From contig NZ_SWKP01000003.1 of assembly GCF_005871165.1 (NCBI RefSeq), positions 434,001 to 498,000 on the forward strand: a DNA stretch of 64,000 nt, written 5' to 3'. Under the pieces are notes generated by a model. It was given only the letters and a program-made list of their open reading frames with translations, was not told the origin of the DNA and ran no database searches. The stretch comes from Maricaulis alexandrii (lineage in GTDB: Bacteria > Pseudomonadota > Alphaproteobacteria > Caulobacterales > Maricaulaceae). This document shows positions 1 to 64,000 of the stretch, piece after piece. A program made the translations under genes and the position numbers. Each line of letters opens with the position of its first letter. Position 1 is the stretch's first letter.

Positions 1-29
1 CCAAGCTGTTCCCGGCAAAGATGGGGAAA

Positions 30-105
30 TGGTGGGCGGTGAGGGGCTCGAACCCCCGACCCTCTCGGTGTAAACGAGATGCTCTCCCAACTGAGCTAAC
101 CGCCC
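30..105 (-). tRNA. tRNA-Val (anticodon TAC)
   Basis: Read on the minus strand this is a 76-nt cloverleaf. It begins GGGCGGTTAGCTCAG, has an anticodon arm TCTCG-TTTACAC-CGAGA with TAC in the anticodon position, a T-arm with GGTTCGAGCC, and an acceptor strand closed by CCGCCC-A-CCA. The CCA end is encoded. TAC reads GUA valine codons. Confidence 0.95.
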
Positions 106-174
106 GAACCTGTCGCCCCGCCGCAGCGGGGACGCGCTTTCTAGTCTGTCTGCCCCGGCCGAGGCAAGGCCCTG

Positions 175-831
175 TCAGAGCCGTTGCGCAGCCTGACACA
201 GCATGCCGGTCGCGACGAGGTCGATCTGCGCCACGACTTCCGCCACCGGATCGCTGACCCGGGCATTGGGAAGCCCGACCGTGATCATGCCGTGGACCGC
301 TGCCCACAGGGCCCGCGAGGACCGGGCCCGGAATTCCGGATCTTCAAATCCCGGCGCCTTGGCGAGCTCATTGGCGATGATGTCGAGCAGGTCGTCCTCG
401 ACCTCGCGGTATTCGCGGGGCAAGGCGGTGCCATGCCGGGCATTGAAGGTCAGCAGCGCCGTCCAGCGCGCATTCTGGGTGACCACGAACTCGATATAAG
501 CCCGGGCCAGCACCATGAGACGGTCATGCACCGCGTTTTCCGGCAGATCGGCCTGGGTCAGCGCCGCCTGGTGGTGATCGGCAATCGCCTGATAGGTCTG
601 GTAGTTCAGCTCCCGGATCAGGTCCTGGATGTCCCCGAACAATTTGTAGATGGAGCCCACGGACAGGCCGGCCCGGCGCGCAATCGTACGGGCCTGCATG
701 CCGTTGAGCCCTTCTTCGGCCAATAATTCCCCGGCGGCCGCGAGCGCCTGCTCGCGGACTTCGGGCGTCAGGCCCGGGCGACCGCGCGAACGCGGTGCCG
801 CCCCGGCCTGTGAATTCGACGACGTTTCCAT
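175..831 (-). CDS. TetR/AcrR family transcriptional regulator
   Basis: A 218-residue protein. After a Ser/Ala/Gly-rich leader of about 20 residues comes a TetR-type DNA-binding domain: LTPEVREQALAAAGELLAEEG, then ARTIARRAGLSVGSIYKLF as the helix-turn-helix. The C-terminal half carries an ALWAAVHGMI segment, the WHG signature of one TetR ligand-domain family. I chose the ATG at 831 because the homology begins soon after it; an in-frame start at 867 would add 12 unlikely residues. The gene lies about 60 bp downstream of pheA in the same direction, with a palindrome in the gap. The ligand and the target genes cannot be told from the sequence, and there is no obvious efflux gene beside it. Confidence 0.85.
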   Translation of the reverse strand: METSSNSQAGAAPRSRGRPGLTPEVREQALAAAGELLAEEGLNGMQARTIARRAGLSVGSIYKLFGDIQDLIRELNYQTYQAIADHHQAALTQADLPENAVHDRLMVLARAYIEFVVTQNARWTALLTFNARHGTALPREYREVEDDLLDIIANELAKAPGFEDPEFRARSSRALWAAVHGMITVGLPNARVSDPVAEVVAQIDLVATGMLCQAAQRL

Positions 832-858
832 ACCGTTCAAACTAGGCTGGTTTGCGCA

Positions 859-879
859 GACGAACAATGTTCAGTCGTC
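859..879. promoter_or_regulatory. Candidate TetR operator palindrome
   Basis: Between pheA and the TetR gene there are nested inverted repeats: outer arms GACGA and TCGTC, inner arms GAAC and GTTC. TetR repressors commonly bind such a site in their own promoter. The site is placed correctly for autoregulation, but this is inference from position and symmetry only. Confidence 0.35.
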
Positions 880-890
880 GCGCTGCGCAC

Positions 891-2045
891 CTATTCCGCC
901 ACGCTGACCCGGTCGATCGCATCGGCCGCGTAACAACCCAGCAGCTTGATCTCCCGGGTATGCTCCTCCAGCACCGACATGGACTCCCGGATGGCCTTGT
1001 CTTCGACATGGCCCTCGACATCCATGATGAACATCTCTTCCCAGGGATTGCCGGCAATCGGCCGGGATTCCAGCTTCACCAGATTGATGCCATGGTCGCG
1101 GAAACCCAGCAGGGCATCGACAAGACAGCCCGGCGTGTCGCGCGTTGTGAACATCATGGAGGTCTTGCTCTCCACTTCCCGCGTCGGGAAGGAGGTCTTG
1201 CGGCCGATCACGATGAAACGGGTGATATTCTGTTCGTGGTCACCGATGCCGCGCTCCAGGATATCCATGCCGAACAGGCGGGCTGCGTCTTCACCGGCCA
1301 CGGCACAGGCGGTGTCATCATCCTCCAGAAGCCGCTCCAGCGCCCGCGTGGTGGAAGCTGCCATATGCGTTTCCAGCTCCGGATGGGAGGCAATGTAGCG
1401 GCGGCACTGGGCCAGCGCCTGCGGGTGACCATAGACGCGGTTGAGACGCCCCTGCCCGCTGGCCTTGCCGACCAGGCAGTGATCCACGCGCAGGAAGAAT
1501 TCACCGATGATCTGGGTCTTGGAATTGATCAGGATGTCATAGACTTCATTGATCGAACCGGTGGTCGTGTTCTCGATCGGGATCACGCCGAAATCCACTT
1601 CGGCATTCTCGACAGAGCGGAAGATCGAGACGAAATCACGCTTGGGCGACGGGACGACGGTCGCATTGCGCCGCTCGAAGACCTTCTGGGCCGCGATATG
1701 GCTGTAACTGCCCGGCCCGCCGAGATAAGCGACGCTGGCCTCATTGAGCTCCTCATTGCGCATGCTGTCGAAGCGTTCGCGCTGGCGGCGGATGGAAATC
1801 TCGAACAGGTCCTGGAACAGGTTCTCGACAACCTTGTCCGGCACGCCCTTTTTGCGGCCCAACTCCAGAGCTCCGCGCAAAACCGCTTGCTCGCGCTCAC
1901 GGTCACGAACGGGCTGTCCGCTGCGCACCTTCGCCTCGAGGATTTCCTCGACCAGTTCCGACCGCCGTGCAATCGCTTCGATCAACTGCCGGTCGATCGC
2001 CGAAATCTCGTCCCGGATCTCGTCCCGGCTCTTCCCACTCGCCAT
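891..2045 (-). CDS. pheA: Chorismate mutase / prephenate dehydratase (P-protein)
   Basis: A 384-residue bifunctional enzyme that converts chorismate to prephenate and then to phenylpyruvate, the committed route to phenylalanine. Residues 1-92 form an AroQ-type chorismate mutase helix bundle (AIDRQLIEAIARRSELVEEI). The prephenate dehydratase domain follows, with VAYLGGPGSYSH near residue 105, IENTTTGS near 160 and the catalytic TRF motif in ITRFIVIG. A C-terminal ACT domain carries ESRP in LVKLESRPIAGNPW, the phenylalanine feedback-binding motif. Start at ATG 2045, preceded by AAGGAC. Transcription appears to be controlled by the attenuator and leader peptide just upstream, in addition to allosteric feedback through the ACT domain. 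Confidence 0.95.
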   Translation of the reverse strand: MASGKSRDEIRDEISAIDRQLIEAIARRSELVEEILEAKVRSGQPVRDREREQAVLRGALELGRKKGVPDKVVENLFQDLFEISIRRQRERFDSMRNEELNEASVAYLGGPGSYSHIAAQKVFERRNATVVPSPKRDFVSIFRSVENAEVDFGVIPIENTTTGSINEVYDILINSKTQIIGEFFLRVDHCLVGKASGQGRLNRVYGHPQALAQCRRYIASHPELETHMAASTTRALERLLEDDDTACAVAGEDAARLFGMDILERGIGDHEQNITRFIVIGRKTSFPTREVESKTSMMFTTRDTPGCLVDALLGFRDHGINLVKLESRPIAGNPWEEMFIMDVEGHVEDKAIRESMSVLEEHTREIKLLGCYAADAIDRVSVAE

Positions 2046-2070
2046 GATGCTCGTCCTTCATTCAGGCAAA

Positions 2071-2100
2071 AGAAAAGGGCCTCCCCGTGGGGGAGGCCCT
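2071..2100 (-). terminator. pheA attenuator terminator
   Basis: A perfect 11-bp stem (AGGGCCTCCCC / GGGGAGGCCCT on the minus strand, 3-nt loop, 2076-2100) is followed by TTTTCTTTTG. It lies between the leader peptide stop and the pheA start, so it would stop transcription before pheA. The segment GGGGGCGGTGGCC, inside the leader ORF near 2132-2145, can pair with the 5' arm (GGCCTCCCCC, one T-T mismatch and one bulge) as an antiterminator. It can also pair with the preceding CCACGCAACCC as a protector hairpin. Confidence 0.85.
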
Positions 2101-2125
2101 GGTAAACTCGTCGCTTTCGCGCGCG

Positions 2126-2197
2126 TCAGCCGGCCACCGCCCCCAAACGGGTTGCGTGGGTAAAATAGCCAGCAAAATAAAACGTCGCGAAAGTCAT
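2126..2197 (-). CDS. pheL: Phe/Tyr-rich leader peptide of the pheA attenuator
   Basis: A 23-codon ORF on the minus strand that begins MTFATFYFAGYF: four Phe and two Tyr among the first 12 residues, then a stretch without aromatics. It has AAGGTG about 5 nt before its ATG and ends with TGA at 2128-2126. Directly downstream come a possible antiterminator, the rho-independent terminator and pheA. Stalling at Phe codons when charged tRNA-Phe is scarce would cover the protector arm, free the antiterminator and allow read-through. This is the classical arrangement of amino-acid biosynthetic attenuators. No clear promoter could be assigned in the roughly 100 bp upstream. Confidence 0.82.
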   Translation of the reverse strand: MTFATFYFAGYFTHATRLGAVAG

Positions 2198-2297
2198 GCC
2201 GGCACCTTGGCGGCGGTTTCACGCAAGGTCAATGCGCAAAACCCGAAACATGCAGTGGGTGGTGCAAGAAATGTGTTCGCCCTGTGATGCGCGGTAC

Positions 2298-2328
2298 AAA
2301 AAAGGGGCCGCCGGAGCCGCCCCTTTTT
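2298..2328 (-). terminator. lon terminator
   Basis: Just past the lon stop codon, the minus strand reads AAAAAGGGGC, a GC-rich loop region, then GCCCCTTTTTT. It is a strong rho-independent terminator for lon and separates lon from the pheA leader. Confidence 0.85.
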
Positions 2329-2350
2329 CCAAACGCTTGAGGCCAGCCGC

Positions 2351-4756
2351 CTAGTGCGCGACGGCCGGACCGCCGGCTTCACCGGACTGCTGTGAAGCCA
2401 GGGCCGCCAGCGCGGCCTCGTCGGCTTCGGTCCATTCGACCGGTTCGACGGCTTCGGTCAGGGCGTGGCGCAGGACCTGGTCGACGGTCTCGACCGGGAT
2501 GATCTCCAGGCCCGCCTTCACATTGTCCGGGATCTCGGCGAGATCCTTTTCATTCTCCTGCGGGATCAGGACCGTCTTCACGCCGCCGCGCAGGGCTGCC
2601 AGAAGCTTCTCCTTCAGACCGCCGATCGGCAGGACACGGCCGCGCAGGGTGATCTCGCCGGTCATGGCGATATCCTTGCGCACCGGCACGCCGGTCAGCA
2701 CGGAAACGATGGCGGTCATCATGCCGATACCGGCGGAGGGACCATCCTTGGGCGTGGCGCCTTCGGGCACGTGCACGTGGATGTCCGAAGAGCGGAACAC
2801 GGTGGGCTTGATGCCCAGCGAGGGCGCACGGGACTGGACGAAGGAATTCGCCGCGGAGATGGACTCCTTCATGACGTCCTTCAGATTGCCCGTGACCTTC
2901 ATATTGCCGCGGCCCGGCATGCGCACGGCCTCGATCGTCAGGAGATCACCGCCGACTTCCGTCCAGGCCAGGCCCGTGACGATGCCGACCTGGTCTTCCT
3001 TGTCGGTTTCGCCGAAGCGGAATTTGCGCACCCCGGCATAATCACCGAGATTCTCCGGCGTGATGGTGATGCTGTCCGCCTTGCCGCTCTGGATCTTGCG
3101 CACGGACTTGCGGGCCAGATTGGCGATCTCGCGCTCCAGGCTCCGCACCCCGGCTTCGCGGGTATAATAGCGGATCAGGTCGCGCAGGGCGTCCTCTTCC
3201 AGGGCCCACTCGCCCTCCTTCAACGCATGGTTTTTCAGCGTCTTGGGGATGAGGTGGCGCTTGGCGATCTCGACCTTCTCGTCTTCCGTGTAGCCGGCGA
3301 TACGGATGATCTCCATCCGGTCGAGGAGCGGCTGCGGCAGGTTGAGCGAGTTGGCCGTGGTCACGAACATGATGTCGGACAGGTCGTAATCAACTTCCAG
3401 ATAATGGTCGTTGAAGGTCGAATTCTGTTCCGGATCGAGCACTTCGAGCAGGGCCGAGGCCGGATCGCCGCGATAGTCCGCGCCGAGCTTGTCGATCTCG
3501 TCGAGCAGGAAGAGCGGATTGGCCGCTTTCACCTTCTTCATCGACTGGATGATGCGGCCCGGCATGGAGCCGATATAGGTGCGGCGGTGGCCACGAATCT
3601 CGGCTTCATCCCGCACGCCGCCCAGCGACATGCGGACGAATTCACGACCCGTCGCCTTGGCGATGGAACGGCCGAGCGAGGTCTTGCCGACGCCCGGAGG
3701 GCCGACCAGGCACAGGATCGGGCCCCGCATCTTCTTGGTGCGCGCCTGGACGGCCAGATGTTCCAGAATGCGTTCCTTGACCTTCTCCAGCCCGTAATGA
3801 TCGGATTCGAGAATGTCCTCGGCGCGATTGAGGTCGCTTTTCAGACGCTTCCGCTTGTTCCAGGGCAGCGCCAGGATCCAGTCGAGATAATTGCGCACAA
3901 CGGTGGCCTCGGCCGACATCGGGCTCATCTGACGGAGCTTCTTGAACTCGGCATCCGCCTTGGCGCGGGCCTCCTTGGGCAGTTTGGCTTCGGCCAGGCG
4001 GTCTTCCAGCTCAGCGAGTTCCTCGCGGCTGTCATCGCCTTCGCCCAGCTCGCGCTGGATCGCCTTCATCTGCTCGTTGAGATAATATTCGCGCTGGGTC
4101 TTCTCCATCTGGCGCTTCACGCGCGAGCGGATCTTCTTCTCGACCTGAAGCACGCCGATCTCGCCTTCCATCAGGCCGAGCACGCGCTCGAGCCGGCGCG
4201 TGACGTCGGGCTCTTCCAAAAGGGCCTGCTTGTCCTCGATCTTCACCGCGAGATGGGCGGAGATACTGTCGGCCAGCTTGGCGGCATCGGTGATCTGGGA
4301 CAGGGAGGCCAGCGCTTCCGGCGGGACCTTCTTGTTCAGTTTGACATAATCGTCGAACTTGGCCGCCACGGTGCGCATCAGCGCTTCCATTTCGGCATTG
4401 TCGCCCGCGTCCTCGTCGATCACGCTGCATTCGGCCTCGTAATAATCGTCACGCGTGCCATAGCCGGTAATTTCGACGCGTACACCGCCCTCGACCAGGA
4501 CTTTCACCGTCCCGTCGGGCAGTTTCAGCAATTGCAGGACAGAGGCGATCACACCGGTGGAATGGATCGCATCCGGTGCCGGCTCGTCGTCGGCCGCACT
4601 CTTCTGGGTCGCCAGAAGGATCTGCTTGTCCGCCTTCATCACCTCTTCCAGCGCCTTGACGGATTTCTCGCGGCCGACAAAGAGCGGCACAATCATGTGC
4701 GGAAATACGACAATGTCCCGGAGGGGGAGAAGCGGAAGTGTCTTGGTATCGGACAT
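2351..4756 (-). CDS. lon: ATP-dependent protease Lon
   Basis: An 801-residue LonA protease that degrades misfolded and regulatory proteins in the cytoplasm. The N-terminal substrate-binding domain starts [15 protein letters not shown]. The AAA+ module has Walker [10 protein letters not shown] and Walker [14 protein letters not shown]. The C-terminal protease domain has the catalytic Ser in [11 protein letters not shown] and the Lys in [13 protein letters not shown], forming a Ser-Lys dyad. ATG 4756 is chosen over an upstream in-frame start because AGGAG lies 5 nt before it and the family begins here. It is downstream of clpX in the same direction, and a terminator follows. Confidence 0.97.
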
Positions 4757-4911
4757 TATAACTCCTGCGCACCCTTTGCATCGGGCGCGGCGTGACCCGC
4801 GGCACACCCGCGGGATCGTGACTCAAAACCGGGTGAGGTGACGGACGGACTTTGCCGGTACCGGCCCCTCACCCTTTCTGACTCAAAAGGTGGATACGCT
4901 GTGACCCGAAA
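4757..4911 (-). promoter_or_regulatory. clpX-lon intergenic region with repeats
   Basis: The 155-bp gap holds two direct copies of TGACTCAAAA on the plus strand (4819-4828 and 4879-4888), exactly 60 bp apart. It also holds an inverted repeat GGGTGAGG (4831-4838) / CCTCACCC (4867-4874) around CCGGTACCGG. On the minus strand the stem is followed by GGTTTTG, so it may be a weak clpX terminator. The lon promoter should also lie here, but I could not identify convincing sigma-32 or sigma-70 hexamers. Confidence 0.4.
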
Positions 4912-6183
4912 TCAAGCGCCGGTGCGCTTGTCGTCCTGACGTTCGGCATAGATGAAGAGCGGTTTCGCATTGCCTTCAACGACTTCGCCGTTGACGACGA
5001 TCTCTTCCACACCTTCCAGGCCCGGCAGTTCGAACATGGTCTCCAGCAGGATGCCTTCCATGATCGAGCGCAGGCCACGGGCCCCCGTCTTGCGGGCGAT
5101 GGCGCGGTTGGCAATCGCCTTGAGCGCATCTTCCGTGAAGGTCAGGCCGACGCCTTCCATCTCGAACAGGCGCTGGTACTGCTTGACCAGGGCGTTCTTC
5201 GGCTCGGTCAGGATCTGCACCAGGGCATCCTCGTCCAGGTCCTCCAGCGTCGCAATGACGGGCAGACGGCCGACGAATTCCGGGATCAGGCCGAAGCGCA
5301 GGAGATCATCCGGTTCCACTTCGCGCAGGATTTCGCCGGTGCGGCGGGCATCCGGTTCACGCACATCGGCACCGAAGCCGATGGAGGAGCCCTGCCCGCG
5401 CTGGGAAATCACCTTGTCGAGACCGGCAAAGGCGCCGCCGACGACGAAGAGGATATTGGTCGTGTCCACCTGCAGGAATTCCTGCTGGGGATGCTTGCGG
5501 CCACCCTGCGGCGGCACGGAGGCAACCGTGCCTTCCATGATCTTCAGCAAGGCCTGCTGCACGCCCTCACCCGACACGTCGCGCGTTATGGACGGATTGT
5601 CGGACTTGCGGGAAATCTTGTCGATCTCGTCGATATAGACGATGCCGCGCTGGGCGCGCTCAACATTGTAATCGGCGGACTGAAGCAGTTTCAGGACGAT
5701 ATTCTCGACATCCTCACCGACATAGCCGGCCTCGGTCAGCGTGGTCGCATCGGCCATCGTGAACGGCACGTCGAGGATGCGGGCCAGCGTCTGGGCCAGC
5801 AGCGTCTTGCCGCAACCGGTCGGGCCGATCAGCAGGATGTTGGACTTGGCCAATTCCACATCGGCGTTCTGGGAGGCGTGGTTGAGACGCTTGTAGTGAT
5901 TGTGCACGGCCACCGAAAGCACGCGCTTGGCATGCGCCTGGCCGATCACGTAATCATTGAGAACGTTGAAAATTTCCTGCGGGGTTGGCACACCTTCCTT
6001 GGACTTCACCAGGGAGGATTTGTTCTCCTCGCGGATAATGTCCATGCAGAGTTCGACGCATTCATCACAGATGAACACGGTGGGCCCGGCAATGAGTTTG
6101 CGAACCTCATGCTGGCTCTTTCCGCAGAAAGAACAGTAGAGGGTGTTCTTCGACTCGCCGTCTCCGCCTGTCGTCTTACTCAT
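4912..6183 (-). CDS. clpX: ATP-dependent Clp protease ATP-binding subunit ClpX
   Basis: A 423-residue AAA+ unfoldase that feeds substrates to ClpP. It has an N-terminal zinc-binding domain with four Cys (LYCSFCGK ... [10 protein letters not shown], residues 16-48), Walker [12 protein letters not shown], Walker [11 protein letters not shown], and the IGF loop in SSIGFGADV that docks onto ClpP. Length is normal for the family. It lies between clpP and lon, all on the same strand. In this bacterial group ClpXP controls cell-cycle regulators such as CtrA, so it is probably essential. Confidence 0.97.
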
Positions 6184-6351
6184 GACAGCTCCAATTCAAC
6201 CCGCAGGCACTTCATTATGCCCGCTTTCGCGTTCAGCATCCTGCAAAATCAGGGCCGAACTTTAGCGAAAGGTTTCCAACCCTGCGCATTCGATCACACA
6301 GAAGCAGTGGTGATCAACCACCAAAGCCTCCTCATCTGATCAGGCCAGAGG

Positions 6352-6981
6352 TCAGGACCCTTCCTTTTCATCCGTTCCGCGGACGTCATGGACCTTGTCG
6401 ATCAGGCCGAACTCCAGGCCTTCCTGAGCCGACATGAAGTTGTCGCGGTCCAGAGCCGCTTCGATTTCTTCGTACTTGCGACCGGTATGGTGCACGTAGA
6501 TTTCGTTCAGCCGGCGCTTGATCTTCATGATGTCCGCCGCGTGGCGTTCAATGTCCGAGGCCTGGCCGCGGAAACCGCCCGAGGGTTGGTGCACCATGAT
6601 GCGCGCATTGGGCGTCGCAAACCGCATGTCCTTCTCGCCGGCCGTCAGCAGGAGCGAGCCCATCGAGGCCGCCATGCCCAAGCAGATCGTCGAGACGGGG
6701 CTGCGGATGTATTGCATCGTGTCGTAAATCCCCAGGCCCGCAGAGACCACACCGCCCGGCGAGTTGATGTACATGGAGATTTCTTTTTTCGGGTTCTCGG
6801 ATTCCAGGAAGAGCAGCTGCGCGATGATCAGGCTCGCCATGTGATCTTCGATCGGACCTGTCACGAAGATGATGCGCTCTTTGAGAAGCCGCGAATAAAT
6901 GTCGTAGGAGCGTTCGCCCCGACTGGTCTGCTCGACGACGATCGGAACCAGATTCATCGTCACGTCCTGGGGATCATACAT
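6352..6981 (-). CDS. clpP: ATP-dependent Clp protease proteolytic subunit ClpP
   Basis: A 209-residue serine peptidase that forms the tetradecameric chamber of ClpXP. The catalytic Ser is in [11 protein letters not shown], the His in [11 protein letters not shown] and the Asp in [10 protein letters not shown] chose ATG 6981 because AAGGAG lies 7 nt upstream and the protein then begins [13 protein letters not shown]; the in-frame ATG at 7026 would add 15 residues that are not family-like. It sits between tig and clpX. Confidence 0.96.
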
Positions 6982-7138
6982 GTCGCGCTCCTTGGGGCTA
7001 CCGGCTGCCGGATGGCGCCGATTCACTTCAGACGGGTATTACAAATATTGCGGTGCCCGGGCCGCTGTGCAAGGCACGGTCTGCAGGAAGCCCTGTGCAA
7101 GCGCGGTTAATATCCCCGGACAATCACACAAATGAAAA

Positions 7139-7163
7139 ACGCCGGTGCGGGTGGCACCGGCGT
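7139..7163 (-). terminator. tig terminator
   Basis: The stem AACGCCGGTGC / GCACCGGCGTT with a 3-5 nt loop is flanked by A/T runs on both sides. On the minus strand it is followed by TTTTTCATT. It ends the tig transcript before clpP. Confidence 0.8.
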
Positions 7164-7189
7164 TTTCACGGGTCTGGATGACGGCCTGA

Positions 7190-8740
7190 TCAGGCGTCCT
7201 TCTTGGCCGCTTTCTTGGCCGGAGACTTCTTCTTGGCGGCCGGCTTCTTCTCGGCGTCGTCAGACTTGGCAGCCGCCTTCTTGGCCGGAGCCTTTTTCTT
7301 GGCAGCCGACTTCTTCTCACCGTCTTCCGCCTTGGCTTCGGCTTTCTTGGCCGGGGCCTTCTTCTTCGCCGGAGCCTTCTTCTTGGCCGGCGCCGGGGCC
7401 TCGTCTTCGTCCGAATAGAGCGCGTCCTTGGACACGGTCACATCGGTCACCTGGGCCAGCTCGAGGATGTAGTCGACGACTTTTTCCTCGTAGAGCGGCG
7501 CGCGCAGCTGCGCGACGGCCTGCGGGTTCTTCTGGTAGAATTCGACAACCTGGCGTTCTTGACCCGGATAGCGCACGGCTTCCTGGTTGATGGCGCGGGA
7601 GAGTTCTTCCTGGGTCACGTCGACATTGTTGCGACGGCCAATCTCGGCGAGGACCAGGCCGAGGCGCACGCGGCGGTCGGCAATGCCCTTGTACTCGGCC
7701 TTCAGCTCGTCTTCCGACTTGCCCTTGTCTTCTTCCTCGAGATGGTCGTGCTCGATGGCGTGCTGGATTTCGCGCCAGATATTCTCGAACTCGGCTTCCA
7801 CCATTTTCGGCGGCAGATCGAAGGTGTGCGCGGCATCCAGGGCATCCAGCAGGTGACGCTTGGTCTTCTGGCGGGATTGCTGGGCGTGCTCACGCTCGAA
7901 ATTGGACTTCAGGGCTTCCTTCAGACCATCCAGGTCTTCCAGGCCGAGACGCTTGGCCAGCTCGTCATCGATCTTGGCTTCGCCCGGGGCTTCAACACCC
8001 TTCACGGTCACCTCGAAGACAGCGTCCTTACCGGCCAGATGCGCGGCCTGGTACTGTTCCGGGAAGGTCACGTTCAGTTCGCGCTCTTCACCGGCCTTGG
8101 CACCGATCAGCTGCTCTTCAAAGCCCGGGATAAAGGCGCCATCGCCGATGGCGACGCGGGCATCCTCGGCCGAACCGCCTTCAAACGGCTCACCGTCCAG
8201 CTTGCCGACGAAATCGATGACGACGACATCGCCCTCTTCCGCCTTGGCATTCTTGCCGCCCTTCTTGGCGGAGAATTCGCGGTTTTCATTGGCCAGACGC
8301 TCGAGCGCCTCATTGATCTCGGCATCCTCGACTTCGGCCACCGGACGGTTGATTTCCAGCTTCGCCGGGTCGGCCGGCTCGAAGTCCGGCATGATTTCCA
8401 GCGAGATCTCGAAGGTGAAGTCGGACTTGCCGGCCATCACGTCCTTGGCTTCGCTGACGACATTCACGTCCGGCTGGGTGGCCGGGCGGATCTTCTTCTC
8501 GTCGAGCGTCTTCTGCGTGGTTTCCGGGACCAGCTCGTTCAGCAGGTCACCCATGATGCTTTCGCCGAACATCTTGCGGATGTGGCTGGAGGGCACCTTG
8601 CCCGGGCGGAAGCCTTTCAGGCGGACTTCCGGACGGATTTCTTCGATCTTCGCATCCAGGCGAGCTTTCAGATCATCTTTCGGAAAGGTGATCTCATAGG
8701 TGCGGCTCAAGCCTTCGGAGGATTTCTCGATGACGTTCAT
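7190..8740 (-). CDS. tig: Trigger factor with Lys/Ala-rich C-terminal tail
   Basis: A 516-residue ribosome-associated chaperone and peptidyl-prolyl isomerase. The N-terminal ribosome-binding domain carries the signature GFRPGKVP near residue 45. The FKBP-type PPIase domain follows (EEGDVVVIDFVGKLDGEPFEGG), then the helical chaperone domain. The family usually ends near residue 430-450. Here about 75 extra residues follow, made of repeats of AKKKAPAKK and AAKKKAPAKKAA with short acidic spacers, resembling a histone H1-like tail. The tail is in frame with no break, so it looks real. It could bind nucleic acid or strengthen ribosome contact; that is inference. Upstream of clpP, as in many bacteria. 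Confidence 0.95.
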   Translation of the reverse strand: MNVIEKSSEGLSRTYEITFPKDDLKARLDAKIEEIRPEVRLKGFRPGKVPSSHIRKMFGESIMGDLLNELVPETTQKTLDEKKIRPATQPDVNVVSEAKDVMAGKSDFTFEISLEIMPDFEPADPAKLEINRPVAEVEDAEINEALERLANENREFSAKKGGKNAKAEEGDVVVIDFVGKLDGEPFEGGSAEDARVAIGDGAFIPGFEEQLIGAKAGEERELNVTFPEQYQAAHLAGKDAVFEVTVKGVEAPGEAKIDDELAKRLGLEDLDGLKEALKSNFEREHAQQSRQKTKRHLLDALDAAHTFDLPPKMVEAEFENIWREIQHAIEHDHLEEEDKGKSEDELKAEYKGIADRRVRLGLVLAEIGRRNNVDVTQEELSRAINQEAVRYPGQERQVVEFYQKNPQAVAQLRAPLYEEKVVDYILELAQVTDVTVSKDALYSDEDEAPAPAKKKAPAKKKAPAKKAEAKAEDGEKKSAAKKKAPAKKAAAKSDDAEKKPAAKKKSPAKKAAKKDA

Positions 8741-9053
8741 GGGTTGGCCTTAGATGTTACAGTTCGGGCGGATGCTATCCGCGAGCAAAAACGAGCGCGC
8801 GTTATGTCATGGGGATTCGTGGCGTGCAACGCTGTGGAGCGGTCCGCATGCAGGGAATGCAGCATGGAAGGCGTCCCGCCCTCCTTCGCCAAGGCTTCGG
8901 AGGCCACCTCTTCGCCCGCTCGCAATGCTCGCATTTGTGCTCCGGGTGGCCTGCCAACCGAAGCCCAAAGGGCGTTGGCCCCTGCCGGGGCATTCTCCGC
9001 CTGAAATCGATTCACGGGATCGATTTCTCTGCCTGCGGCAGACCGGCTTCGAA
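8741..9053. repeat. Repeat-like intergenic stretch between tig and tRNA-Leu
   Basis: No convincing gene is seen in these 313 bp. They hold a perfect 9-bp inverted repeat GAAATCGAT / ATCGATTTC with a 7-nt loop (9003-9027), directly 3' of tRNA-Leu. They also hold an imperfect palindrome around CTTCGCCAAGGCTTCGG (8880-8903), and further GC-rich self-complementary segments. This looks like a dispersed intergenic repeat lodged beside a tRNA gene. The tig promoter should lie near 8741-8800. Confidence 0.4.
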
Positions 9054-9138
9054 TGGTGCGGATGAGAGGACTCGAACCTCCACGCCTTGCGGCACTGGAA
9101 CCTAAATCCAGCGCGTCTACCAGTTCCGCCACATCCGC
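9054..9138 (-). tRNA. tRNA-Leu (anticodon TAG)
   Basis: An 85-nt class II tRNA on the minus strand. It starts GCGGATGTGGCGGAA, has the anticodon arm CTGGA-TTTAGGT-TCCAG with TAG, a short variable arm TGCCGCAAGGCG, a T-arm GGTTCGAGTCC, and an encoded CCA end. It reads CUA leucine codons. Confidence 0.95.
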
Positions 9139-9263
9139 AGGTCCATGACGCCTCATGGCATGGGCGGTGCGCCTGCGCAAGCACGGCTCGCCGCCCGCTC
9201 CGCACCCGTCTCAATCCCGTATTAATCCGCAAGGGGTTATCAGGGTTAACCTGAAGCTGCCGG

Positions 9264-10490
9264 TTGGGGCCGACTGCCTTGAATGCTGACCTGAAATCAC
9301 GTCTGAAGGCAGCGCTGGCCGGACGCAGCGATCTCGATGTCGGCCAGTTCAAACTGGTCGGGCTCGGCGAGATCCGTGAACAGGCCGGCGAGGCCTGGGC
9401 CCGGATCAAGACGCGCGTTTTCACAGCTGCCACCCAGCTCATTGAACGCGAATTGTCCCCGGCCGATGTTGTCCTACCCGCCGGGGATGGATTTCTGGTC
9501 GTGCTGGCAGACCCGGCCGCTGCTGTCACGGAACGGCTGGATGCGGTTGCCCGGCGGCTTCGCGAGTTCTTTCTGGGACATCCGGACATGAAGGGACTGG
9601 CTGTCGAGGCCAGTTCCGGACGCCTGGATGCCGGTGCCCTCACCGCCCTGGCCGACCGCTCTGCGGCGGCGCCACCCGCGGACAAGCCGGTGGAACGCCG
9701 CCAGGTATCCCGTTCAACACCGGCCGAGGAAGACAGGTCCGACGGTGCCATGTCCGCCTGGTTCCGTCCGGTGTGGGATGGAAAGAACCAGGTCATTGCG
9801 GGCAATGCCAGCCGCCCCAAGGTCTGGGTCGGCGGACGCCCCTTGGACGGACGGCGGGTGGCGGAAACGCGCATGGTGCCGGTCGACCAGACCGCGATCG
9901 ATCATCTCGCCCAGACCGCCGGATTCGATGCGTTGATGCGCTCGGTCCGGGCCAAATCCCAAACGCAGATCTATCTCTCCATCCACGCGGAAACCTGGGC
10001 CAGCCGCGAGGAGCGCGAGGAAATCCTGCGCCGGTTCAATGCCTTGCCGGAGAATGTCCGCAGCGCCTTCCGCGTCCGCATGGACGGGATGACCGAGGAT
10101 GTCTCCAACATGGCCAAGGCGCTGGACGAGATCGGCCGGACCGGGGTCGGCCTGATGGCGGAACTGCCCTTCGGCGAGATCGATGTGACCGGTTTCGAAG
10201 ATGTCGAGATCGACCTGTTCGGCTGGCGCTGCAAACCGCCCTCGAATGCCAATTCCAGCGGTCTGATGGATCATGACACGACCGCGCTGAAGCGTTTCGT
10301 GGCCGCCGCAGCGGCACAGGGTGCGGATACCTATCTGCAGGATGTGCGGGATTTGTACGTGCTGAAAAGCGCCCGTGATGCCGGCATTCGCTATTTCTCC
10401 GGCCAGGCGGTGATCACGGACCGGCAGATCCCGGCACCCAACCAAGCCTTGTCCATGATGGATATCTACCGGACGCACAAGGCGGCCTAG
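9264..10490 (+). CDS. Uncharacterised protein with a degenerate EAL-like C-terminal half
   Basis: A 408-residue soluble protein. Residues 1-110 include DVVLPAGDGFLVVLAD, faintly like a nucleotidyl-cyclase fold. Residues 110-165 are a Pro/Ala/Asp-rich linker. Residues 200-400 have an alternating strand/helix pattern ending with DLYVLKSARDAGIRYFSGQAV, which resembles the last barrel strand of EAL phosphodiesterases (Gly-Ile/Cys-x-Tyr-x-x-Gly). No EAL tripeptide or full set of metal ligands is visible, so enzymatic activity is unlikely. The start is uncertain: TTG at 9264 or TTG at 9279, neither with a good ribosome-binding site. The function is not known. Confidence 0.6.
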   Translation: MGPTALNADLKSRLKAALAGRSDLDVGQFKLVGLGEIREQAGEAWARIKTRVFTAATQLIERELSPADVVLPAGDGFLVVLADPAAAVTERLDAVARRLREFFLGHPDMKGLAVEASSGRLDAGALTALADRSAAAPPADKPVERRQVSRSTPAEEDRSDGAMSAWFRPVWDGKNQVIAGNASRPKVWVGGRPLDGRRVAETRMVPVDQTAIDHLAQTAGFDALMRSVRAKSQTQIYLSIHAETWASREEREEILRRFNALPENVRSAFRVRMDGMTEDVSNMAKALDEIGRTGVGLMAELPFGEIDVTGFEDVEIDLFGWRCKPPSNANSSGLMDHDTTALKRFVAAAAAQGADTYLQDVRDLYVLKSARDAGIRYFSGQAVITDRQIPAPNQALSMMDIYRTHKAA

Positions 10491-10521
10491 ACCGCGCGAA
10501 CAGACCGCGTAATTTAATGAA

Positions 10522-11151
10522 ATGAGCACGACAGACGATGAACGGCCCGCCTTCGAGTGGGAAACCCGTTTCCGCGACAATGACACACCTTGGGAACGCG
10601 GCGATCTTCACCCGGCGGCCCGGATGTGGATGGATCAGGGCGTCCTGGCGGCAGGCAAGTCCGTCGTCATTCCCGGCTGCGGCCGCTGTCCGGAGGTCGC
10701 GGCTTTCGCCCGGGCCGGGCTGAAAGTGATCGCGGCAGACCTGTCCGACACGGCGATGGCCTGGCAGAAATCCATTTTCCTGAAGGAGAAGCTCAGCGGC
10801 GAGTTCATCGAGGGCGACATCCTGCGTCCCGGCGATCAGCGCTGGTATCCGGAAGACCCGGTGGACCTGGTCTATGACCAGACCTTCCTGTGCGCCATCC
10901 CGCCCCGGCTGCGCGAGCATTATGTCTACGGACTGACCCATTGCTGGATGAAGCCGGGCGGCCAGTATCTGGCGCTCTTCATGCAGAAGGAGGAGCGTGG
11001 CGGGCCGCCCTATGGCTGTCCGCTGGACGCGATGCGGGAATTGTTCTCCGACCGGTTCTGGATCTGGCCCGAGGATGAGGATTTCATCGACATCCCCCAC
11101 CCCTCCCTGAACGGCAAGCCGGAACTGGCGGGCGTGTTGACCCGGCGCTAG
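10522..11151 (+). CDS. SAM-dependent methyltransferase, thiopurine S-methyltransferase family
   Basis: A 209-residue protein. It starts with FEWETRFRDNDTPWERGDLHPA, the typical TPMT-family opening. The SAM-binding motif I is VVIPGCGRCPEVAAFARAG, followed by VIAADLSDTAM and the acidic strand PVDLVYDQTFLCAIPPRLREHYV. The true substrate is unknown; bacterial members act on selenium, tellurium or small thiol compounds. It ends on a stop codon that overlaps the stop of the convergent MATE gene (shared CTAG at 11148-11151). Confidence 0.85.
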   Translation: MSTTDDERPAFEWETRFRDNDTPWERGDLHPAARMWMDQGVLAAGKSVVIPGCGRCPEVAAFARAGLKVIAADLSDTAMAWQKSIFLKEKLSGEFIEGDILRPGDQRWYPEDPVDLVYDQTFLCAIPPRLREHYVYGLTHCWMKPGGQYLALFMQKEERGGPPYGCPLDAMRELFSDRFWIWPEDEDFIDIPHPSLNGKPELAGVLTRR

Positions 11152-12581
11152 GCCGGGTCTTCCACCACAGGCGTTTCCTCGACAACCGGCGTTTTGCGCC
11201 GGCGCGCCTTGCCATGCTTGGCCGTCATCTTGGCGCGCGTGAAGACAAACAGCGCGGTGAGCGAACCGGCCAGGATATTGGCGGCCGCAATCCCCAGGAT
11301 GACACCTTGCGGCGTGTCGAAGACGAAGGAACCGATGAGGACGAGCGGGATCATCAGACCGAGAGCCCGGCCGGCCGTGATCGCCATGCCATGGGCCGGA
11401 CGACCCAGACCGTTGAAACCGGCACTGGCCGCGATGGTGATGCCATAACCGCCAATGGTCAGCGAGGCGATGCGCCAATAATCGACAGCCGCCGCCCGGC
11501 CTTCTTCGCCCGGCAGGAAAGCGGCGGCGATCCAGTCCGCACCGATCCACAGGATCGCGGCCACGCCCAGCCCCCAAGCGATGCAGAAGAGGAAGGCCTT
11601 GCGGAAGGCTTCGCGCACGCGATCAAGCCGGTCCGCGCCGCCATTCTGGCCGGTGATCGCGCCGATACAGGCGGACAGGGCGAAGAGCGGAACGATGGCG
11701 AAAGCCTCGACCCGACCGGCCACCCCCAGACCACCGACAGCGGCGTCGCCGAAGCGCGCCATGGCCAGGCCGGACATGGCGACGGTCATGGCGACCGGGT
11801 TGAAGATGTTGGAGATGCAGGCGGGAATGCCGACGCGGGCAATGTCCATCCAGTGATGCCAGACCTCGCCCAGATCCTCCCATTTGAAGTCGATCAGTTT
11901 TTCGCGGACGACGAGATACCAGAGCACCATGAGGAAGGTGACGGCATTGGCGGCCACAGTGGCCAGGGCCGCACCGGACACGCCCCAGCCCAAGCCCGGG
12001 AAGAGACCGAAGACATCGTCAAGAATGAAGATCGGATCGAGGACGAGATTCACGGCGGCGGCAGCCATCATCATGATGGACGGCACGACCGTATTGCCCA
12101 GGGCCCGCAGGATATTGCCGGCCACCATCGGTCCGACGATGAGGGCGATACCGGCGAACCAGACCGTCATGTAGTCGACCACATGCGGCAACATCGTCGC
12201 ACTGGCACCCAGCGCCCGGAAGATCGGCTCGACAAACAGCATGCCCAGCAGGGAGACCGCCCCGACCGAGAGCAGGGTCAGGGTCATCGCGTCGGTGGAG
12301 ATTCGGGAAATCGATGTGCCGTCCTTGCGCCCGGCCGCGCGGGAAACCGCGGAGACGGCACCGGCCCCCAGACCGATGGAAACGCTCATCACCAGCATGG
12401 TGACCGGGAAGCTCATCTGGACGGCCGCCTGCTGGGCCGTGCCCAGCGTGCCGACCCAATAGGTGTCGATGATCCCGACCAGCATCATGGCGAAGATGCC
12501 GAAACTCATCGGCATGATCATCCGGACGATATGGCCGAAGATCGGACCATCCGTCATGTCGTGTGCAGACCGTCCGGCCAT
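11148..12581 (-). CDS. MATE family efflux transporter
   Basis: A 477-residue inner-membrane protein with about 12 hydrophobic segments in two halves. Each half has the MATE pattern (IVRMIMPMSFGIFAMMLVGI ... DTYWVGTLGTAQQAAVQ; second half ARVGIPACISNIFNPVAM). It would export cationic drugs or metabolites using a Na+ or H+ gradient. A short cytoplasmic Arg/Lys and Glu/Pro-rich tail closes the protein. The substrate cannot be predicted. Transcribed alone, convergent with the methyltransferase. Confidence 0.9.
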   Translation of the reverse strand: MAGRSAHDMTDGPIFGHIVRMIMPMSFGIFAMMLVGIIDTYWVGTLGTAQQAAVQMSFPVTMLVMSVSIGLGAGAVSAVSRAAGRKDGTSISRISTDAMTLTLLSVGAVSLLGMLFVEPIFRALGASATMLPHVVDYMTVWFAGIALIVGPMVAGNILRALGNTVVPSIMMMAAAAVNLVLDPIFILDDVFGLFPGLGWGVSGAALATVAANAVTFLMVLWYLVVREKLIDFKWEDLGEVWHHWMDIARVGIPACISNIFNPVAMTVAMSGLAMARFGDAAVGGLGVAGRVEAFAIVPLFALSACIGAITGQNGGADRLDRVREAFRKAFLFCIAWGLGVAAILWIGADWIAAAFLPGEEGRAAAVDYWRIASLTIGGYGITIAASAGFNGLGRPAHGMAITAGRALGLMIPLVLIGSFVFDTPQGVILGIAAANILAGSLTALFVFTRAKMTAKHGKARRRKTPVVEETPVVEDPA

Positions 12582-12697
12582 AAGCTGTCCCTCACTCGCT
12601 TGGAAGGAGCATAGATAGGAAGCGGCTGGCCTGTCTGCACCCGAAGGCCGTCAAATGACTGTGAATTGTTTGCGACGGGCGAACGGCCACCCGTTCG

Positions 12698-13177
12698 CTA
12701 GTCGTTGCCGAAGACCACCCGGCCACCATCCGGCAGGTACGCGAATGCGCAATAGACATAACTGAATTGGCGCGTTTCGATCTGCATGTCGAACCGGCAG
12801 TCCGCACTGCTTGAATACGGCGTGGGGGTGGGCACGGAACCGGTCGGTTCCTGCACATCCTTGATGTAGATCAGGCTCAGATTCAGCGTCAGCTGATAGC
12901 TGGTCACGCTGTCACCGCTGTCATCCACCGCCTCGACCGAATAAGTGCTGGGAGGCCCCGAATTGACCGGATTTCCCGCAGGTGGCGTGACCAGCATCTC
13001 GCCATTCGGGGCGAACTGGACCGAGAAGACCTGTTCCGCATACTCCGGCGTATTCCCGGCGGGCGCGACCGTCACGGGGAATGTCAGCCCGACCAGCGCC
13101 TCCACGGATGTGTCGTCGGCCAAGGCCGACGAGGATAGGCCTGCCAGGGCCAGGGCGGCTGTCATCAGTTTGCGCAT
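12698..13177 (-). CDS. Small secreted protein of unknown function
   Basis: A 159-residue protein with a clear signal peptide (MRKLMTAALALAGLSSSALA, cleavage near residue 20). The mature part is Pro/Ser/Thr-rich and probably beta-rich, with two Cys (SSADCRFDMQ and FSYVYCAFAY) that could form a disulfide in the periplasm. No family is recognised. It stands alone between the MATE gene and malic enzyme on the same strand. Confidence 0.7.
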   Translation of the reverse strand: MRKLMTAALALAGLSSSALADDTSVEALVGLTFPVTVAPAGNTPEYAEQVFSVQFAPNGEMLVTPPAGNPVNSGPPSTYSVEAVDDSGDSVTSYQLTLNLSLIYIKDVQEPTGSVPTPTPYSSSADCRFDMQIETRQFSYVYCAFAYLPDGGRVVFGND

Positions 13178-13242
13178 GGTCTTTCCCCCGTGAGCGAGAT
13201 GTCACGGGGGCAGACTACACGCCAAGGCTTAAAACCGGGTGA

Positions 13243-15522
13243 TCAGGCCAGTCCCTTGTTGAGATCAAAGGCGGCGATGCCGGCGAGATTGACGATATCG
13301 CTGACCGAAGCGCCGAGACGGGCGATCTGGACCGGCTTTTCCAGCCCGACCAGCATGGGGCCGATCACGGTCGCCCCGCCCGCCGCCTTGAGCAGGCGCA
13401 CCGCGATGGAGGCGGAGTGGACGGCCGGCATGATCAGGACATTGGCCGGCTGGGTCAGGCGCGAGAAGGGATAGAGCTGGTGGTGGTCGGGATCGAGCGC
13501 GACATCGGCCGCCATCTCGCCCTCATACTCGAAGTCGACGCCCAGCTCGTCGAGGATCGACACGGCATGCTGGATCTTGGCAGTCCGCTCGCCCGGCGGG
13601 TTGCCGAAGGAGGAATAGGACAGGAAGGCGACATGCGGCGTCAGGCCGAGGCGACGCGCGGAATGGGCGGTAGCGATGGCGATCTCGGCCAGGGCCTCCG
13701 GATCGGGGAATTCCGTCACGGAGACATCGCCGATCACCAGGGTGCGCCCCCGCGTCACGGCCGCGGTGACGCCAACCGTGCGGCTGTTCTCCAGCGGATC
13801 AAGCACCAGTTCGACATCTTTCAGGACGACATTGGAATGGCGCGTCACGCCGGTGACCATGCCGTCGGCATGCCCCATTTTCAGCATGCAGGCGGAGAAG
13901 ACATTCCGGTCATTATTGACCCGGCGCTGTACATCGCGGCGCAGATAGCCGTCGCGCTGCAGGCGTTCATAGAGGAAGTTGGCGTAGAGCTCGTTGTGTT
14001 CGGACAGGCGCGCATTACACACTTCCAGCGAGCCCGCCGGAATGCCCAGCTCCTTCATGTTGGCGGCGACGACATCCTCGCGCGCCACCAGGATGGCCTT
14101 GCCCAGCCCCTGGGTCTGGAAGCCATAGGCGGCGCGTATGACGGCCGGCTCCTCGCCCTCGGCAAAGACGATGGTTTTCTGATCGCCCCGGATGGAGCCG
14201 GCGACCCGCTGCTGCAGGGCGGCGGTGGGATCGAGACGGCGGGCCAGGACCTGGCGGTAGGCCTCGCTCTCCGGCATGGGCCGGCGCGCGACACCACTGT
14301 CGATGGCGGCCTGGGCGACAAAGGGTGGAATGAAGGAAATCAGGCGCGGATCGAACGGGGTCGGAATGATGTAGTCGCGGCCATATTGCAGCCGCTCGAC
14401 CTGGTAGGCCTTGGCCACTTCGTCCGGCACATCCTCGCGCGCCAGCGCCGCGAGGGCCTGTGCCGCGGCAATCTTCATTTCTTCATTGATGGTACGGGCC
14501 CGCACATCCAGGGCGCCGCGGAAGATATAGGGAAAGCCGAGGACGTTATTGACCTGGTTGGGATAGTCGGACCGGCCCGTCGCCATGATCACATCGTCCC
14601 GAACATCCTTCACCTCTTCCGGCGTGATTTCCGGGGTCGGATTGGCCATGGCGAATATGATCGGGTCCGGCGCCAGCGAGGCGACGATCTGCTTGGTGAA
14701 GACACCGGCGGCCGACAGGCCGAGCAGGACGTCCGCGCCTTCCGCCGCTTCGGCCAGGGTACGCTTGTCCGTGTCGATGGCGTGTTTCATCAGGCGCTCA
14801 TGCCCGCCCGGGCGACCGGTGTAGACGACACCCTCAATGTCCACGACGGTCGTGTTTTCCGACTTCACGCCCATGGATTCGATGAGTTCCAGGACGGAGA
14901 GACCAGCCGCGCCCGCGCCGCACAGGACGACTTTGAGATCCTCGAACCGTTTGCCGGTCAGATCGCAGGCATTGATCAGGCCGGCGGCCGCGATGATGGC
15001 CGTACCGTGCTGGTCATCATGAAAGACGGGGATGTCGAGTTCGTCACGCAAACGCCGCTCGATCTCGAAGCATTCCGGCGCCTTGATATCTTCCAGATTG
15101 ATGCCGCCGAACGTGTCCCCGAAACCGCGGACGCAATCAATGAACTTGTCCGGGTCGGTATAGTCGACCTCGATATCGACCGCGTCGATATCGGCAAAGC
15201 GTTTGAACAGGACCGCCTTGCCTTCCATCACCGGTTTGGACGCAGCAGCCCCCAGATTGCCCAGCCCCAGAATGGCCGTGCCATTGGACACGACGGCGAC
15301 CATGTTCCCCTTGGAGGTGTAGTCGTAGACCGTCTCCGGATCTTCCGCGATCGCCCGCACCGGCGCGGCCACACCGGGCGAATAGGCCAGGGCCAGATCG
15401 CGCTGGGTCGCCATCGGCTTGGTCGGCGCCACGCCCAGCTTGCCGGGCACGGGTTTCATGTGGAAGGCGAGCGCGTCGGCGTCGAGTTGCTGGTTCGGGG
15501 GAAGCGTGGATTCAGAAGCCAT
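13243..15522 (-). CDS. maeB: NADP-dependent malic enzyme with phosphotransacetylase-like domain
   Basis: A 759-residue MaeB-type enzyme that decarboxylates malate to pyruvate and yields NADPH. Residues 1-420 are the malic enzyme part: [12 protein letters not shown] near the N-terminus, [11 protein letters not shown] for the metal site, and a Rossmann segment [18 protein letters not shown]. Residues 430-759 resemble phosphate acetyltransferase ([20 protein letters not shown] ... [12 protein letters not shown]). In studied homologues this second domain is regulatory, binding acetyl-CoA, rather than catalytic. The enzyme links the TCA cycle to pyruvate supply for gluconeogenesis and lipid synthesis. 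Monocistronic by position. Confidence 0.93.
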
Positions 15523-15591
15523 CGGAATATCCGTTCAACAAGCGGGCGAAGATGAACTGAGCCGGACCAATCGCCAAGCCCCTGCCGGCGC

Positions 15592-17106
15592 TTAGCTCCT
15601 ATGCGCCAGAAGATGACTGAGTGCAGCCTGTCTGTGCTGTTCGCGCTGCAGGGCCTGCCAGCGGGCCGGCAGGATTTCGGGCAAATCCTCGGCGATGAGA
15701 CCGGGCCCGAAATGGCGGCCGCAATCGCCATGCAGCCAGCTCGCTGCGCAGGCGGCCTCGAAGGCGGGCACACCCTGGGCCAACAGTCCGCCGATCAGGC
15801 CGGCCAGCACATCCCCGCTGCCCGCCGTGGCGAGCGCCGGGTCGGCATGCCGGTTGATGACGGGGGTGCGTTGGGGCGCGGCAATCACGGTATCGGCGCC
15901 CTTGAGCAGGATGGTACAACCCGCCCGCTCCGCCGCCGCCGCGACACGGGCAATCTTGTGGCCCCAGCCATCATCCAGGTCCGGGAAGAGACGCCGGAAC
16001 TCGCCTTCGTGCGGGGTGAGGACATCGCGGGGTGTGAGGGTGTCGAACAGGCGCTCCGGCGCGTCGGCGAAATCGGTCAGCGCGTCGGCATCGAGCACGC
16101 GGGCGCACGCGGCCGCGCTACTGGACAGGACCGTGGTGCGCGATTGCCCATCCAGTCCCAGGGCCGGGCCGATGACGGCGGCATGGGCCCGCAATTCCTG
16201 CAGCAAATCGCCGGCCGCTTCCGCCTCCGGCCAGCGCCTGACCATGACGGCTTCATTGGTGCTCGCCTGGACGAGCAATGCTGATGGCGGTGTCGCCAGC
16301 GTGACCAGGCCGGCCCCGCTGCGCAGTCCGGTGCGGGCGGCCAGCCGGGCCGCGCCTGTTGCGCTGGCCCCGCCGGAGAAGACGACGAGGCGCCCGCGGG
16401 CATGCTTGTGATCCGCGGACGACGCCGCGGGCAGGCTCGCCCACCACAAATCGGGGTGATTGAGCCGGGCCAGGGGTGTCACGGCTCGCTCCCAACCGTC
16501 GGGGATGCCGATATCGGCCAGCCGTTTTTCGCCGCAGGCCGAGGCAGACGGTTCCAGCAGATGCGCCGGTTTCCACTGGTGGAAGGTGACTGTCAGGTCC
16601 GCCGGGACAAACACCCCTTCCCCCATGGCATCGCCGTGCAGGCCGGAGGGCAGATCGACGGCCACCACCGGACAGGAGAGGCGCGCCATGGCCTCGACCA
16701 GTTGGGCGGCCTTGCCATCCAGCGGGCGGCTGAGACCCGCTCCAAAGAGCGCGTCGACCACCAGGTCCGCCCCGTCGAAGAAGTCCGGCTCCGCCGATTC
16801 GATCTCGCCGCTCCACAGGCCCGCCGCCCAGGCCGCATCGCCGCGCAGACCGGCCGGGTCGCCCAGCAGCGCCACACGCACCGGCCAACCCGCCTTGCGC
16901 AGGTTTTCCGCGGCGAAAAACCCGTCCCCGCCATTATTGCCGGGACCGCACAGGATGCGGACCTGACGGGGCGACCAGCGCTGGCGAATCGCATCGGAAA
17001 CCGCCGTCGCGGCCTTTGTCATAAGGCTTTGCGAAGACACGCCGTTTTCAGTCGCGAACTGATCGCAGCGCGCGCAGTCCTTGGTGTTCAGTGCGGCATC
17101 GTGCAT
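15592..17106 (-). CDS. nnr: Bifunctional NAD(P)H-hydrate epimerase / ADP-dependent dehydratase
   Basis: A protein of about 504 residues that repairs damaged NADHX and NADPHX. The N-terminal YjeF_N epimerase domain includes VRILCGPGNNGGDGFFAAENL and VDALFGAGLSRPLDGKAAQLV. The C-terminal YjeF_C/CARKD kinase-fold dehydratase has DVLTPHEGEFRRLFP, ILLKGADTVIAAP and the anion-hole motif ATAGSGDVLAGLIGGLLAQG. I prefer ATG 17106 (AGGG just before) to ATG 17148. Divergent from glnB. Confidence 0.92.
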   Translation of the reverse strand: MHDAALNTKDCARCDQFATENGVSSQSLMTKAATAVSDAIRQRWSPRQVRILCGPGNNGGDGFFAAENLRKAGWPVRVALLGDPAGLRGDAAWAAGLWSGEIESAEPDFFDGADLVVDALFGAGLSRPLDGKAAQLVEAMARLSCPVVAVDLPSGLHGDAMGEGVFVPADLTVTFHQWKPAHLLEPSASACGEKRLADIGIPDGWERAVTPLARLNHPDLWWASLPAASSADHKHARGRLVVFSGGASATGAARLAARTGLRSGAGLVTLATPPSALLVQASTNEAVMVRRWPEAEAAGDLLQELRAHAAVIGPALGLDGQSRTTVLSSSAAACARVLDADALTDFADAPERLFDTLTPRDVLTPHEGEFRRLFPDLDDGWGHKIARVAAAAERAGCTILLKGADTVIAAPQRTPVINRHADPALATAGSGDVLAGLIGGLLAQGVPAFEAACAASWLHGDCGRHFGPGLIAEDLPEILPARWQALQREQHRQAALSHLLAHRS

Positions 17107-17209
17107 GGTCGCCCTATTGTGTGGCAGGATTGCCTGATTGTTAGGCATTTCCCGCAGCCTGTGTTTGTGAGTACCGTTTCCGTCTTGTCTCGTATCGGCC
17201 CGGCTCTAG

Positions 17210-17575
<366 letters not shown>

Positions 17576-17611
17576 CCCAATTTCGCTGATCGAAACTCCG
17601 GAGACCGGCAC

Positions 17612-19015
<1,404 letters not shown>

Positions 19016-19041
19016 GCTCAAGCCTGCAGCGACAATCAGAG

Positions 19042-19069
19042 ACGGCCGGGCCCTGCGCCCGGCCGTTTT
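19042..19069 (+). terminator. glnA terminator
   Basis: A perfect 10-bp stem ACGGCCGGGC / GCCCGGCCGT with a 5-nt loop is followed by TTTTG, 27 bp after the glnA stop codon. Confidence 0.85.
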
Positions 19070-19195
19070 GCATGGCGAAGAGGTTACAGGTGCTGCGTTG
19101 TTTCGCCCGTTACGGTCGACGCGAAGCAAAGCATTCGCTACAAATCATCAACCGTCCGGCAATCCCGTTTTCGGGAAGTCCTTTCAGGAGTTCGT

Positions 19196-22100
19196 ATGCG
19201 TCGCCGTTTCATGTTTGCCAGCGCCCTTGTCACGCTGACCGTCGCGGCCCCGTCCGCCTTCGCAGACCGGGAAATCACCGACGAGATCACGACGTCCGTT
19301 GCGACCTCGACAGCCGGTGAAGGCGGTGGACCGGACAATATCATCATCACGAATACCGGCCGCGTCGTCCTGGCGACGCCGGGCACGGCCGTCACGCTGG
19401 ACAGCGACAATTCGGTCGAGATGGATGGCGAGATCGAGATCATCTCCGATGATGATGGCGGTGTCGGCATCCACGTCGTGGGTGGCAATACCGGCGATCT
19501 GACCATTGGCGGCGACATCTTCGTGGAAGCGGAGAGCCGCGCCGAGGATGATGACGACGATGCCGATGCCGATTTCCCGAATCCGGACGGCCCGACGGCG
19601 ATCGGCGGCAACCGGATCGGCGTCCTGGTCGACGGGGCCGGCAATTTTGTCGGCGACGTGATCATGGATTCCAACGGATCGATCTCGATCTTCGGCAATG
19701 ATTCCGCGGCCATCCGCGTCCTGACCGGCATTGATGGCGATATGAGCCTGCAAGGCGCCCTCTCCGTGATCGGCGACCGGTCGACCGTGCTGGATCTGCA
19801 GGGGGACCTCTCCGGCGACCTGACCCTGGGCGCAGGCGTTTCCTACCGCGGTGAAGACAGCTACGGCGTCCGCGTCCAGGGCGATGTCGGCGGCGATTTC
19901 TATCTCGGCGGCACCGTGTCCGGCACGGCCTACCGTTTCTCGGCCTATTCCAACGACCCGGAATTCCTCGCCACCCTCGATGAAGACGATATGTGGCAGG
20001 CCAATTCCGCCGTCTCGATCGAGGGCAGCATTGCCGGCGGCATCCTGTTCGACGCCCCGACCGCTGACAATCGCGTGACCCGGACCGCCGGCATCGCCTT
20101 CCGCGGCGAAGCCCCGGCCATGCAGATCCTGGCCTCCAGCGGCGACATCACCATCGGTGAAGTCACCCAGCCCGCCGTCGCGGATGACGAGACGACCGAG
20201 GACACGGATGAAAGCGTGCCGGCGACCCCGCTGGGCTATTCCTTCGTGCATCGCGGCACGATCTCCACGACCTCGATGCTTAATGATACCTCGTCCACCG
20301 CGATCTATATCGGCGGCAGCGATGACGGGATGGGCTCCTACTACACGGCGAGCCTGACTGAGGGCATGCTGATCACCGGGGGTGTCGCGGCCATCGCCTA
20401 CACCCGCGAAATCGAATCCCCGTCGATCGCCATCCATCTGGACCACGGCGCCTTCCTGCCGATCCTAGTGAATGAGGGCGACATCTCCTCGACCAACAAT
20501 ACCGTCGCCCGCGAGAACGCCTTCACCGGTTCGGCCTATGCCCTGGTGATCGAAGACGGTGCCGTGCTGGAAGAACTGGTGAATTCCGGCCGCATCACGG
20601 CGCAAGGCGTCTTCGGCGGCAGCGCCTATGGCGTAATTGACGAGTCCGGCACGCTGGTCAATCTGACCAATAACGGCATCATCCAGGTCTCGCGGACGCC
20701 GCTGGGCGCCTATCTCGACGAGAATGACGAAGTCGTCCAGCCGGATGATACCGATGATTTCGAACTCATCGCCTTTGACGGGCGCGCCAACACGACCGGC
20801 ACGAATTTCCACCAGTATTGGGAACCCATTCCCGATGATGGCGATGACAACACGGTCGAACTGACCCTGCTGGACATTCCGATCTATGTGGTCGGCGACA
20901 TGCTGTTCGGCAGCGGCGACGACACCGTCCAGATCGAAGCGGGCCGCGTGGCCGGCGGCATCGATTTCGGGGCCGGCAATGACGCCCTGATCATCGATGG
21001 CCAGACCGTCTATGACGAGCTGCAGCGCCTCATCGATGAGGGCGAAATCGATCCGCTCGACGATGACCAGATCTACAACGTCCTGCCCTATGTCGTCGGC
21101 GCCGTCAGCGACAGTGACGGCAATCTGTCGATCGCCGTGGACCTGGCCACGCTGGAACTGACCGGCGATGCGACGCTGAACATTTCCGAGGCCCGTTTCG
21201 GAGACGGCTCCGTCCTGCTGATGCAAGTCGATGCGGCGAGCAACTCGCTGCGCAATATCGTGGCGTCCGGCGATGTGACCTTCGAAACCGGCTCCCGCCT
21301 GTCCGTCTCCCTGTCGAACCTGATCGGCAATGGCGGCCAGTTCGAACTGGTGCGCGCGGACAATCTGATCATCGAGGACGACCTCGAAACGCTCAACGAC
21401 TCGCCCTCGCCCTTCCTCTACGATGCGGCACTGGAGCGGGATCCGAACAATGACGACGTCATCCTTCTGACCCTGCAGCGCAAGTCCGCCGAGGATCTCG
21501 GCTTCGACGCGAACCAGACCGCAGCCTATGAGGCGGCCTTCGCGACCTGGACTGACAATGAAGACCTGGGGGCGGCCCTGGCCACCCTCACCACCCAGGA
21601 TTCCTTCCGCTCGGCCTATGACCAGCTGCTGCCGGAATACTCGGCCGGTGCGATCCAGTTCGCCCTCGCCAGCAATGACAGCGCCATCGGCGCCCTCGCC
21701 AACCGGCTGGAAGCGGTCCGCCGCAGCCCGGACGAGACCGGCGGCCTGTGGCTGCAGGAATTCGGCTATTTCGCGGACCGGGCCGGCAATGCCTTCGGTC
21801 CGGGTTATCGCGGCCAGGGCATGGGTGTTGCGGTCGGCTTCGACCGTCCGCTCGGCTTCTTCTCCGCCGTCGGTGTCAATTTCGTCGGCGCGGCCAGCGA
21901 AGTGGAAGAAGTGGAAGGCGTGGATGATCCCATGTCCGCCATCACCGCCCAGCTGGGCGTGTATGCCGGCGCGGAAATCGGCGGCTTCAACCTGGACCTC
22001 TACGGCGCCGGTGGTTTCGACAGTTTCGAGCACAATCGCCGCGTCCTGATCGGCGAGTTTGACGCAACGCCGTCGGCTGAGTGGACCGGCTACCACGTCA

Positions 22101-22570
22101 CCGGTTCGGCCCGTCTGTCGCGCGATATCGAGTTTGGCGGCCGCTATTACGTCCGTCCGGCCGTGTCCGTCGATTATCTGACCCTGTTCGAGGACAGCTA
22201 TACCGAGAGCGGTGGCGGGGCCGGTATCGACCTGTCCGTCTCCGAACGCGACTCCACGAGCTTCACCAGCTCCGGCGTCCTGACCTTCGGGGCCGTCTAC
22301 GAGAACAATAATTCCTGGTGGTCGCCGCATGTGCGCGTCGGCTATCGCGGCGAATTCGCCGGCGATGTCGTCGAGACCGATGTGAATTTCGTCGATTATG
22401 ACGAGGTCTTCACCCTGCGCTCGCAACAGGTTCCGGGCTCCGGCTTCCTGTTCGGCTTCGGCCTGACGGCCGGCTCGGGTTATTCGACCTTCTCCTTCGA
22501 CTATGACGCGGATGTCCGGGACGAATTCGTCCGTCACACCGCGCGCCTGGTGATGCGCCTGGTCTTCTGA
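19196..22570 (+). CDS. Autotransporter outer-membrane beta-barrel protein
   Basis: A 1124-residue type V secreted protein. It has a signal peptide (MRRRFMFASALVTLTVAAPSAFA) and a strongly acidic passenger domain built from beta-helix-like units (GDLTIGGDIFVEA, GDVIMDSNGSISI, GDMSLQGALSVI, GDLTLGAGVSYR, GDFYLGGTVSG). The C-terminal barrel of about 280 residues begins near GGLWLQEFGYFADRAGNAFGPG and ends RLVMRLVF, with the terminal Phe typical of outer-membrane proteins. AGGAG lies 5 nt before the ATG. No protease catalytic triad is evident in the passenger, so a surface or adhesive role is likely. Monocistronic after the glnA terminator. Confidence 0.88.
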   Translation: MRRRFMFASALVTLTVAAPSAFADREITDEITTSVATSTAGEGGGPDNIIITNTGRVVLATPGTAVTLDSDNSVEMDGEIEIISDDDGGVGIHVVGGNTGDLTIGGDIFVEAESRAEDDDDDADADFPNPDGPTAIGGNRIGVLVDGAGNFVGDVIMDSNGSISIFGNDSAAIRVLTGIDGDMSLQGALSVIGDRSTVLDLQGDLSGDLTLGAGVSYRGEDSYGVRVQGDVGGDFYLGGTVSGTAYRFSAYSNDPEFLATLDEDDMWQANSAVSIEGSIAGGILFDAPTADNRVTRTAGIAFRGEAPAMQILASSGDITIGEVTQPAVADDETTEDTDESVPATPLGYSFVHRGTISTTSMLNDTSSTAIYIGGSDDGMGSYYTASLTEGMLITGGVAAIAYTREIESPSIAIHLDHGAFLPILVNEGDISSTNNTVARENAFTGSAYALVIEDGAVLEELVNSGRITAQGVFGGSAYGVIDESGTLVNLTNNGIIQVSRTPLGAYLDENDEVVQPDDTDDFELIAFDGRANTTGTNFHQYWEPIPDDGDDNTVELTLLDIPIYVVGDMLFGSGDDTVQIEAGRVAGGIDFGAGNDALIIDGQTVYDELQRLIDEGEIDPLDDDQIYNVLPYVVGAVSDSDGNLSIAVDLATLELTGDATLNISEARFGDGSVLLMQVDAASNSLRNIVASGDVTFETGSRLSVSLSNLIGNGGQFELVRADNLIIEDDLETLNDSPSPFLYDAALERDPNNDDVILLTLQRKSAEDLGFDANQTAAYEAAFATWTDNEDLGAALATLTTQDSFRSAYDQLLPEYSAGAIQFALASNDSAIGALANRLEAVRRSPDETGGLWLQEFGYFADRAGNAFGPGYRGQGMGVAVGFDRPLGFFSAVGVNFVGAASEVEEVEGVDDPMSAITAQLGVYAGAEIGGFNLDLYGAGGFDSFEHNRRVLIGEFDATPSAEWTGYHVTGSARLSRDIEFGGRYYVRPAVSVDYLTLFEDSYTESGGGAGIDLSVSERDSTSFTSSGVLTFGAVYENNNSWWSPHVRVGYRGEFAGDVVETDVNFVDYDEVFTLRSQQVPGSGFLFGFGLTAGSGYSTFSFDYDADVRDEFVRHTARLVMRLVF

Positions 22571-22629
22571 TCCGCGCAGACCACGCGCCGGCAACCGCCG
22601 GTTAACCCTGATGAGCGAGGCTTGCACGC

Positions 22630-23232
22630 ATGATACGTGCAGGCCTCGTTTCCTTTTGCGCCCTGTTGGCGCTGACCGCCTGCGGCCACCGGCCGCCGGA
22701 CCAGGTCACGGATGCCTGCCTCATCCTGGAAGACAATCGCGCCTGGTGGCGCGCCCTGCAGCGTTCCGAAGAGCGTTGGGGCATTCCGCCGGGCGTACAG
22801 CTGGCCATATTGCGCCGCGAGTCCTCCTTCAACGCCCATGCCCGCCCGGCCCGCAACCGGCTTCTGGGCATCATCCCGACCACCCGTCCCTCCAGCGCCT
22901 ATGGCTATGCCCAGGCCCTCGACCAGACCTGGGATTGGTATCGGGAGGATACGGGCCGCCGCTGGGCCGACCGGGATGATTTCAGCGATGCCGTGGATTT
23001 CGTGGGTTGGTATTCCAGCAAGAGCCGCCAATTGTCCGGCGTCCAGCCGACCCAGGCGCGCGAGCTCTACCTGACCTATCATGAAGGCCATGGCGGCTAT
23101 AATCGCGGCACCTATCGCGGCCGCTCCTGGCTGATCAATGCCGCGGAGTCCGTGGCCCGCGATGCCAGCCGCTACCAGGCCCAGATCGACCGCTGCGAAC
23201 GCCGCCTGAACCGGCGCTTCTGGCTGCTCTGA
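22630..23232 (+). CDS. Lysozyme-like (SLT-type) lipoprotein
   Basis: A 200-residue predicted lipoprotein. Lipobox LTAC near residue 18 follows a hydrophobic signal. The mature part has PPGVQLAILRRESSFNAHARP, where the Glu of RRESSF matches the catalytic Glu of soluble lytic transglycosylases. SAYGYAQALDQTWDWY and ARELYLTYHEGHGGYNRGTY match the later SLT motifs. It would act on peptidoglycan from the inner face of the outer membrane. It follows the autotransporter by 60 bp and may be read with it or with parE. Confidence 0.8.
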   Translation: MIRAGLVSFCALLALTACGHRPPDQVTDACLILEDNRAWWRALQRSEERWGIPPGVQLAILRRESSFNAHARPARNRLLGIIPTTRPSSAYGYAQALDQTWDWYREDTGRRWADRDDFSDAVDFVGWYSSKSRQLSGVQPTQARELYLTYHEGHGGYNRGTYRGRSWLINAAESVARDASRYQAQIDRCERRLNRRFWLL

Positions 23233-23271
23233 AAAATACCCTCTCGCGCCCGACTCGTGCATGTTAGGCGC

Positions 23272-25290
23272 ATGTCTTCGCAGAATTCTGAAACCGACCT
23301 GTTTGGTGGCGCCCCCGCCCCGACACCGGCCAAAGCGCCGGCGCCGGGCTATTCCGCCGCCCATATCGAAGTCCTTGAAGGTCTGGAGGCCGTGCGCCGC
23401 CGCCCCGGCATGTATATCGGCGGCACGGATGAGCGCGCCTTCCACCACTTGTTCGCGGAAATTCTCGACAACTCGATGGACGAGGCCGTTGCCGGCTGGG
23501 CCGACCGGATCGAGGTCGCCGTCGACGAGGACGGCTTCATCACGGTGACGGATAATGGCCGCGGCATCCCGGTCGACCCGCACCCGAAATACCCCGACAA
23601 ATCGGCCCTGGAAGTGGTGCTGACCGTGCTCCACGCCGGCGGCAAGTTCTCCGACAGTGCCTACAAGACCTCCGGCGGCCTGCACGGGGTCGGCGTGTCC
23701 GTCGTGAACGCCCTGTCCGAACTGCTCGAAGTGGAAGTGGCCCGGGAAAAGACGCTGTGGAAACAGTCCTTCTCGCGCGGCCTGCCCATGGGCAAGCTGG
23801 AAAAGGTCGGCCCCGCCCCCAATCGCCGTGGCACGCGGATCCGGTTCAAGCCGGATGCGGAAATCTTCGGCGACAAGATGCGCGTCAAACCGGCCCGCAT
23901 CTATGCCATGGCCAAGGACAAGGCCTATCTGCGCCCCGGCGTGAAGATCCAGTGGCGCTGTCCGGAAAGCCTCGTGGAAGGCCTGGACATTCCGCACGAG
24001 GAAATCCTGTGTTTCCCGGGCGGTCTGGCCGACCGCATGACCGAGCTGACCACCAAGAGCGCCCTGATCACGGCGGAGACCTTCTCCGGCCAGGTCGAGC
24101 GCGATGACGGGACCGGCGGGGTGGAATGGGCGGTCACCTGGTCCGGCAACGGGTTCGGCAGCGAAGCCGACGGTTTCTGCCAGTCCTTCTGTAACACCGT
24201 GCCCACGCCGCAGGGCGGGACGCATGAACAGGGCCTGCGCGCCGCACTGACCAAAGGTCTGCGCGCGCATGCCGAGCACACCCACGCCAAGAAGGCCGCC
24301 AATATCACGCCGGATGATGTTCTGGGCGGAGCCGGTTGCCTGGTCTCGGTCTTCATCGGCGATCCCGAATTCCAGGGCCAGACCAAGGAACGCCTGGCGA
24401 CGCCGGAAGCCGCCAAACTGGTGGAAACCGCCGTCCGCGACCGGTTCGACCACTGGCTGGCCGGGTCCCCGAAGGAAGCGGCCAAACTGGTCGAATTCGC
24501 GATCGAGCGCGCCGATGACCGGATGCGCCGCCGCAAGGAAAAGAATGTCAAACGCCAGACGGCTTCGCGCCGCCTGCGCCTGCCCGGCAAGCTGGCCGAC
24601 TGTTCGCGCTCGGACGCGGACGGGACCGAACTCTTCATCGTGGAGGGCGACTCGGCCGGCGGTTCTGCCAAACAGGCCCGCTCGCGCCAGACCCAGGCCA
24701 TCCTGCCGCTGCGCGGCAAGATCCTGAACGTCGCCTCGGCCACCGCCGACAAGATCGCCGCCAACCAGGAAATCTCCGATCTCCTGCAGGCGCTGGGCTG
24801 CCAGACAGGAACGCGGTTCAAGCTGGACGATCTGCGCTATGAGCGCATCGTCATCATGACCGACGCCGATGTCGACGGCGCCCATATTGCCGCCCTTCTG
24901 ATCACCTTCTTCTACCGTTCCATGCCCGAACTGATCCATTCGGGCCGGCTTTTCCTGGCGCAACCGCCGCTCTACCGGCTGAGCCAGGGCAGCCGCACGC
25001 TCTATGCCCGGGACGATGCCCATCGCGACCAGATCCTGGCCGATGAGTTCAAGGCCAATGCCAAGGTGGAGATCGGCCGGTTCAAGGGCCTCGGCGAGAT
25101 GACGCCCAGTCAGCTCAAGGAGACCACGATGGATCCGGACAAGCGGACCCTGGCGCGCGTGGTGATCGACGAGAACGAGCTGCCGAGCCTGGAGAAACTG
25201 GTGGAAACCCTGATGGGCAAGAAGCCGGAAGCGCGTTTCCAGTTCATCCAGGAGAATGCCAGCTTCGTCGCCGACGAACTGGATCTCTAA
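23272..25290 (+). CDS. parE: DNA topoisomerase IV subunit B
   Basis: A 672-residue ATPase subunit of topoisomerase IV, which decatenates daughter chromosomes with ParC. The GHKL ATPase motifs are [27 protein letters not shown] and [18 protein letters not shown]. The TOPRIM domain has [18 protein letters not shown] and [15 protein letters not shown], and the end SFVADELDL is typical of ParE rather than GyrB. The start at ATG 23272 is chosen over a GTG at 23257. Confidence 0.95.
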
Positions 25291-25379
25291 CGGTCTTTCC
25301 GGACAACATCTGTCATCACCATTGGCCTTCCTCCCGCGGAAGGCTAGCTTCCCTGCCGAGGATATCCGGGAGGGATGAG

Positions 25380-27965
25380 ATGATGCGATTCTGGTCAATG
25401 GCGGGTGCCGCCGCAGCGATGGCCCTGACGGCAGTCACGCCGGCCTCGCAAGCGGAACCGATTGAATTCTATCAGGTCGACGGGGTGCCCTATGATGAGA
25501 GCATCCCGACGCCGGAAGAATTTCTCGGCTTTGGTGTGGGCGACCGGCCGGTGCGTCATGACCTGATGGTCGCCTATCTGCGCGAACTGGCAGAGATTTC
25601 CGACCGCATCAGCGTCGAGACGATCGGCTATTCCCATGAGGGCCGGCCGATCCTGTTCTTCGTCGTCACCTCGCCGGACAACCAGGCCCGTATCGACGAG
25701 ATCCGCGACGCCCATCTGGCGTCTCTGGAGCCGGGCGCGCCCGCCAGCGATGGCCCGGCCGTGGTCTGGCTGAATTATGGCGTCCACGGCGCAGAATCGG
25801 CGGGCATGGATGCCGCCATCCCCACGCTTTACCACTACGCTGCGGCCGAAGGCCTGGAAGTGGAAGCGGATCTGCGCGAAGCGGTGATCCTGATCACGGC
25901 GGTGTTCAATCCGGACGGACATTCGCGCCGGATCAATCATGTGGAGACCTTTTCCTCCACCGTGCCGACCACGGATCCGGATCATGAACAGCACAATCTG
26001 TGGACCACGGCCCGGGTCAATCACTACTGGTTCGACCTGAACCGGCAATGGCTGCTTCAAACCCAGCCGGAAAGCCAGGCCTGGCTGACGCAATGGCATC
26101 GCTGGAAGCCGATGGTCTCCGCCGATTTCCACGAAATGGGCACGGAAAGCACCTTCTATTTCCACCCGGGTGAACCGCTGCGCCGCAATCCGCTGATCCC
26201 GGAACAGGCGCGCGACCTGACCCTGGGCATCGCCCAGCACCACATCAACTTCCTGGACAGCGAGGCCCGCCTCTACACGTCCGAGGAGGGTTTCGACAAT
26301 TTCTATGTCGGCAAGGGCTCCACCTATCCGCAGGTCAATGGCTCACTGGGCATCCTGTTCGAAGTCGGCGCCGCCCGCGGCGGTCTGATCGAGGCCGAAC
26401 GCGGCCTGGTCAGCCATGGCGACAATGTACGCACCCATTTCCGCACCTCGCTGACCACCGTGTCCGGCGCCCTCGCCCAGCGTGACGAGATCGCCGCCTA
26501 TCAGCGCGATTTCTTCCGCGATGCCGTTCAGTCCGCCCGCTCGGATTCGGACCGCGCCTATGTCTTCACAGCGCCCGGGGATCCGGTGCGCACACAATTC
26601 TTCATCGACCTGCTGGACCGGCACGACATCACCGTGAACGCCCTGGCCCGCGAGGTCAGTGTCGACGGGATCGACTATCAGCCGGGCGAAGCCTTCGTGG
26701 TGGCACTGAACCAGCCGCAATACACGATGATCCGCTCCCTGTTCGACCGCGTCACCGAGTTCGAGGAGAACATTTTCTACGACGTGTCCGGCTGGACCCT
26801 GCCTTTGGCCTATGATCTGGACTATGCCGCCCTGGGCAATCGCTACAATGCCGGCCTGCTGGGCGATGTGGTGACGCCGCAACCGATCGGTCTGGACGCC
26901 CCGGACATGTCTTCCTACGGCTATGTCCTGCGCTGGTCGGACTATTACGCGCCGCGCGCGCTCTACCGCCTGCTGGACGCGGATCTGCGGGTTCGTGTCG
27001 CCACGGAGCCGGTGGAGATCTCCACGAGTGAAGGCAATGTCGCCTTCGGCCCGGGCGCGGTCTTTGTACCGCTGGTCGGCCAGGATGCCGACCGGGACAC
27101 CATCCATGCCCTGGTGTCCGAAGCGGCCACCGAGGACGGCGTTGCGGTCTGGCCCGTGACGTCGGGTTCCACCGCCGACGGCACACCCGATATCGGCGAT
27201 GGCAGTTTCCGAGCGGTGCAACGCCCGGAAGTCCTGGTCCTGTTTGATGACGGGCTGGCCCTCTATGATGCGGGTGAAGTCTGGCACCAGCTGGACCATC
27301 GCATGCACATCCCGGTCACCCTGCGCCGCAAGGACGAAATCGGCGGTCTGGACTGGTCGCGTTACACCCATCTGATCATCGTCGGCGGTCGAAATACCAC
27401 CCTGTCAGACGCTGCCCAGACCCGCATTGCCCAATGGGTGCGCGAGGAAGGCGGCACGATCATCGCGACCCGTCAGGCCGCGGCCATGGCCCAGGAAGCC
27501 TTCCTCGGCCTGGACCTGCCGGAGGACGAAGCCAGCGAAGAACCGCTCGCCCGCCGCAATTATGCGGACATGTCGGTCTCGGAAGCGGAGCATGTGATCG
27601 GCGGCGCCCTGTTCGCCGGCGACATGGACCCGTCACATCCGATCGGCTTCGGTTATCAGGACCGGTCCATCACGCTTCACCGCAACACGACGCTGCGTCT
27701 GGCGCGTCCGGACAGTGATCCCTTCGCGGTGGTGGTGGAATACACCGATGCGCCGCTTCTGTCGGGTTATGCCTCGCAACGCCGCCAGGACGAGATCGCC
27801 GGAACCCCGGCCGTGATCGCCCAGCGCCTGGGCGCCGGCACGGTCGTGCTGTTCGCCGACAATCCGAATTTCCGCGCCACTTTCCGCGGAACCGAGAAGA
27901 TGTTCATGAATGCCATCTTCTTCGGAAATCTGGTCGACCGCGCCCGCGGCGACTACCGGGACTGA
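25380..27965 (+). CDS. Secreted M14 zinc carboxypeptidase-like protein
   Basis: An 861-residue exported protein with a signal peptide (cleavage near ASQAEP, residue 26). The M14 domain has the zinc pair in YGVHGAESAGM (HxxE), NPDGHSRRINHVE, the third zinc His in VSADFHEMGTEST, and a probable catalytic Glu in GILFEVGAARGG. The last 250 residues include VLVLFDDGLALYDAGEVWHQLD and LIIVGGRNTTLSDAAQTRIAQWVREEGG, like a class I glutamine-amidotransferase-like (non-catalytic) domain. It would trim peptides in the periplasm or outside the cell. GGGAGGG precedes ATG 25380. It lies 110 bp upstream of two amidohydrolases, probably one peptide-use cluster. Confidence 0.87.
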   Translation: MMRFWSMAGAAAAMALTAVTPASQAEPIEFYQVDGVPYDESIPTPEEFLGFGVGDRPVRHDLMVAYLRELAEISDRISVETIGYSHEGRPILFFVVTSPDNQARIDEIRDAHLASLEPGAPASDGPAVVWLNYGVHGAESAGMDAAIPTLYHYAAAEGLEVEADLREAVILITAVFNPDGHSRRINHVETFSSTVPTTDPDHEQHNLWTTARVNHYWFDLNRQWLLQTQPESQAWLTQWHRWKPMVSADFHEMGTESTFYFHPGEPLRRNPLIPEQARDLTLGIAQHHINFLDSEARLYTSEEGFDNFYVGKGSTYPQVNGSLGILFEVGAARGGLIEAERGLVSHGDNVRTHFRTSLTTVSGALAQRDEIAAYQRDFFRDAVQSARSDSDRAYVFTAPGDPVRTQFFIDLLDRHDITVNALAREVSVDGIDYQPGEAFVVALNQPQYTMIRSLFDRVTEFEENIFYDVSGWTLPLAYDLDYAALGNRYNAGLLGDVVTPQPIGLDAPDMSSYGYVLRWSDYYAPRALYRLLDADLRVRVATEPVEISTSEGNVAFGPGAVFVPLVGQDADRDTIHALVSEAATEDGVAVWPVTSGSTADGTPDIGDGSFRAVQRPEVLVLFDDGLALYDAGEVWHQLDHRMHIPVTLRRKDEIGGLDWSRYTHLIIVGGRNTTLSDAAQTRIAQWVREEGGTIIATRQAAAMAQEAFLGLDLPEDEASEEPLARRNYADMSVSEAEHVIGGALFAGDMDPSHPIGFGYQDRSITLHRNTTLRLARPDSDPFAVVVEYTDAPLLSGYASQRRQDEIAGTPAVIAQRLGAGTVVLFADNPNFRATFRGTEKMFMNAIFFGNLVDRARGDYRD

Positions 27966-28075
27966 TTTTCGTCGCTTCGGGCCCGGGCTTCATTTGACGC
28001 TCGCGCCCGAAGCGCGTTCAATCGGGCCACCTCGCCTGCCAGGAGAAGGGGCAGGCCCAAATGGGGATAATTACG

Positions 28076-29509
28076 ATGAAATTGACTGCAAGCCTGCCTG
28101 CGGCCGTGGCGCTTTCCGCCGCGTTTGCCCTGGCTGCCTGCGGCGGCGGGAATACTCCGTCCGACTCAGGCAGCTCCAGTAGCGGCGATGACGAGATCGT
28201 CCGCATCAATCTGGATCCGTATCCGTCCACCTATGAGCCCCAGCCCAGCGGCACGACGCTGATCCGTGGCGGCACGGTGCTCGACGGGATTGGTGGCCAG
28301 ATCGAGAATGGCGATGTGCTGATCGAGAACGGCCGCATCGCCGCGATCGGCACCGGTCTGGAAGCCCCGGAAGGCGCGACCGTGATCGACGCCGCCGGCC
28401 GCTATGTCACGCCGGGTGTCATCGATATCCACTCCCATCTGGGCGTCTATCCCTCGCCGGGCGTGCACGCTCACAGCGACGGCAATGAAGCCACCCAGCC
28501 GGTGACAGCGGAAGTCTGGGCCGAGCACTCGGTCTGGCCCCAGGACCCGGGTTTCGAACATGCCCTGGCGGGCGGCGTCACCACGCTGCACGTCCTGCCC
28601 GGCTCGGCGAACCTGTTCGGCGGTCGCGGCGTGACATTGCGCAATGTCTCCGGCCGGACGGTCCAGGACATGAAATTCCCCGATGCGCCCTACACGCTGA
28701 AAATGGCCTGCGGCGAAAACCCGTCGCGCGTCTACGGCTCGCGCGGACGCTCGCCGGCCACCGATATGGGCAATGTCGCCGGCTATCGTGACGCCTGGAT
28801 CCGGGCCTCCGATTACCGCGACAGTTGGGAGGAATACTGGGAAGCGGCGGAAGCCGGTGAAGAGGTCAGCCCGCCGACCCAGGACCTGGAACTGGACACG
28901 CTGATGGGGGTTCTGGAAGGCGAGATCCTGGTGCAGATGCACTGCTATCGCGCTGACCAGATGGCCCAGATCATCGATATGTCTCACGAGTTCGGCTACC
29001 AGGTGACGACCTTCCACCACGGTGTGGAAGCCTACAAGATCCCGGACCTGCTGGCAGAGAACGACATCTGCGCCGCCGTCTGGGCTGATTGGGGCGGGTT
29101 CAAGATGGAAGCCTATGACAGCATCCGCGAGAACCTGGCCATGACGCACGCCAATGGTGCCTGCGCCATGATCCACTCCGATGACGACAACGGCATCCAG
29201 CGGCTCAACCAGGAAGTCGCCAAGGCGCTGGCCGATGGCCGTCGCGCCGGCCTCGATATTTCCGAGGCGGAAGCCTGGGCCTGGCTGTCGTCCAATCCGG
29301 CCAATGCGCTGGGTATCGGCGACGAGACCGGCTCGCTGCAGGAAGGCTATCGCGCCGATGTCGTCCTGTGGTCCGGCAATCCCTATTCCACCTATACCCG
29401 GGCCGACCAGGTCTGGATCGACGGTGCCCTGAGCTATGACCGTTCGGATGCCGACATGCAGCCCGTGCGTGACTTCATGCTCGGCCAACCCGGCGAAGGA
29501 GAGCAGTAA
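28076..29509 (+). CDS. Amidohydrolase lipoprotein (metal ligands present)
   Basis: A protein of about 477 residues with a lipobox FALAAC near residue 22, so it is probably anchored in the envelope. It belongs to the imidazolonepropionase-like amidohydrolases. Metal ligands are seen in PGVIDIHSHLGVYPSP (HxH), VQMHCYRADQ, TTFHHGVEAYK and AMIHSDDDN (the Asp). The C-terminal beta-sandwich segment GYRADVVLWSGNP closes it. Its TAA overlaps the ATG of the next paralogue (TAATG at 29507-29511). The start could instead be ATG 28061, five codons upstream. The substrate is unknown; peptide-derived amides are a guess from the neighbouring peptidase. Confidence 0.88.
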   Translation: MKLTASLPAAVALSAAFALAACGGGNTPSDSGSSSSGDDEIVRINLDPYPSTYEPQPSGTTLIRGGTVLDGIGGQIENGDVLIENGRIAAIGTGLEAPEGATVIDAAGRYVTPGVIDIHSHLGVYPSPGVHAHSDGNEATQPVTAEVWAEHSVWPQDPGFEHALAGGVTTLHVLPGSANLFGGRGVTLRNVSGRTVQDMKFPDAPYTLKMACGENPSRVYGSRGRSPATDMGNVAGYRDAWIRASDYRDSWEEYWEAAEAGEEVSPPTQDLELDTLMGVLEGEILVQMHCYRADQMAQIIDMSHEFGYQVTTFHHGVEAYKIPDLLAENDICAAVWADWGGFKMEAYDSIRENLAMTHANGACAMIHSDDDNGIQRLNQEVAKALADGRRAGLDISEAEAWAWLSSNPANALGIGDETGSLQEGYRADVVLWSGNPYSTYTRADQVWIDGALSYDRSDADMQPVRDFMLGQPGEGEQ

Positions 29510-30780
29510 TGAAACAGCTCATCTCAGCTTTTGCAGCGACGCTCACCCTCGCCGCCCCGGCGCTGGCACAGACCTATGCCATCACCAATGGCCAGGTCGT
29601 GACCAATACCGACAGCGGCATTCTGGAGAGCGCCACGGTGCTGGTGCGTGACGGCGATATTGTCGCCGTGGGCGCCGGCATCGAGGTTCCGGCCGAGGCC
29701 ACGGTGATCGATGCCGAGGGTGGCTGGGTCACGCCCGGCGTGTTCGCGCCCTACTCCCAGCTCGGCCTGATCGAGGTCGCGCTGGAGGACAGCACGAATG
29801 ACCAGGCCGCCAGCGAGTCGCCCTTCTCGGTGGCCCTGGATGTGACCGACGGGTTCAACCCGAACGGCACCTATATCCCGACCCACCGGATGGAAGGCGT
29901 CACCCGTGCCGCGATCTATCCGGGCACCGGCCACAATATCTTCGGGGGCCAGGGCGGTCTGGTATCGACCAGTGGCGAGGCCGATTCGGTCTTCGAAAGC
30001 GGCAGTTTCGTCTTCGTCGACCTGTCCCAGTCCGGTGCCAGCCGGGCCGGCGGTTCGCGTCCGGCGGCCTGGGCCTATCTGGCCGCGGCCCTGGCCGATG
30101 CCCGGGGCTATCCGGGCCGGTTTGCCGGGGATCATGAAGGCGATGCCCTGAACCGCTATGACGCGGCGGCCCTGCTGCCGGTCGCCCGCGGCCGGGTGCC
30201 GCTGGTCGTGCAGATCAACCGCGCCGCCGACATCCGCCGGGCCATCCGTTTCCAGGAAGAGAATGCGCCGGTTCGCCTGATCCTGGTCGGGGCGACGGAA
30301 GCCTGGATGGTGGCGGACGAGCTGGCCGCCTCGGGCATTCCGGTCATCATCGACCCGCTGCACGATCTGCCGTTCAACTTCGATTCCCTCGGAGCGAGCC
30401 TGCAGAACGCCGCGCATCTGGATGAAGCCGGTGTCACCGTGGCCTATGCCACGCTGACGGCAGACGGGTATTTCAATGCCCGCCTCCTGCCGCAGAATGC
30501 CGGCAATGCCGTGGCCAATGGCGTCGCCTGGGATGCGGCTTTCCGTGCCATCACGCTCACCCCGGCCGAGATTTTCGGCGTCGGTGACCGCTATGGCGCC
30601 CTGGCGCCGGGTTATGCCGGTGATGTCGTGGTCTGGGACGGTGATCCGCTGGAAGTGATGAGTGCGCCGACGGCGGTGCTCATCGATGGCGAACCCACCG
30701 AGATGGAATCGCGGCAGACCCAGCTGCGGGACCGTTACATCAATATCACGGATGACACCCCATTCGCCTATAGAGACTAG
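29509..30780 (+). CDS. Amidohydrolase-like protein lacking metal ligands
   Basis: A 423-residue exported paralogue of the preceding gene, with a cleavable signal peptide (AAPALAQT, residue 21). It keeps the overall fold landmarks: TPGVFAPYSQLGLIEV where the partner has PGVIDIHSHLG, and GYAGDVVVWDGDPLEV at the C-terminus. The HxH is replaced by APYSQ, the later His positions read VVQINRA and LVGATEAW, and no HSDD is present. It is therefore predicted to be catalytically inactive and could form a heteromer with the lipoprotein. Translationally coupled to it by TAATG. Confidence 0.85.
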   Translation: MKQLISAFAATLTLAAPALAQTYAITNGQVVTNTDSGILESATVLVRDGDIVAVGAGIEVPAEATVIDAEGGWVTPGVFAPYSQLGLIEVALEDSTNDQAASESPFSVALDVTDGFNPNGTYIPTHRMEGVTRAAIYPGTGHNIFGGQGGLVSTSGEADSVFESGSFVFVDLSQSGASRAGGSRPAAWAYLAAALADARGYPGRFAGDHEGDALNRYDAAALLPVARGRVPLVVQINRAADIRRAIRFQEENAPVRLILVGATEAWMVADELAASGIPVIIDPLHDLPFNFDSLGASLQNAAHLDEAGVTVAYATLTADGYFNARLLPQNAGNAVANGVAWDAAFRAITLTPAEIFGVGDRYGALAPGYAGDVVVWDGDPLEVMSAPTAVLIDGEPTEMESRQTQLRDRYINITDDTPFAYRD

Positions 30781-30798
30781 GGTTTCAGCCCTGTTGCG

Positions 30799-30826
30799 TT
30801 GACACAACGCACCGGGACCGTATTTT
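30799..30826 (+). promoter_or_regulatory. Sigma-70-type promoter of the helicase gene
   Basis: A perfect -35 TTGACA (30799-30804), a 16-bp spacer and TATTTT (30821-30826) as -10. Transcription would start near 30833, directly before a 12-bp hairpin. Confidence 0.65.
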
Positions 30827-30836
30827 GCGCCACACC

Positions 30837-30865
30837 AGCGGCCGCGCCCCAACGGCGCGGCCGCT
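30837..30865 (+). terminator. GC-rich hairpin: terminator or 5'-UTR element
   Basis: A perfect 12-bp stem AGCGGCCGCGCC / GGCGCGGCCGCT with a CCAAC loop, followed by TTCGTTCC. It can end the amidohydrolase transcript. It also lies at the very 5' end of the predicted helicase mRNA, about 27 nt before the start codon. Confidence 0.6.
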
Positions 30866-30891
30866 TTCGTTCCGCTTATGCAAAGGGCGCC

Positions 30892-32328
30892 ATGACGTTC
30901 GCCGAACTCGGACTTAGTTCCAAACTCCTCGAAGCCATTGAAACGGCTGGTTATACCGAGCCGACCCCAATCCAGGCAGGCGCCATCCCGCCTGCCCTGG
31001 CTGGCAAGGATGTCTTGGGCATCGCCCAGACCGGCACCGGAAAGACCGCCTCCTTCACCCTTCCCCTGATCGAGCGCCTGTCGCGCGGCCGCGCCAAGGC
31101 CCGCATGCCGCGCTCCCTGATCATCGCCCCGACTCGCGAACTCGCGGCTCAGGTCGCGGAGAATTTCGAGACCTATTCCAAGGGTCAGAAACTCTCCATG
31201 GCGCTGCTGATCGGCGGCGTGGCCTTCAAGCCGCAGGAAGAGATCCTGAACAAGGGCGCCGATGTCCTGATCGCGACGCCGGGCCGCCTGCTCGACCATT
31301 TCGAGCGCGGCAAGCTGTTGATGAGCGGCGTGCAATTCCTCGTCGTCGACGAAGCCGACCGCATGCTGGACATGGGCTTCATCCCGGATCTGGAACGCAT
31401 TTTCAAAATGGTGCCGCCGCGCCGGCAAGTCCTGTTCTTCTCGGCCACCATGCCGAAGGAAATCCAGAGCCTGGTCGACCGTTTCCTGAATGACCCGGAA
31501 CGCGTGGAAGTTTCCCGCCCGGCCACGACCAGCGTCAATATCAAGCAATACCTGGTGAAGCTCGGCTCCAGTGTCGCCAAGGACAAGCGCGCCGCTCTGC
31601 GCGCCGCCATGAACCGCGACGGTGTGAAGAACGGCATCATCTTCGCCAACCGCAAGCGCGATGTGGATATTGTTGCCCGCTCGCTGCAGCGCCACGGCTT
31701 CTCCGCCGCGCCGATCCATGGCGATCTGGACCAGTCCTCGCGCACGCAGACCCTAGCCGATTTCAAGTCCGGCGAGCTGCGCTTCCTGGTGGCCAGTGAT
31801 GTGGCCGCCCGTGGACTGGACATTCCCAATGTCAGTCACGTCTTCAACTATGACGTCCCGCATCATGCGGACGATTATGTCCACCGCATCGGCCGTACCG
31901 GCCGGGCCGGCAATACCGGTGAGAGCGTCACGATTTCCACGTCGGCGGATTCCAAATCCCTCGCCGCCGTGCTGAAGCTCATCCAGCAGGACATTGAAAT
32001 CCTTGAGCTGGACGGCCAGACCGCAGCACCGGCCGCGAAGGCCAAGTCCGACGAGGCTGCGTCTGAGGACAAGCCGAAATCGCGCCGCTCATCCGGCGGA
32101 GGCCGCAGCAAGTCGCGCGCGGCCAAGAGCGACAAACCGCAAGCCGACAGTGCGCCGGTCGAAAAGGACGATACCGCGTCCGAAACGCCGCCAGCCCGCC
32201 AACCGGCCGAGAAGGCTGAGAAGCCCGCCCGCCCGGCGCGCAAGGACAAGAGCCGCAACCGAAGGTCGGACTCGCAGGATCGCCCTGTGGTCGGCTTCGG
32301 CGACCATGTCCCGGACTTCATGTCCTGA
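30892..32328 (+). CDS. rhlE: DEAD-box RNA helicase, RhlE type
   Basis: A 478-residue helicase. Motifs in order: Q motif GYTEPTPIQAGAIPPAL, motif I AQTGTGKTAS, Ia PTRELAAQ, DEAD-box VVDEADRMLDMGF, motif III FSATMP, motif V DVAARGLDIPNV and motif VI HRIGRTGRAG. The core is followed by about 90 low-complexity Lys/Arg/Ser/Ala residues and a short terminal peptide VVGFGDHVPDFMS that looks conserved. It likely remodels RNA in the degradosome or ribosome assembly. ATG 30892 is chosen because homology starts at MTFAELGL; an earlier in-frame ATG would lie within the promoter. Confidence 0.93.
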   Translation: MTFAELGLSSKLLEAIETAGYTEPTPIQAGAIPPALAGKDVLGIAQTGTGKTASFTLPLIERLSRGRAKARMPRSLIIAPTRELAAQVAENFETYSKGQKLSMALLIGGVAFKPQEEILNKGADVLIATPGRLLDHFERGKLLMSGVQFLVVDEADRMLDMGFIPDLERIFKMVPPRRQVLFFSATMPKEIQSLVDRFLNDPERVEVSRPATTSVNIKQYLVKLGSSVAKDKRAALRAAMNRDGVKNGIIFANRKRDVDIVARSLQRHGFSAAPIHGDLDQSSRTQTLADFKSGELRFLVASDVAARGLDIPNVSHVFNYDVPHHADDYVHRIGRTGRAGNTGESVTISTSADSKSLAAVLKLIQQDIEILELDGQTAAPAAKAKSDEAASEDKPKSRRSSGGGRSKSRAAKSDKPQADSAPVEKDDTASETPPARQPAEKAEKPARPARKDKSRNRRSDSQDRPVVGFGDHVPDFMS

Positions 32329-32335
32329 GGCAGAT

Positions 32336-32370
32336 CGCTGAGTCGATGTGACTGACTCAGCGCGCCTTTT
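32336..32370 (+). terminator. Helicase gene terminator
   Basis: A 9-bp stem CGCTGAGTC / GACTCAGCG with a 9-nt loop, followed by CGCCTTTT. Confidence 0.65.
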
Positions 32371-32493
32371 CCACACGCCTGACCCGTTTTTCTCCGGACA
32401 AACGGGTCATTTTTACGACTTCTTTTCCTTTCTTGCCTAAGGTCCGGCCTAACACAGACGCAGAAGCGCCTGGCAGAAAGCAAGGAAAAGCTC

Positions 32494-33543
32494 GTGAACG
32501 GTCGACTGCTTGGGAAGGAAGGACGTGAGTTCGCGCAAAAGGCGCTGGAGCTCATGGAACAGTTCGGGGTCCCGCCGACGCCTGAAAATTACGCAGTCTG
32601 GATCTGCTTCGCCAGCGATACCAATCCGGAATTGTGCGAAACCCTGCGAGATCACATCGAGACCTCCAAGGATTTCAATGACCAGGTCAATGCTGACCTG
32701 TTCGAACAGTATTTCCAGTGGAAAGCCATCCAGGATGCGATCCTGGAAAGCGGTGGCGCGATGTGCCGCGAACTCGGGGTCGTGCAGCAGCAGTTGCAGG
32801 ACGCCGAGCGCGATACCGCCGCCTATGGCAAGGCCCTGCAAGGGGCTGCCGGCGAGCTGAGCGACAGCCCGGACGAAGCCGGCATGCGCCGCCTGGTGGA
32901 ATCCCTGGTCTCCGCCACGGCCCGGATGCAGGCGCGCAGCCAGGCTCTGGAAGACAAGCTCCAGGCGACCTCCAACGAAGTGACGCAATTGCGTGATCAC
33001 CTCGAACGGGTCCGCCAGGAAGCCATGACGGACGCCCTCACCGGCATCGCCAACCGCAAGCGGTTCGACGAGACGCTGCGCCGGGCACGCCGGGACGCTG
33101 ACGAGACCAAGAAGCCGCTCAGCCTGATCCTGTGCGATATCGACTTCTTCAAGCGGTTCAACGACACTTGGGGCCACCAGACCGGTGACCAGATCATCCG
33201 CTTCGTGGCCGGGTGTCTGACGCGTCACTCCAAGGACAGCCATGTCGTCGCCCGCTATGGCGGCGAGGAATTCGGCATTGTCATGCCCAACACGGATGCG
33301 GTGGCCGCCAGCGAAATCGCTGAAAAGATCCGCAAGACGGTCGAATCCAAGAAGCTGCTGCGCAAATCCACCAATGAGGATCTGGGCAATATCACGATCT
33401 CACTGGGTGTGGCCTGCTATCGTGACGGGGAATCGATCGAGGAATTGATCGAGCGCTCCGACGCCAATCTCTACCGGTCCAAGACCGAGGGCCGGAACCG
33501 GACCTCGAATGATCTGGAAGCCGGTGCGCGCAACGCGGCCTGA
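32494..33543 (+). CDS. Diguanylate cyclase (GGDEF domain)
   Basis: A 349-residue soluble protein. Residues 1-165 are helical with no recognised sensor; residues 120-170 look like a coiled coil leading into the GGDEF domain. The GGDEF domain begins DALTGIANRKRFDETL, has the metal Asp in LILCDIDFFKRFNDTWGH and the active-site motif RYGGEEF. The inhibitory I-site RxxD normally found before it reads KDSH here, so product inhibition may be absent. Start GTG 32494, preceded by GGAAAAG. It would make c-di-GMP, which controls motility and holdfast in this group. No phosphodiesterase EAL domain is attached. Confidence 0.92.
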   Translation: MNGRLLGKEGREFAQKALELMEQFGVPPTPENYAVWICFASDTNPELCETLRDHIETSKDFNDQVNADLFEQYFQWKAIQDAILESGGAMCRELGVVQQQLQDAERDTAAYGKALQGAAGELSDSPDEAGMRRLVESLVSATARMQARSQALEDKLQATSNEVTQLRDHLERVRQEAMTDALTGIANRKRFDETLRRARRDADETKKPLSLILCDIDFFKRFNDTWGHQTGDQIIRFVAGCLTRHSKDSHVVARYGGEEFGIVMPNTDAVAASEIAEKIRKTVESKKLLRKSTNEDLGNITISLGVACYRDGESIEELIERSDANLYRSKTEGRNRTSNDLEAGARNAA

Positions 33544-33566
33544 GCCTGATCATCAGCGACATGACG

Positions 33567-33596
33567 AAAAAGCCGCCCCTTCCGGGCGGCTTTTTT
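33567..33596. terminator. Bidirectional terminator
   Basis: AAAAAGCCGCCC / GGGCGGCTTTTTT with a 5-nt loop lies between the convergent diguanylate cyclase and GST genes. It has T runs on both strands and serves both transcripts, including the end of the long suf operon. Confidence 0.9.
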
Positions 33597-33597
33597 G

Positions 33598-34188
33598 TTA
33601 CCCGTCGGCGGGTGGCTGTGTGTCCTTGAAACTGTCCCGCCCGGCCCAGGCTTCCTTGAGGGCCTGCAAATTGGGACGTCCACCGCGCCAATCGCTCTCT
33701 GGATATCGGAAATCCAGATAGGCGAGCGCCACCGCCATGGTCAGCGGCCCCTGCGCCATCGGGTTCTCCAGATCCGCGACCACGGTTTCCAGCTCGTCCA
33801 GCGCCCGCAGGATGCCGCGCTCCCGGCGACCGATCCAGAAATCGGAACGCTGGCCCTCATCGCGGACCATTTCGACCCGGCGCATGACGGTCAGATCCAG
33901 AAGGCCATTGCCGAGCGCTTCAAGGCGGCGGTCCGTCCAGTCCCGCGGCCAGGGATCACCCGCCTGTTCGGCGATATAATCGGCGATCAGGGCGCTTTCG
34001 GTCAGCGCCTGGCCATCATCCATCTGAAGACAGGGCACCCGGCCCAGCGGATTGGCCCGCAACAGGTCCGGGTCATCATCGAAGGGATGGGCTTCGACTT
34101 CCTCGATCCGGCCGGTCAGCCCCATTTCACGCACCATGACGCGGCATTTGCGCGAATAGGGCGAGGTGGTGGAAATGATCAGCTTCAT
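33598..34188 (-). CDS. Glutathione S-transferase family protein
   Basis: A 196-residue protein. The N-terminal thioredoxin-fold domain starts MKLIISTTSPYSRKCRVM, with the SPYSRK active-site region, then NPLGRVPCLQMDDGQALTESALIADYI, where cis-Pro and the ES pair bind glutathione. The C-terminal half is the helical GST domain. It lies 40 bp downstream of sufA on the same strand, with no terminator visible in between, so it is probably the last gene of the isc/suf operon. A link to Fe-S handling is inference. Confidence 0.87.
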   Translation of the reverse strand: MKLIISTTSPYSRKCRVMVREMGLTGRIEEVEAHPFDDDPDLLRANPLGRVPCLQMDDGQALTESALIADYIAEQAGDPWPRDWTDRRLEALGNGLLDLTVMRRVEMVRDEGQRSDFWIGRRERGILRALDELETVVADLENPMAQGPLTMAVALAYLDFRYPESDWRGGRPNLQALKEAWAGRDSFKDTQPPADG

Positions 34189-34228
34189 GGGACGGCTCCG
34201 GCTACCGGTCCTGTCGCCCCACGAGCGA

Positions 34229-34588
34229 TCAGGCCTCTTTGACAGGAATAATCGTCACGCTTTCCCCGCAACCGCAGGCATCGGTCTGGTTGGGGTTGTT
34301 AAACACGAATTTGGCATGAAGCGGCGTGACTTCATAGTCGATCTGGGTTCCGAGCAGGAAGAGAAGCGCCTTGGATTCCAGAACGATCTCCACGCCCTTA
34401 TCCTCGACGCGCTCATCGAGCGCCTCCGGCGCCTCGACATAGTCCATCTCGTATTCCATGCCCGCGCAGCCGCCATTCTTGACGCCGACGCGCAGGAATC
34501 CGGTACCGCGCTGGGCCATGATCGACTTCACGCGATCGGCAGCCGCCTCGGTCAGGGTCACAGCCTTGGGACGTTCACGTACGGCCAT
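34229..34588 (-). CDS. sufA: A-type Fe-S carrier protein SufA/IscA
   Basis: A 119-residue HesB/IscA family protein that carries nascent Fe-S clusters to target enzymes. The conserved cluster ligands are Cys in NGGCAGMEY and the CGCGES pair near the C-terminus (TDACGCGESVTI). It follows sufT by 9 bp. Confidence 0.94.
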   Translation of the reverse strand: MAVRERPKAVTLTEAAADRVKSIMAQRGTGFLRVGVKNGGCAGMEYEMDYVEAPEALDERVEDKGVEIVLESKALLFLLGTQIDYEVTPLHAKFVFNNPNQTDACGCGESVTIIPVKEA

Positions 34589-34597
34589 GCGGCCCTC

Positions 34598-35050
34598 CTA
34601 GAACATGTTCAGCGCAAGACGCGCTTCATCAGACATGCGGTCGGGCGTCCAGGGCGGCTCGAAGGTGAGCTCCACCAGCGCCCGCTCGACACCATCGACC
34701 TTCTCGACAGCCTCCTGCACCCAGCCGGGCATTTCGCCCGCCACGGGGCATCCAGGGGCCGTCAAGGACATTTCCACCTTCAAGGTCCGGTCATCTTCCA
34801 GATCGACCTTGTAGATCAGGCCCAGCTCGTAGATGTCGACCGGGATTTCCGGGTCGTAGACGGTCTTCAAGGCCTCAACGACATCGTCGGTGATGCGCGC
34901 CAGTTCCTGCTCCGGAATCGCGCTCGGTGCCGGCGAGACGGCATGCGCCACCTCGTCCGGCGTTTTCGGCGCGGCGGACGGAGCCGACTGGGCCGGGACC
35001 TTGGCCGAAGCGGACAGGTCGATCATGTCGCGTTGGGTATTCTCGGTCAT
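34598..35050 (-). CDS. sufT: SUF-associated MIP18/DUF59 family protein
   Basis: A 150-residue protein. Residues 1-45 are an Ala/Ser/Pro-rich leader. The DUF59 domain follows: DDVVEALKTVYDPEIPVDIYELGLIYKV, then LTAPGCPVAGEMPGWVQEAVEKV with the conserved Cys. The family helps mature Fe-S proteins. It lies 8 bp from sufS and 9 bp from sufA. Confidence 0.92.
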   Translation of the reverse strand: MTENTQRDMIDLSASAKVPAQSAPSAAPKTPDEVAHAVSPAPSAIPEQELARITDDVVEALKTVYDPEIPVDIYELGLIYKVDLEDDRTLKVEMSLTAPGCPVAGEMPGWVQEAVEKVDGVERALVELTFEPPWTPDRMSDEARLALNMF

Positions 35051-35058
35051 GTCACAGC

Positions 35059-36300
35059 CTAGATGAGAAAGCTTGCGGCCTTTTTCAATGCGTCGACAAA
35101 CGCATCGGCCTCTTCAGGAGTGTTGTAGATGGCGAAACTTGCCCGCGCCGTCGCCGATACGCCCATGGCCCGCATCAGGGGCTGGGCGCAATGATGGCCG
35201 GCCCGCACGGCCACGCCATACTTGTCGAGCAGCTGGGCCAGGTCGTGCGGATGCGCGCCGTCCAGGGTGAAGGAAATGATGGCGCCCTTGTCCTGCGCCG
35301 TGCCGATCACCCGCAGACCCTCGATATCGGCCAAGCCGGCCATGGCCCGGTCCATCAGGGCGCGCTCATGCGCCATCACGGCAGCACGATCATGACGCTC
35401 CATCCAGCGGATGGCGGCACCCAGGCCGATCGCATCGGCAATCGCCGGCGTGCCGGCCTCGAACTTGTGCGGCAGATCGGCCCAGGTGACGTGGGTCTCA
35501 TAGACATCGGCGATCATCTCGCCACCGCCCATATAGGGAGGCAGACGCTCCAGCCAGTCGCGCTTGGCGTAGAGCGCGCCGATGCCGGACGGGCCATAGA
35601 GCTTGTGACCGGTGAAGACGAAGAAGTCGCAATCAAGCGCCTGGACATCGACCGGCAGGTGGACGGCCGACTGGGAGCCATCGAGCAGAAGCGCGATGTT
35701 GCGATCATCGGCAATCTGCTTGATCCGCGTCACATTATTCACCGTGCCAAGCACGTTGGACATGTGGGTTATGGCGATCAGGCGGGTGCGCTCATTAACC
35801 AACTCTGCCAAGTGTTCATAGTCCAGCTCACCCCGCTCGGTGACCCGCACCCATTTGATGGCTAACCCCCTGCCCTCACTGGCCAAACGCCAGGGAACGA
35901 TATTGGAGTGGTGCTCCATCTGGGAGAGGACGATCTCGTCACCCGGCTCGCACATTTGGCAGAAAGAGTGGGCAACAAGGTTAATCGCCTCGGTCGAGCC
36001 GCGCGTGAAAACGATCTCTTCGGTGGAGCCGGCATTGAGGAAACGCCGGACATCCTCGCGCGACTTCTCGAACTCTTCCGTCGTCTCATTGGCGAGCGTG
36101 TGGAGGCCGCGATGCACATTGGCGTAGGAGGCGCGATAGACACCGGCGACACTCTCGATCACGAATTCCGGCTTCTGCGCCGAGGCGGCATTGTCCAGAT
36201 AGACGAGCGGATTGCCATTGATCTCGCGCTGCAGGATCGGGAATTCAGCGCGAATGGCCTCGACATTCAGCGCCGGGGATATGCTCGACTGTGCGGTCAT
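35059..36300 (-). CDS. sufS: Cysteine desulfurase SufS
   Basis: A 413-residue class II cysteine desulfurase, PLP-dependent, that mobilises sulfur from cysteine for the SUF scaffold. Seen: YLDNAASAQKPEFVI, the PLP Lys in FVFTGHKLYGPSGIG, and the active-site Cys in VRAGHHCAQPLMR. It overlaps sufD by 4 nt (ATGA). This is the second desulfurase gene of the operon. Confidence 0.96.
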   Translation of the reverse strand: MTAQSSISPALNVEAIRAEFPILQREINGNPLVYLDNAASAQKPEFVIESVAGVYRASYANVHRGLHTLANETTEEFEKSREDVRRFLNAGSTEEIVFTRGSTEAINLVAHSFCQMCEPGDEIVLSQMEHHSNIVPWRLASEGRGLAIKWVRVTERGELDYEHLAELVNERTRLIAITHMSNVLGTVNNVTRIKQIADDRNIALLLDGSQSAVHLPVDVQALDCDFFVFTGHKLYGPSGIGALYAKRDWLERLPPYMGGGEMIADVYETHVTWADLPHKFEAGTPAIADAIGLGAAIRWMERHDRAAVMAHERALMDRAMAGLADIEGLRVIGTAQDKGAIISFTLDGAHPHDLAQLLDKYGVAVRAGHHCAQPLMRAMGVSATARASFAIYNTPEEADAFVDALKKAASFLI

Positions 36301-37319
36301 GACAGGGCCTCCAGACGGGTGCGCAATTGCGCTTTCAGATCTTCGCGAAGCGTCTCGTCCGCGATGGCATCCAGCGGCTCGGCGAGGAAGCTCTCAATCA
36401 GCAGCGCCCGGGCGCGCGGCGCGGGAATGCCGCGCTGGCGCATGTAGAAGAGCGCGGTCTCGTCGAGCGCACCGAGCGCATTACCGTGGGCGCACTGGAC
36501 ATCATCGGCATAGATTTCCAGCTCGGGCTTGGCATCGATCTCGGCACGGTCATCCAGCATCATGGCCCGGTGCGTCATGCGCGCATCGGTCTGCTGGGCG
36601 GCCCGGTCAACAATGAACTTGCCCTGGAAGACGCCATGCCCCTTGGCCGCCGCAGCCCCCTTGACGAGCTGTTGGGTGACACCGCCGGGGCCGGTGTGAT
36701 GGACCACGGTTGTCGTGTCGGCATGGCGGTCGCTATCGAGCAGATAGACGCCGCCCAGATCGACCAAAGCCCCCTCACCCGGATGCGTGACATGGGTCTC
36801 GATCCGGGACAGACGGCCACCGAAATCCAGCGAGCGCTGATGCAGGTGCGCGCCTTGGGCCAGGGTGATCTCTGCCGAGGAGATGAAAACGCCCGCGGCT
36901 TCGTCCGGAGCGATGATGATGCGGTCGAGACGCGCATTCTCTTCCAGCGTGATGGCGAGGTGCCAATTGCCCAGCGCCGCGGCTTCTGCGCTGTAGCGCT
37001 CGACCAGGGTCACGGAGGCGCCGGCCGGAATGACAAGGGACGCATCGGCCGCGCTGGCGCCAGTCGAGGCCGTCACGCCCAGCTCAATGTGAGCCCCATC
37101 GGTGACCGGCGTTTCGAGACCGGTGACCGTCATCCGGCCCGGCGCGGTCACATCATTAGCGGCCCGGCGCAGATCCGACCATTTCCAAAGCTCGTGACGG
37201 CGCGTCGGCAGGCCGTCGCGGCGGGTCGCCTCGCGCAGTTGGGCCTGCCAGCCCGTCGCGCCGTCGAGCGCGTCGATCAGGGCCAGTTCGGCCGGGGTAT
37301 GGGTGAGTGTGGCCGTCAT
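36297..37319 (-). CDS. sufD: Fe-S cluster assembly protein SufD
   Basis: A 340-residue scaffold subunit of the SufBC2D complex. The C-terminal beta-helix includes GRLSRIETHVTHPGEGALVDLGGVYLL and KPELEIYADDVQCAHGNALGALDETALFYMRQRGI, characteristic of SufB/SufD. It starts 3 bp after the sufC stop. Confidence 0.95.
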   Translation of the reverse strand: MTATLTHTPAELALIDALDGATGWQAQLREATRRDGLPTRRHELWKWSDLRRAANDVTAPGRMTVTGLETPVTDGAHIELGVTASTGASAADASLVIPAGASVTLVERYSAEAAALGNWHLAITLEENARLDRIIIAPDEAAGVFISSAEITLAQGAHLHQRSLDFGGRLSRIETHVTHPGEGALVDLGGVYLLDSDRHADTTTVVHHTGPGGVTQQLVKGAAAAKGHGVFQGKFIVDRAAQQTDARMTHRAMMLDDRAEIDAKPELEIYADDVQCAHGNALGALDETALFYMRQRGIPAPRARALLIESFLAEPLDAIADETLREDLKAQLRTRLEALS

Positions 37320-37322
37320 GGA

Positions 37323-38087
<765 letters not shown>

Positions 38088-38100
38088 GTCGATCGACCTG

Positions 38101-38589
38101 TCAGTTCGGGTTCAGCGGCGCATAGGCCACACATTCGATTTCAACGGCGGCGCCCAGCGCCAGGGCCGCAACGCCGGCCGTCGCCCGTGCCGGACGGTGA
38201 TCGCCCAGGGCTGCGGCATAGGCCTCATTCATCGCCGGATAATCGGCCATGTCGGCGAGATAAATGGTGCAGGAAGCCAGATCGTCCAGCGTCGCGCCCA
38301 CCAAGCCGAGCGAGGTCTCGATATTGGCCATGGTCTGCGTCGTCTGAGGTCCGGCACCGCCCGGCACCAGGTCTTCAGTGCCCGGGTAACGGCCGAGATG
38401 ACCGGAGACAAAGAGCAGATCGCCCGCCCTCGCCACGGAAGAGAACGGTGCCCAGTCCGGCAGTCCGTCCACACGGTAGGTCTCGAGCGGCGGTGCATCG
38501 CGGTCGATACGGACATCGGCACTGTCGGCGACGAGGACACAGCCTGAGAGGCCAAGCGCCGCGAGTGGCGCCAGGATCAGGGTACGCAT
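38101..38589 (-). CDS. RidA-family lipoprotein
   Basis: A 162-residue protein. The signal peptide MRTLILAPLAALGLSGC ends in a lipobox (LSGC, Cys 17), so it is predicted to be envelope-anchored. The RidA/YjgF fold follows: FVSGHLGRYPGTEDLV, GATLDDLASCTIYLADMADYPAMNEAY, and the conserved Arg in HRPARATAGVAALALGAAVEIECVAY. Typical RidA proteins are cytosolic enamine deaminases; an exported form must do something else or act on external imines. Start 38589 overlaps the cupin stop (TGATG). It lies 13 bp before sufC. Confidence 0.85.
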   Translation of the reverse strand: MRTLILAPLAALGLSGCVLVADSADVRIDRDAPPLETYRVDGLPDWAPFSSVARAGDLLFVSGHLGRYPGTEDLVPGGAGPQTTQTMANIETSLGLVGATLDDLASCTIYLADMADYPAMNEAYAAALGDHRPARATAGVAALALGAAVEIECVAYAPLNPN

Positions 38590-39083
38590 CAGACTTCCCC
38601 TTCCCAATAGTCCACCGGCTCGCCGAGATAGGCGCGATAACGGAAATTCGGCTCGTCGGCATCCGGGTCGGACCAGCGGATCGCGCCGATCTTGCCGCTG
38701 TCGGGATATTCCACGATGTCGACGGCGGGCATGGTCGAGAAGGCCAGGTATTTCAGATCGGTCGAGCCGGTATTGACCAGCTGGTGCGCGGTCTCCGGTC
38801 CACCGATCGGCGCCGACAGGACATGACCGGCGCGCACGGGATGGATCGTGTCACCGAAGCGGTACTCGCCCTCGCCTTCCAAAATGACGAAGGCTTCCTC
38901 GATATTGTGGTGGTTATGGCGCGGAAAGGCCTTTTTGCCCGGCGGAACCACGGTCAGCATGCAGCCCAGATCGCGCATGCCCGTGACCGGCCCGAGACGG
39001 GCGATCTTCGCGGCAAAGGTCTCGCCGTGGCTCATCTCTACCATCGGAAGATCATCGATATGCGTGACCGGAGGGCGTGTCAT
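38589..39083 (-). CDS. Cupin-domain protein
   Basis: A 164-residue single-cupin protein. Motif 1 is PRHNHHNIEEAFVILEGEGEYRFGD with three His and a Glu for metal, and motif 2 is AGHVLSAPIGGPETAHQLVNTG. No signal peptide is seen. Start 39083 is fixed by a 4-nt ATGA overlap with the gene before; its stop overlaps the RidA-like gene. The substrate is unknown. Its position inside the suf operon suggests a redox or iron-related role, which is inference. Confidence 0.85.
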   Translation of the reverse strand: MTRPPVTHIDDLPMVEMSHGETFAAKIARLGPVTGMRDLGCMLTVVPPGKKAFPRHNHHNIEEAFVILEGEGEYRFGDTIHPVRAGHVLSAPIGGPETAHQLVNTGSTDLKYLAFSTMPAVDIVEYPDSGKIGAIRWSDPDADEPNFRYRAYLGEPVDYWEGEV

Positions 39084-39687
39084 GGCGCTTTCAACTCCGT
39101 CTCGCACTGCGTTACGAGCGCTTCGGCGTCCAATCCGGAGTCAGCAAATCCGGCACCCGGCGTCAGCTCGCAAGACCCGTCGGACAATTCGGACACCAAG
39201 TCATAGACCGGCACCAGACCCGACGGCTGCAGTCGGTAAGTCTGTTGTATGGCCGAGGCTTGACCAAAGCGGGCCGTTGCAGCGATCAAATCCGTCTCCG
39301 CGTCGTATTCCAATCCCAGGCCGGACACATTACCGGCCAGCGCATACCTTTCCTCGGTCCACTGCCAGATGCTCCAGGTCAGGTTCGCCGCGCCCGCATC
39401 GGTCGGCACCACAAGCTCCGCTAAGCCATCCTGATTGATGTCACGAAACTCCGGCTGGAACCGATTCTGCCAGCGCTCGGTCGAAAAATTCTGCCGCGCC
39501 TCGCCCGAACTCGCATCGAGTACGGTCATGGTGATCTCGTTCGCCCCTTCATCGAAGCGCACCCAATTCCCGGCGTCGTCTGTGCGGACACAGGCCGTCG
39601 TGATCGGGTCATCGCACGGAACCCAGCCGTGCGGCGTGTTTGACTGCATCAAGCTGACGAGCGTCGCAGTGGCGAATAGGGCCAGCA

Positions 39688-39688
<1 letters not shown>
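39080..39688 (-). CDS. Secreted protein of unknown function inside the suf operon
   Basis: A 202-residue protein with a hydrophobic N-terminus (MLALFATATLVSLMQS) that may be a signal peptide. The segment RDINQDGLAELVVP matches a DxNxDG calcium-binding loop as in FG-GAP-type repeats. Four Cys are present, two near residues 25-33 and two near the C-terminus, so disulfides are likely if exported. Its ATG overlaps the sufB stop (TAATG) and its stop overlaps the cupin start. No known suf component resembles it. Confidence 0.72.
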
Positions 39689-41162
<1,474 letters not shown>

Positions 41163-41163
<1 letters not shown>

Positions 41164-42329
41164 CAGCTTACCGCCTTGAGAGTTTGAGTTTTCGAGGCCG
41201 GCCGGGCGCGCCGTACGGCCTCGATCCAGGCCGTTACGAAGGCGTCTGCCTCATCCGGTTGCGAATTCCAACCCAGGCTGACACGTGCAAAGCCCTGGGA
41301 GGCATCCTTTTCGAGCCCGACCGCATTGCCGATTTTCGACCCGTTGGCCTTGCCGGAGGAGCAGGCCGAACCGGCGGAAATCGAGAAACCCGCCAGATCC
41401 AGCGCCATGACCTGGGTCTCGCCCTTCCAGCCCGGACAGGCCAGACCGATCGTATTGGGCAGGCGCGGAGCGTCCTTGCCGATCAGGTGCAGGTCAGGCG
41501 CTGCTTCGAGCAGGCCGGCTTCCATCCGGTCGCGCAGCGACGCCAGGGCCGCGAAATCATCCAGAGAGGCGACGGCCTCTTCCAGGGCCAGGCCCAGTCC
41601 GGCAATGCCGGCGACATTGAGCGTGCCCGCGCGACGGTTCTTTTCCTGGCCGCCGCCATGCAGTTGGCGCACGAGCGGCGCGTCGCAAGACGCGATCAGG
41701 GCGCCCACACCCTGCGGACCGCCAAACTTGTGGGCCGAGATCGCCATGTAATCGGCGCCCAACCCGGCGAAATCGACCGGGATCTTTCCGGCGGCCTGTA
41801 TGGCATCGACGATGGCCAGACCGTCATGCTCCTTCACCAGGCGCACCGCCTCGGCGACAGGCTGGATGGTGCCGATCTCGTTATTGACCAGCATCATCGC
41901 CAGGACGGGACGTCCGTGCGTGTCGCCATTCCAACCATCCAGCAAGGCCTCCAGCGCCTTGATGTCGGCGACACCGTCGGCGGTGACCGGAATATCCATC
42001 ACGGGGAGGCCACTGGCCGCTGCGGTCGCCGCCACGGCTTCATGCTCGATTGCGGAATGCAGGATCGTGCCGGCCTGACCGGCCTGGATGGCGCTATGCA
42101 GCGCGAGATTGAGCGCTTCGGTGCCGCAACCGGTGAAGATCACGTCTTCAGGCCGCGCACACAGGGCCTTGCCGACCCGGCGGCGCGCGGTTTCCACCCG
42201 GCGCTGCGCCGCCTGCCCGTCCCCGTGAACGGAGGACGGATTGCCGGTTTCGCCCATGACCTCGGTCATCAGCTCGATCACGGACGGTCGCACCGCCGTG
42301 GTCGCGTTATGATCCAGATAGATCCGCAT
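41163..42329 (-). CDS. Cysteine desulfurase, IscS/NifS type
   Basis: A 388-residue class I cysteine desulfurase. Seen: [18 protein letters not shown], the PLP Lys in [13 protein letters not shown], and the mobile-loop Cys in [15 protein letters not shown]. It lies 5 bp after iscR. With sufS in the same operon, the cell has two desulfurases of different class under one control region. Confidence 0.94.
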
Positions 42330-42334
42330 CTGTC

Positions 42335-42811
42335 CTATTCCGCTGCGTGCGTCTCCGCGCCGGCACTGCCCGGCTTGCGGTTCAGGGCACCGGTCGCGGC
42401 ACCCAGGAGCCGGCGTTCCAGCACGTCTTCCAGCGTGATGGAGGAGAGGAAGAGATAAATGTGACGGCCCAGTTCATCCCACAGATCATGGGTGATGCAG
42501 CGGCGGCCATCGGCAAGACAACCCTTGGCCTGGGAACAGCGCGTGGCCCGCAGCGGCTCGTCAACGGCGACAATGATGTCGGAGACACGAATTTCGCCCG
42601 GTGCCCGGCTGAGCTGATAGCCCCCGCCCGGTCCGCGAATGGAGGACACGATGTCCGCCCGGCGCAGCTTGGCGAAAAGCTGTTCGAGATAGGACAGGGA
42701 AATCGATTGCCGCGACGCGATATCGCTCAGCGTCACGGGACCATCATCACAGGCATCGGCCAGATCGGCCATCGCCATCACTGCGTAGCGCCCTTTGGTG
42801 CTCAGCTTCAT
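42335..42811 (-). CDS. iscR: Rrf2-family regulator IscR
   Basis: A 158-residue winged-helix Rrf2 regulator. The N-terminus is MKLSTKGRYAVMAMADLA, then the recognition helix region SLSYLEQLFAKLRRADIVSSIRGPGGGYQLSR. Three Cys (ATRCSQAKGCLADGRRCITHDLW) fit the [2Fe-2S] ligands of IscR. It heads the isc/suf operon and probably represses it when clusters are plentiful. A candidate binding site lies 100 bp upstream. Confidence 0.93.
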   Translation of the reverse strand: MKLSTKGRYAVMAMADLADACDDGPVTLSDIASRQSISLSYLEQLFAKLRRADIVSSIRGPGGGYQLSRAPGEIRVSDIIVAVDEPLRATRCSQAKGCLADGRRCITHDLWDELGRHIYLFLSSITLEDVLERRLLGAATGALNRKPGSAGAETHAAE

Positions 42812-42909
42812 GCGAATACCTCCTTAAACGCTCGCATCTCGCGTGCCGATCATGCTAAGACCCGCCTTTCCGGAAGCGGGGGCATGCCTTTTCGAGGCGC
42901 TTGCGTCCA

Positions 42910-42960
42910 ATATCCGAGTGGAACAGTCAAGAATATGGGGCGGGTCCTTCGCCAATGCAA
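42910..42960 (-). promoter_or_regulatory. iscR promoter with IscR-box-like site
   Basis: On the minus strand a -35 TTGCAT (42960-42955), a 17-bp spacer and -10 CATATT (42937-42932). Overlapping the -10 is a 25-bp site at 42934-42910, reading ATTCTTGACT-GTTCC-ACTCGGATAT. It matches the E. coli type 1 IscR box (ATASYYGACT-RWWWY-AGTCRRSTAT) at about 21 of 25 positions. The placement fits autorepression of the operon. Confidence 0.55.
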
Positions 42961-43021
42961 TGGCCCGGATGCCCTGTATTCGCAGCGAAATGACGGAACG
43001 ACCGTAAAAAGGCGAGTTTGA

Positions 43022-43705
43022 ATGCCCGACGTGATCATTCCCGGCCCGGCCGGCCGGCTCGAAGGACGCTATAGCCCGAGCGAAGATGAAACAGCCCCGA
43101 TTGCGCTGATTCTCCATGCCCACCCGCTGGGTGGCGGCAATATGGAAAACCCGACCGTCGACATGATGTATGACGTGTTCCGCAAGCGCGGTTTCGCCAC
43201 GCTGCGGTTCAATTTCCGCGGTGTCGGCCGCTCCCAGGGCAGCTATGACCAGGGCCAGGGTGAACTGGCGGATGCCGCCACCGTGCTGGACTGGGTGCAG
43301 GGCTACAACTCCGCCGCCCGCTTCTGCTGGGTTGCCGGACACTCCTTCGGGGCCTGGATCGGCATGCAGCTCCTGATGCGCCGTCCGGAAATCGCCGGCT
43401 TCATTTCTGTTGCCCCGCCGACCAACATGTATGACTTCACCTTCCTGGCCCCCTGCCCGGCTTCGGGCATCATCGTGCATGGCAGCGCCGACAAGATCGT
43501 CCCGGCGGACGATGTCGACCGCGTCATGTCCAAGGTGCGTGTCCAGAAAGGGATCGAGATCAAGACGGAAGTCGTGCCGGACGCCAACCACCTCTTCTCC
43601 GAGCATCTGGAGACGCTGGAAGGCCATATCCAGTCCTATCTGGATGAACGCCTGCCGCTGGTGGAAAAGGAGCGCTCCGAGCGCACGATCACCGGCAAGC
43701 GTTGA
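43022..43705 (+). CDS. Alpha/beta hydrolase
   Basis: A 227-residue soluble hydrolase. The oxyanion region is ILHAHPLGGGNMENPTV, then NFRGVGRSQGSYDQGQGELADA, the nucleophile elbow GHSFGAW, an Asp in GSADKIVPADDVDRV and the catalytic His in PDANHLFSEHLE. It matches the short dienelactone-hydrolase-like alpha/beta hydrolases that are often annotated only generically. The substrate is unknown. Divergent from iscR, with a strong terminator after it. Confidence 0.87.
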   Translation: MPDVIIPGPAGRLEGRYSPSEDETAPIALILHAHPLGGGNMENPTVDMMYDVFRKRGFATLRFNFRGVGRSQGSYDQGQGELADAATVLDWVQGYNSAARFCWVAGHSFGAWIGMQLLMRRPEIAGFISVAPPTNMYDFTFLAPCPASGIIVHGSADKIVPADDVDRVMSKVRVQKGIEIKTEVVPDANHLFSEHLETLEGHIQSYLDERLPLVEKERSERTITGKR

Positions 43706-43734
43706 GCCACACCGGTTCTCGCAAAGGAACCGGA

Positions 43735-43760
43735 CCCCGGCCCAAGCGGCCGGGGTTTTT
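43735..43760 (+). terminator. Alpha/beta hydrolase gene terminator
   Basis: A stem CCCCGGCC / GGCCGGGG with a 5-nt loop, followed by TTTTTCTTT. Confidence 0.9.
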
Positions 43761-43769
43761 CTTTGCCGG

Positions 43770-44108
43770 TCAGTCGCCCGGCGTCCACTCACCCGACTTG
43801 CCATAGCCCGGCGCATGCGTGGCAGGGCCGGACATCAGCTTGCTGCGCCGGACGGGTTTGACAGGGGCCGCGGCCGGATCCGGGATGAGCTCCGCCAGGC
43901 GATCCGGCAGTTCGAGGGCTTCCAGGATTTTCTGGAGATCTTCCAAAGAACCGCCGCGGCCTGTCTCGATCTGTTGCAGAACAACACGTGACAGACCGGC
44001 TTGGGCGGCCAGGACTTCCGGTCGCACGCCCCGAGCCCGGCGCCAGGCCGCAAGGCGCTCGCCCAGCACCTGCAAGGCCGGACCCTGTTTCGACGAGGTC
44101 GGCGCCAT
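43770..44108 (-). CDS. Small XRE-type HTH protein
   Basis: A 112-residue protein. Residues 12-70 form a Cro/CI-type helix-turn-helix: LGERLAAWRRARGVRPEVLAAQAGLSRVVLQQIETGRGGSLEDLQKILEAL. The tail is Pro/Lys-rich. ATG 44108 shares its A with the anmK stop codon (TGATG), so it is translationally coupled to anmK. It may regulate that gene or cell-wall recycling, but no target site is evident. Confidence 0.82.
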   Translation of the reverse strand: MAPTSSKQGPALQVLGERLAAWRRARGVRPEVLAAQAGLSRVVLQQIETGRGGSLEDLQKILEALELPDRLAELIPDPAAAPVKPVRRSKLMSGPATHAPGYGKSGEWTPGD

Positions 44109-45223
44109 CAGGCGGGAACCTTCGGATCGGCCCGGCGTCCGCCACTGACGGGCGCGCTGACACCGGTGGTGGAGGGCAGGCTGGTCGGCAGGCCCTGCTC
44201 CACCCGGGCGGCCAGCCAGGCAAAGGCCTCCGCCTCGATGAGATCGCCGCGCCAACCCACGGTTTCCACCGGTTCGACGGGCTTGCCCATGGCGGTCTGA
44301 AGCATGGCCATGAGGGTGGGATTGTGGCGGCCTCCACCGGTCACCAGAACCCGTTCAGGATGGCCCAGTTTCCAGATGGCATCGGAGACCGTCTCGGCGG
44401 TGAAAGCGGTCAGGGTCGCCGCGCCGTCTTCCGGGCTGAGCCCCTTGACCGGATCGAGGCTGAAATCCCAGCGATCCAGGGATTTGGGCGGGTCCAAGCG
44501 GAAGAAGGGATGGTCGGTAAGTTGTCGCAGATGATCCGGCGACACCGTGCCCGCCGCAGCCAGCTTGCCGCCTTCATCATAGGATTGGCCGGTATGGATT
44601 TCGCACCAGGCGTCGATCAATCCATTGGCCGGACCGGTATCAAAAGCGATCGGGTCGGCATCACCGGACAACCAGGTCACATTCGCAACCCCACCCAGGT
44701 TCAACACGGCCAGGGGACCGATCAGGCTTTCGCGGGCGGCGAGTGCGGCATGATAGAGCGTCGCTAGCGGAGCGCCCTGCCCGCCCTTGGACACATCCTC
44801 GCTGCGGAAGTCAGAGATCACCGGAATCCCGGTCGCATCGGCCAGGGCCTGGCCATCCCCGATCTGGCAGGTCCGGCCCTCCCGGACCGATGTCGGGGCG
44901 CGGTGGAGGACCGTCTGGCCATGAAAGCCGACCAGGTCGATCTGATCCGGCGACAGGCCGGTCGCGTCGAGCAATTTGGTGACGAGTTCGGCATGACGGG
45001 CGGTCAGCACGGCTTCGGCGGCGGAAAAGTCCGGCGCCTCACCGGAAAACCCCCAGTCCAGGGCCGCTTCGACCGCAGCTTGCAGCACGGCGCGGTCTTG
45101 CGCCGTATAGGCGACCGTCTCGCCCGGCCCGAAACGGATTTCCGCCATCCCGTCGGTCTCGATCAGGACGGCATCGATCCCGTCCAGGGACGTGCCGCTC
45201 ATCAGCCCGATTACGCGTTTCAT
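44108..45223 (-). CDS. anmK: Anhydro-N-acetylmuramic acid kinase
   Basis: A 371-residue sugar kinase of peptidoglycan recycling that opens and phosphorylates 1,6-anhydroMurNAc to MurNAc-6-phosphate. Seen: the phosphate loop GLMSGTSLDGIDAVLIE, DLVGFHGQTVLHRAP, the catalytic Asp region IAFDTGPANGLID, and VTGGGRHNPTLM. Divergent from tyrS, with 62 bp between the starts. Confidence 0.94.
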   Translation of the reverse strand: MKRVIGLMSGTSLDGIDAVLIETDGMAEIRFGPGETVAYTAQDRAVLQAAVEAALDWGFSGEAPDFSAAEAVLTARHAELVTKLLDATGLSPDQIDLVGFHGQTVLHRAPTSVREGRTCQIGDGQALADATGIPVISDFRSEDVSKGGQGAPLATLYHAALAARESLIGPLAVLNLGGVANVTWLSGDADPIAFDTGPANGLIDAWCEIHTGQSYDEGGKLAAAGTVSPDHLRQLTDHPFFRLDPPKSLDRWDFSLDPVKGLSPEDGAATLTAFTAETVSDAIWKLGHPERVLVTGGGRHNPTLMAMLQTAMGKPVEPVETVGWRGDLIEAEAFAWLAARVEQGLPTSLPSTTGVSAPVSGGRRADPKVPA

Positions 45224-45285
45224 GCGAAGACCCTCTTTTCACTGCGCGACGCTCGACCTAGAAGCGACCTATCAGGAGAGCATTC

Positions 45286-46527
45286 ATGAGCGAATACAAG
45301 TCCCGGCTGGTGCGCGATCTGGTGGATCGTGGCTACCTCAATCAGGCTACCGATATCGACGGCCTCGACAAGGCAGCGACCGAAGGCGTGGTTACCGCCT
45401 ATATCGGATTCGATGCCACGGCTTCGAGCCTGCATGTCGGTTCGCTCGTGCAGATCATGATGCTGCGCCGGATCCAGCAGGCCGGTCACAAGCCGATCAT
45501 CCTGATGGGCGGCGGCACGACCAAGATCGGCGACCCGTCCGGCAAGGACAAGACACGCTCCATGCTGGATGATGCGGCCATCGAGGCCAACATCCAGGGC
45601 ATTCTGAAACCCTTCCGCCCGCTGGTCTCCATCGGCGAAGGCGAGACGGATGCCGTCGTCGTCAATAATGACGAATGGCTGTCCGAGTTCGGCTATCTGG
45701 AATTCCTGCGCAAATTCGGCCCGCACTTCACCATCAACCGGATGATGACCTTCGACTCGGTGAAGCTGCGCCTGGAACGCGAACAGCCACTGACCTTCCT
45801 GGAATTCAACTACATGCTCTTGCAGGCGGTGGATTTCCTGGAGCTGAACCGGCGTTATGGCTGCACGCTGCAGCTGGGCGGCGGCGACCAGTGGGGCAAT
45901 ATCGTCAATGGGGTCGAACTGTGCCGCCGTGTCGACCAGGCCGAGGTCTTCGGCTTCACCACACCGCTGATCACGACGGCGTCCGGCGCCAAGATGGGCA
46001 AGACGGCGGATGGTGCGGTCTGGCTCAATGCCGACATGCGCAGCCCATACGAGTACTGGCAGTTCTGGCGCAATACCGAGGATGCCGATGTCGGCCGCTT
46101 CCTGCGCCTCTTCACCGATGTGCCGCTGGACGAGATCGCCCGGCTGGAAGCACTGGAAGGTGCCGCCATCAATGACGCCAAGGTGCGGCTGGCGAATGAA
46201 GCCACCACCCTGCTGCACGGCGCCGATGCCGCGCGCGAGGCCGAGGCCACGGCCCAGGCCACTTTCGCGGCTGGTGGTGCCGGCGATGCGCTGCCGACGG
46301 TCAGCTTCAAGGCCGATGGTGAAACGACGATCACGACCCTGTTCGTGGAGAGCGGCCTGGCCGCCTCGAACGGGGAAGTGCGCCGCCACATCAAGGCGGG
46401 CGCGGCCAAGGTCAATGACAAACCGCTGACCGATCCCTTCCTGCCGGCGACGGACGACCTGCTCGTGGATGGCGCGATCAAACTGTCCATCGGCAAGAAG
46501 CGTCACGCCCTTGCCAAGCCGGCCTGA
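45286..46527 (+). CDS. tyrS: Tyrosyl-tRNA synthetase
   Basis: A 413-residue class I synthetase that charges tRNA-Tyr. The HIGH-like motif is in [14 protein letters not shown], the Tyr-binding region [15 protein letters not shown], and the KMSKS-like motif is [16 protein letters not shown]-terminal S4 RNA-binding domain is present ([24 protein letters not shown]). GGAGAG precedes the ATG. Its TGA abuts the stop codon of the convergent AsmA-like gene. Confidence 0.95.
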
Positions 46528-49500
46528 TCAGGTCTCTTCGTCGGGTTCCGGTGTGTCCGGCTGGGCCTCAAGCTCGGCCGGATCATCTTGCGGCGTCTCC
46601 GCGTCAGCCTCGCCCTGTTCGGCCCGTTCGCGGGCCGCACGCTCGGCCGCCGTGCCTTCGAAAATTCGGCGCAGTACGCCCGGGGCGAAGACGGCGAGCG
46701 GATTGGCAAACACGGTCAGGCTGTCGAACGGCCCCTCCACGGAATAGGTGATGCCGAATACGCCCTCGCCCGGACGTGACACCAGGATATCGCCGATCAC
46801 CGGCACATCCGCAAACAGGGAATTGACCACATAGGAAGGGGCGAGATTGCCGTCGATGGCGGCGGTCTCCGCGCCGAAATCGACCGTGCCGGCCGCCGTG
46901 ACGCCGAGGGAATTCCCGGCCGCCCGCGCCTCGCCGATCGTCAGCAGCCCGTCTTCATAAAGGATATCCGCCTCGACCTGTTCGAAGGATATCCCTTCCC
47001 CGTTCAGAAGCGCCGCCAAGCCCTGGAAGGACCCGGCCGCCAGGATCCGCGCCAGAACCGGCACCTGGATCAAGGTGAGATCCTCGATCTCGACCCGAGC
47101 CGTCAGCGGGCCTTCCGTCCCCAGGGGCGGCGCCGAACCGAGCACGGCCAGCCGGCCACCCATGGCATAATCTTCCCAGCCGAAGATCGAGGCGATCCGT
47201 TCCACCGATTGCGCCCGCACGCGAAACTCCCGGGCCCCACCCGGCTCGCTGGCCCCGAAGAAGGCCTGGAAGGGACCGTCGATGGCGCTGCCGGAGATGG
47301 ATACGGCGCGAACACCGGCCGCCTCGGAGCGCCAGATCAGCGAGAAATTGTCGAGCACGCTGCGCTCGGACAGGATGACCCGGCCGACATCCAGATCGAT
47401 GGCCATGGGAATGCCGCTTCCGCCCTCGCCGAAGGAGGTGAGCTGGGCCACGAAATCGCTGACATCGACATAGCGGCCGGACACCTGCAATTGCAGCGCA
47501 TCCTCCGGATTGGCCGGGATCGCCAGCTCGCCCTCCACATCGGCCAGACCTTCCAGCACGAACTGGTCGAAGGCGATCCGCTCGGGACGTCCCTGCGGGG
47601 ACAGGTCGGCAACGGCGCTGAGCTCCAGCCCCGGCGCCTGCAGGGCGATCCGGTCGAGCAGATAGCGGCCATCCTCATCCGTGGTGAGCGTGATATCGGC
47701 AGATCCGGCCTCGCCCACCGGTTTCGACCAGACATTGCCCGGCAGTTCCAGCAGGGCCTCGGTCAGGTCGGCGTGCAGATCGACGGCGCGAAAATCGAGT
47801 CCATCGGACAGGGCCGAGGCCGTGACCTGGACCGGACCGTCGAACCAGCGCCGCACCGGTATGTTCATCGCATCCAGCGTCCGGGCGCTGACATTCGCCT
47901 CCAGCTCGATCTGTGTGGAGGCTTCCCCCTCGGGCAGGCCGAAGGCCTCCTGCCAGCGGACCGACACCGGCGTGTCCATCATTTCCGCCGTGCCACGGGC
48001 TTCCAGCCCGGCCTGGCTGGCGGATATCTCGACCGAGCCACCGGTCAGCGAAAGCGGCATGCCCGGCACTGCCAGGCTGGCATTCTCGATGGCGCCATCG
48101 ACGAAGAAGGGAATGTCTTCGGGCGGGACATCGGTCAGCATGGCGCGGCGGATTTCGAACCGCATCTCGCCCTCACCGCCCACCGTGGCAGGGTCCAGCC
48201 CGTAATTGGAGACCAGATAGAGCGGTTCCTCATCGATCAGGGCGAGAATGTCCGAAGCACGGCCCTGCGCCACGCCGCCATAACGCGCCACGGCCCCTTT
48301 CGGATTGAGACGCGGGATATCCACGAAACCTTCGGTCAGTCGGATATCGCCGATCCGTCCCTGCTCCAGTGCCACCTCGAAGGCATTGCCGCGCAGGACG
48401 GCGCTGCCATCAGCGTCTTCCAGGGGCGACATGGTCGAGATGTAGAGGACCGAGGCGTTCTCGAAATCGAAGCTGAGCGTCATGCGCTCATTGTCCATGT
48501 ATTCGCGCTCGATATCCTCGGGCAGCAGGTCCAGGTCGAAATGGGCATTGTAGAAGCGTCCGCCCAGAATGCGCTCGGCAACCCATTCGCGGGCGCTGTC
48601 GGCCAGTTCCACCGGCCAATAGGCCAGCACCGTCTGCGGCGCGACATCCCCCTCGATGGGACCCGTCAGCCGCAGATGCGGCAGCCAGCGCCCGTCCGGA
48701 CGCTGTTCCAGCCGGGTAGAACCACTGAGCACGGCCCGGATACCAGACGTGTCGACCTGGAGGCGGGTCAGGTCAGCCGCGAACTCGTCCAGACGCAGCT
48801 CACCTTCCGCGACCAGGGCGTCCCATTGCGGATTGACCTCGAAAACCGGTCCGACATCGACAAAGCCGGGCCCGATCTCCAGACGGAAACGCCCCTGCGT
48901 CGGCAAGGCCCCGACATACCCGCCCAGATCCGTCACTTCGCCGCTCAGGCTGACCTCGACGAGATCGGACTCGACCCGGCCTTCATGCACGGTCAGCACC
49001 GAGTGGACCGGATCAAAACTGGCGGCCAGCCGGGCGCCCCGCATGTCGGTGGCTTCGCCGCCATTGAGCAGGACACCCTCGCCGACATCCAGCGTGATCG
49101 ATCCTGTCCGGATACCGGTGGTCCGGGTTGCGTCCATCACGATATCCAGGGCGACCGGAGCATCCAGGGCGCGCAAGGGTGACAACGGGCCATTGGCCGG
49201 CAGGACACCGGCAGGCGACACATCCTCCACCCGGGCTGACAGGAGCAGGCTCTCCAGATCCGCGCCGGCTTCCAGCCGCACATCGACCGGGGCAAAGCCG
49301 GACGGGGTCGCCATGTTGCCGGCAATGTCGAGCTGCAGCCGGTTCTCGTCGCGCTCGAATTCGACCCCGGCCTCGTCGATCAGCCAGGCGATGCCGATCT
49401 GTTCGTCGACGATATGAACCGTGGCATTGCGGATCTGGATCCGGCGCAACCGGCCCAGCCGGTTGGTCGCCGCCTGCGGCTCTTCGAGTATCTGGAACAG

Positions 49501-49989
49501 GCTGGCACTGTCATCACCGCCGCGGTCCGGCAGGCGCGCCTCTGCCGCAACCCGGGCAACACTGCCCAGTCCGGCTCCGACGGCCCCGTCCGGCCGGCGC
49601 ACGATCGACAGGGAACCGCCGTCGACTTCAAAGGAGACCGGCTCCATGCGACCGAGCAGAAGGGCTTCGGCCGCCAGGCCGGCTTCGATCCGGGGGGCGC
49701 GGGTGATGACATCCCCCTGGGCGTCTGCGACAGCGACATCCAGGGCCGTGATAACGAGCGCCCGGCTTTGCGTGTCGAAGCGCGCTTGCAGCGTTCCCAG
49801 GGCGACCACTTCACCCTCGAAGGCCTGGGCCAGCATGCGCTGGGCATCCTCGCGCAGGAATTCCAGTTCCACCGGCCCGCTGGACAGGCGCCAGAGGATG
49901 GCGCCCACGCCGAAGATCGCCAGGGCGAGCAGGACGGCGACCGCTTCGAGCAGATAGATGAGGCTCAGGCGGAGGGACTTTCTCAGCAT
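46528..49989 (-). CDS. Large AsmA-like/YhdP-type envelope protein
   Basis: A 1153-residue protein with one N-terminal transmembrane helix (LSLIYLLEAVAVLLALAIFG) and a very long beta-rich periplasmic part. It ends in an AsmA-like C-terminal region (ARVEIEDLTLIQVPVLARILAAGSFQGLAALLNGEGI ... NSLFADVPVIGDILVSRPGEGVFGITYSVEGPF) and an acidic Glu/Pro/Asp tail. The family resembles E. coli YhdP, TamB and AsmA, which form hydrophobic channels for phospholipid transport to the outer membrane. The tail after residue 1120 is low-complexity and probably cytoplasmic-like in composition. Confidence 0.85.
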   Translation of the reverse strand: MLRKSLRLSLIYLLEAVAVLLALAIFGVGAILWRLSSGPVELEFLREDAQRMLAQAFEGEVVALGTLQARFDTQSRALVITALDVAVADAQGDVITRAPRIEAGLAAEALLLGRMEPVSFEVDGGSLSIVRRPDGAVGAGLGSVARVAAEARLPDRGGDDSASLFQILEEPQAATNRLGRLRRIQIRNATVHIVDEQIGIAWLIDEAGVEFERDENRLQLDIAGNMATPSGFAPVDVRLEAGADLESLLLSARVEDVSPAGVLPANGPLSPLRALDAPVALDIVMDATRTTGIRTGSITLDVGEGVLLNGGEATDMRGARLAASFDPVHSVLTVHEGRVESDLVEVSLSGEVTDLGGYVGALPTQGRFRLEIGPGFVDVGPVFEVNPQWDALVAEGELRLDEFAADLTRLQVDTSGIRAVLSGSTRLEQRPDGRWLPHLRLTGPIEGDVAPQTVLAYWPVELADSAREWVAERILGGRFYNAHFDLDLLPEDIEREYMDNERMTLSFDFENASVLYISTMSPLEDADGSAVLRGNAFEVALEQGRIGDIRLTEGFVDIPRLNPKGAVARYGGVAQGRASDILALIDEEPLYLVSNYGLDPATVGGEGEMRFEIRRAMLTDVPPEDIPFFVDGAIENASLAVPGMPLSLTGGSVEISASQAGLEARGTAEMMDTPVSVRWQEAFGLPEGEASTQIELEANVSARTLDAMNIPVRRWFDGPVQVTASALSDGLDFRAVDLHADLTEALLELPGNVWSKPVGEAGSADITLTTDEDGRYLLDRIALQAPGLELSAVADLSPQGRPERIAFDQFVLEGLADVEGELAIPANPEDALQLQVSGRYVDVSDFVAQLTSFGEGGSGIPMAIDLDVGRVILSERSVLDNFSLIWRSEAAGVRAVSISGSAIDGPFQAFFGASEPGGAREFRVRAQSVERIASIFGWEDYAMGGRLAVLGSAPPLGTEGPLTARVEIEDLTLIQVPVLARILAAGSFQGLAALLNGEGISFEQVEADILYEDGLLTIGEARAAGNSLGVTAAGTVDFGAETAAIDGNLAPSYVVNSLFADVPVIGDILVSRPGEGVFGITYSVEGPFDSLTVFANPLAVFAPGVLRRIFEGTAAERAARERAEQGEADAETPQDDPAELEAQPDTPEPDEET

Positions 49990-50091
49990 TCGGCCGTCCC
50001 AACCGCAGCGTCCGCACTGGACGCCACGCTCTGAAAACGCATGTTACACCCATCAACCCGCATCCGCGGCAACAAGCGCAAGAGGGATAGG

Positions 50092-50565
50092 ATGAGCGAA
50101 CTCAAGACCGGTGACCTAGCTCCGACTTTCAAACTGCCCGGCGATGGCGGCGAGGATATCGACCTGGCCGACTTCCGGGGTCAAAACGTTGTGCTCTATT
50201 TCTACCCGAAAGACGATACGCCCGGCTGCACAACAGAAGCGATCAACTTCACCGGGGCAAAGGCGGATTTCGAAGCCGCCAACACTGTCATCATCGGTGC
50301 CTCCAAGGATAGCGTGAAACGGCACGATAATTTCAAGGCCAAACATGAGCTGGCCGTGCGTCTCGTCTCCGATCCTGAAGGCGAATTGTGCGAAGCGTAT
50401 GGCGTCTGGGTGCTGAAAAAGCTCTATGGCCGCGAATACATGGGTATTGAGCGCGCCACCTTCCTGATCGATGCCGAGGGCAAGATTGCCAAGATCTGGC
50501 GCAAGGTGAAGGTCAAGGGCCATGCCGAAGACGTGCTGGACGCTGCGCGCGACCTGAATGGCTGA
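50092..50565 (+). CDS. bcp: Bcp-type peroxiredoxin
   Basis: A 157-residue thiol peroxidase of the BCP/PrxQ group that reduces peroxides. The peroxidatic Cys is in DDTPGCTTEAINFTG. The resolving Cys usually found five residues later is replaced by Ile (CTTEAI); one other Cys lies in EGELCEAYGVW. It may thus be a 1-Cys enzyme or use that distal Cys. ATG 50092 follows AGAGGGATAGG. Overlaps the next gene by 8 nt. Confidence 0.93.
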   Translation: MSELKTGDLAPTFKLPGDGGEDIDLADFRGQNVVLYFYPKDDTPGCTTEAINFTGAKADFEAANTVIIGASKDSVKRHDNFKAKHELAVRLVSDPEGELCEAYGVWVLKKLYGREYMGIERATFLIDAEGKIAKIWRKVKVKGHAEDVLDAARDLNG

Positions 50566-51382
50566 CGCCCCCGTCCCGCCTGCCAGCCTGTTCGAGGGTG
50601 CCAAATCCGTTCTGGAAACCGCCGATCCGCGCGACAAGGCCGCCATGGCCCGCGCGGTGGCCGCGGCCTGGCGGGAAAAGGGATTGCCGGTCGGCACCCG
50701 GTTGGACGCGCCGGACCGGCCCAGCCGCCCGGCCGACCCGCAGCTCGTCCCGCCTGGCCAGGTACCCCGGCGGCGGCTTGGCACGCCGGCAGGCCGGGCC
50801 GCCCTGCTGCACGCCATCGCCCATATCGAGCTCAATGCCATCGATCTGGCTTTCGACATGCTGCTGCGTTTCGGCGCCGATCCCCTGATCGCCGAGGACG
50901 ACCGCGCCGGTTTCCTGAGCGACTGGATCAGCGTCGGTGATGACGAGGCCCGCCATTTCATTCTGGTGGAAGACCGTCTGAACGCACTCGACAGTCATTA
51001 TGGCGCCCTGCCCGCTCATGACGGTCTGTGGGATGCGGCGCTCGCCACGGCGGACTCCCTGCCGGCCCGACTGGCCATCGCACCGCTCGTCCTGGAAGCG
51101 CGCGGCCTGGATGTGACGCCCGGCATGATCAACCGGCTGGAATCAACCGGGGATGCAAAAAGTGCCGGTGTTCTCAAGGTGATCTACAATGAAGAAATCG
51201 GCCATGTCGCGACCGGCATGCGCTGGTTCCTGGCGGTTTCCGCAACCCTGAACCAGGAGCCGGAAGCCCACTTCCATGCCCTCGTGACACGTTATTTCAA
51301 AGGCCATCTGAAGCCGCCCTTCAACATTCCGGCGCGGCTTGAGGCCAATTTCCCGCCTGATTACTACGAACCGCTAACCTGA
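50558..51382 (+). CDS. DUF455 ferritin-like protein
   Basis: A 274-residue all-helical protein. The motifs LLHAIAHIELNAIDLAFD, GDDEARHFILVEDRL and VIYNEEIGHVATGMRWF give the His and Glu residues of a ferritin-like di-iron site. DUF455 proteins are found mostly in Proteobacteria and have no proven reaction. Co-transcribed with the peroxiredoxin, so a role in oxidative chemistry or iron is a reasonable guess. Confidence 0.88.
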   Translation: MADAPVPPASLFEGAKSVLETADPRDKAAMARAVAAAWREKGLPVGTRLDAPDRPSRPADPQLVPPGQVPRRRLGTPAGRAALLHAIAHIELNAIDLAFDMLLRFGADPLIAEDDRAGFLSDWISVGDDEARHFILVEDRLNALDSHYGALPAHDGLWDAALATADSLPARLAIAPLVLEARGLDVTPGMINRLESTGDAKSAGVLKVIYNEEIGHVATGMRWFLAVSATLNQEPEAHFHALVTRYFKGHLKPPFNIPARLEANFPPDYYEPLT

Positions 51383-51485
51383 CACGGCGTATCTCTTGCA
51401 TGGTGATGTATTGAATTTGGTCGAGCTTTTGTGTCACATGCTCGCTCAGGGGAATTGGGCGGGTAAACTTTCAGCGGCGTAACGC

Positions 51486-52736
51486 ATGTTTTCACGAGTG
51501 AAAGAAGCGGTTTGGGGTACTGCGCAACGCTGGTTCCCTGACCGTCAGATTTATCACCGAAGCGACGGACAGGTGCGCTATTTCGCAATCTCGTCCGGCG
51601 TTCAGATCGGTGCGCTTCTGACGGCGACCGCGCTGGCCGGCTGGCTCTGCTTCTCCACGGTTTCCGTGGCCTTCCACGGCCGCGCCCTGGCCGCGAAGGA
51701 TGCCGAGCTCGAGCGTGAGCGCATCAACTATCACCGCATGGTCGCCGAAGCGCAGGCCAATGAAGCGACCGTCATCTCCTTCATGGAATCGCGCATGGAG
51801 GAATTCGACCGCACCGCCTATGAATTCCAGATGCGCCACGAGACGCTGCGACAGCTGGTGGACTTCGCCGAACAGCTGACCGGCCAGGATCTCGCCCCGT
51901 CGCCGGAACTGGACGATGGCCGCGTGCTGATGGCCGCCGCCCCGGCCGACCCGACCCCGCGCGAAGCCCGTGACCCTCTGGTCGCCGTTGCCGCCCTCTC
52001 TGACAGCCCGGAAGACCAGATTTCCTACCTGATGGGCGAGCAGGACGCCGTTCTCGCCCAGGCCGAGGATGCGACCGAGGCCCGTCTGCAGAATCTGCGC
52101 GCAGTCCTGCGCCTCACGGGCCTCAATATCGAGGACGTCATCGCCGAGAATCGCGAAGGCGAGGAACGCGGCGGTCCCTATGAGCCGATCTCCGCAAGCG
52201 ACTTCATCAATACGCCCAGCTCCGCCGGTGGCGTCGAGCTGGACGACGTCTTTTCTTCCCGCATTGCCCGGATCGCCGCCCGCCTGCTGGAAGTGGAAGA
52301 GCTGGAAGACTTCATCGACAATGGTCCGCTGGGCGTGCCGATCGGCGTCGCCCATCGCGAGACCTCGCCCTACGGCACGCGCCTTGACCCGTTCACCGGA
52401 CGACCGGCCTCGCATGCCGGCAAGGATTTTGCCGCCTATCGCCGGGCCCCGATCATTGCGTCGGGACCGGGCCGGGTCATTTACGCAGGCTGGCGCTCGG
52501 GCTATGGTCGCACGGTGGAGATTGACCACGGTTACGGCTTTGTCACCCGTTACGGCCATCTCCATGAAATCGCAGTGCGGCGGGGTGATACGGTAGAGCG
52601 CGGTCAACGCATCGGGGGGATGGGTTCGACCGGGCGAAGCACCGCAACGCATCTGCATTATGAAATCTGGTACAATGGGTCGACCATGGACCCGGAACGC
52701 TTACTGAGAGCCGGACGTTATGTTCAACAAGGGTAA
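51486..52736 (+). CDS. lmdC: LmdC-like M23 peptidase partnered with bactofilin
   Basis: A 416-residue single-pass inner-membrane protein. The cytoplasmic N-terminus (about 33 residues) is followed by a transmembrane helix (IGALLTATALAGWLCFSTV), a periplasmic coiled coil (residues 65-120), and a C-terminal LytM/M23 domain. The zinc and catalytic residues are all visible: SHAGKDF (HxxxD), RYGHLHE and THLHYEI (HxH). It would cut peptidoglycan cross-links at a defined place. It overlaps the bactofilin gene by 17 nt, as in relatives where the LmdC peptidase works with BacA to shape stalks or buds. Confidence 0.88.
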   Translation: MFSRVKEAVWGTAQRWFPDRQIYHRSDGQVRYFAISSGVQIGALLTATALAGWLCFSTVSVAFHGRALAAKDAELERERINYHRMVAEAQANEATVISFMESRMEEFDRTAYEFQMRHETLRQLVDFAEQLTGQDLAPSPELDDGRVLMAAAPADPTPREARDPLVAVAALSDSPEDQISYLMGEQDAVLAQAEDATEARLQNLRAVLRLTGLNIEDVIAENREGEERGGPYEPISASDFINTPSSAGGVELDDVFSSRIARIAARLLEVEELEDFIDNGPLGVPIGVAHRETSPYGTRLDPFTGRPASHAGKDFAAYRRAPIIASGPGRVIYAGWRSGYGRTVEIDHGYGFVTRYGHLHEIAVRRGDTVERGQRIGGMGSTGRSTATHLHYEIWYNGSTMDPERLLRAGRYVQQG

Positions 52737-53289
52737 CAAAGACCAACCGCTTTCTGACCTGGGATCCCAGCAGAGTGCCCCCCCGAAAAGGACCGCCATG
52801 AAATCGAAAGCTCCCTCCATTCTCTCCAGCGACCTTGTCCTGACGGGCTCGATCGTTTCCGACGGTGAAATCCAGCTGGACGGCCAGGTCGACGGTGACG
52901 TCAAGGCTGGCTCCCTGATCATCGGCGAAGACGCCGCTGTGAGTGGTGAGGTTCAGGCCGAGACGGTCGTGATCCGTGGCAAGGTGACCGGCAGCGTGCG
53001 CGCCCGTCAGGTGCAGCTCGCCTCCACCGCCCGTATCGAAGGCGACATCGTGCATGCCGCCCTCTCTGTGGAAAGCGGCGCTTTCTTCGACGGTCATTGC
53101 CGCCACTCCAGCGATCCGCTGAAAGACAGCAATGCCCCGGCCGCACCGACGGTCAAGGACACGCCGGCCAAACCGGCCGCATCGTCCAGCAGCGACAGCA
53201 AGCCGGCCGCGGCTTCTTCGAGCAAGAGCCAGGATCCGCTGGGTGATCTGGAACCGCCGATGGCGGCGTCCTCCAAGTCCAGCTTCTAG
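52720..53289 (+). CDS. bacA: Bactofilin
   Basis: A 189-residue cytoskeletal protein. An N-terminal tail (MFNKGNKDQ) may bind the membrane as in other bactofilins. The bactofilin beta-helix spans residues 33-125 (ILSSDLVLTGSIVSDGEIQLDGQVDGDVKAG, repeated hydrophobic-Gly strands). The C-terminus is a Ser/Ala/Lys/Pro-rich tail. It polymerises without nucleotides and recruits cell-wall enzymes, here probably the overlapping M23 peptidase. Confidence 0.93.
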   Translation: MFNKGNKDQPLSDLGSQQSAPPKRTAMKSKAPSILSSDLVLTGSIVSDGEIQLDGQVDGDVKAGSLIIGEDAAVSGEVQAETVVIRGKVTGSVRARQVQLASTARIEGDIVHAALSVESGAFFDGHCRHSSDPLKDSNAPAAPTVKDTPAKPAASSSSDSKPAAASSSKSQDPLGDLEPPMAASSKSSF

Positions 53290-53310
53290 GCTGAACACCT
53301 GACACAAAAG

Positions 53311-53341
53311 AGCCGGCGGTGATCGTCACCGCCGGCTTTTT
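53311..53341. terminator. Bidirectional terminator between bacA and prfB
   Basis: AGCCGGCGGTGA / TCACCGCCGGCT with a 3-nt loop, flanked by AAAAG on the left and TTTTTCG on the right. It ends both convergent transcripts. Confidence 0.88.
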
Positions 53342-53366
53342 CGTGTCCGATTGTCAGGCCGACGGG

Positions 53367-54498
53367 TCAGGCCTCGTCCTGGTCCTCGCCACCGACCCGG
53401 GCCGCCAGGGCCGCCGCCATGAACTCGTCGAGATCCCCGTCCAGCACGCCACCGGTGTTGGAAGTCTCCACATTGGTGCGCAGATCCTTGACCATCTGAT
53501 AGGGCTGCAGGACGTAGGAGCGGATCTGGTGACCCCAGCCGATCTCCGTCTTGGCGTCCGCCTCGGCCTGGGCCGCCGCCTCGCGGGCCTGAAGCTCGAC
53601 CTCATAGACGCGGGCGCGCAGCATGTCCCAGGCCTGGGAGCGGTTCTTGTGCTGGGACCGGTCATTCTGGCACTGGACCACGATCGGCTTTTCCTGTCCC
53701 GGCATGTCATAGGTCAGACGCACGGCGCTATCGGTCTTGTTGACGTGCTGGCCGCCCGCCCCCGATGCCCGATAGGTGTCGGTACGGACCTTGGACTCGT
53801 CGATCTCAACCTCGATGGCATCATCGATGGAGGGGAACACCCCGACGGAGGAGAAACTGGTGTGACGGCGGGCGGAGCTGTCGAAGGGCGAAATCCGCAC
53901 CAGGCGGTGCACGCCGCTCTCCGTCTTCAGCCAGCCATAGGCATTCTCGCCGCGGACCAGGAGGGTGGTGGATTTCAGGCCGGCCTCTTCACCCGCCTGC
54001 TCTTCCATCACTTCCACCTTGTAGCCATGGGCATTGGCCCAGCGCGAATACATCCGTGCCAGCATGGCCGCCCAGTCCTGGCTCTCGGTACCGCCGGCCC
54101 CGGAGTGGATCTCCACGAAGGCATCATTGCCGTCGGCCTCGCCGGACAGGAGGGCTTCCAGCTGAGCGCGGCGCATGCGGTCGGCGAGACGATTGAGACC
54201 GGTGACGGCCTCCTCGACCATCTCCTCATCCTCTTCCATCTCGGCCAGCTCGACGATTTCGACCGTATCGGACAGCTCGGTCTCCGCCTCGCGAATCGTC
54301 GTCATCGCATTGTCGATGCGATTGCGTTCGCGCATCAGGACCTGGGCCTTCTGGGGATCATTCCAGAAGTCGGGATGCTCCGACTGTGCGTTCAGCTCGT
54401 CGAGACGTTTCTGGGCGGTATCCCAGTCAAAGACGCCTCCTCAGCAGGCCAACTGCCTGCTGGATTTCGTCGGACAGGGTCTGGATGTCAGCGCGCAT
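53367..54498 (-). CDS. prfB: Peptide chain release factor 2, with programmed +1 frameshift
   Basis: RF2 of about 376 residues recognises UAA and UGA. Translation starts at ATG 54498; 23 codons later the reading frame meets AGG AGG CGT CTT TGA C, with the in-frame TGA at 54429-54427. A +1 slip at CTT continues as [20 protein letters not shown], 3 nt before CTT, is the internal Shine-Dalgarno-like stimulator. RF2 thereby autoregulates its own level. The downstream part shows the SPF codon-recognition tripeptide ([10 protein letters not shown]) and GGQ in [15 protein letters not shown]. The coding joins are 54498-54430 and 54428-53367. Confidence 0.95.
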
Positions 54499-54560
54499 GG
54501 CGTGGCACCTCACAATTCGAGCGGATGGATCGGCCGGATGGCCGGAACAGGACAGCAGGG

Positions 54561-54588
54561 ATTATAACCGCCCCTGCAGCAAGACAAG
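54561..54588 (-). promoter_or_regulatory. Probable prfB promoter
   Basis: On the minus strand a perfect -10 TATAAT (54566-54561) lies 16 bp downstream of CTTGTC (54588-54583). Transcription would start near 54554, about 55 nt before the prfB ATG. It lies just past the PBP1A stop codon. Confidence 0.55.
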
Positions 54589-54592
54589 ATGG

Positions 54593-57109
54593 TCAGTACA
54601 GACCGCCCAGCCCTTCATCCTCTTCGTCTTCGTCTTCCTCATCCTCCTCCTCGTCGGAACCCTCCGACAGGAGCAGCGCCAGCGGGTCATCGCTGACAGA
54701 CGAGCGGGCGAAGGACAGGCCGCTTTCCTCTTCCTCGGTCTCCCGCGACGGTTCGGTACCGGGGCGGAAGGCTTCCAGGATCACGCCGGACTGGCCCAGC
54801 GCGCCGGGCTCACCGGTCTGGCGGTTGATAGGAACGAGGCGCACGCCTTCGGGAACACGGAAGGGCGCGACGGGGTAATTCTCCAGCGCGACGGACAGGA
54901 AGTCACGTGCGATCGGCGCGGCGACGCGGCCACCGGCCTCGCCCGAACCGAGCTGATAGGGCGTGTCGAAGCCGACATAGACACCGACCACCAGGTCCGG
55001 ACCGAAGCCGACAAACCAGGCATCACGGAAATCATTCGTGGTGCCGGTCTTGCCACCCAGCGGCCGACCCAGCGGACGCAGCGCCGTACCGGTGCCGCGC
55101 TGCACAGCGCCTTCCAGCATGTGGATGACCTGATAGGCCGTCACCGGATCGACAATCTCTTCGCGCATTTCCGGGAAGAGCGGTTCCAGCAGGGCCGGAT
55201 CCCATTCGGCCTGGTCACAGGTGTCACAGGGCAGGACTTCATGGGCGTAGATGGTGGCGCCGCTGCGGTCCTGAACCCGGTCCAGAATGGTCGGCTGGAT
55301 TTCATGGCCCCCATTGATCAGCGCCGCATAGGCCGACACCAGCCGTTCCAGCGTCGTTTCCCCGGCACCGAGCGCCATGGCGAGCACCGGCTCCATGTCG
55401 TCGTAAATGCCGAAGCGTTCGCCGTAATCGACAATCGGCGCCATGCCCATTTCCTGGGCCAGACGCACCGTCATCACGTTCCGGGACAGTTCCAGGCCGA
55501 GACGCAGGGTCGACATGCCGTAATAGCGTTCCGAGTAGTTGGACGGCATATAGAAGCGCTCATCCGCACCGCCGGACGCCACGAAGGGCGCATCCAGGAT
55601 CAGGCTGGCGGGCGTGTAGCCATTATCCAGCGCAGCGGCATAGACGAAAGGCTTGAACGAGGAGCCCGGCTGGCGGCGGGCCTGAGTGGCCCGGTTGAAC
55701 TGGCTGTGCTGGAAGGAATAACCGCCCACCATGGCGAGGACACGGCCGGTATGCGGGTCCATGGCCAGGATACCGCCATTGATTTCCGGCACCTGGCGCA
55801 GGCCATACTGGCCTTCGCTGTAATCTTCCTGATCGGCGATCGACATGACCAGGATGACGTCACCGGCACTCAGGACATCCGAGGGACGCTGGACCAGATC
55901 GCCCAATTCCCCGTCTGGCAAGGTCTCGCGGGCCCATTCCAGGGCCGACATCGGGATTTCACCTTCATTGCCATTAAGCAGTCCGATACGCGCAGATTGG
56001 GCACTGGTTTCCAGAACCACGGCAATCATCCATCCGTCATCGAGATCGCGGGGCGTCTCGATTTCGGCCAGCCGCTCTTGCCAGCCCTCGCCCAGCTCGA
56101 TCGTGTCGAGCGCGCCGCGATAGCCATGGCGGCGATCATAGGCTTCCAGCCCGTCGCGCAGCGCCCGGCGGGCGGCCAGCTGCATATTGGTGTCAAGCGT
56201 GGTGCGGATGGAGAGACCGCCATCATAGAGCTCGTCCTCGCCATACATGGAGAAGACCTGGCGGCGCACATTCTCGACGAAGTATTCGGCGGCCGTATAG
56301 GTGGCACCGGACAGGCGGTCGACGACTTCCAGCGGCTGGGCCTGGGCTTCTTCGGCGGCTTCCGCAGAGATGAAGCCATTCTCGGCCATGCGGGCAAGCA
56401 CCCAGTTGCGGCGCTCGATGGCGGCGGCATGATGGCGCTCGGGATGGTAATTGGCCGGCCCTTTCGGCAGGGCGGCGAGATAGGCGATCTCGTGCAGTTC
56501 CAGCTCGTCCAGGGATTTGCCGAAATAGTTCAGCGCGGCGGCGGCGACGCCGTAGGCGCGGTTCCCCAGATAAATCTCGTTGAGGTAGAGCTCGAGGATC
56601 TGGTCCTTGGTGAAGGCGCGCTCGATCCGGCGCGACAGGACCATTTCCTGCACCTTGCGCTCGATGCGCTGTTCAGAGGAGAGCAGGAAGTTCTTGGCGA
56701 CCTGCTGCGTGATCGTCGAAGCACCTTCCAGGCGGCGGCCATTGATCACATTGGAGACATTGGACAGGGCCGCCCGGATGATACCGCGCAAATCCAGCCC
56801 GCCATGTTCGTAGAAATTCTTGTCCTCGGCCGAAATGAAGGCGTGAACAACATTCTGCGGGATATTGTCGATCGGCACGAAGACGCGGTGTTCGCGCGCA
56901 TATTCGGCAATCAGGAGACCGTCACCGGCATGCACCCGGCTCATCACCGGCGGCTGGTATTCGGCCAATTGCTCGTGATTGGGCAGGTCGTCGGTGACCC
57001 GCACGACATAGACCGCCGCGGCGATGAAGCCGACCACGGCCAGCACAAGCCCCGCTATACCGCCCCAAAGCGCGGTACGCATCATGTTACGCAAAGTGAA
57101 AATCTTCAT
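54593..57109 (-). CDS. mrcA: Penicillin-binding protein 1A
   Basis: An 838-residue class A PBP. It has an N-terminal transmembrane helix (residues 15-37) and a GT51 glycosyltransferase domain (FISAEDKNFYEHGGLDLRGI near residue 93, GASTITQQVAKNFLL, RKVQEMVLSRRIERAFTKDQILELYLN). The transpeptidase domain has the nucleophile SxxK in RQPGSSFKPF near residue 485 and KTGT in LGGKTGTTND. It polymerises and cross-links peptidoglycan. It ends in a run of about 17 Asp/Glu residues before GLGGLY, an unusually acidic tail. Confidence 0.95.
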   Translation of the reverse strand: MKIFTLRNMMRTALWGGIAGLVLAVVGFIAAAVYVVRVTDDLPNHEQLAEYQPPVMSRVHAGDGLLIAEYAREHRVFVPIDNIPQNVVHAFISAEDKNFYEHGGLDLRGIIRAALSNVSNVINGRRLEGASTITQQVAKNFLLSSEQRIERKVQEMVLSRRIERAFTKDQILELYLNEIYLGNRAYGVAAAALNYFGKSLDELELHEIAYLAALPKGPANYHPERHHAAAIERRNWVLARMAENGFISAEAAEEAQAQPLEVVDRLSGATYTAAEYFVENVRRQVFSMYGEDELYDGGLSIRTTLDTNMQLAARRALRDGLEAYDRRHGYRGALDTIELGEGWQERLAEIETPRDLDDGWMIAVVLETSAQSARIGLLNGNEGEIPMSALEWARETLPDGELGDLVQRPSDVLSAGDVILVMSIADQEDYSEGQYGLRQVPEINGGILAMDPHTGRVLAMVGGYSFQHSQFNRATQARRQPGSSFKPFVYAAALDNGYTPASLILDAPFVASGGADERFYMPSNYSERYYGMSTLRLGLELSRNVMTVRLAQEMGMAPIVDYGERFGIYDDMEPVLAMALGAGETTLERLVSAYAALINGGHEIQPTILDRVQDRSGATIYAHEVLPCDTCDQAEWDPALLEPLFPEMREEIVDPVTAYQVIHMLEGAVQRGTGTALRPLGRPLGGKTGTTNDFRDAWFVGFGPDLVVGVYVGFDTPYQLGSGEAGGRVAAPIARDFLSVALENYPVAPFRVPEGVRLVPINRQTGEPGALGQSGVILEAFRPGTEPSRETEEEESGLSFARSSVSDDPLALLLSEGSDEEEDEEDEDEEDEGLGGLY

Positions 57110-57213
57110 TACGCCTTGTGCCCTCTGGCCGCTCTACCCGCTGGACAGACATAACCCAGGAGCATGACACCGAGGCGGCATTATGACCGCTGCGGATTTG
57201 AGATTAAAGCGTT

Positions 57214-58425
57214 TCAGCGCGCCGGAAGTGCAATCGTGTCACTGTCGGCGAACTCGTCATCGCCGCGATTGGCGAAGTAATCGTCAATCCCGGACACGAT
57301 GGACGCCATCTGGCGGCGGCGGGATGAGGCCGAGGTGAGATTGCTTTCATCCGTCCGGTTGGACAGGAAACCCATCTCCACCAGCACAGCCGGGACACGC
57401 GGATCCAGCAGGACAAACAGATTGGCTTGGCGGTGCGGATTGGACAGCAACGGACCGGATCCGGACAGATGCTCCAGCAGGACTTCGGCAAAGGCGGAAG
57501 ACTGGTTGCGCTTCTCGCGCAGTTCCAGCTCGAGCAGGATATGGTTCACTTCGGCCAGCTCGGTGCGGGCATTGTTCTGACGGCCGCGCTGGCGGGCGCG
57601 GTCCTCAGCACGATCATTCAGCGTGTAGACCGCTGCACCGCGCGTATTCGCGCTCGGCGAAGAATCGGCATGCAGCGAGATGAAAAGGTCGGCGCGGGAA
57701 TCAGCCATGACACCGACACGCTGTTCCCAGGACGGATACACATCCCGGTCGCGCGTCAGCAGAACTTCGTAGCGACCGGTCGCTTCCAGCTGACGGCGCA
57801 GCTCGCGGGCGGCTTCCAGAGTGACATCGCTTTCATGCGTGCCCGAACGGCCGATCGTGCCCGGATCATGGCCACCATGACCGGCATCGACCACGATCAC
57901 CCGGCGTTCGCGCTCCGGCGGCACATAGACCGCTTCCACGCGTTCCATGATCAGAGAATCCAGGCTGCCAGCCGACGTGTGACTGAAGCCGGAGGCCGTC
58001 TGGAAAGTGTCTTCGGTGGAGCGCTCGACATCAATCACCAGGCGGTGATTGCCGCCCGGCTCGGCCGGGTCGAGGGCAAACTGGCCGACGATGACAGCCG
58101 GATGCTCCAACTCGAACACGACGCGCGAGGAGGCGGAGGAATTGTTGAAGAAACGGAAGCCGTCGACCAGACCGTGACCGACGCCCTCACCGGCTTCCAG
58201 TCCGCTGACGGACCAGTCCATGTCCGGCAAGTCGACGACGAGGCGGTCGGACAGGCCATCCAGGGTAAAGGCGCGAAAATCGACAGCTTCAGCGGTTTCG
58301 ATCACGACACGGGTCCGGGCACCGTCAACGCCGAAGCGGACATCGCGGACTTCCTGGTCGGCCATTCCCGCCGAACCGAGAAGAGCCGCCCCCAGCATTG
58401 CTGTCATGATCGTTCTGATACGCAT
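57214..58425 (-). CDS. amiC: N-acetylmuramoyl-L-alanine amidase, AmiC type
   Basis: A protein of about 403 residues with a signal peptide. An AMIN domain (residues 25-150) targets it to septal peptidoglycan. The Amidase_3 domain carries VIVVDAGHGGHDPGTIG with a zinc His, ISLHADSSPS with the second His, and VPAVLVEMGFLSN with the catalytic Glu. It cleaves the stem peptide from MurNAc for daughter-cell separation. ATG 58425 is preferred to GTG 58431. It lies 104 bp upstream of the PBP1A gene, same strand, so one cell-wall operon is possible. Confidence 0.93.
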   Translation of the reverse strand: MRIRTIMTAMLGAALLGSAGMADQEVRDVRFGVDGARTRVVIETAEAVDFRAFTLDGLSDRLVVDLPDMDWSVSGLEAGEGVGHGLVDGFRFFNNSSASSRVVFELEHPAVIVGQFALDPAEPGGNHRLVIDVERSTEDTFQTASGFSHTSAGSLDSLIMERVEAVYVPPERERRVIVVDAGHGGHDPGTIGRSGTHESDVTLEAARELRRQLEATGRYEVLLTRDRDVYPSWEQRVGVMADSRADLFISLHADSSPSANTRGAAVYTLNDRAEDRARQRGRQNNARTELAEVNHILLELELREKRNQSSAFAEVLLEHLSGSGPLLSNPHRQANLFVLLDPRVPAVLVEMGFLSNRTDESNLTSASSRRRQMASIVSGIDDYFANRGDDEFADSDTIALPAR

Positions 58426-58745
58426 AGCCACACCATCTATGCCGCAGTGATTCTGTCTACGGCTTTTCGGTCACTCTAACGGCCGGACCTTGACGTTTCG
58501 TTGATGCCCGAGCCAGAAAAGCAACGCAACCACTCAACGGCGAGAGAGCCTTTTCATACCCGTTGGAATGATGCATGTTGCCAAGACCTTGGCGAAACCG
58601 CAGCCGCATGACGGCTGGCCGCGTCCCAAGTCACCCCGGCCGGATATGCATCCCGCCGGCTTCACTATCGCCGCTTCGGTACCCATTTGACAGCCGAAGC
58701 CCCGATCGCCGCGCCCGACGCCCTGAACAAGGTCGGGAGGCGCAC
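58426..58745. other. Intergenic region upstream of rne and amiC
   Basis: A 320-bp gap between the divergent amiC and rne transcripts. It must hold both promoters, but I see none that is convincing: TTGACG (58490) and TTGACA (58687) have no good -10 partner. A 39-codon ORF at 58568 has no ribosome-binding site and is probably chance. Confidence 0.4.
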
Positions 58746-58910
58746 ATGGTAAACGCTGATGCGCGAGGAGCGCCTGATGCACAGTCCGATGACGCAAAGT
58801 CTTGCGACGACAGGCAGCTCCCCGGCCACAGCCCCCCCGCCGCCGCAGGTTTCCAGCTTCACAACCCGGAGCCGGACCATCCTGCAGGCGCGCGCAGGAG
58901 AGACTTTTAA
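58746..58910 (+). CDS. Small ORF translationally coupled to rne
   Basis: A 54-codon ORF starting MVNADARGAPDAQSDDAK. GGGAGG lies 5 nt before its ATG, a better ribosome-binding site than most genes here. Its TAA overlaps the rne ATG by one nucleotide (TAATG). The product is Asp/Ala/Pro-rich with no recognised domain. It could be an upstream ORF that sets rne translation. The frame is open further upstream to 58575, so a longer version cannot be excluded. Confidence 0.5.
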   Translation: MVNADARGAPDAQSDDAKSCDDRQLPGHSPPAAAGFQLHNPEPDHPAGARRRDF

Positions 58911-61519
58911 TGTCCAAGAAAATGTTGATCGACGCAGGTCATCGCGAAGAGACCCGCGTCGTCGTCGTCGACGGTTCCAAGGTTGAGGATTTCGATTTCG
59001 AGGCGGAAGCCCGCCGCCCCATCCGTGGAAACATCTATCTCGCCAAGGTAACGCGCGTCGAACCGTCGCTGCAGGCCGCTTTTGTCGAGTATGGCGGCAA
59101 TCGCCACGGCTTCCTGGCCTTCAACGAAATTCATCCCGACTACTACCAGATCCCCTATGAGGACCGCATGGCCCTCGCCGAGGAAGAAGCCTCGGCCGTA
59201 CAGGAGGATGCCGACGAGGACAGCGATGACGGTGAGGACACCGCCGCCGCGTCCGATTCGTCCGCCGATGGCGAGGACGCCCTGGAAGCGCCGGAGACCA
59301 TCGGTGATGATGGCGAGGACGACATGGATGACGCGCAGGCCGCGCGCCGTCGCCGTCAGCTGTTCCGCAAGTACAAGATCCAGGAAGTCATCAAGCGCCG
59401 CCAGATCCTTCTGGTCCAGGTCGCCAAGGAAGAACGCGGTAACAAGGGCGCAGCCCTGACCACCTATCTCTCCCTGGCCGGCCGTTATTGCGTGCTGATG
59501 CCGAACACGCCGCGTGGCGGCGGGATCTCCCGCAAGATTTCCAACGCATCCGACCGCAAGCGCCTGAAAGGCGTGGTCAACGAGCTGGAACTGCCCAAGG
59601 GCGTCGGCCTGATCATCCGCACGGCGGGTGCCAGCCGAACCAAGACGGAAATCAAGCGCGACGCCGATTATCTCCTGCGCCTGTGGGAGAATATCCGCGC
59701 CCTGACGCTCAAATCCGTGGCCCCGGCCCTCATCTATGAAGAGGGCAATCTGGTCAAACGGGTGATCCGCGATCTCTATGACAAGGAGATCGACAGCGTG
59801 CTGGTGGAAGGCGAAGAGGCCTACAAGGAGGCGAAAGCCTTCATGAAGATGCTGATGCCCTCCCACGCCAAGAAGGTGCAGCACTACAAGGAAACCGTAC
59901 CCCTCTTCCTGCGCTTCCAGGTGGAAGCCCAACTGGAAGCCATCTACTCGCCGATCGCGCCGCTGAAATCCGGTGGCTATCTGGTGATCAATCCGACCGA
60001 AGCCCTCGTCTCCATCGACGTGAACTCGGGCCGGGCGACGCGTGAGCGCAATATCGAAGCCACCGCCTTGCGGACCAATCTGGAAGCCGCGGCCGAAGCG
60101 GCGCGCCAAATGCGCCTGCGCGACCTGGCCGGTCTCGTCGTGATCGACTTCATCGACATGGACGAGAACAAGAATAACCGTGCGGTCGAGAAGAAGATGA
60201 AGGACGTGCTCAAGCGCGACCGGGCCCGTCTGCAGATGGGCCGCATCTCCCAGTTCGGCTTGATGGAAATCTCGCGCCAGCGCCGCCGCACCAGCCTGCT
60301 GGAAGGGTCGACGACAACCTGTCCGACCTGCCGCGGCACGGGGCATCTGCGCTCCACCGAGTCCAGCGCCCTGGTCGCCCTTCGTGGCCTGGAGCGTGAA
60401 GGTACGCGCGGCAAGTCCAAGCGCGTGCGGATTTCGGTGCCGACCGATGTCGCCATCTACCTGCTGAACGACAAGCGGGACCATCTGATGCAGATCGAGG
60501 AACGCTTCTCGATGCGCATCATCGTCGCCGCCGACGACACCATCCTGGCGCCGGAATTCACGGTGGAAGCCCTGGAAAGCCGCGAGCCGGGCGAAGAGCT
60601 CCAGATCGCCCCGCTTTCCGTGGAATCGATCGAGGAAATCTCCGTTCCCGATGTCGAGGAGGACGAGGACACGCCGGAGGACGAGGAGCCGCGCGAAGGC
60701 TCCGGCCGTCGCCGCCGCCGCCGCCGTCGTCGCAAGCCCAACAATTCCGACGAGGCCCCGGCCTCGATGGACGTCATTTCCGTTGAGGGCGACGAGACGG
60801 AGAACACCAGTGAAGCCTCCGACGACAAGGACGAGGATGGCGATGACCAGCCGCGCCGTCGCCGTCGCCGTGGCCGCCGCGGAGGTCGTGGACGTCGCCG
60901 CAATGAGGGCAATGGCGAGACGTCGACCGACGAGTCCGGCGATACGGAACAGGCCGCCGAGGCCGAAACCGACACCGAGAACGCACCGGCTGAATCCACG
61001 GCCCCCGAAGTGACGGCCGAAGCCGATGCGCCGGAAGCCGAGGAAAAGCCGAAGCCGAAGCGCCGCACCCGCCGCAAGAAGGCGGATGCCGACGCGGCTG
61101 CGGAAGCGGCCCCGGCTGACGACGCCAAGACGGAAGCTGAAGCCGAGACGCCGGCCGCGGAGACCGAAGAGAAGCCGAAACGCCGGACCCGTCGTCCGCG
61201 CAAGAAGGCTGATGCCGAACCGGTCGCCGAAGAGGCTCCGGCGGCCGAGGCGGAACCGGTCGCAGAAGCCGAGCCGGTTGCCGAGGAAGAAAAGCCCAAG
61301 CCGAAACGCCGGACCCGTCGCAAGAAGGACGAGCCGAAAGACGAGGCCCCGGCCGAGGCGGCGCCCGCCGAGGAAGCCCCGGCGGCAGAGGCCGAGCCTG
61401 AAGCGACGGAATCGACCGAGCCGGAACGTGAAACCGAAGCGGCCGATGCCGATGGCGGCGATGACAATCGTCCCAAGCGCCGCGGCTGGTGGAATCGCAC
61501 CGGCCTGTTCGGCAACTAG
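58910..61519 (+). CDS. rne: Ribonuclease E
   Basis: An 869-residue endoribonuclease and degradosome scaffold. The N-terminal S1 domain (GNIYLAKVTRVEPSLQAAFVEYGGNRHGFL) is interrupted by an acidic insert of about 60 residues (DADEDSDDGEDTAAAS ... DDMDDAQ), a feature of alphaproteobacterial RNase E. The catalytic region follows (IDVNSGRATRERNIEATALRTNLEAAAEAARQ; VVIDFIDMDENKNNR), then the Zn-link CPTCRGTGH near residue 472. The tail from about 590 is disordered, with three EEKPKPKRRTRRKK-type blocks and a final RGWWNRTGLFGN, matching the GWW PNPase-binding peptide of Caulobacter RNase E. AGGAG precedes ATG 58910. Confidence 0.95.
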   Translation: MSKKMLIDAGHREETRVVVVDGSKVEDFDFEAEARRPIRGNIYLAKVTRVEPSLQAAFVEYGGNRHGFLAFNEIHPDYYQIPYEDRMALAEEEASAVQEDADEDSDDGEDTAAASDSSADGEDALEAPETIGDDGEDDMDDAQAARRRRQLFRKYKIQEVIKRRQILLVQVAKEERGNKGAALTTYLSLAGRYCVLMPNTPRGGGISRKISNASDRKRLKGVVNELELPKGVGLIIRTAGASRTKTEIKRDADYLLRLWENIRALTLKSVAPALIYEEGNLVKRVIRDLYDKEIDSVLVEGEEAYKEAKAFMKMLMPSHAKKVQHYKETVPLFLRFQVEAQLEAIYSPIAPLKSGGYLVINPTEALVSIDVNSGRATRERNIEATALRTNLEAAAEAARQMRLRDLAGLVVIDFIDMDENKNNRAVEKKMKDVLKRDRARLQMGRISQFGLMEISRQRRRTSLLEGSTTTCPTCRGTGHLRSTESSALVALRGLEREGTRGKSKRVRISVPTDVAIYLLNDKRDHLMQIEERFSMRIIVAADDTILAPEFTVEALESREPGEELQIAPLSVESIEEISVPDVEEDEDTPEDEEPREGSGRRRRRRRRRKPNNSDEAPASMDVISVEGDETENTSEASDDKDEDGDDQPRRRRRRGRRGGRGRRRNEGNGETSTDESGDTEQAAEAETDTENAPAESTAPEVTAEADAPEAEEKPKPKRRTRRKKADADAAAEAAPADDAKTEAEAETPAAETEEKPKRRTRRPRKKADAEPVAEEAPAAEAEPVAEAEPVAEEEKPKPKRRTRRKKDEPKDEAPAEAAPAEEAPAAEAEPEATESTEPERETEAADADGGDDNRPKRRGWWNRTGLFGN

Positions 61520-61527
61520 ACTGCATG

Positions 61528-61557
61528 CCGGACCGCCCTGGTAACAGGGCGGTCCGG
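61528..61557 (+). terminator. Hairpin after rne
   Basis: A perfect 13-bp stem CCGGACCGCCCTG / CAGGGCGGTCCGG with a 4-nt loop GTAA, 9 bp past the rne stop. There is no U-run after it, so it may be a 3'-end stabiliser or a weak terminator. Confidence 0.6.
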
Positions 61558-61631
61558 TCGCCATTTCGTGAGCTGGCGTGTTGGGGAACCGCTGTTATCA
61601 TGACCGGGCGGGGGCAAGACGTGGAGGCAGG

Positions 61632-62996
61632 ATGTCATTCCTGAGAGCCATCGCCGCGGCCACCAGCCTAGCTGTGGCCTGCTCGGCACCGAGTTGGGGT
61701 CAGTCACTGATCCGGGATACGGAAATCGAGCACATGCTGCACGATTACGCCGACCCGATCCTGGAAGCGGCCGGCCTGCAGGTCGCCGATGTTGATCTTT
61801 ATATTGTTGCCGACAATTCCCTGAACGCCTTCGTCACCGGCGGACAGAACATCTTCCTGCATACCGGCATCATCATCGAGGCCGACACGCCCAACCAGCT
61901 CAAGGGCGTGATCGCGCACGAAACCGGACATATCACCGGTGCCCACCTGGCCCGGTCCGGCGATGCAATGCGCAATGCCCAGGCCCCGATGTTCATCTCG
62001 CTGGGACTGGGTGTCCTGGCGGCCCTGGCCGGTGAAGGCGGCGCCGCCGGTGCGCTGATGGCCTCGAGCCAGCAATTCGGTGCCCTGTCCTTCCTCACCT
62101 ATAGCCGCGCCCAGGAGGCTTCGGCCGACCAGGCCGGGCTGCAATTCCTGGAGGCGGCAGGCGAGCCGGCCACGGGTCTGGTCGAGTTCTTCGAACGCTT
62201 CCGCTATCAGGAAGTCATGTCGCAAGCGCGGCGTTTCCCCTATTTCCGCTCGCACCCGCTGTCATCGGAGCGGATCTCCTATCTGCGTGACCGGGCAGCC
62301 AACGCGCCGTCTGTGAACAATGTCGATACGCCGGAGGAGATCGCCTATCTGCGGCGGATCCAGGCCAAAATCTACGGCTTCCTGGTCGACCCGGAATACG
62401 TCTTCTACCGCTATCCAGAAAGCGACACCTCCCTGCCCGCCCGCTATGCCCGGGCCGTCGCCTATTATCATGAGGCCCGCCTCGACCGCGCTCTGGAGGA
62501 GATCAACAGCCTCCTCGCGGAAGAGCCGGAGAACCCGTATTTCCACGAACTCCATGGCCAGATGCTGTTCGAGAGCGGCCATGCCGAGGAAGCGATTGCA
62601 CCGCATCGCCGCTCGGTGGAACTGGAGCCGACCGCCCCCCTGCTCCGCATCAATCTGGCGATCGCGATGATCGCGACGGAAAATCCGGACTATCTGGAAG
62701 AGGCCTCGCAGAATCTGCGGATTGCCCTGGATATCGAGCCGGACAACGCCTTCGCCTGGTATCAGCTGTCCATCGTGCACCAGCGCAATGGCAATACCTC
62801 GCTGGCGCAGCTGGCGATTGCCGAACAGGCTTTTGCTTCCGGTCAGCGCATGCGGGCCCACCAGTTCGCCATGCGCGCCCGGGATGGTCTGGAAGAAGGC
62901 ACGACGGCCTGGTTTCGCGCCACGGAGATCCAGGCGGTCTCACAGCCGACCGAAGCCGAGATGCGGGAAATGCGCCGCGAACAGCGCCGCAATTGA
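61632..62996 (+). CDS. M48 metalloprotease with TPR domain (BepA-like)
   Basis: A 454-residue exported protein with a signal peptide (cleaved near APSWGQS). The zinc motif HETGH lies near residue 96, with the third ligand Glu in SRAQEASADQAG. The C-terminal half (about 270-430) is a series of TPR helices (ARAVAYYHEARLDRALEEINSLLAEEPENPYFHELHGQMLFESG). This layout matches E. coli BepA/YfgC, which folds or degrades outer-membrane proteins such as LptD. GGAGGCAGG precedes ATG 61632. Confidence 0.92.
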   Translation: MSFLRAIAAATSLAVACSAPSWGQSLIRDTEIEHMLHDYADPILEAAGLQVADVDLYIVADNSLNAFVTGGQNIFLHTGIIIEADTPNQLKGVIAHETGHITGAHLARSGDAMRNAQAPMFISLGLGVLAALAGEGGAAGALMASSQQFGALSFLTYSRAQEASADQAGLQFLEAAGEPATGLVEFFERFRYQEVMSQARRFPYFRSHPLSSERISYLRDRAANAPSVNNVDTPEEIAYLRRIQAKIYGFLVDPEYVFYRYPESDTSLPARYARAVAYYHEARLDRALEEINSLLAEEPENPYFHELHGQMLFESGHAEEAIAPHRRSVELEPTAPLLRINLAIAMIATENPDYLEEASQNLRIALDIEPDNAFAWYQLSIVHQRNGNTSLAQLAIAEQAFASGQRMRAHQFAMRARDGLEEGTTAWFRATEIQAVSQPTEAEMREMRREQRRN

Positions 62997-63008
62997 TGGG
63001 GCGTTCCA

Positions 63009-64000
63009 ATGCCCGCGGATGATGATCGCCCGGACGGGGCCACACTCAGCCTGCGTGCTGTCTCCGGCCTGAGCGAAGTGGATCGCGATGCCTGGGACGC
63101 CTTGGCCAATCCGCCGGATCAGGCCTATGACCCGTTCCTGTCCTGGGATTTCCTGGAAGCCCTGGAGGCCAGCGGCAGTGTCAGCGACGAGACCGGCTGG
63201 TCGCCGCGCCACCTCCTGCTGGAGAGCGAGGACGGGCGCCTGCTCGGCGTCATGCCCTTCTATATCAAGGCCCACTCCATGGGCGAATACGTGTTCGATC
63301 AGGGCTGGGCGGACGCCTATGAGCGCGCTGGCGGGCATTATTATCCCAAATGCCTGACGGCCGTTCCCTTCACGCCTGTGACCGGACGCCGCCTGCTGGC
63401 ACCGACACCGGCCCTACGTCAGGCCCTGGCAGCCGGCGCCGTGGACCTGACCCGACAGAACCACGCCTCCAGCTGGCATATCACCTTCCCGGACCTGACC
63501 GACTGGCAGACCCTGGGCGATCTCGGCCTGCTGCAGCGGATCGACCGGCAATTCATCTGGTCGAACAAGGGCTATGCCAGTTATGACGACTTCCTCGGCG
63601 ATTTGTCCTCGCGCAAGCGCAAAGGCCTGCGCAAGGAAAGACGCGCCGCCCAGGACGGGATCGAGATCGAGCGCCTGAGCGGTGACGGTCTTCAGCCGGA
63701 ACACTGGGACGTGTTCTTCGCCTGCTACCAGGACACCGGCTCGCGAAAATGGGGCTTCCCCTATCTCAATCGGGCCTTCTTCGACCTTCTGCACCAGCGC
63801 ATGGCCGACAAGGTCATCCTGGTGATGGCGAAGAAGGAGGGCCGCTATATCGCCTCAGCGCTCAACCTGATCGGATCAGAGGCGCTCTATGGCCGTTATT
63901 GGGGACGGCTGGATGATCACCCCTTCCTGCATTTCGAGCTGTGCTACCACCAGGCCATCGATATCGCGATCGAGCGTGGTCTGGACCGGGTGGAAGCCGG
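63009..64000 (+). CDS. GNAT/FemAB-like protein (peptidoglycan-biosynthesis family), partial
   Basis: The start of a protein that runs past the window end; 330 residues are visible. It begins MPADDDRPDGATLSLRAVSG at ATG 63009. Seen: DPFLSWDFLEALEASGSV, VMPFYIKAHSMGEYVFDQGWADAYERAGGHYYPKCLTAVPFTPVTG, YDDFLGDLSSRKRKGLRKERRAA, and the GNAT-like C-terminal FELCYHQAIDIAIERGLDRVEAG. This fits the PF04339-type family, named for a proposed role in peptidoglycan biosynthesis or recognition. The true acceptor is unproven. It follows the protease gene by 12 bp and is probably in the same operon. Confidence 0.82.
   Translation, partial: MPADDDRPDGATLSLRAVSGLSEVDRDAWDALANPPDQAYDPFLSWDFLEALEASGSVSDETGWSPRHLLLESEDGRLLGVMPFYIKAHSMGEYVFDQGWADAYERAGGHYYPKCLTAVPFTPVTGRRLLAPTPALRQALAAGAVDLTRQNHASSWHITFPDLTDWQTLGDLGLLQRIDRQFIWSNKGYASYDDFLGDLSSRKRKGLRKERRAAQDGIEIERLSGDGLQPEHWDVFFACYQDTGSRKWGFPYLNRAFFDLLHQRMADKVILVMAKKEGRYIASALNLIGSEALYGRYWGRLDDHPFLHFELCYHQAIDIAIERGLDRVEA

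Follow-up and report, generated by a model that had tools for sequence, protein, structure and literature searches.

The window analysed here is a 64,000-nucleotide stretch of the Maricaulis alexandrii contig NZ_SWKP01000003.1. On its minus strand, we found the gene order lon (ending at 2351), a candidate transcription attenuator and pheA (2045-891). The product of pheA is a chorismate mutase-prephenate dehydratase (CM-PDT) fusion, and the PheA proteins of 14 relatives (13 of them Maricaulis) are 70-97% identical to it. The initial annotation, made from the sequence alone, had placed a 23-codon leader ORF, a terminator and competing hairpins before pheA, and all of them lie at the positions it had given. 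In the direction of transcription, the features are the following:

2227 to 2232, minus strand: promoter -35, TTGACC; TTGAC 35-37 nt upstream of the leader ATG in 46/46 leaders
2204 to 2209, minus strand: promoter -10, CAAGGT; NANNNT hexamer 17-18 nt from TTGAC in 45/46
2126 to 2197, minus strand: leader ORF, 23 codons and stop TGA; aromatic-rich leader in 46/51 family CM-PDT genomes
2149 to 2159, minus strand: segment 1, protector partner of segment 2; pairing in 99.3% of cells, 19 Maricaulis leaders
2132 to 2144, minus strand: segment 2, GGGGGCGGTGGCC, common to protector and antiterminator; nearly invariant in 19 leaders
2090 to 2100, minus strand: segment 3, terminator left arm and antiterminator partner of segment 2; 89.6% paired, 36-56% when slid
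2076 to 2100, minus strand: intrinsic terminator hairpin, 11 pairs; 100% paired, compensatory pair in 6/19
2067 to 2075, minus strand: U-rich tail of the terminator, the sequence after the hairpin
2059 to 2054, minus strand: probable pheA Shine-Dalgarno, GAAGGA, outside the terminator hairpin
891 to 2045, minus strand: pheA, ATG at 2045; Pfam CM_2 and PDT, with ACT just under its cut-off

The leader ORF (2197-2126, stop codon 2128-2126) encodes MTFATFYFAGYFTHATRLGAVAG, with the four Phe (codons 3, 6, 8 and 12) and two Tyr (codons 7 and 11) originally described for it. A search for PheA in 61 genomes (that of the window included) and in 137 family genomes found the CM-PDT fusion in 51 family genomes, 19 from Maricaulis and 32 from seven other genera; after these, E-values drop from 1e-103 to 4e-47. 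A complete leader with its terminator precedes pheA in 46 of the 51 (Maricaulis 19/19, g4 2/2, g5 13/14, g8 2/6, g10 1/1, g13 1/1, g14 6/6 and g15 2/2). Loss of either part in close relatives was the finding that had been named in advance as telling against an attenuator, and all 19 Maricaulis genomes have both. At G078, a contig end cuts the locus, leaving the end of the leader and a hairpin with a U-run visible. The leader is missing at the fused pheA of four of the 51 genomes: G025, G079 and G080 (g8) and G115 (g5). In the three g8 genomes (loci L072, L071 and L073, respectively), the fused pheA lies behind lon without an attenuator, and TTGCTGCACCTGCTAAC, a stretch that these loci share in front of pheA, may act as a substitute promoter.

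Where pheA is not fused, none of 34 loci (L027, L029, L074-L102 and L119-L121) gave an acceptable leader; they are a best-scoring, uneven sample with distances counted from the match and not from a curated gene start. Three of these loci (L079, L083 and L084) have an ORF with 3 Phe codons that lacks TTGAC at the distance expected. No other leaderless leader was seen in the M. alexandrii genome upstream of trpE, ilvB or two HMGL-like genes; this is a weak test, ilvB being internal to an operon and gene starts having been taken from the match.

The 46 leaders are 18-25 codons long, and all have at least three Phe plus Tyr codons; Phe occurs in 46/46 and Tyr in 45/46, while Trp codons are absent (0/46). 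An aromatic-rich short leader ORF and a terminator are found together before pheA in 46/46. Phe makes up 14.6% of the leader codons against 3.6% in long ORFs of the window, and Tyr 9.8% against 2.4%, the reference being an uncurated set of 22 of the 34 long window ORFs with GC3 over 0.7. The rare codon TTT is favoured, accounting for 43 of the 62 Phe codons in the 19 Maricaulis leaders versus 12% in the reference ORFs.

Upstream of the leader, the window reads TTGACC (2232-2227), 17 nt, CAAGGT (2209-2204), 6 nt and then the leader ATG (2197). Across the 46 leaders, 39 of which were detected without any part played by the promoter and 7 by a rule that included it, TTGAC starts 35 nt (21 leaders), 36 nt (13) or 37 nt (12) before the ATG (in 22/46, another in-frame ATG lies near the leader start and the ATG fitting the promoter was chosen). 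The NANNNT hexamer follows TTGAC after 17 nt in 31 leaders and 18 nt in 14, and ends 6 nt (23) or 7 nt (22) before the ATG; L107 is the only leader with no matching hexamer. All 45 hexamers begin with C and have C or G as their fifth base (CANNST), neither being required by the search. The window has 344 ORFs that start with ATG and span 15-30 codons, and two of them have TTGAC 34-38 nt upstream: the pheA leader, with six Phe plus Tyr codons, and another ORF with three. A TTAAC motif, which we take to resemble a CtrA half-site, stands about 13 nt before the leader TTGAC in six loci (L013, L014, L015, L017, L018 and L019), in five of them as GTTAACC.

This promoter bears directly on how the leader would be translated. 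The initial annotation had assigned AAGGTG (2208-2203) as the Shine-Dalgarno sequence of the leader, but this hexamer overlaps the promoter -10 (CAAGGT, 17 nt past TTGACC) and is not conserved. The same attenuator with an ordinary 5' UTR and this ribosome site would account for AAGGTG standing 5 nt upstream of the ATG in the window and in L002 and L003, the two nearest relatives. However, these are the only 3 of the 46 leaders with AAGG or even AGG at -16 to -5, AGGA, GGAG or GAGG occur there in none (0/46), and the -35/-10 pair keeps its fixed distance from the ATG in 45/46. We therefore reject AAGGTG as the ribosome site and consider that version of the attenuator very unlikely. With a -10 that ends 6-7 nt before the ATG in 45/46 leaders, transcription would start on or beside the ATG itself, likely at or next to 2197 in the window. 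Considering this geometry, together with the lack of a conserved Shine-Dalgarno, the leader mRNA is probably leaderless. Such mRNAs are common in Caulobacter, 375 of them being reported for C. crescentus (PMC4117421).

The terminator is as first described, a perfect hairpin of 11 pairs (2100-2076) followed by TTTCTTTTGC. Upstream of it, segment 1 (about 2159-2149) pairs with segment 2 (about 2144-2135) in a protector hairpin, and GGGGGCGGU of segment 2 pairs with (G/A)CCUCCCCC of the terminator left arm to form the antiterminator. Both alternative pairings proposed by the initial annotation can thus form, although in registers slightly different from its own. The 135-nt leader folds better than 200/200 shuffles (z = -4.9). 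In an alignment of the 19 Maricaulis leaders, on which the covariation tests are based, the terminator covaries, a G-C pair having changed on both sides to A-U in 6/19, and 0/500 shuffles did as well. The antiterminator is paired in 89.6% of cells versus 36-56% in slid registers, and its covariation is not above that of shuffles (score reached by 81/500, pairing by 29), a limited test since little variation is expected in a strand that has to pair with two partners. No two-sided change was found for the 1:2 hairpin in these 19 leaders; 99.3% of its cells are paired. Mean identity among the 19 is 0.84 for leader codons 11-23, 0.88 for the terminator, 0.35 from the tail to pheA and 0.63 for pheA codons 1-15, the figures for the flanks being too low owing to variable spacing and a poor alignment of the upstream part.

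We also folded the leaders with a virtual ribosome that masks 15 nt past the first P-site base, taking the pairs between the leader and the terminator left arm as the measure of the antiterminator. For the window, 8.4 such pairs are predicted when Phe12 occupies the A site and 0.1 when the stop codon does. Over the 46 leaders, the median is 8.0 pairs in the stalled state versus 0.5 at the stop codon, and the stalled state exceeds the other by more than 2 pairs in 46/46, the stalled value being the highest among the three final aromatic codons, a choice that favours the stall. For L023, L024, L048, L049, L051 and L052, it is an earlier aromatic codon that fits, the last one lying too far downstream. 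In these calculations, the antiterminator excludes the terminator depending on ribosome position in 46/46 leaders. Two leaders retain pairs with the ribosome at the stop codon (L004, 5.6; L020, 6.1). Without a ribosome, the antiterminator has 0.2 pairs in the window, 10.4 in L007 and a mean of 4.9 over 25 leaders; basal termination is not uniformly predicted, since the antiterminator forms ribosome-free in several of them. The shuffle controls are weak, 20/200 shuffles of the window reaching its pairs and 23/200 its energy, with 10-75 and 0-76 of 200, respectively, for 12 leaders taken singly.

Just after lon, there is a further U-tailed hairpin (2298-2329, minus strand), which a consensus terminator scan did not list and which is probably the terminator of lon itself. 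As lon lies on the same strand and ends at 2351, the hairpin before pheA might be read as a plain lon terminator preceded by a small ORF that arose by chance. Against this, lon is already followed by a U-tailed hairpin of its own (about 2329-2298), a promoter and a conserved leader ORF lie between that hairpin and the pheA terminator, and 46 genomes share the leader ORF with its aromatic codons and the terminator. We reject the pheA-leader hairpin as the lon terminator and regard this explanation as extremely improbable.

Judging from sequence comparison, we consider the attenuator to be real and pheA to be its probable target; we put the probability that this is a ribosome-mediated transcription attenuator with a leaderless leader ORF at about 90%. 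Attenuation of pheA by ribosome stalling, as initially proposed, appears well supported by the comparison (46/51 genomes, with the predicted folding switch in 46/46). For the start site, the ribosome stalling and the amino acid response, we infer the following scheme. Transcription would begin on, or immediately next to, the A of the leader start codon, and ribosomes would then initiate on the 5'-terminal AUG with no Shine-Dalgarno. When charged Phe-tRNA is plentiful, the ribosome would reach the leader stop codon and cover segment 2, segment 3 would pair with segment 4, and the polymerase would halt ahead of pheA, near 2067. A shortage of charged Phe-tRNA (perhaps Tyr-tRNA also) would make the ribosome wait at the aromatic codons, above all Tyr11-Phe12, and cover segment 1, leaving segment 2 and segment 3 to form the large antiterminator, and pheA would be transcribed.

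The initial annotation suggested that the leader may respond to tyrosine too, an idea to which the codon counts lend some support. We lean towards a leader that senses phenylalanine only, with Tyr codons that tune speed or are tolerated. In G061, PheA is the sole CM_2 protein found and the leader has three Phe and no Tyr. A Corynebacterium glutamicum aroF leader with Tyr-Phe is reported to answer limitation of Phe and not of Tyr (PMC11802643), which calls for caution on tyrosine sensing. On the other hand, Tyr is enriched about fourfold, as Phe is, and present in 45/46 leaders, and the leaders of L056, L057, L060 and L062 have two Tyr and one Phe. Since the enrichment of Tyr is about as strong as that of Phe, tyrosine sensing is possible, and a PheA mutase that may feed both pathways would suit Tyr codons in the leader; that the leader senses Phe and Tyr together, with the chorismate mutase of PheA feeding both pathways, is nevertheless the less likely reading in our view.

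The other CM_2 proteins are relevant here. In the M. alexandrii genome, prephenate dehydrogenase is a separate protein and only one other CM_2 protein was found besides PheA. This other protein is nearest to an isochorismate lyase model (64 bits), followed by the general CM-like subfamily (45 bits) and the named mutase models (31 bits or less), all below cut-off. We compared 69 family genomes with a completeness of 95% or more. Unfused genera mostly have two CM_2 matches, of which one is small and the other lies in an open frame of about 240-310 aa (G109, G154 and G082 depart from this). Fused genera mostly have PheA and one small CM_2, the frame of about 240-310 aa being mostly absent (exceptions: G003, G015 and G084 with three CM_2, G061 with one). 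In L117 and L118, from two genomes with unfused pheA, a CM_2 domain stands at the start of an ORF of about 270-310 aa.

The closest known counterpart is pheL-pheA of Escherichia coli (Rfam RF01859, Phe_leader), which likewise has a leader with Phe codons, a terminator, an antiterminator and a CM-PDT pheA. In contrast, the Maricaulis leader is rich in Tyr as well and has no Shine-Dalgarno; the E. coli pheL peptide is not known to contain Tyr. The window matches Phe_leader over the full model length at 27.5 bits (E 0.0066), against a gathering score of 55, and no match was found in the loci of 14 relatives at E up to 0.5; membership of a known Rfam family at gathering score was rejected. Matches of the hairpin to ctRNA_p42d, below cut-off, and of L058 to Trp_leader (28.8 bits, cut-off 41) were taken as terminator or attenuator likeness. 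Regulation of E. coli pheA attenuation by charged Phe-tRNA is reported (PMC11802643).

Within the Alphaproteobacteria, the trp attenuator RNA of Sinorhizobium meliloti (rnTrpL) begins with the trpL ATG, according to PMC7298713 and PMC10117765, the start that we propose for Maricaulis; trpL-trpE(G) differs in responding to tryptophan, in its 14-aa peptide (peTrpL) and in the gene involved. The C. glutamicum aroR-aroF system shares a mixed Phe/Tyr leader before an aromatic biosynthesis gene (PMC11802643 and PMC4046766), but it belongs to an actinobacterium, controls another gene and is reported to respond to Phe limitation only. By analogy, the mode of action may be that of the enterobacterial pheA attenuator, and the start that of S. 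meliloti trpL. Both the leaderless attenuator and the mixed Phe/Tyr leader have been described separately. In the parts of the open PubMed Central literature covered, we found no alphaproteobacterial pheA attenuator, including Maricaulis, and the main survey, which lies outside that scope, may list one; nor did that open-access literature yield the combination of a leaderless and mixed Phe/Tyr leader before a CM-PDT pheA.

The pheA attenuator of this alphaproteobacterial family is an addition that Rfam 15 misses at cut-off. Its probable leaderless design is kept across eight genera, and the attenuator probably switches pheA on when the cell is short of phenylalanine.
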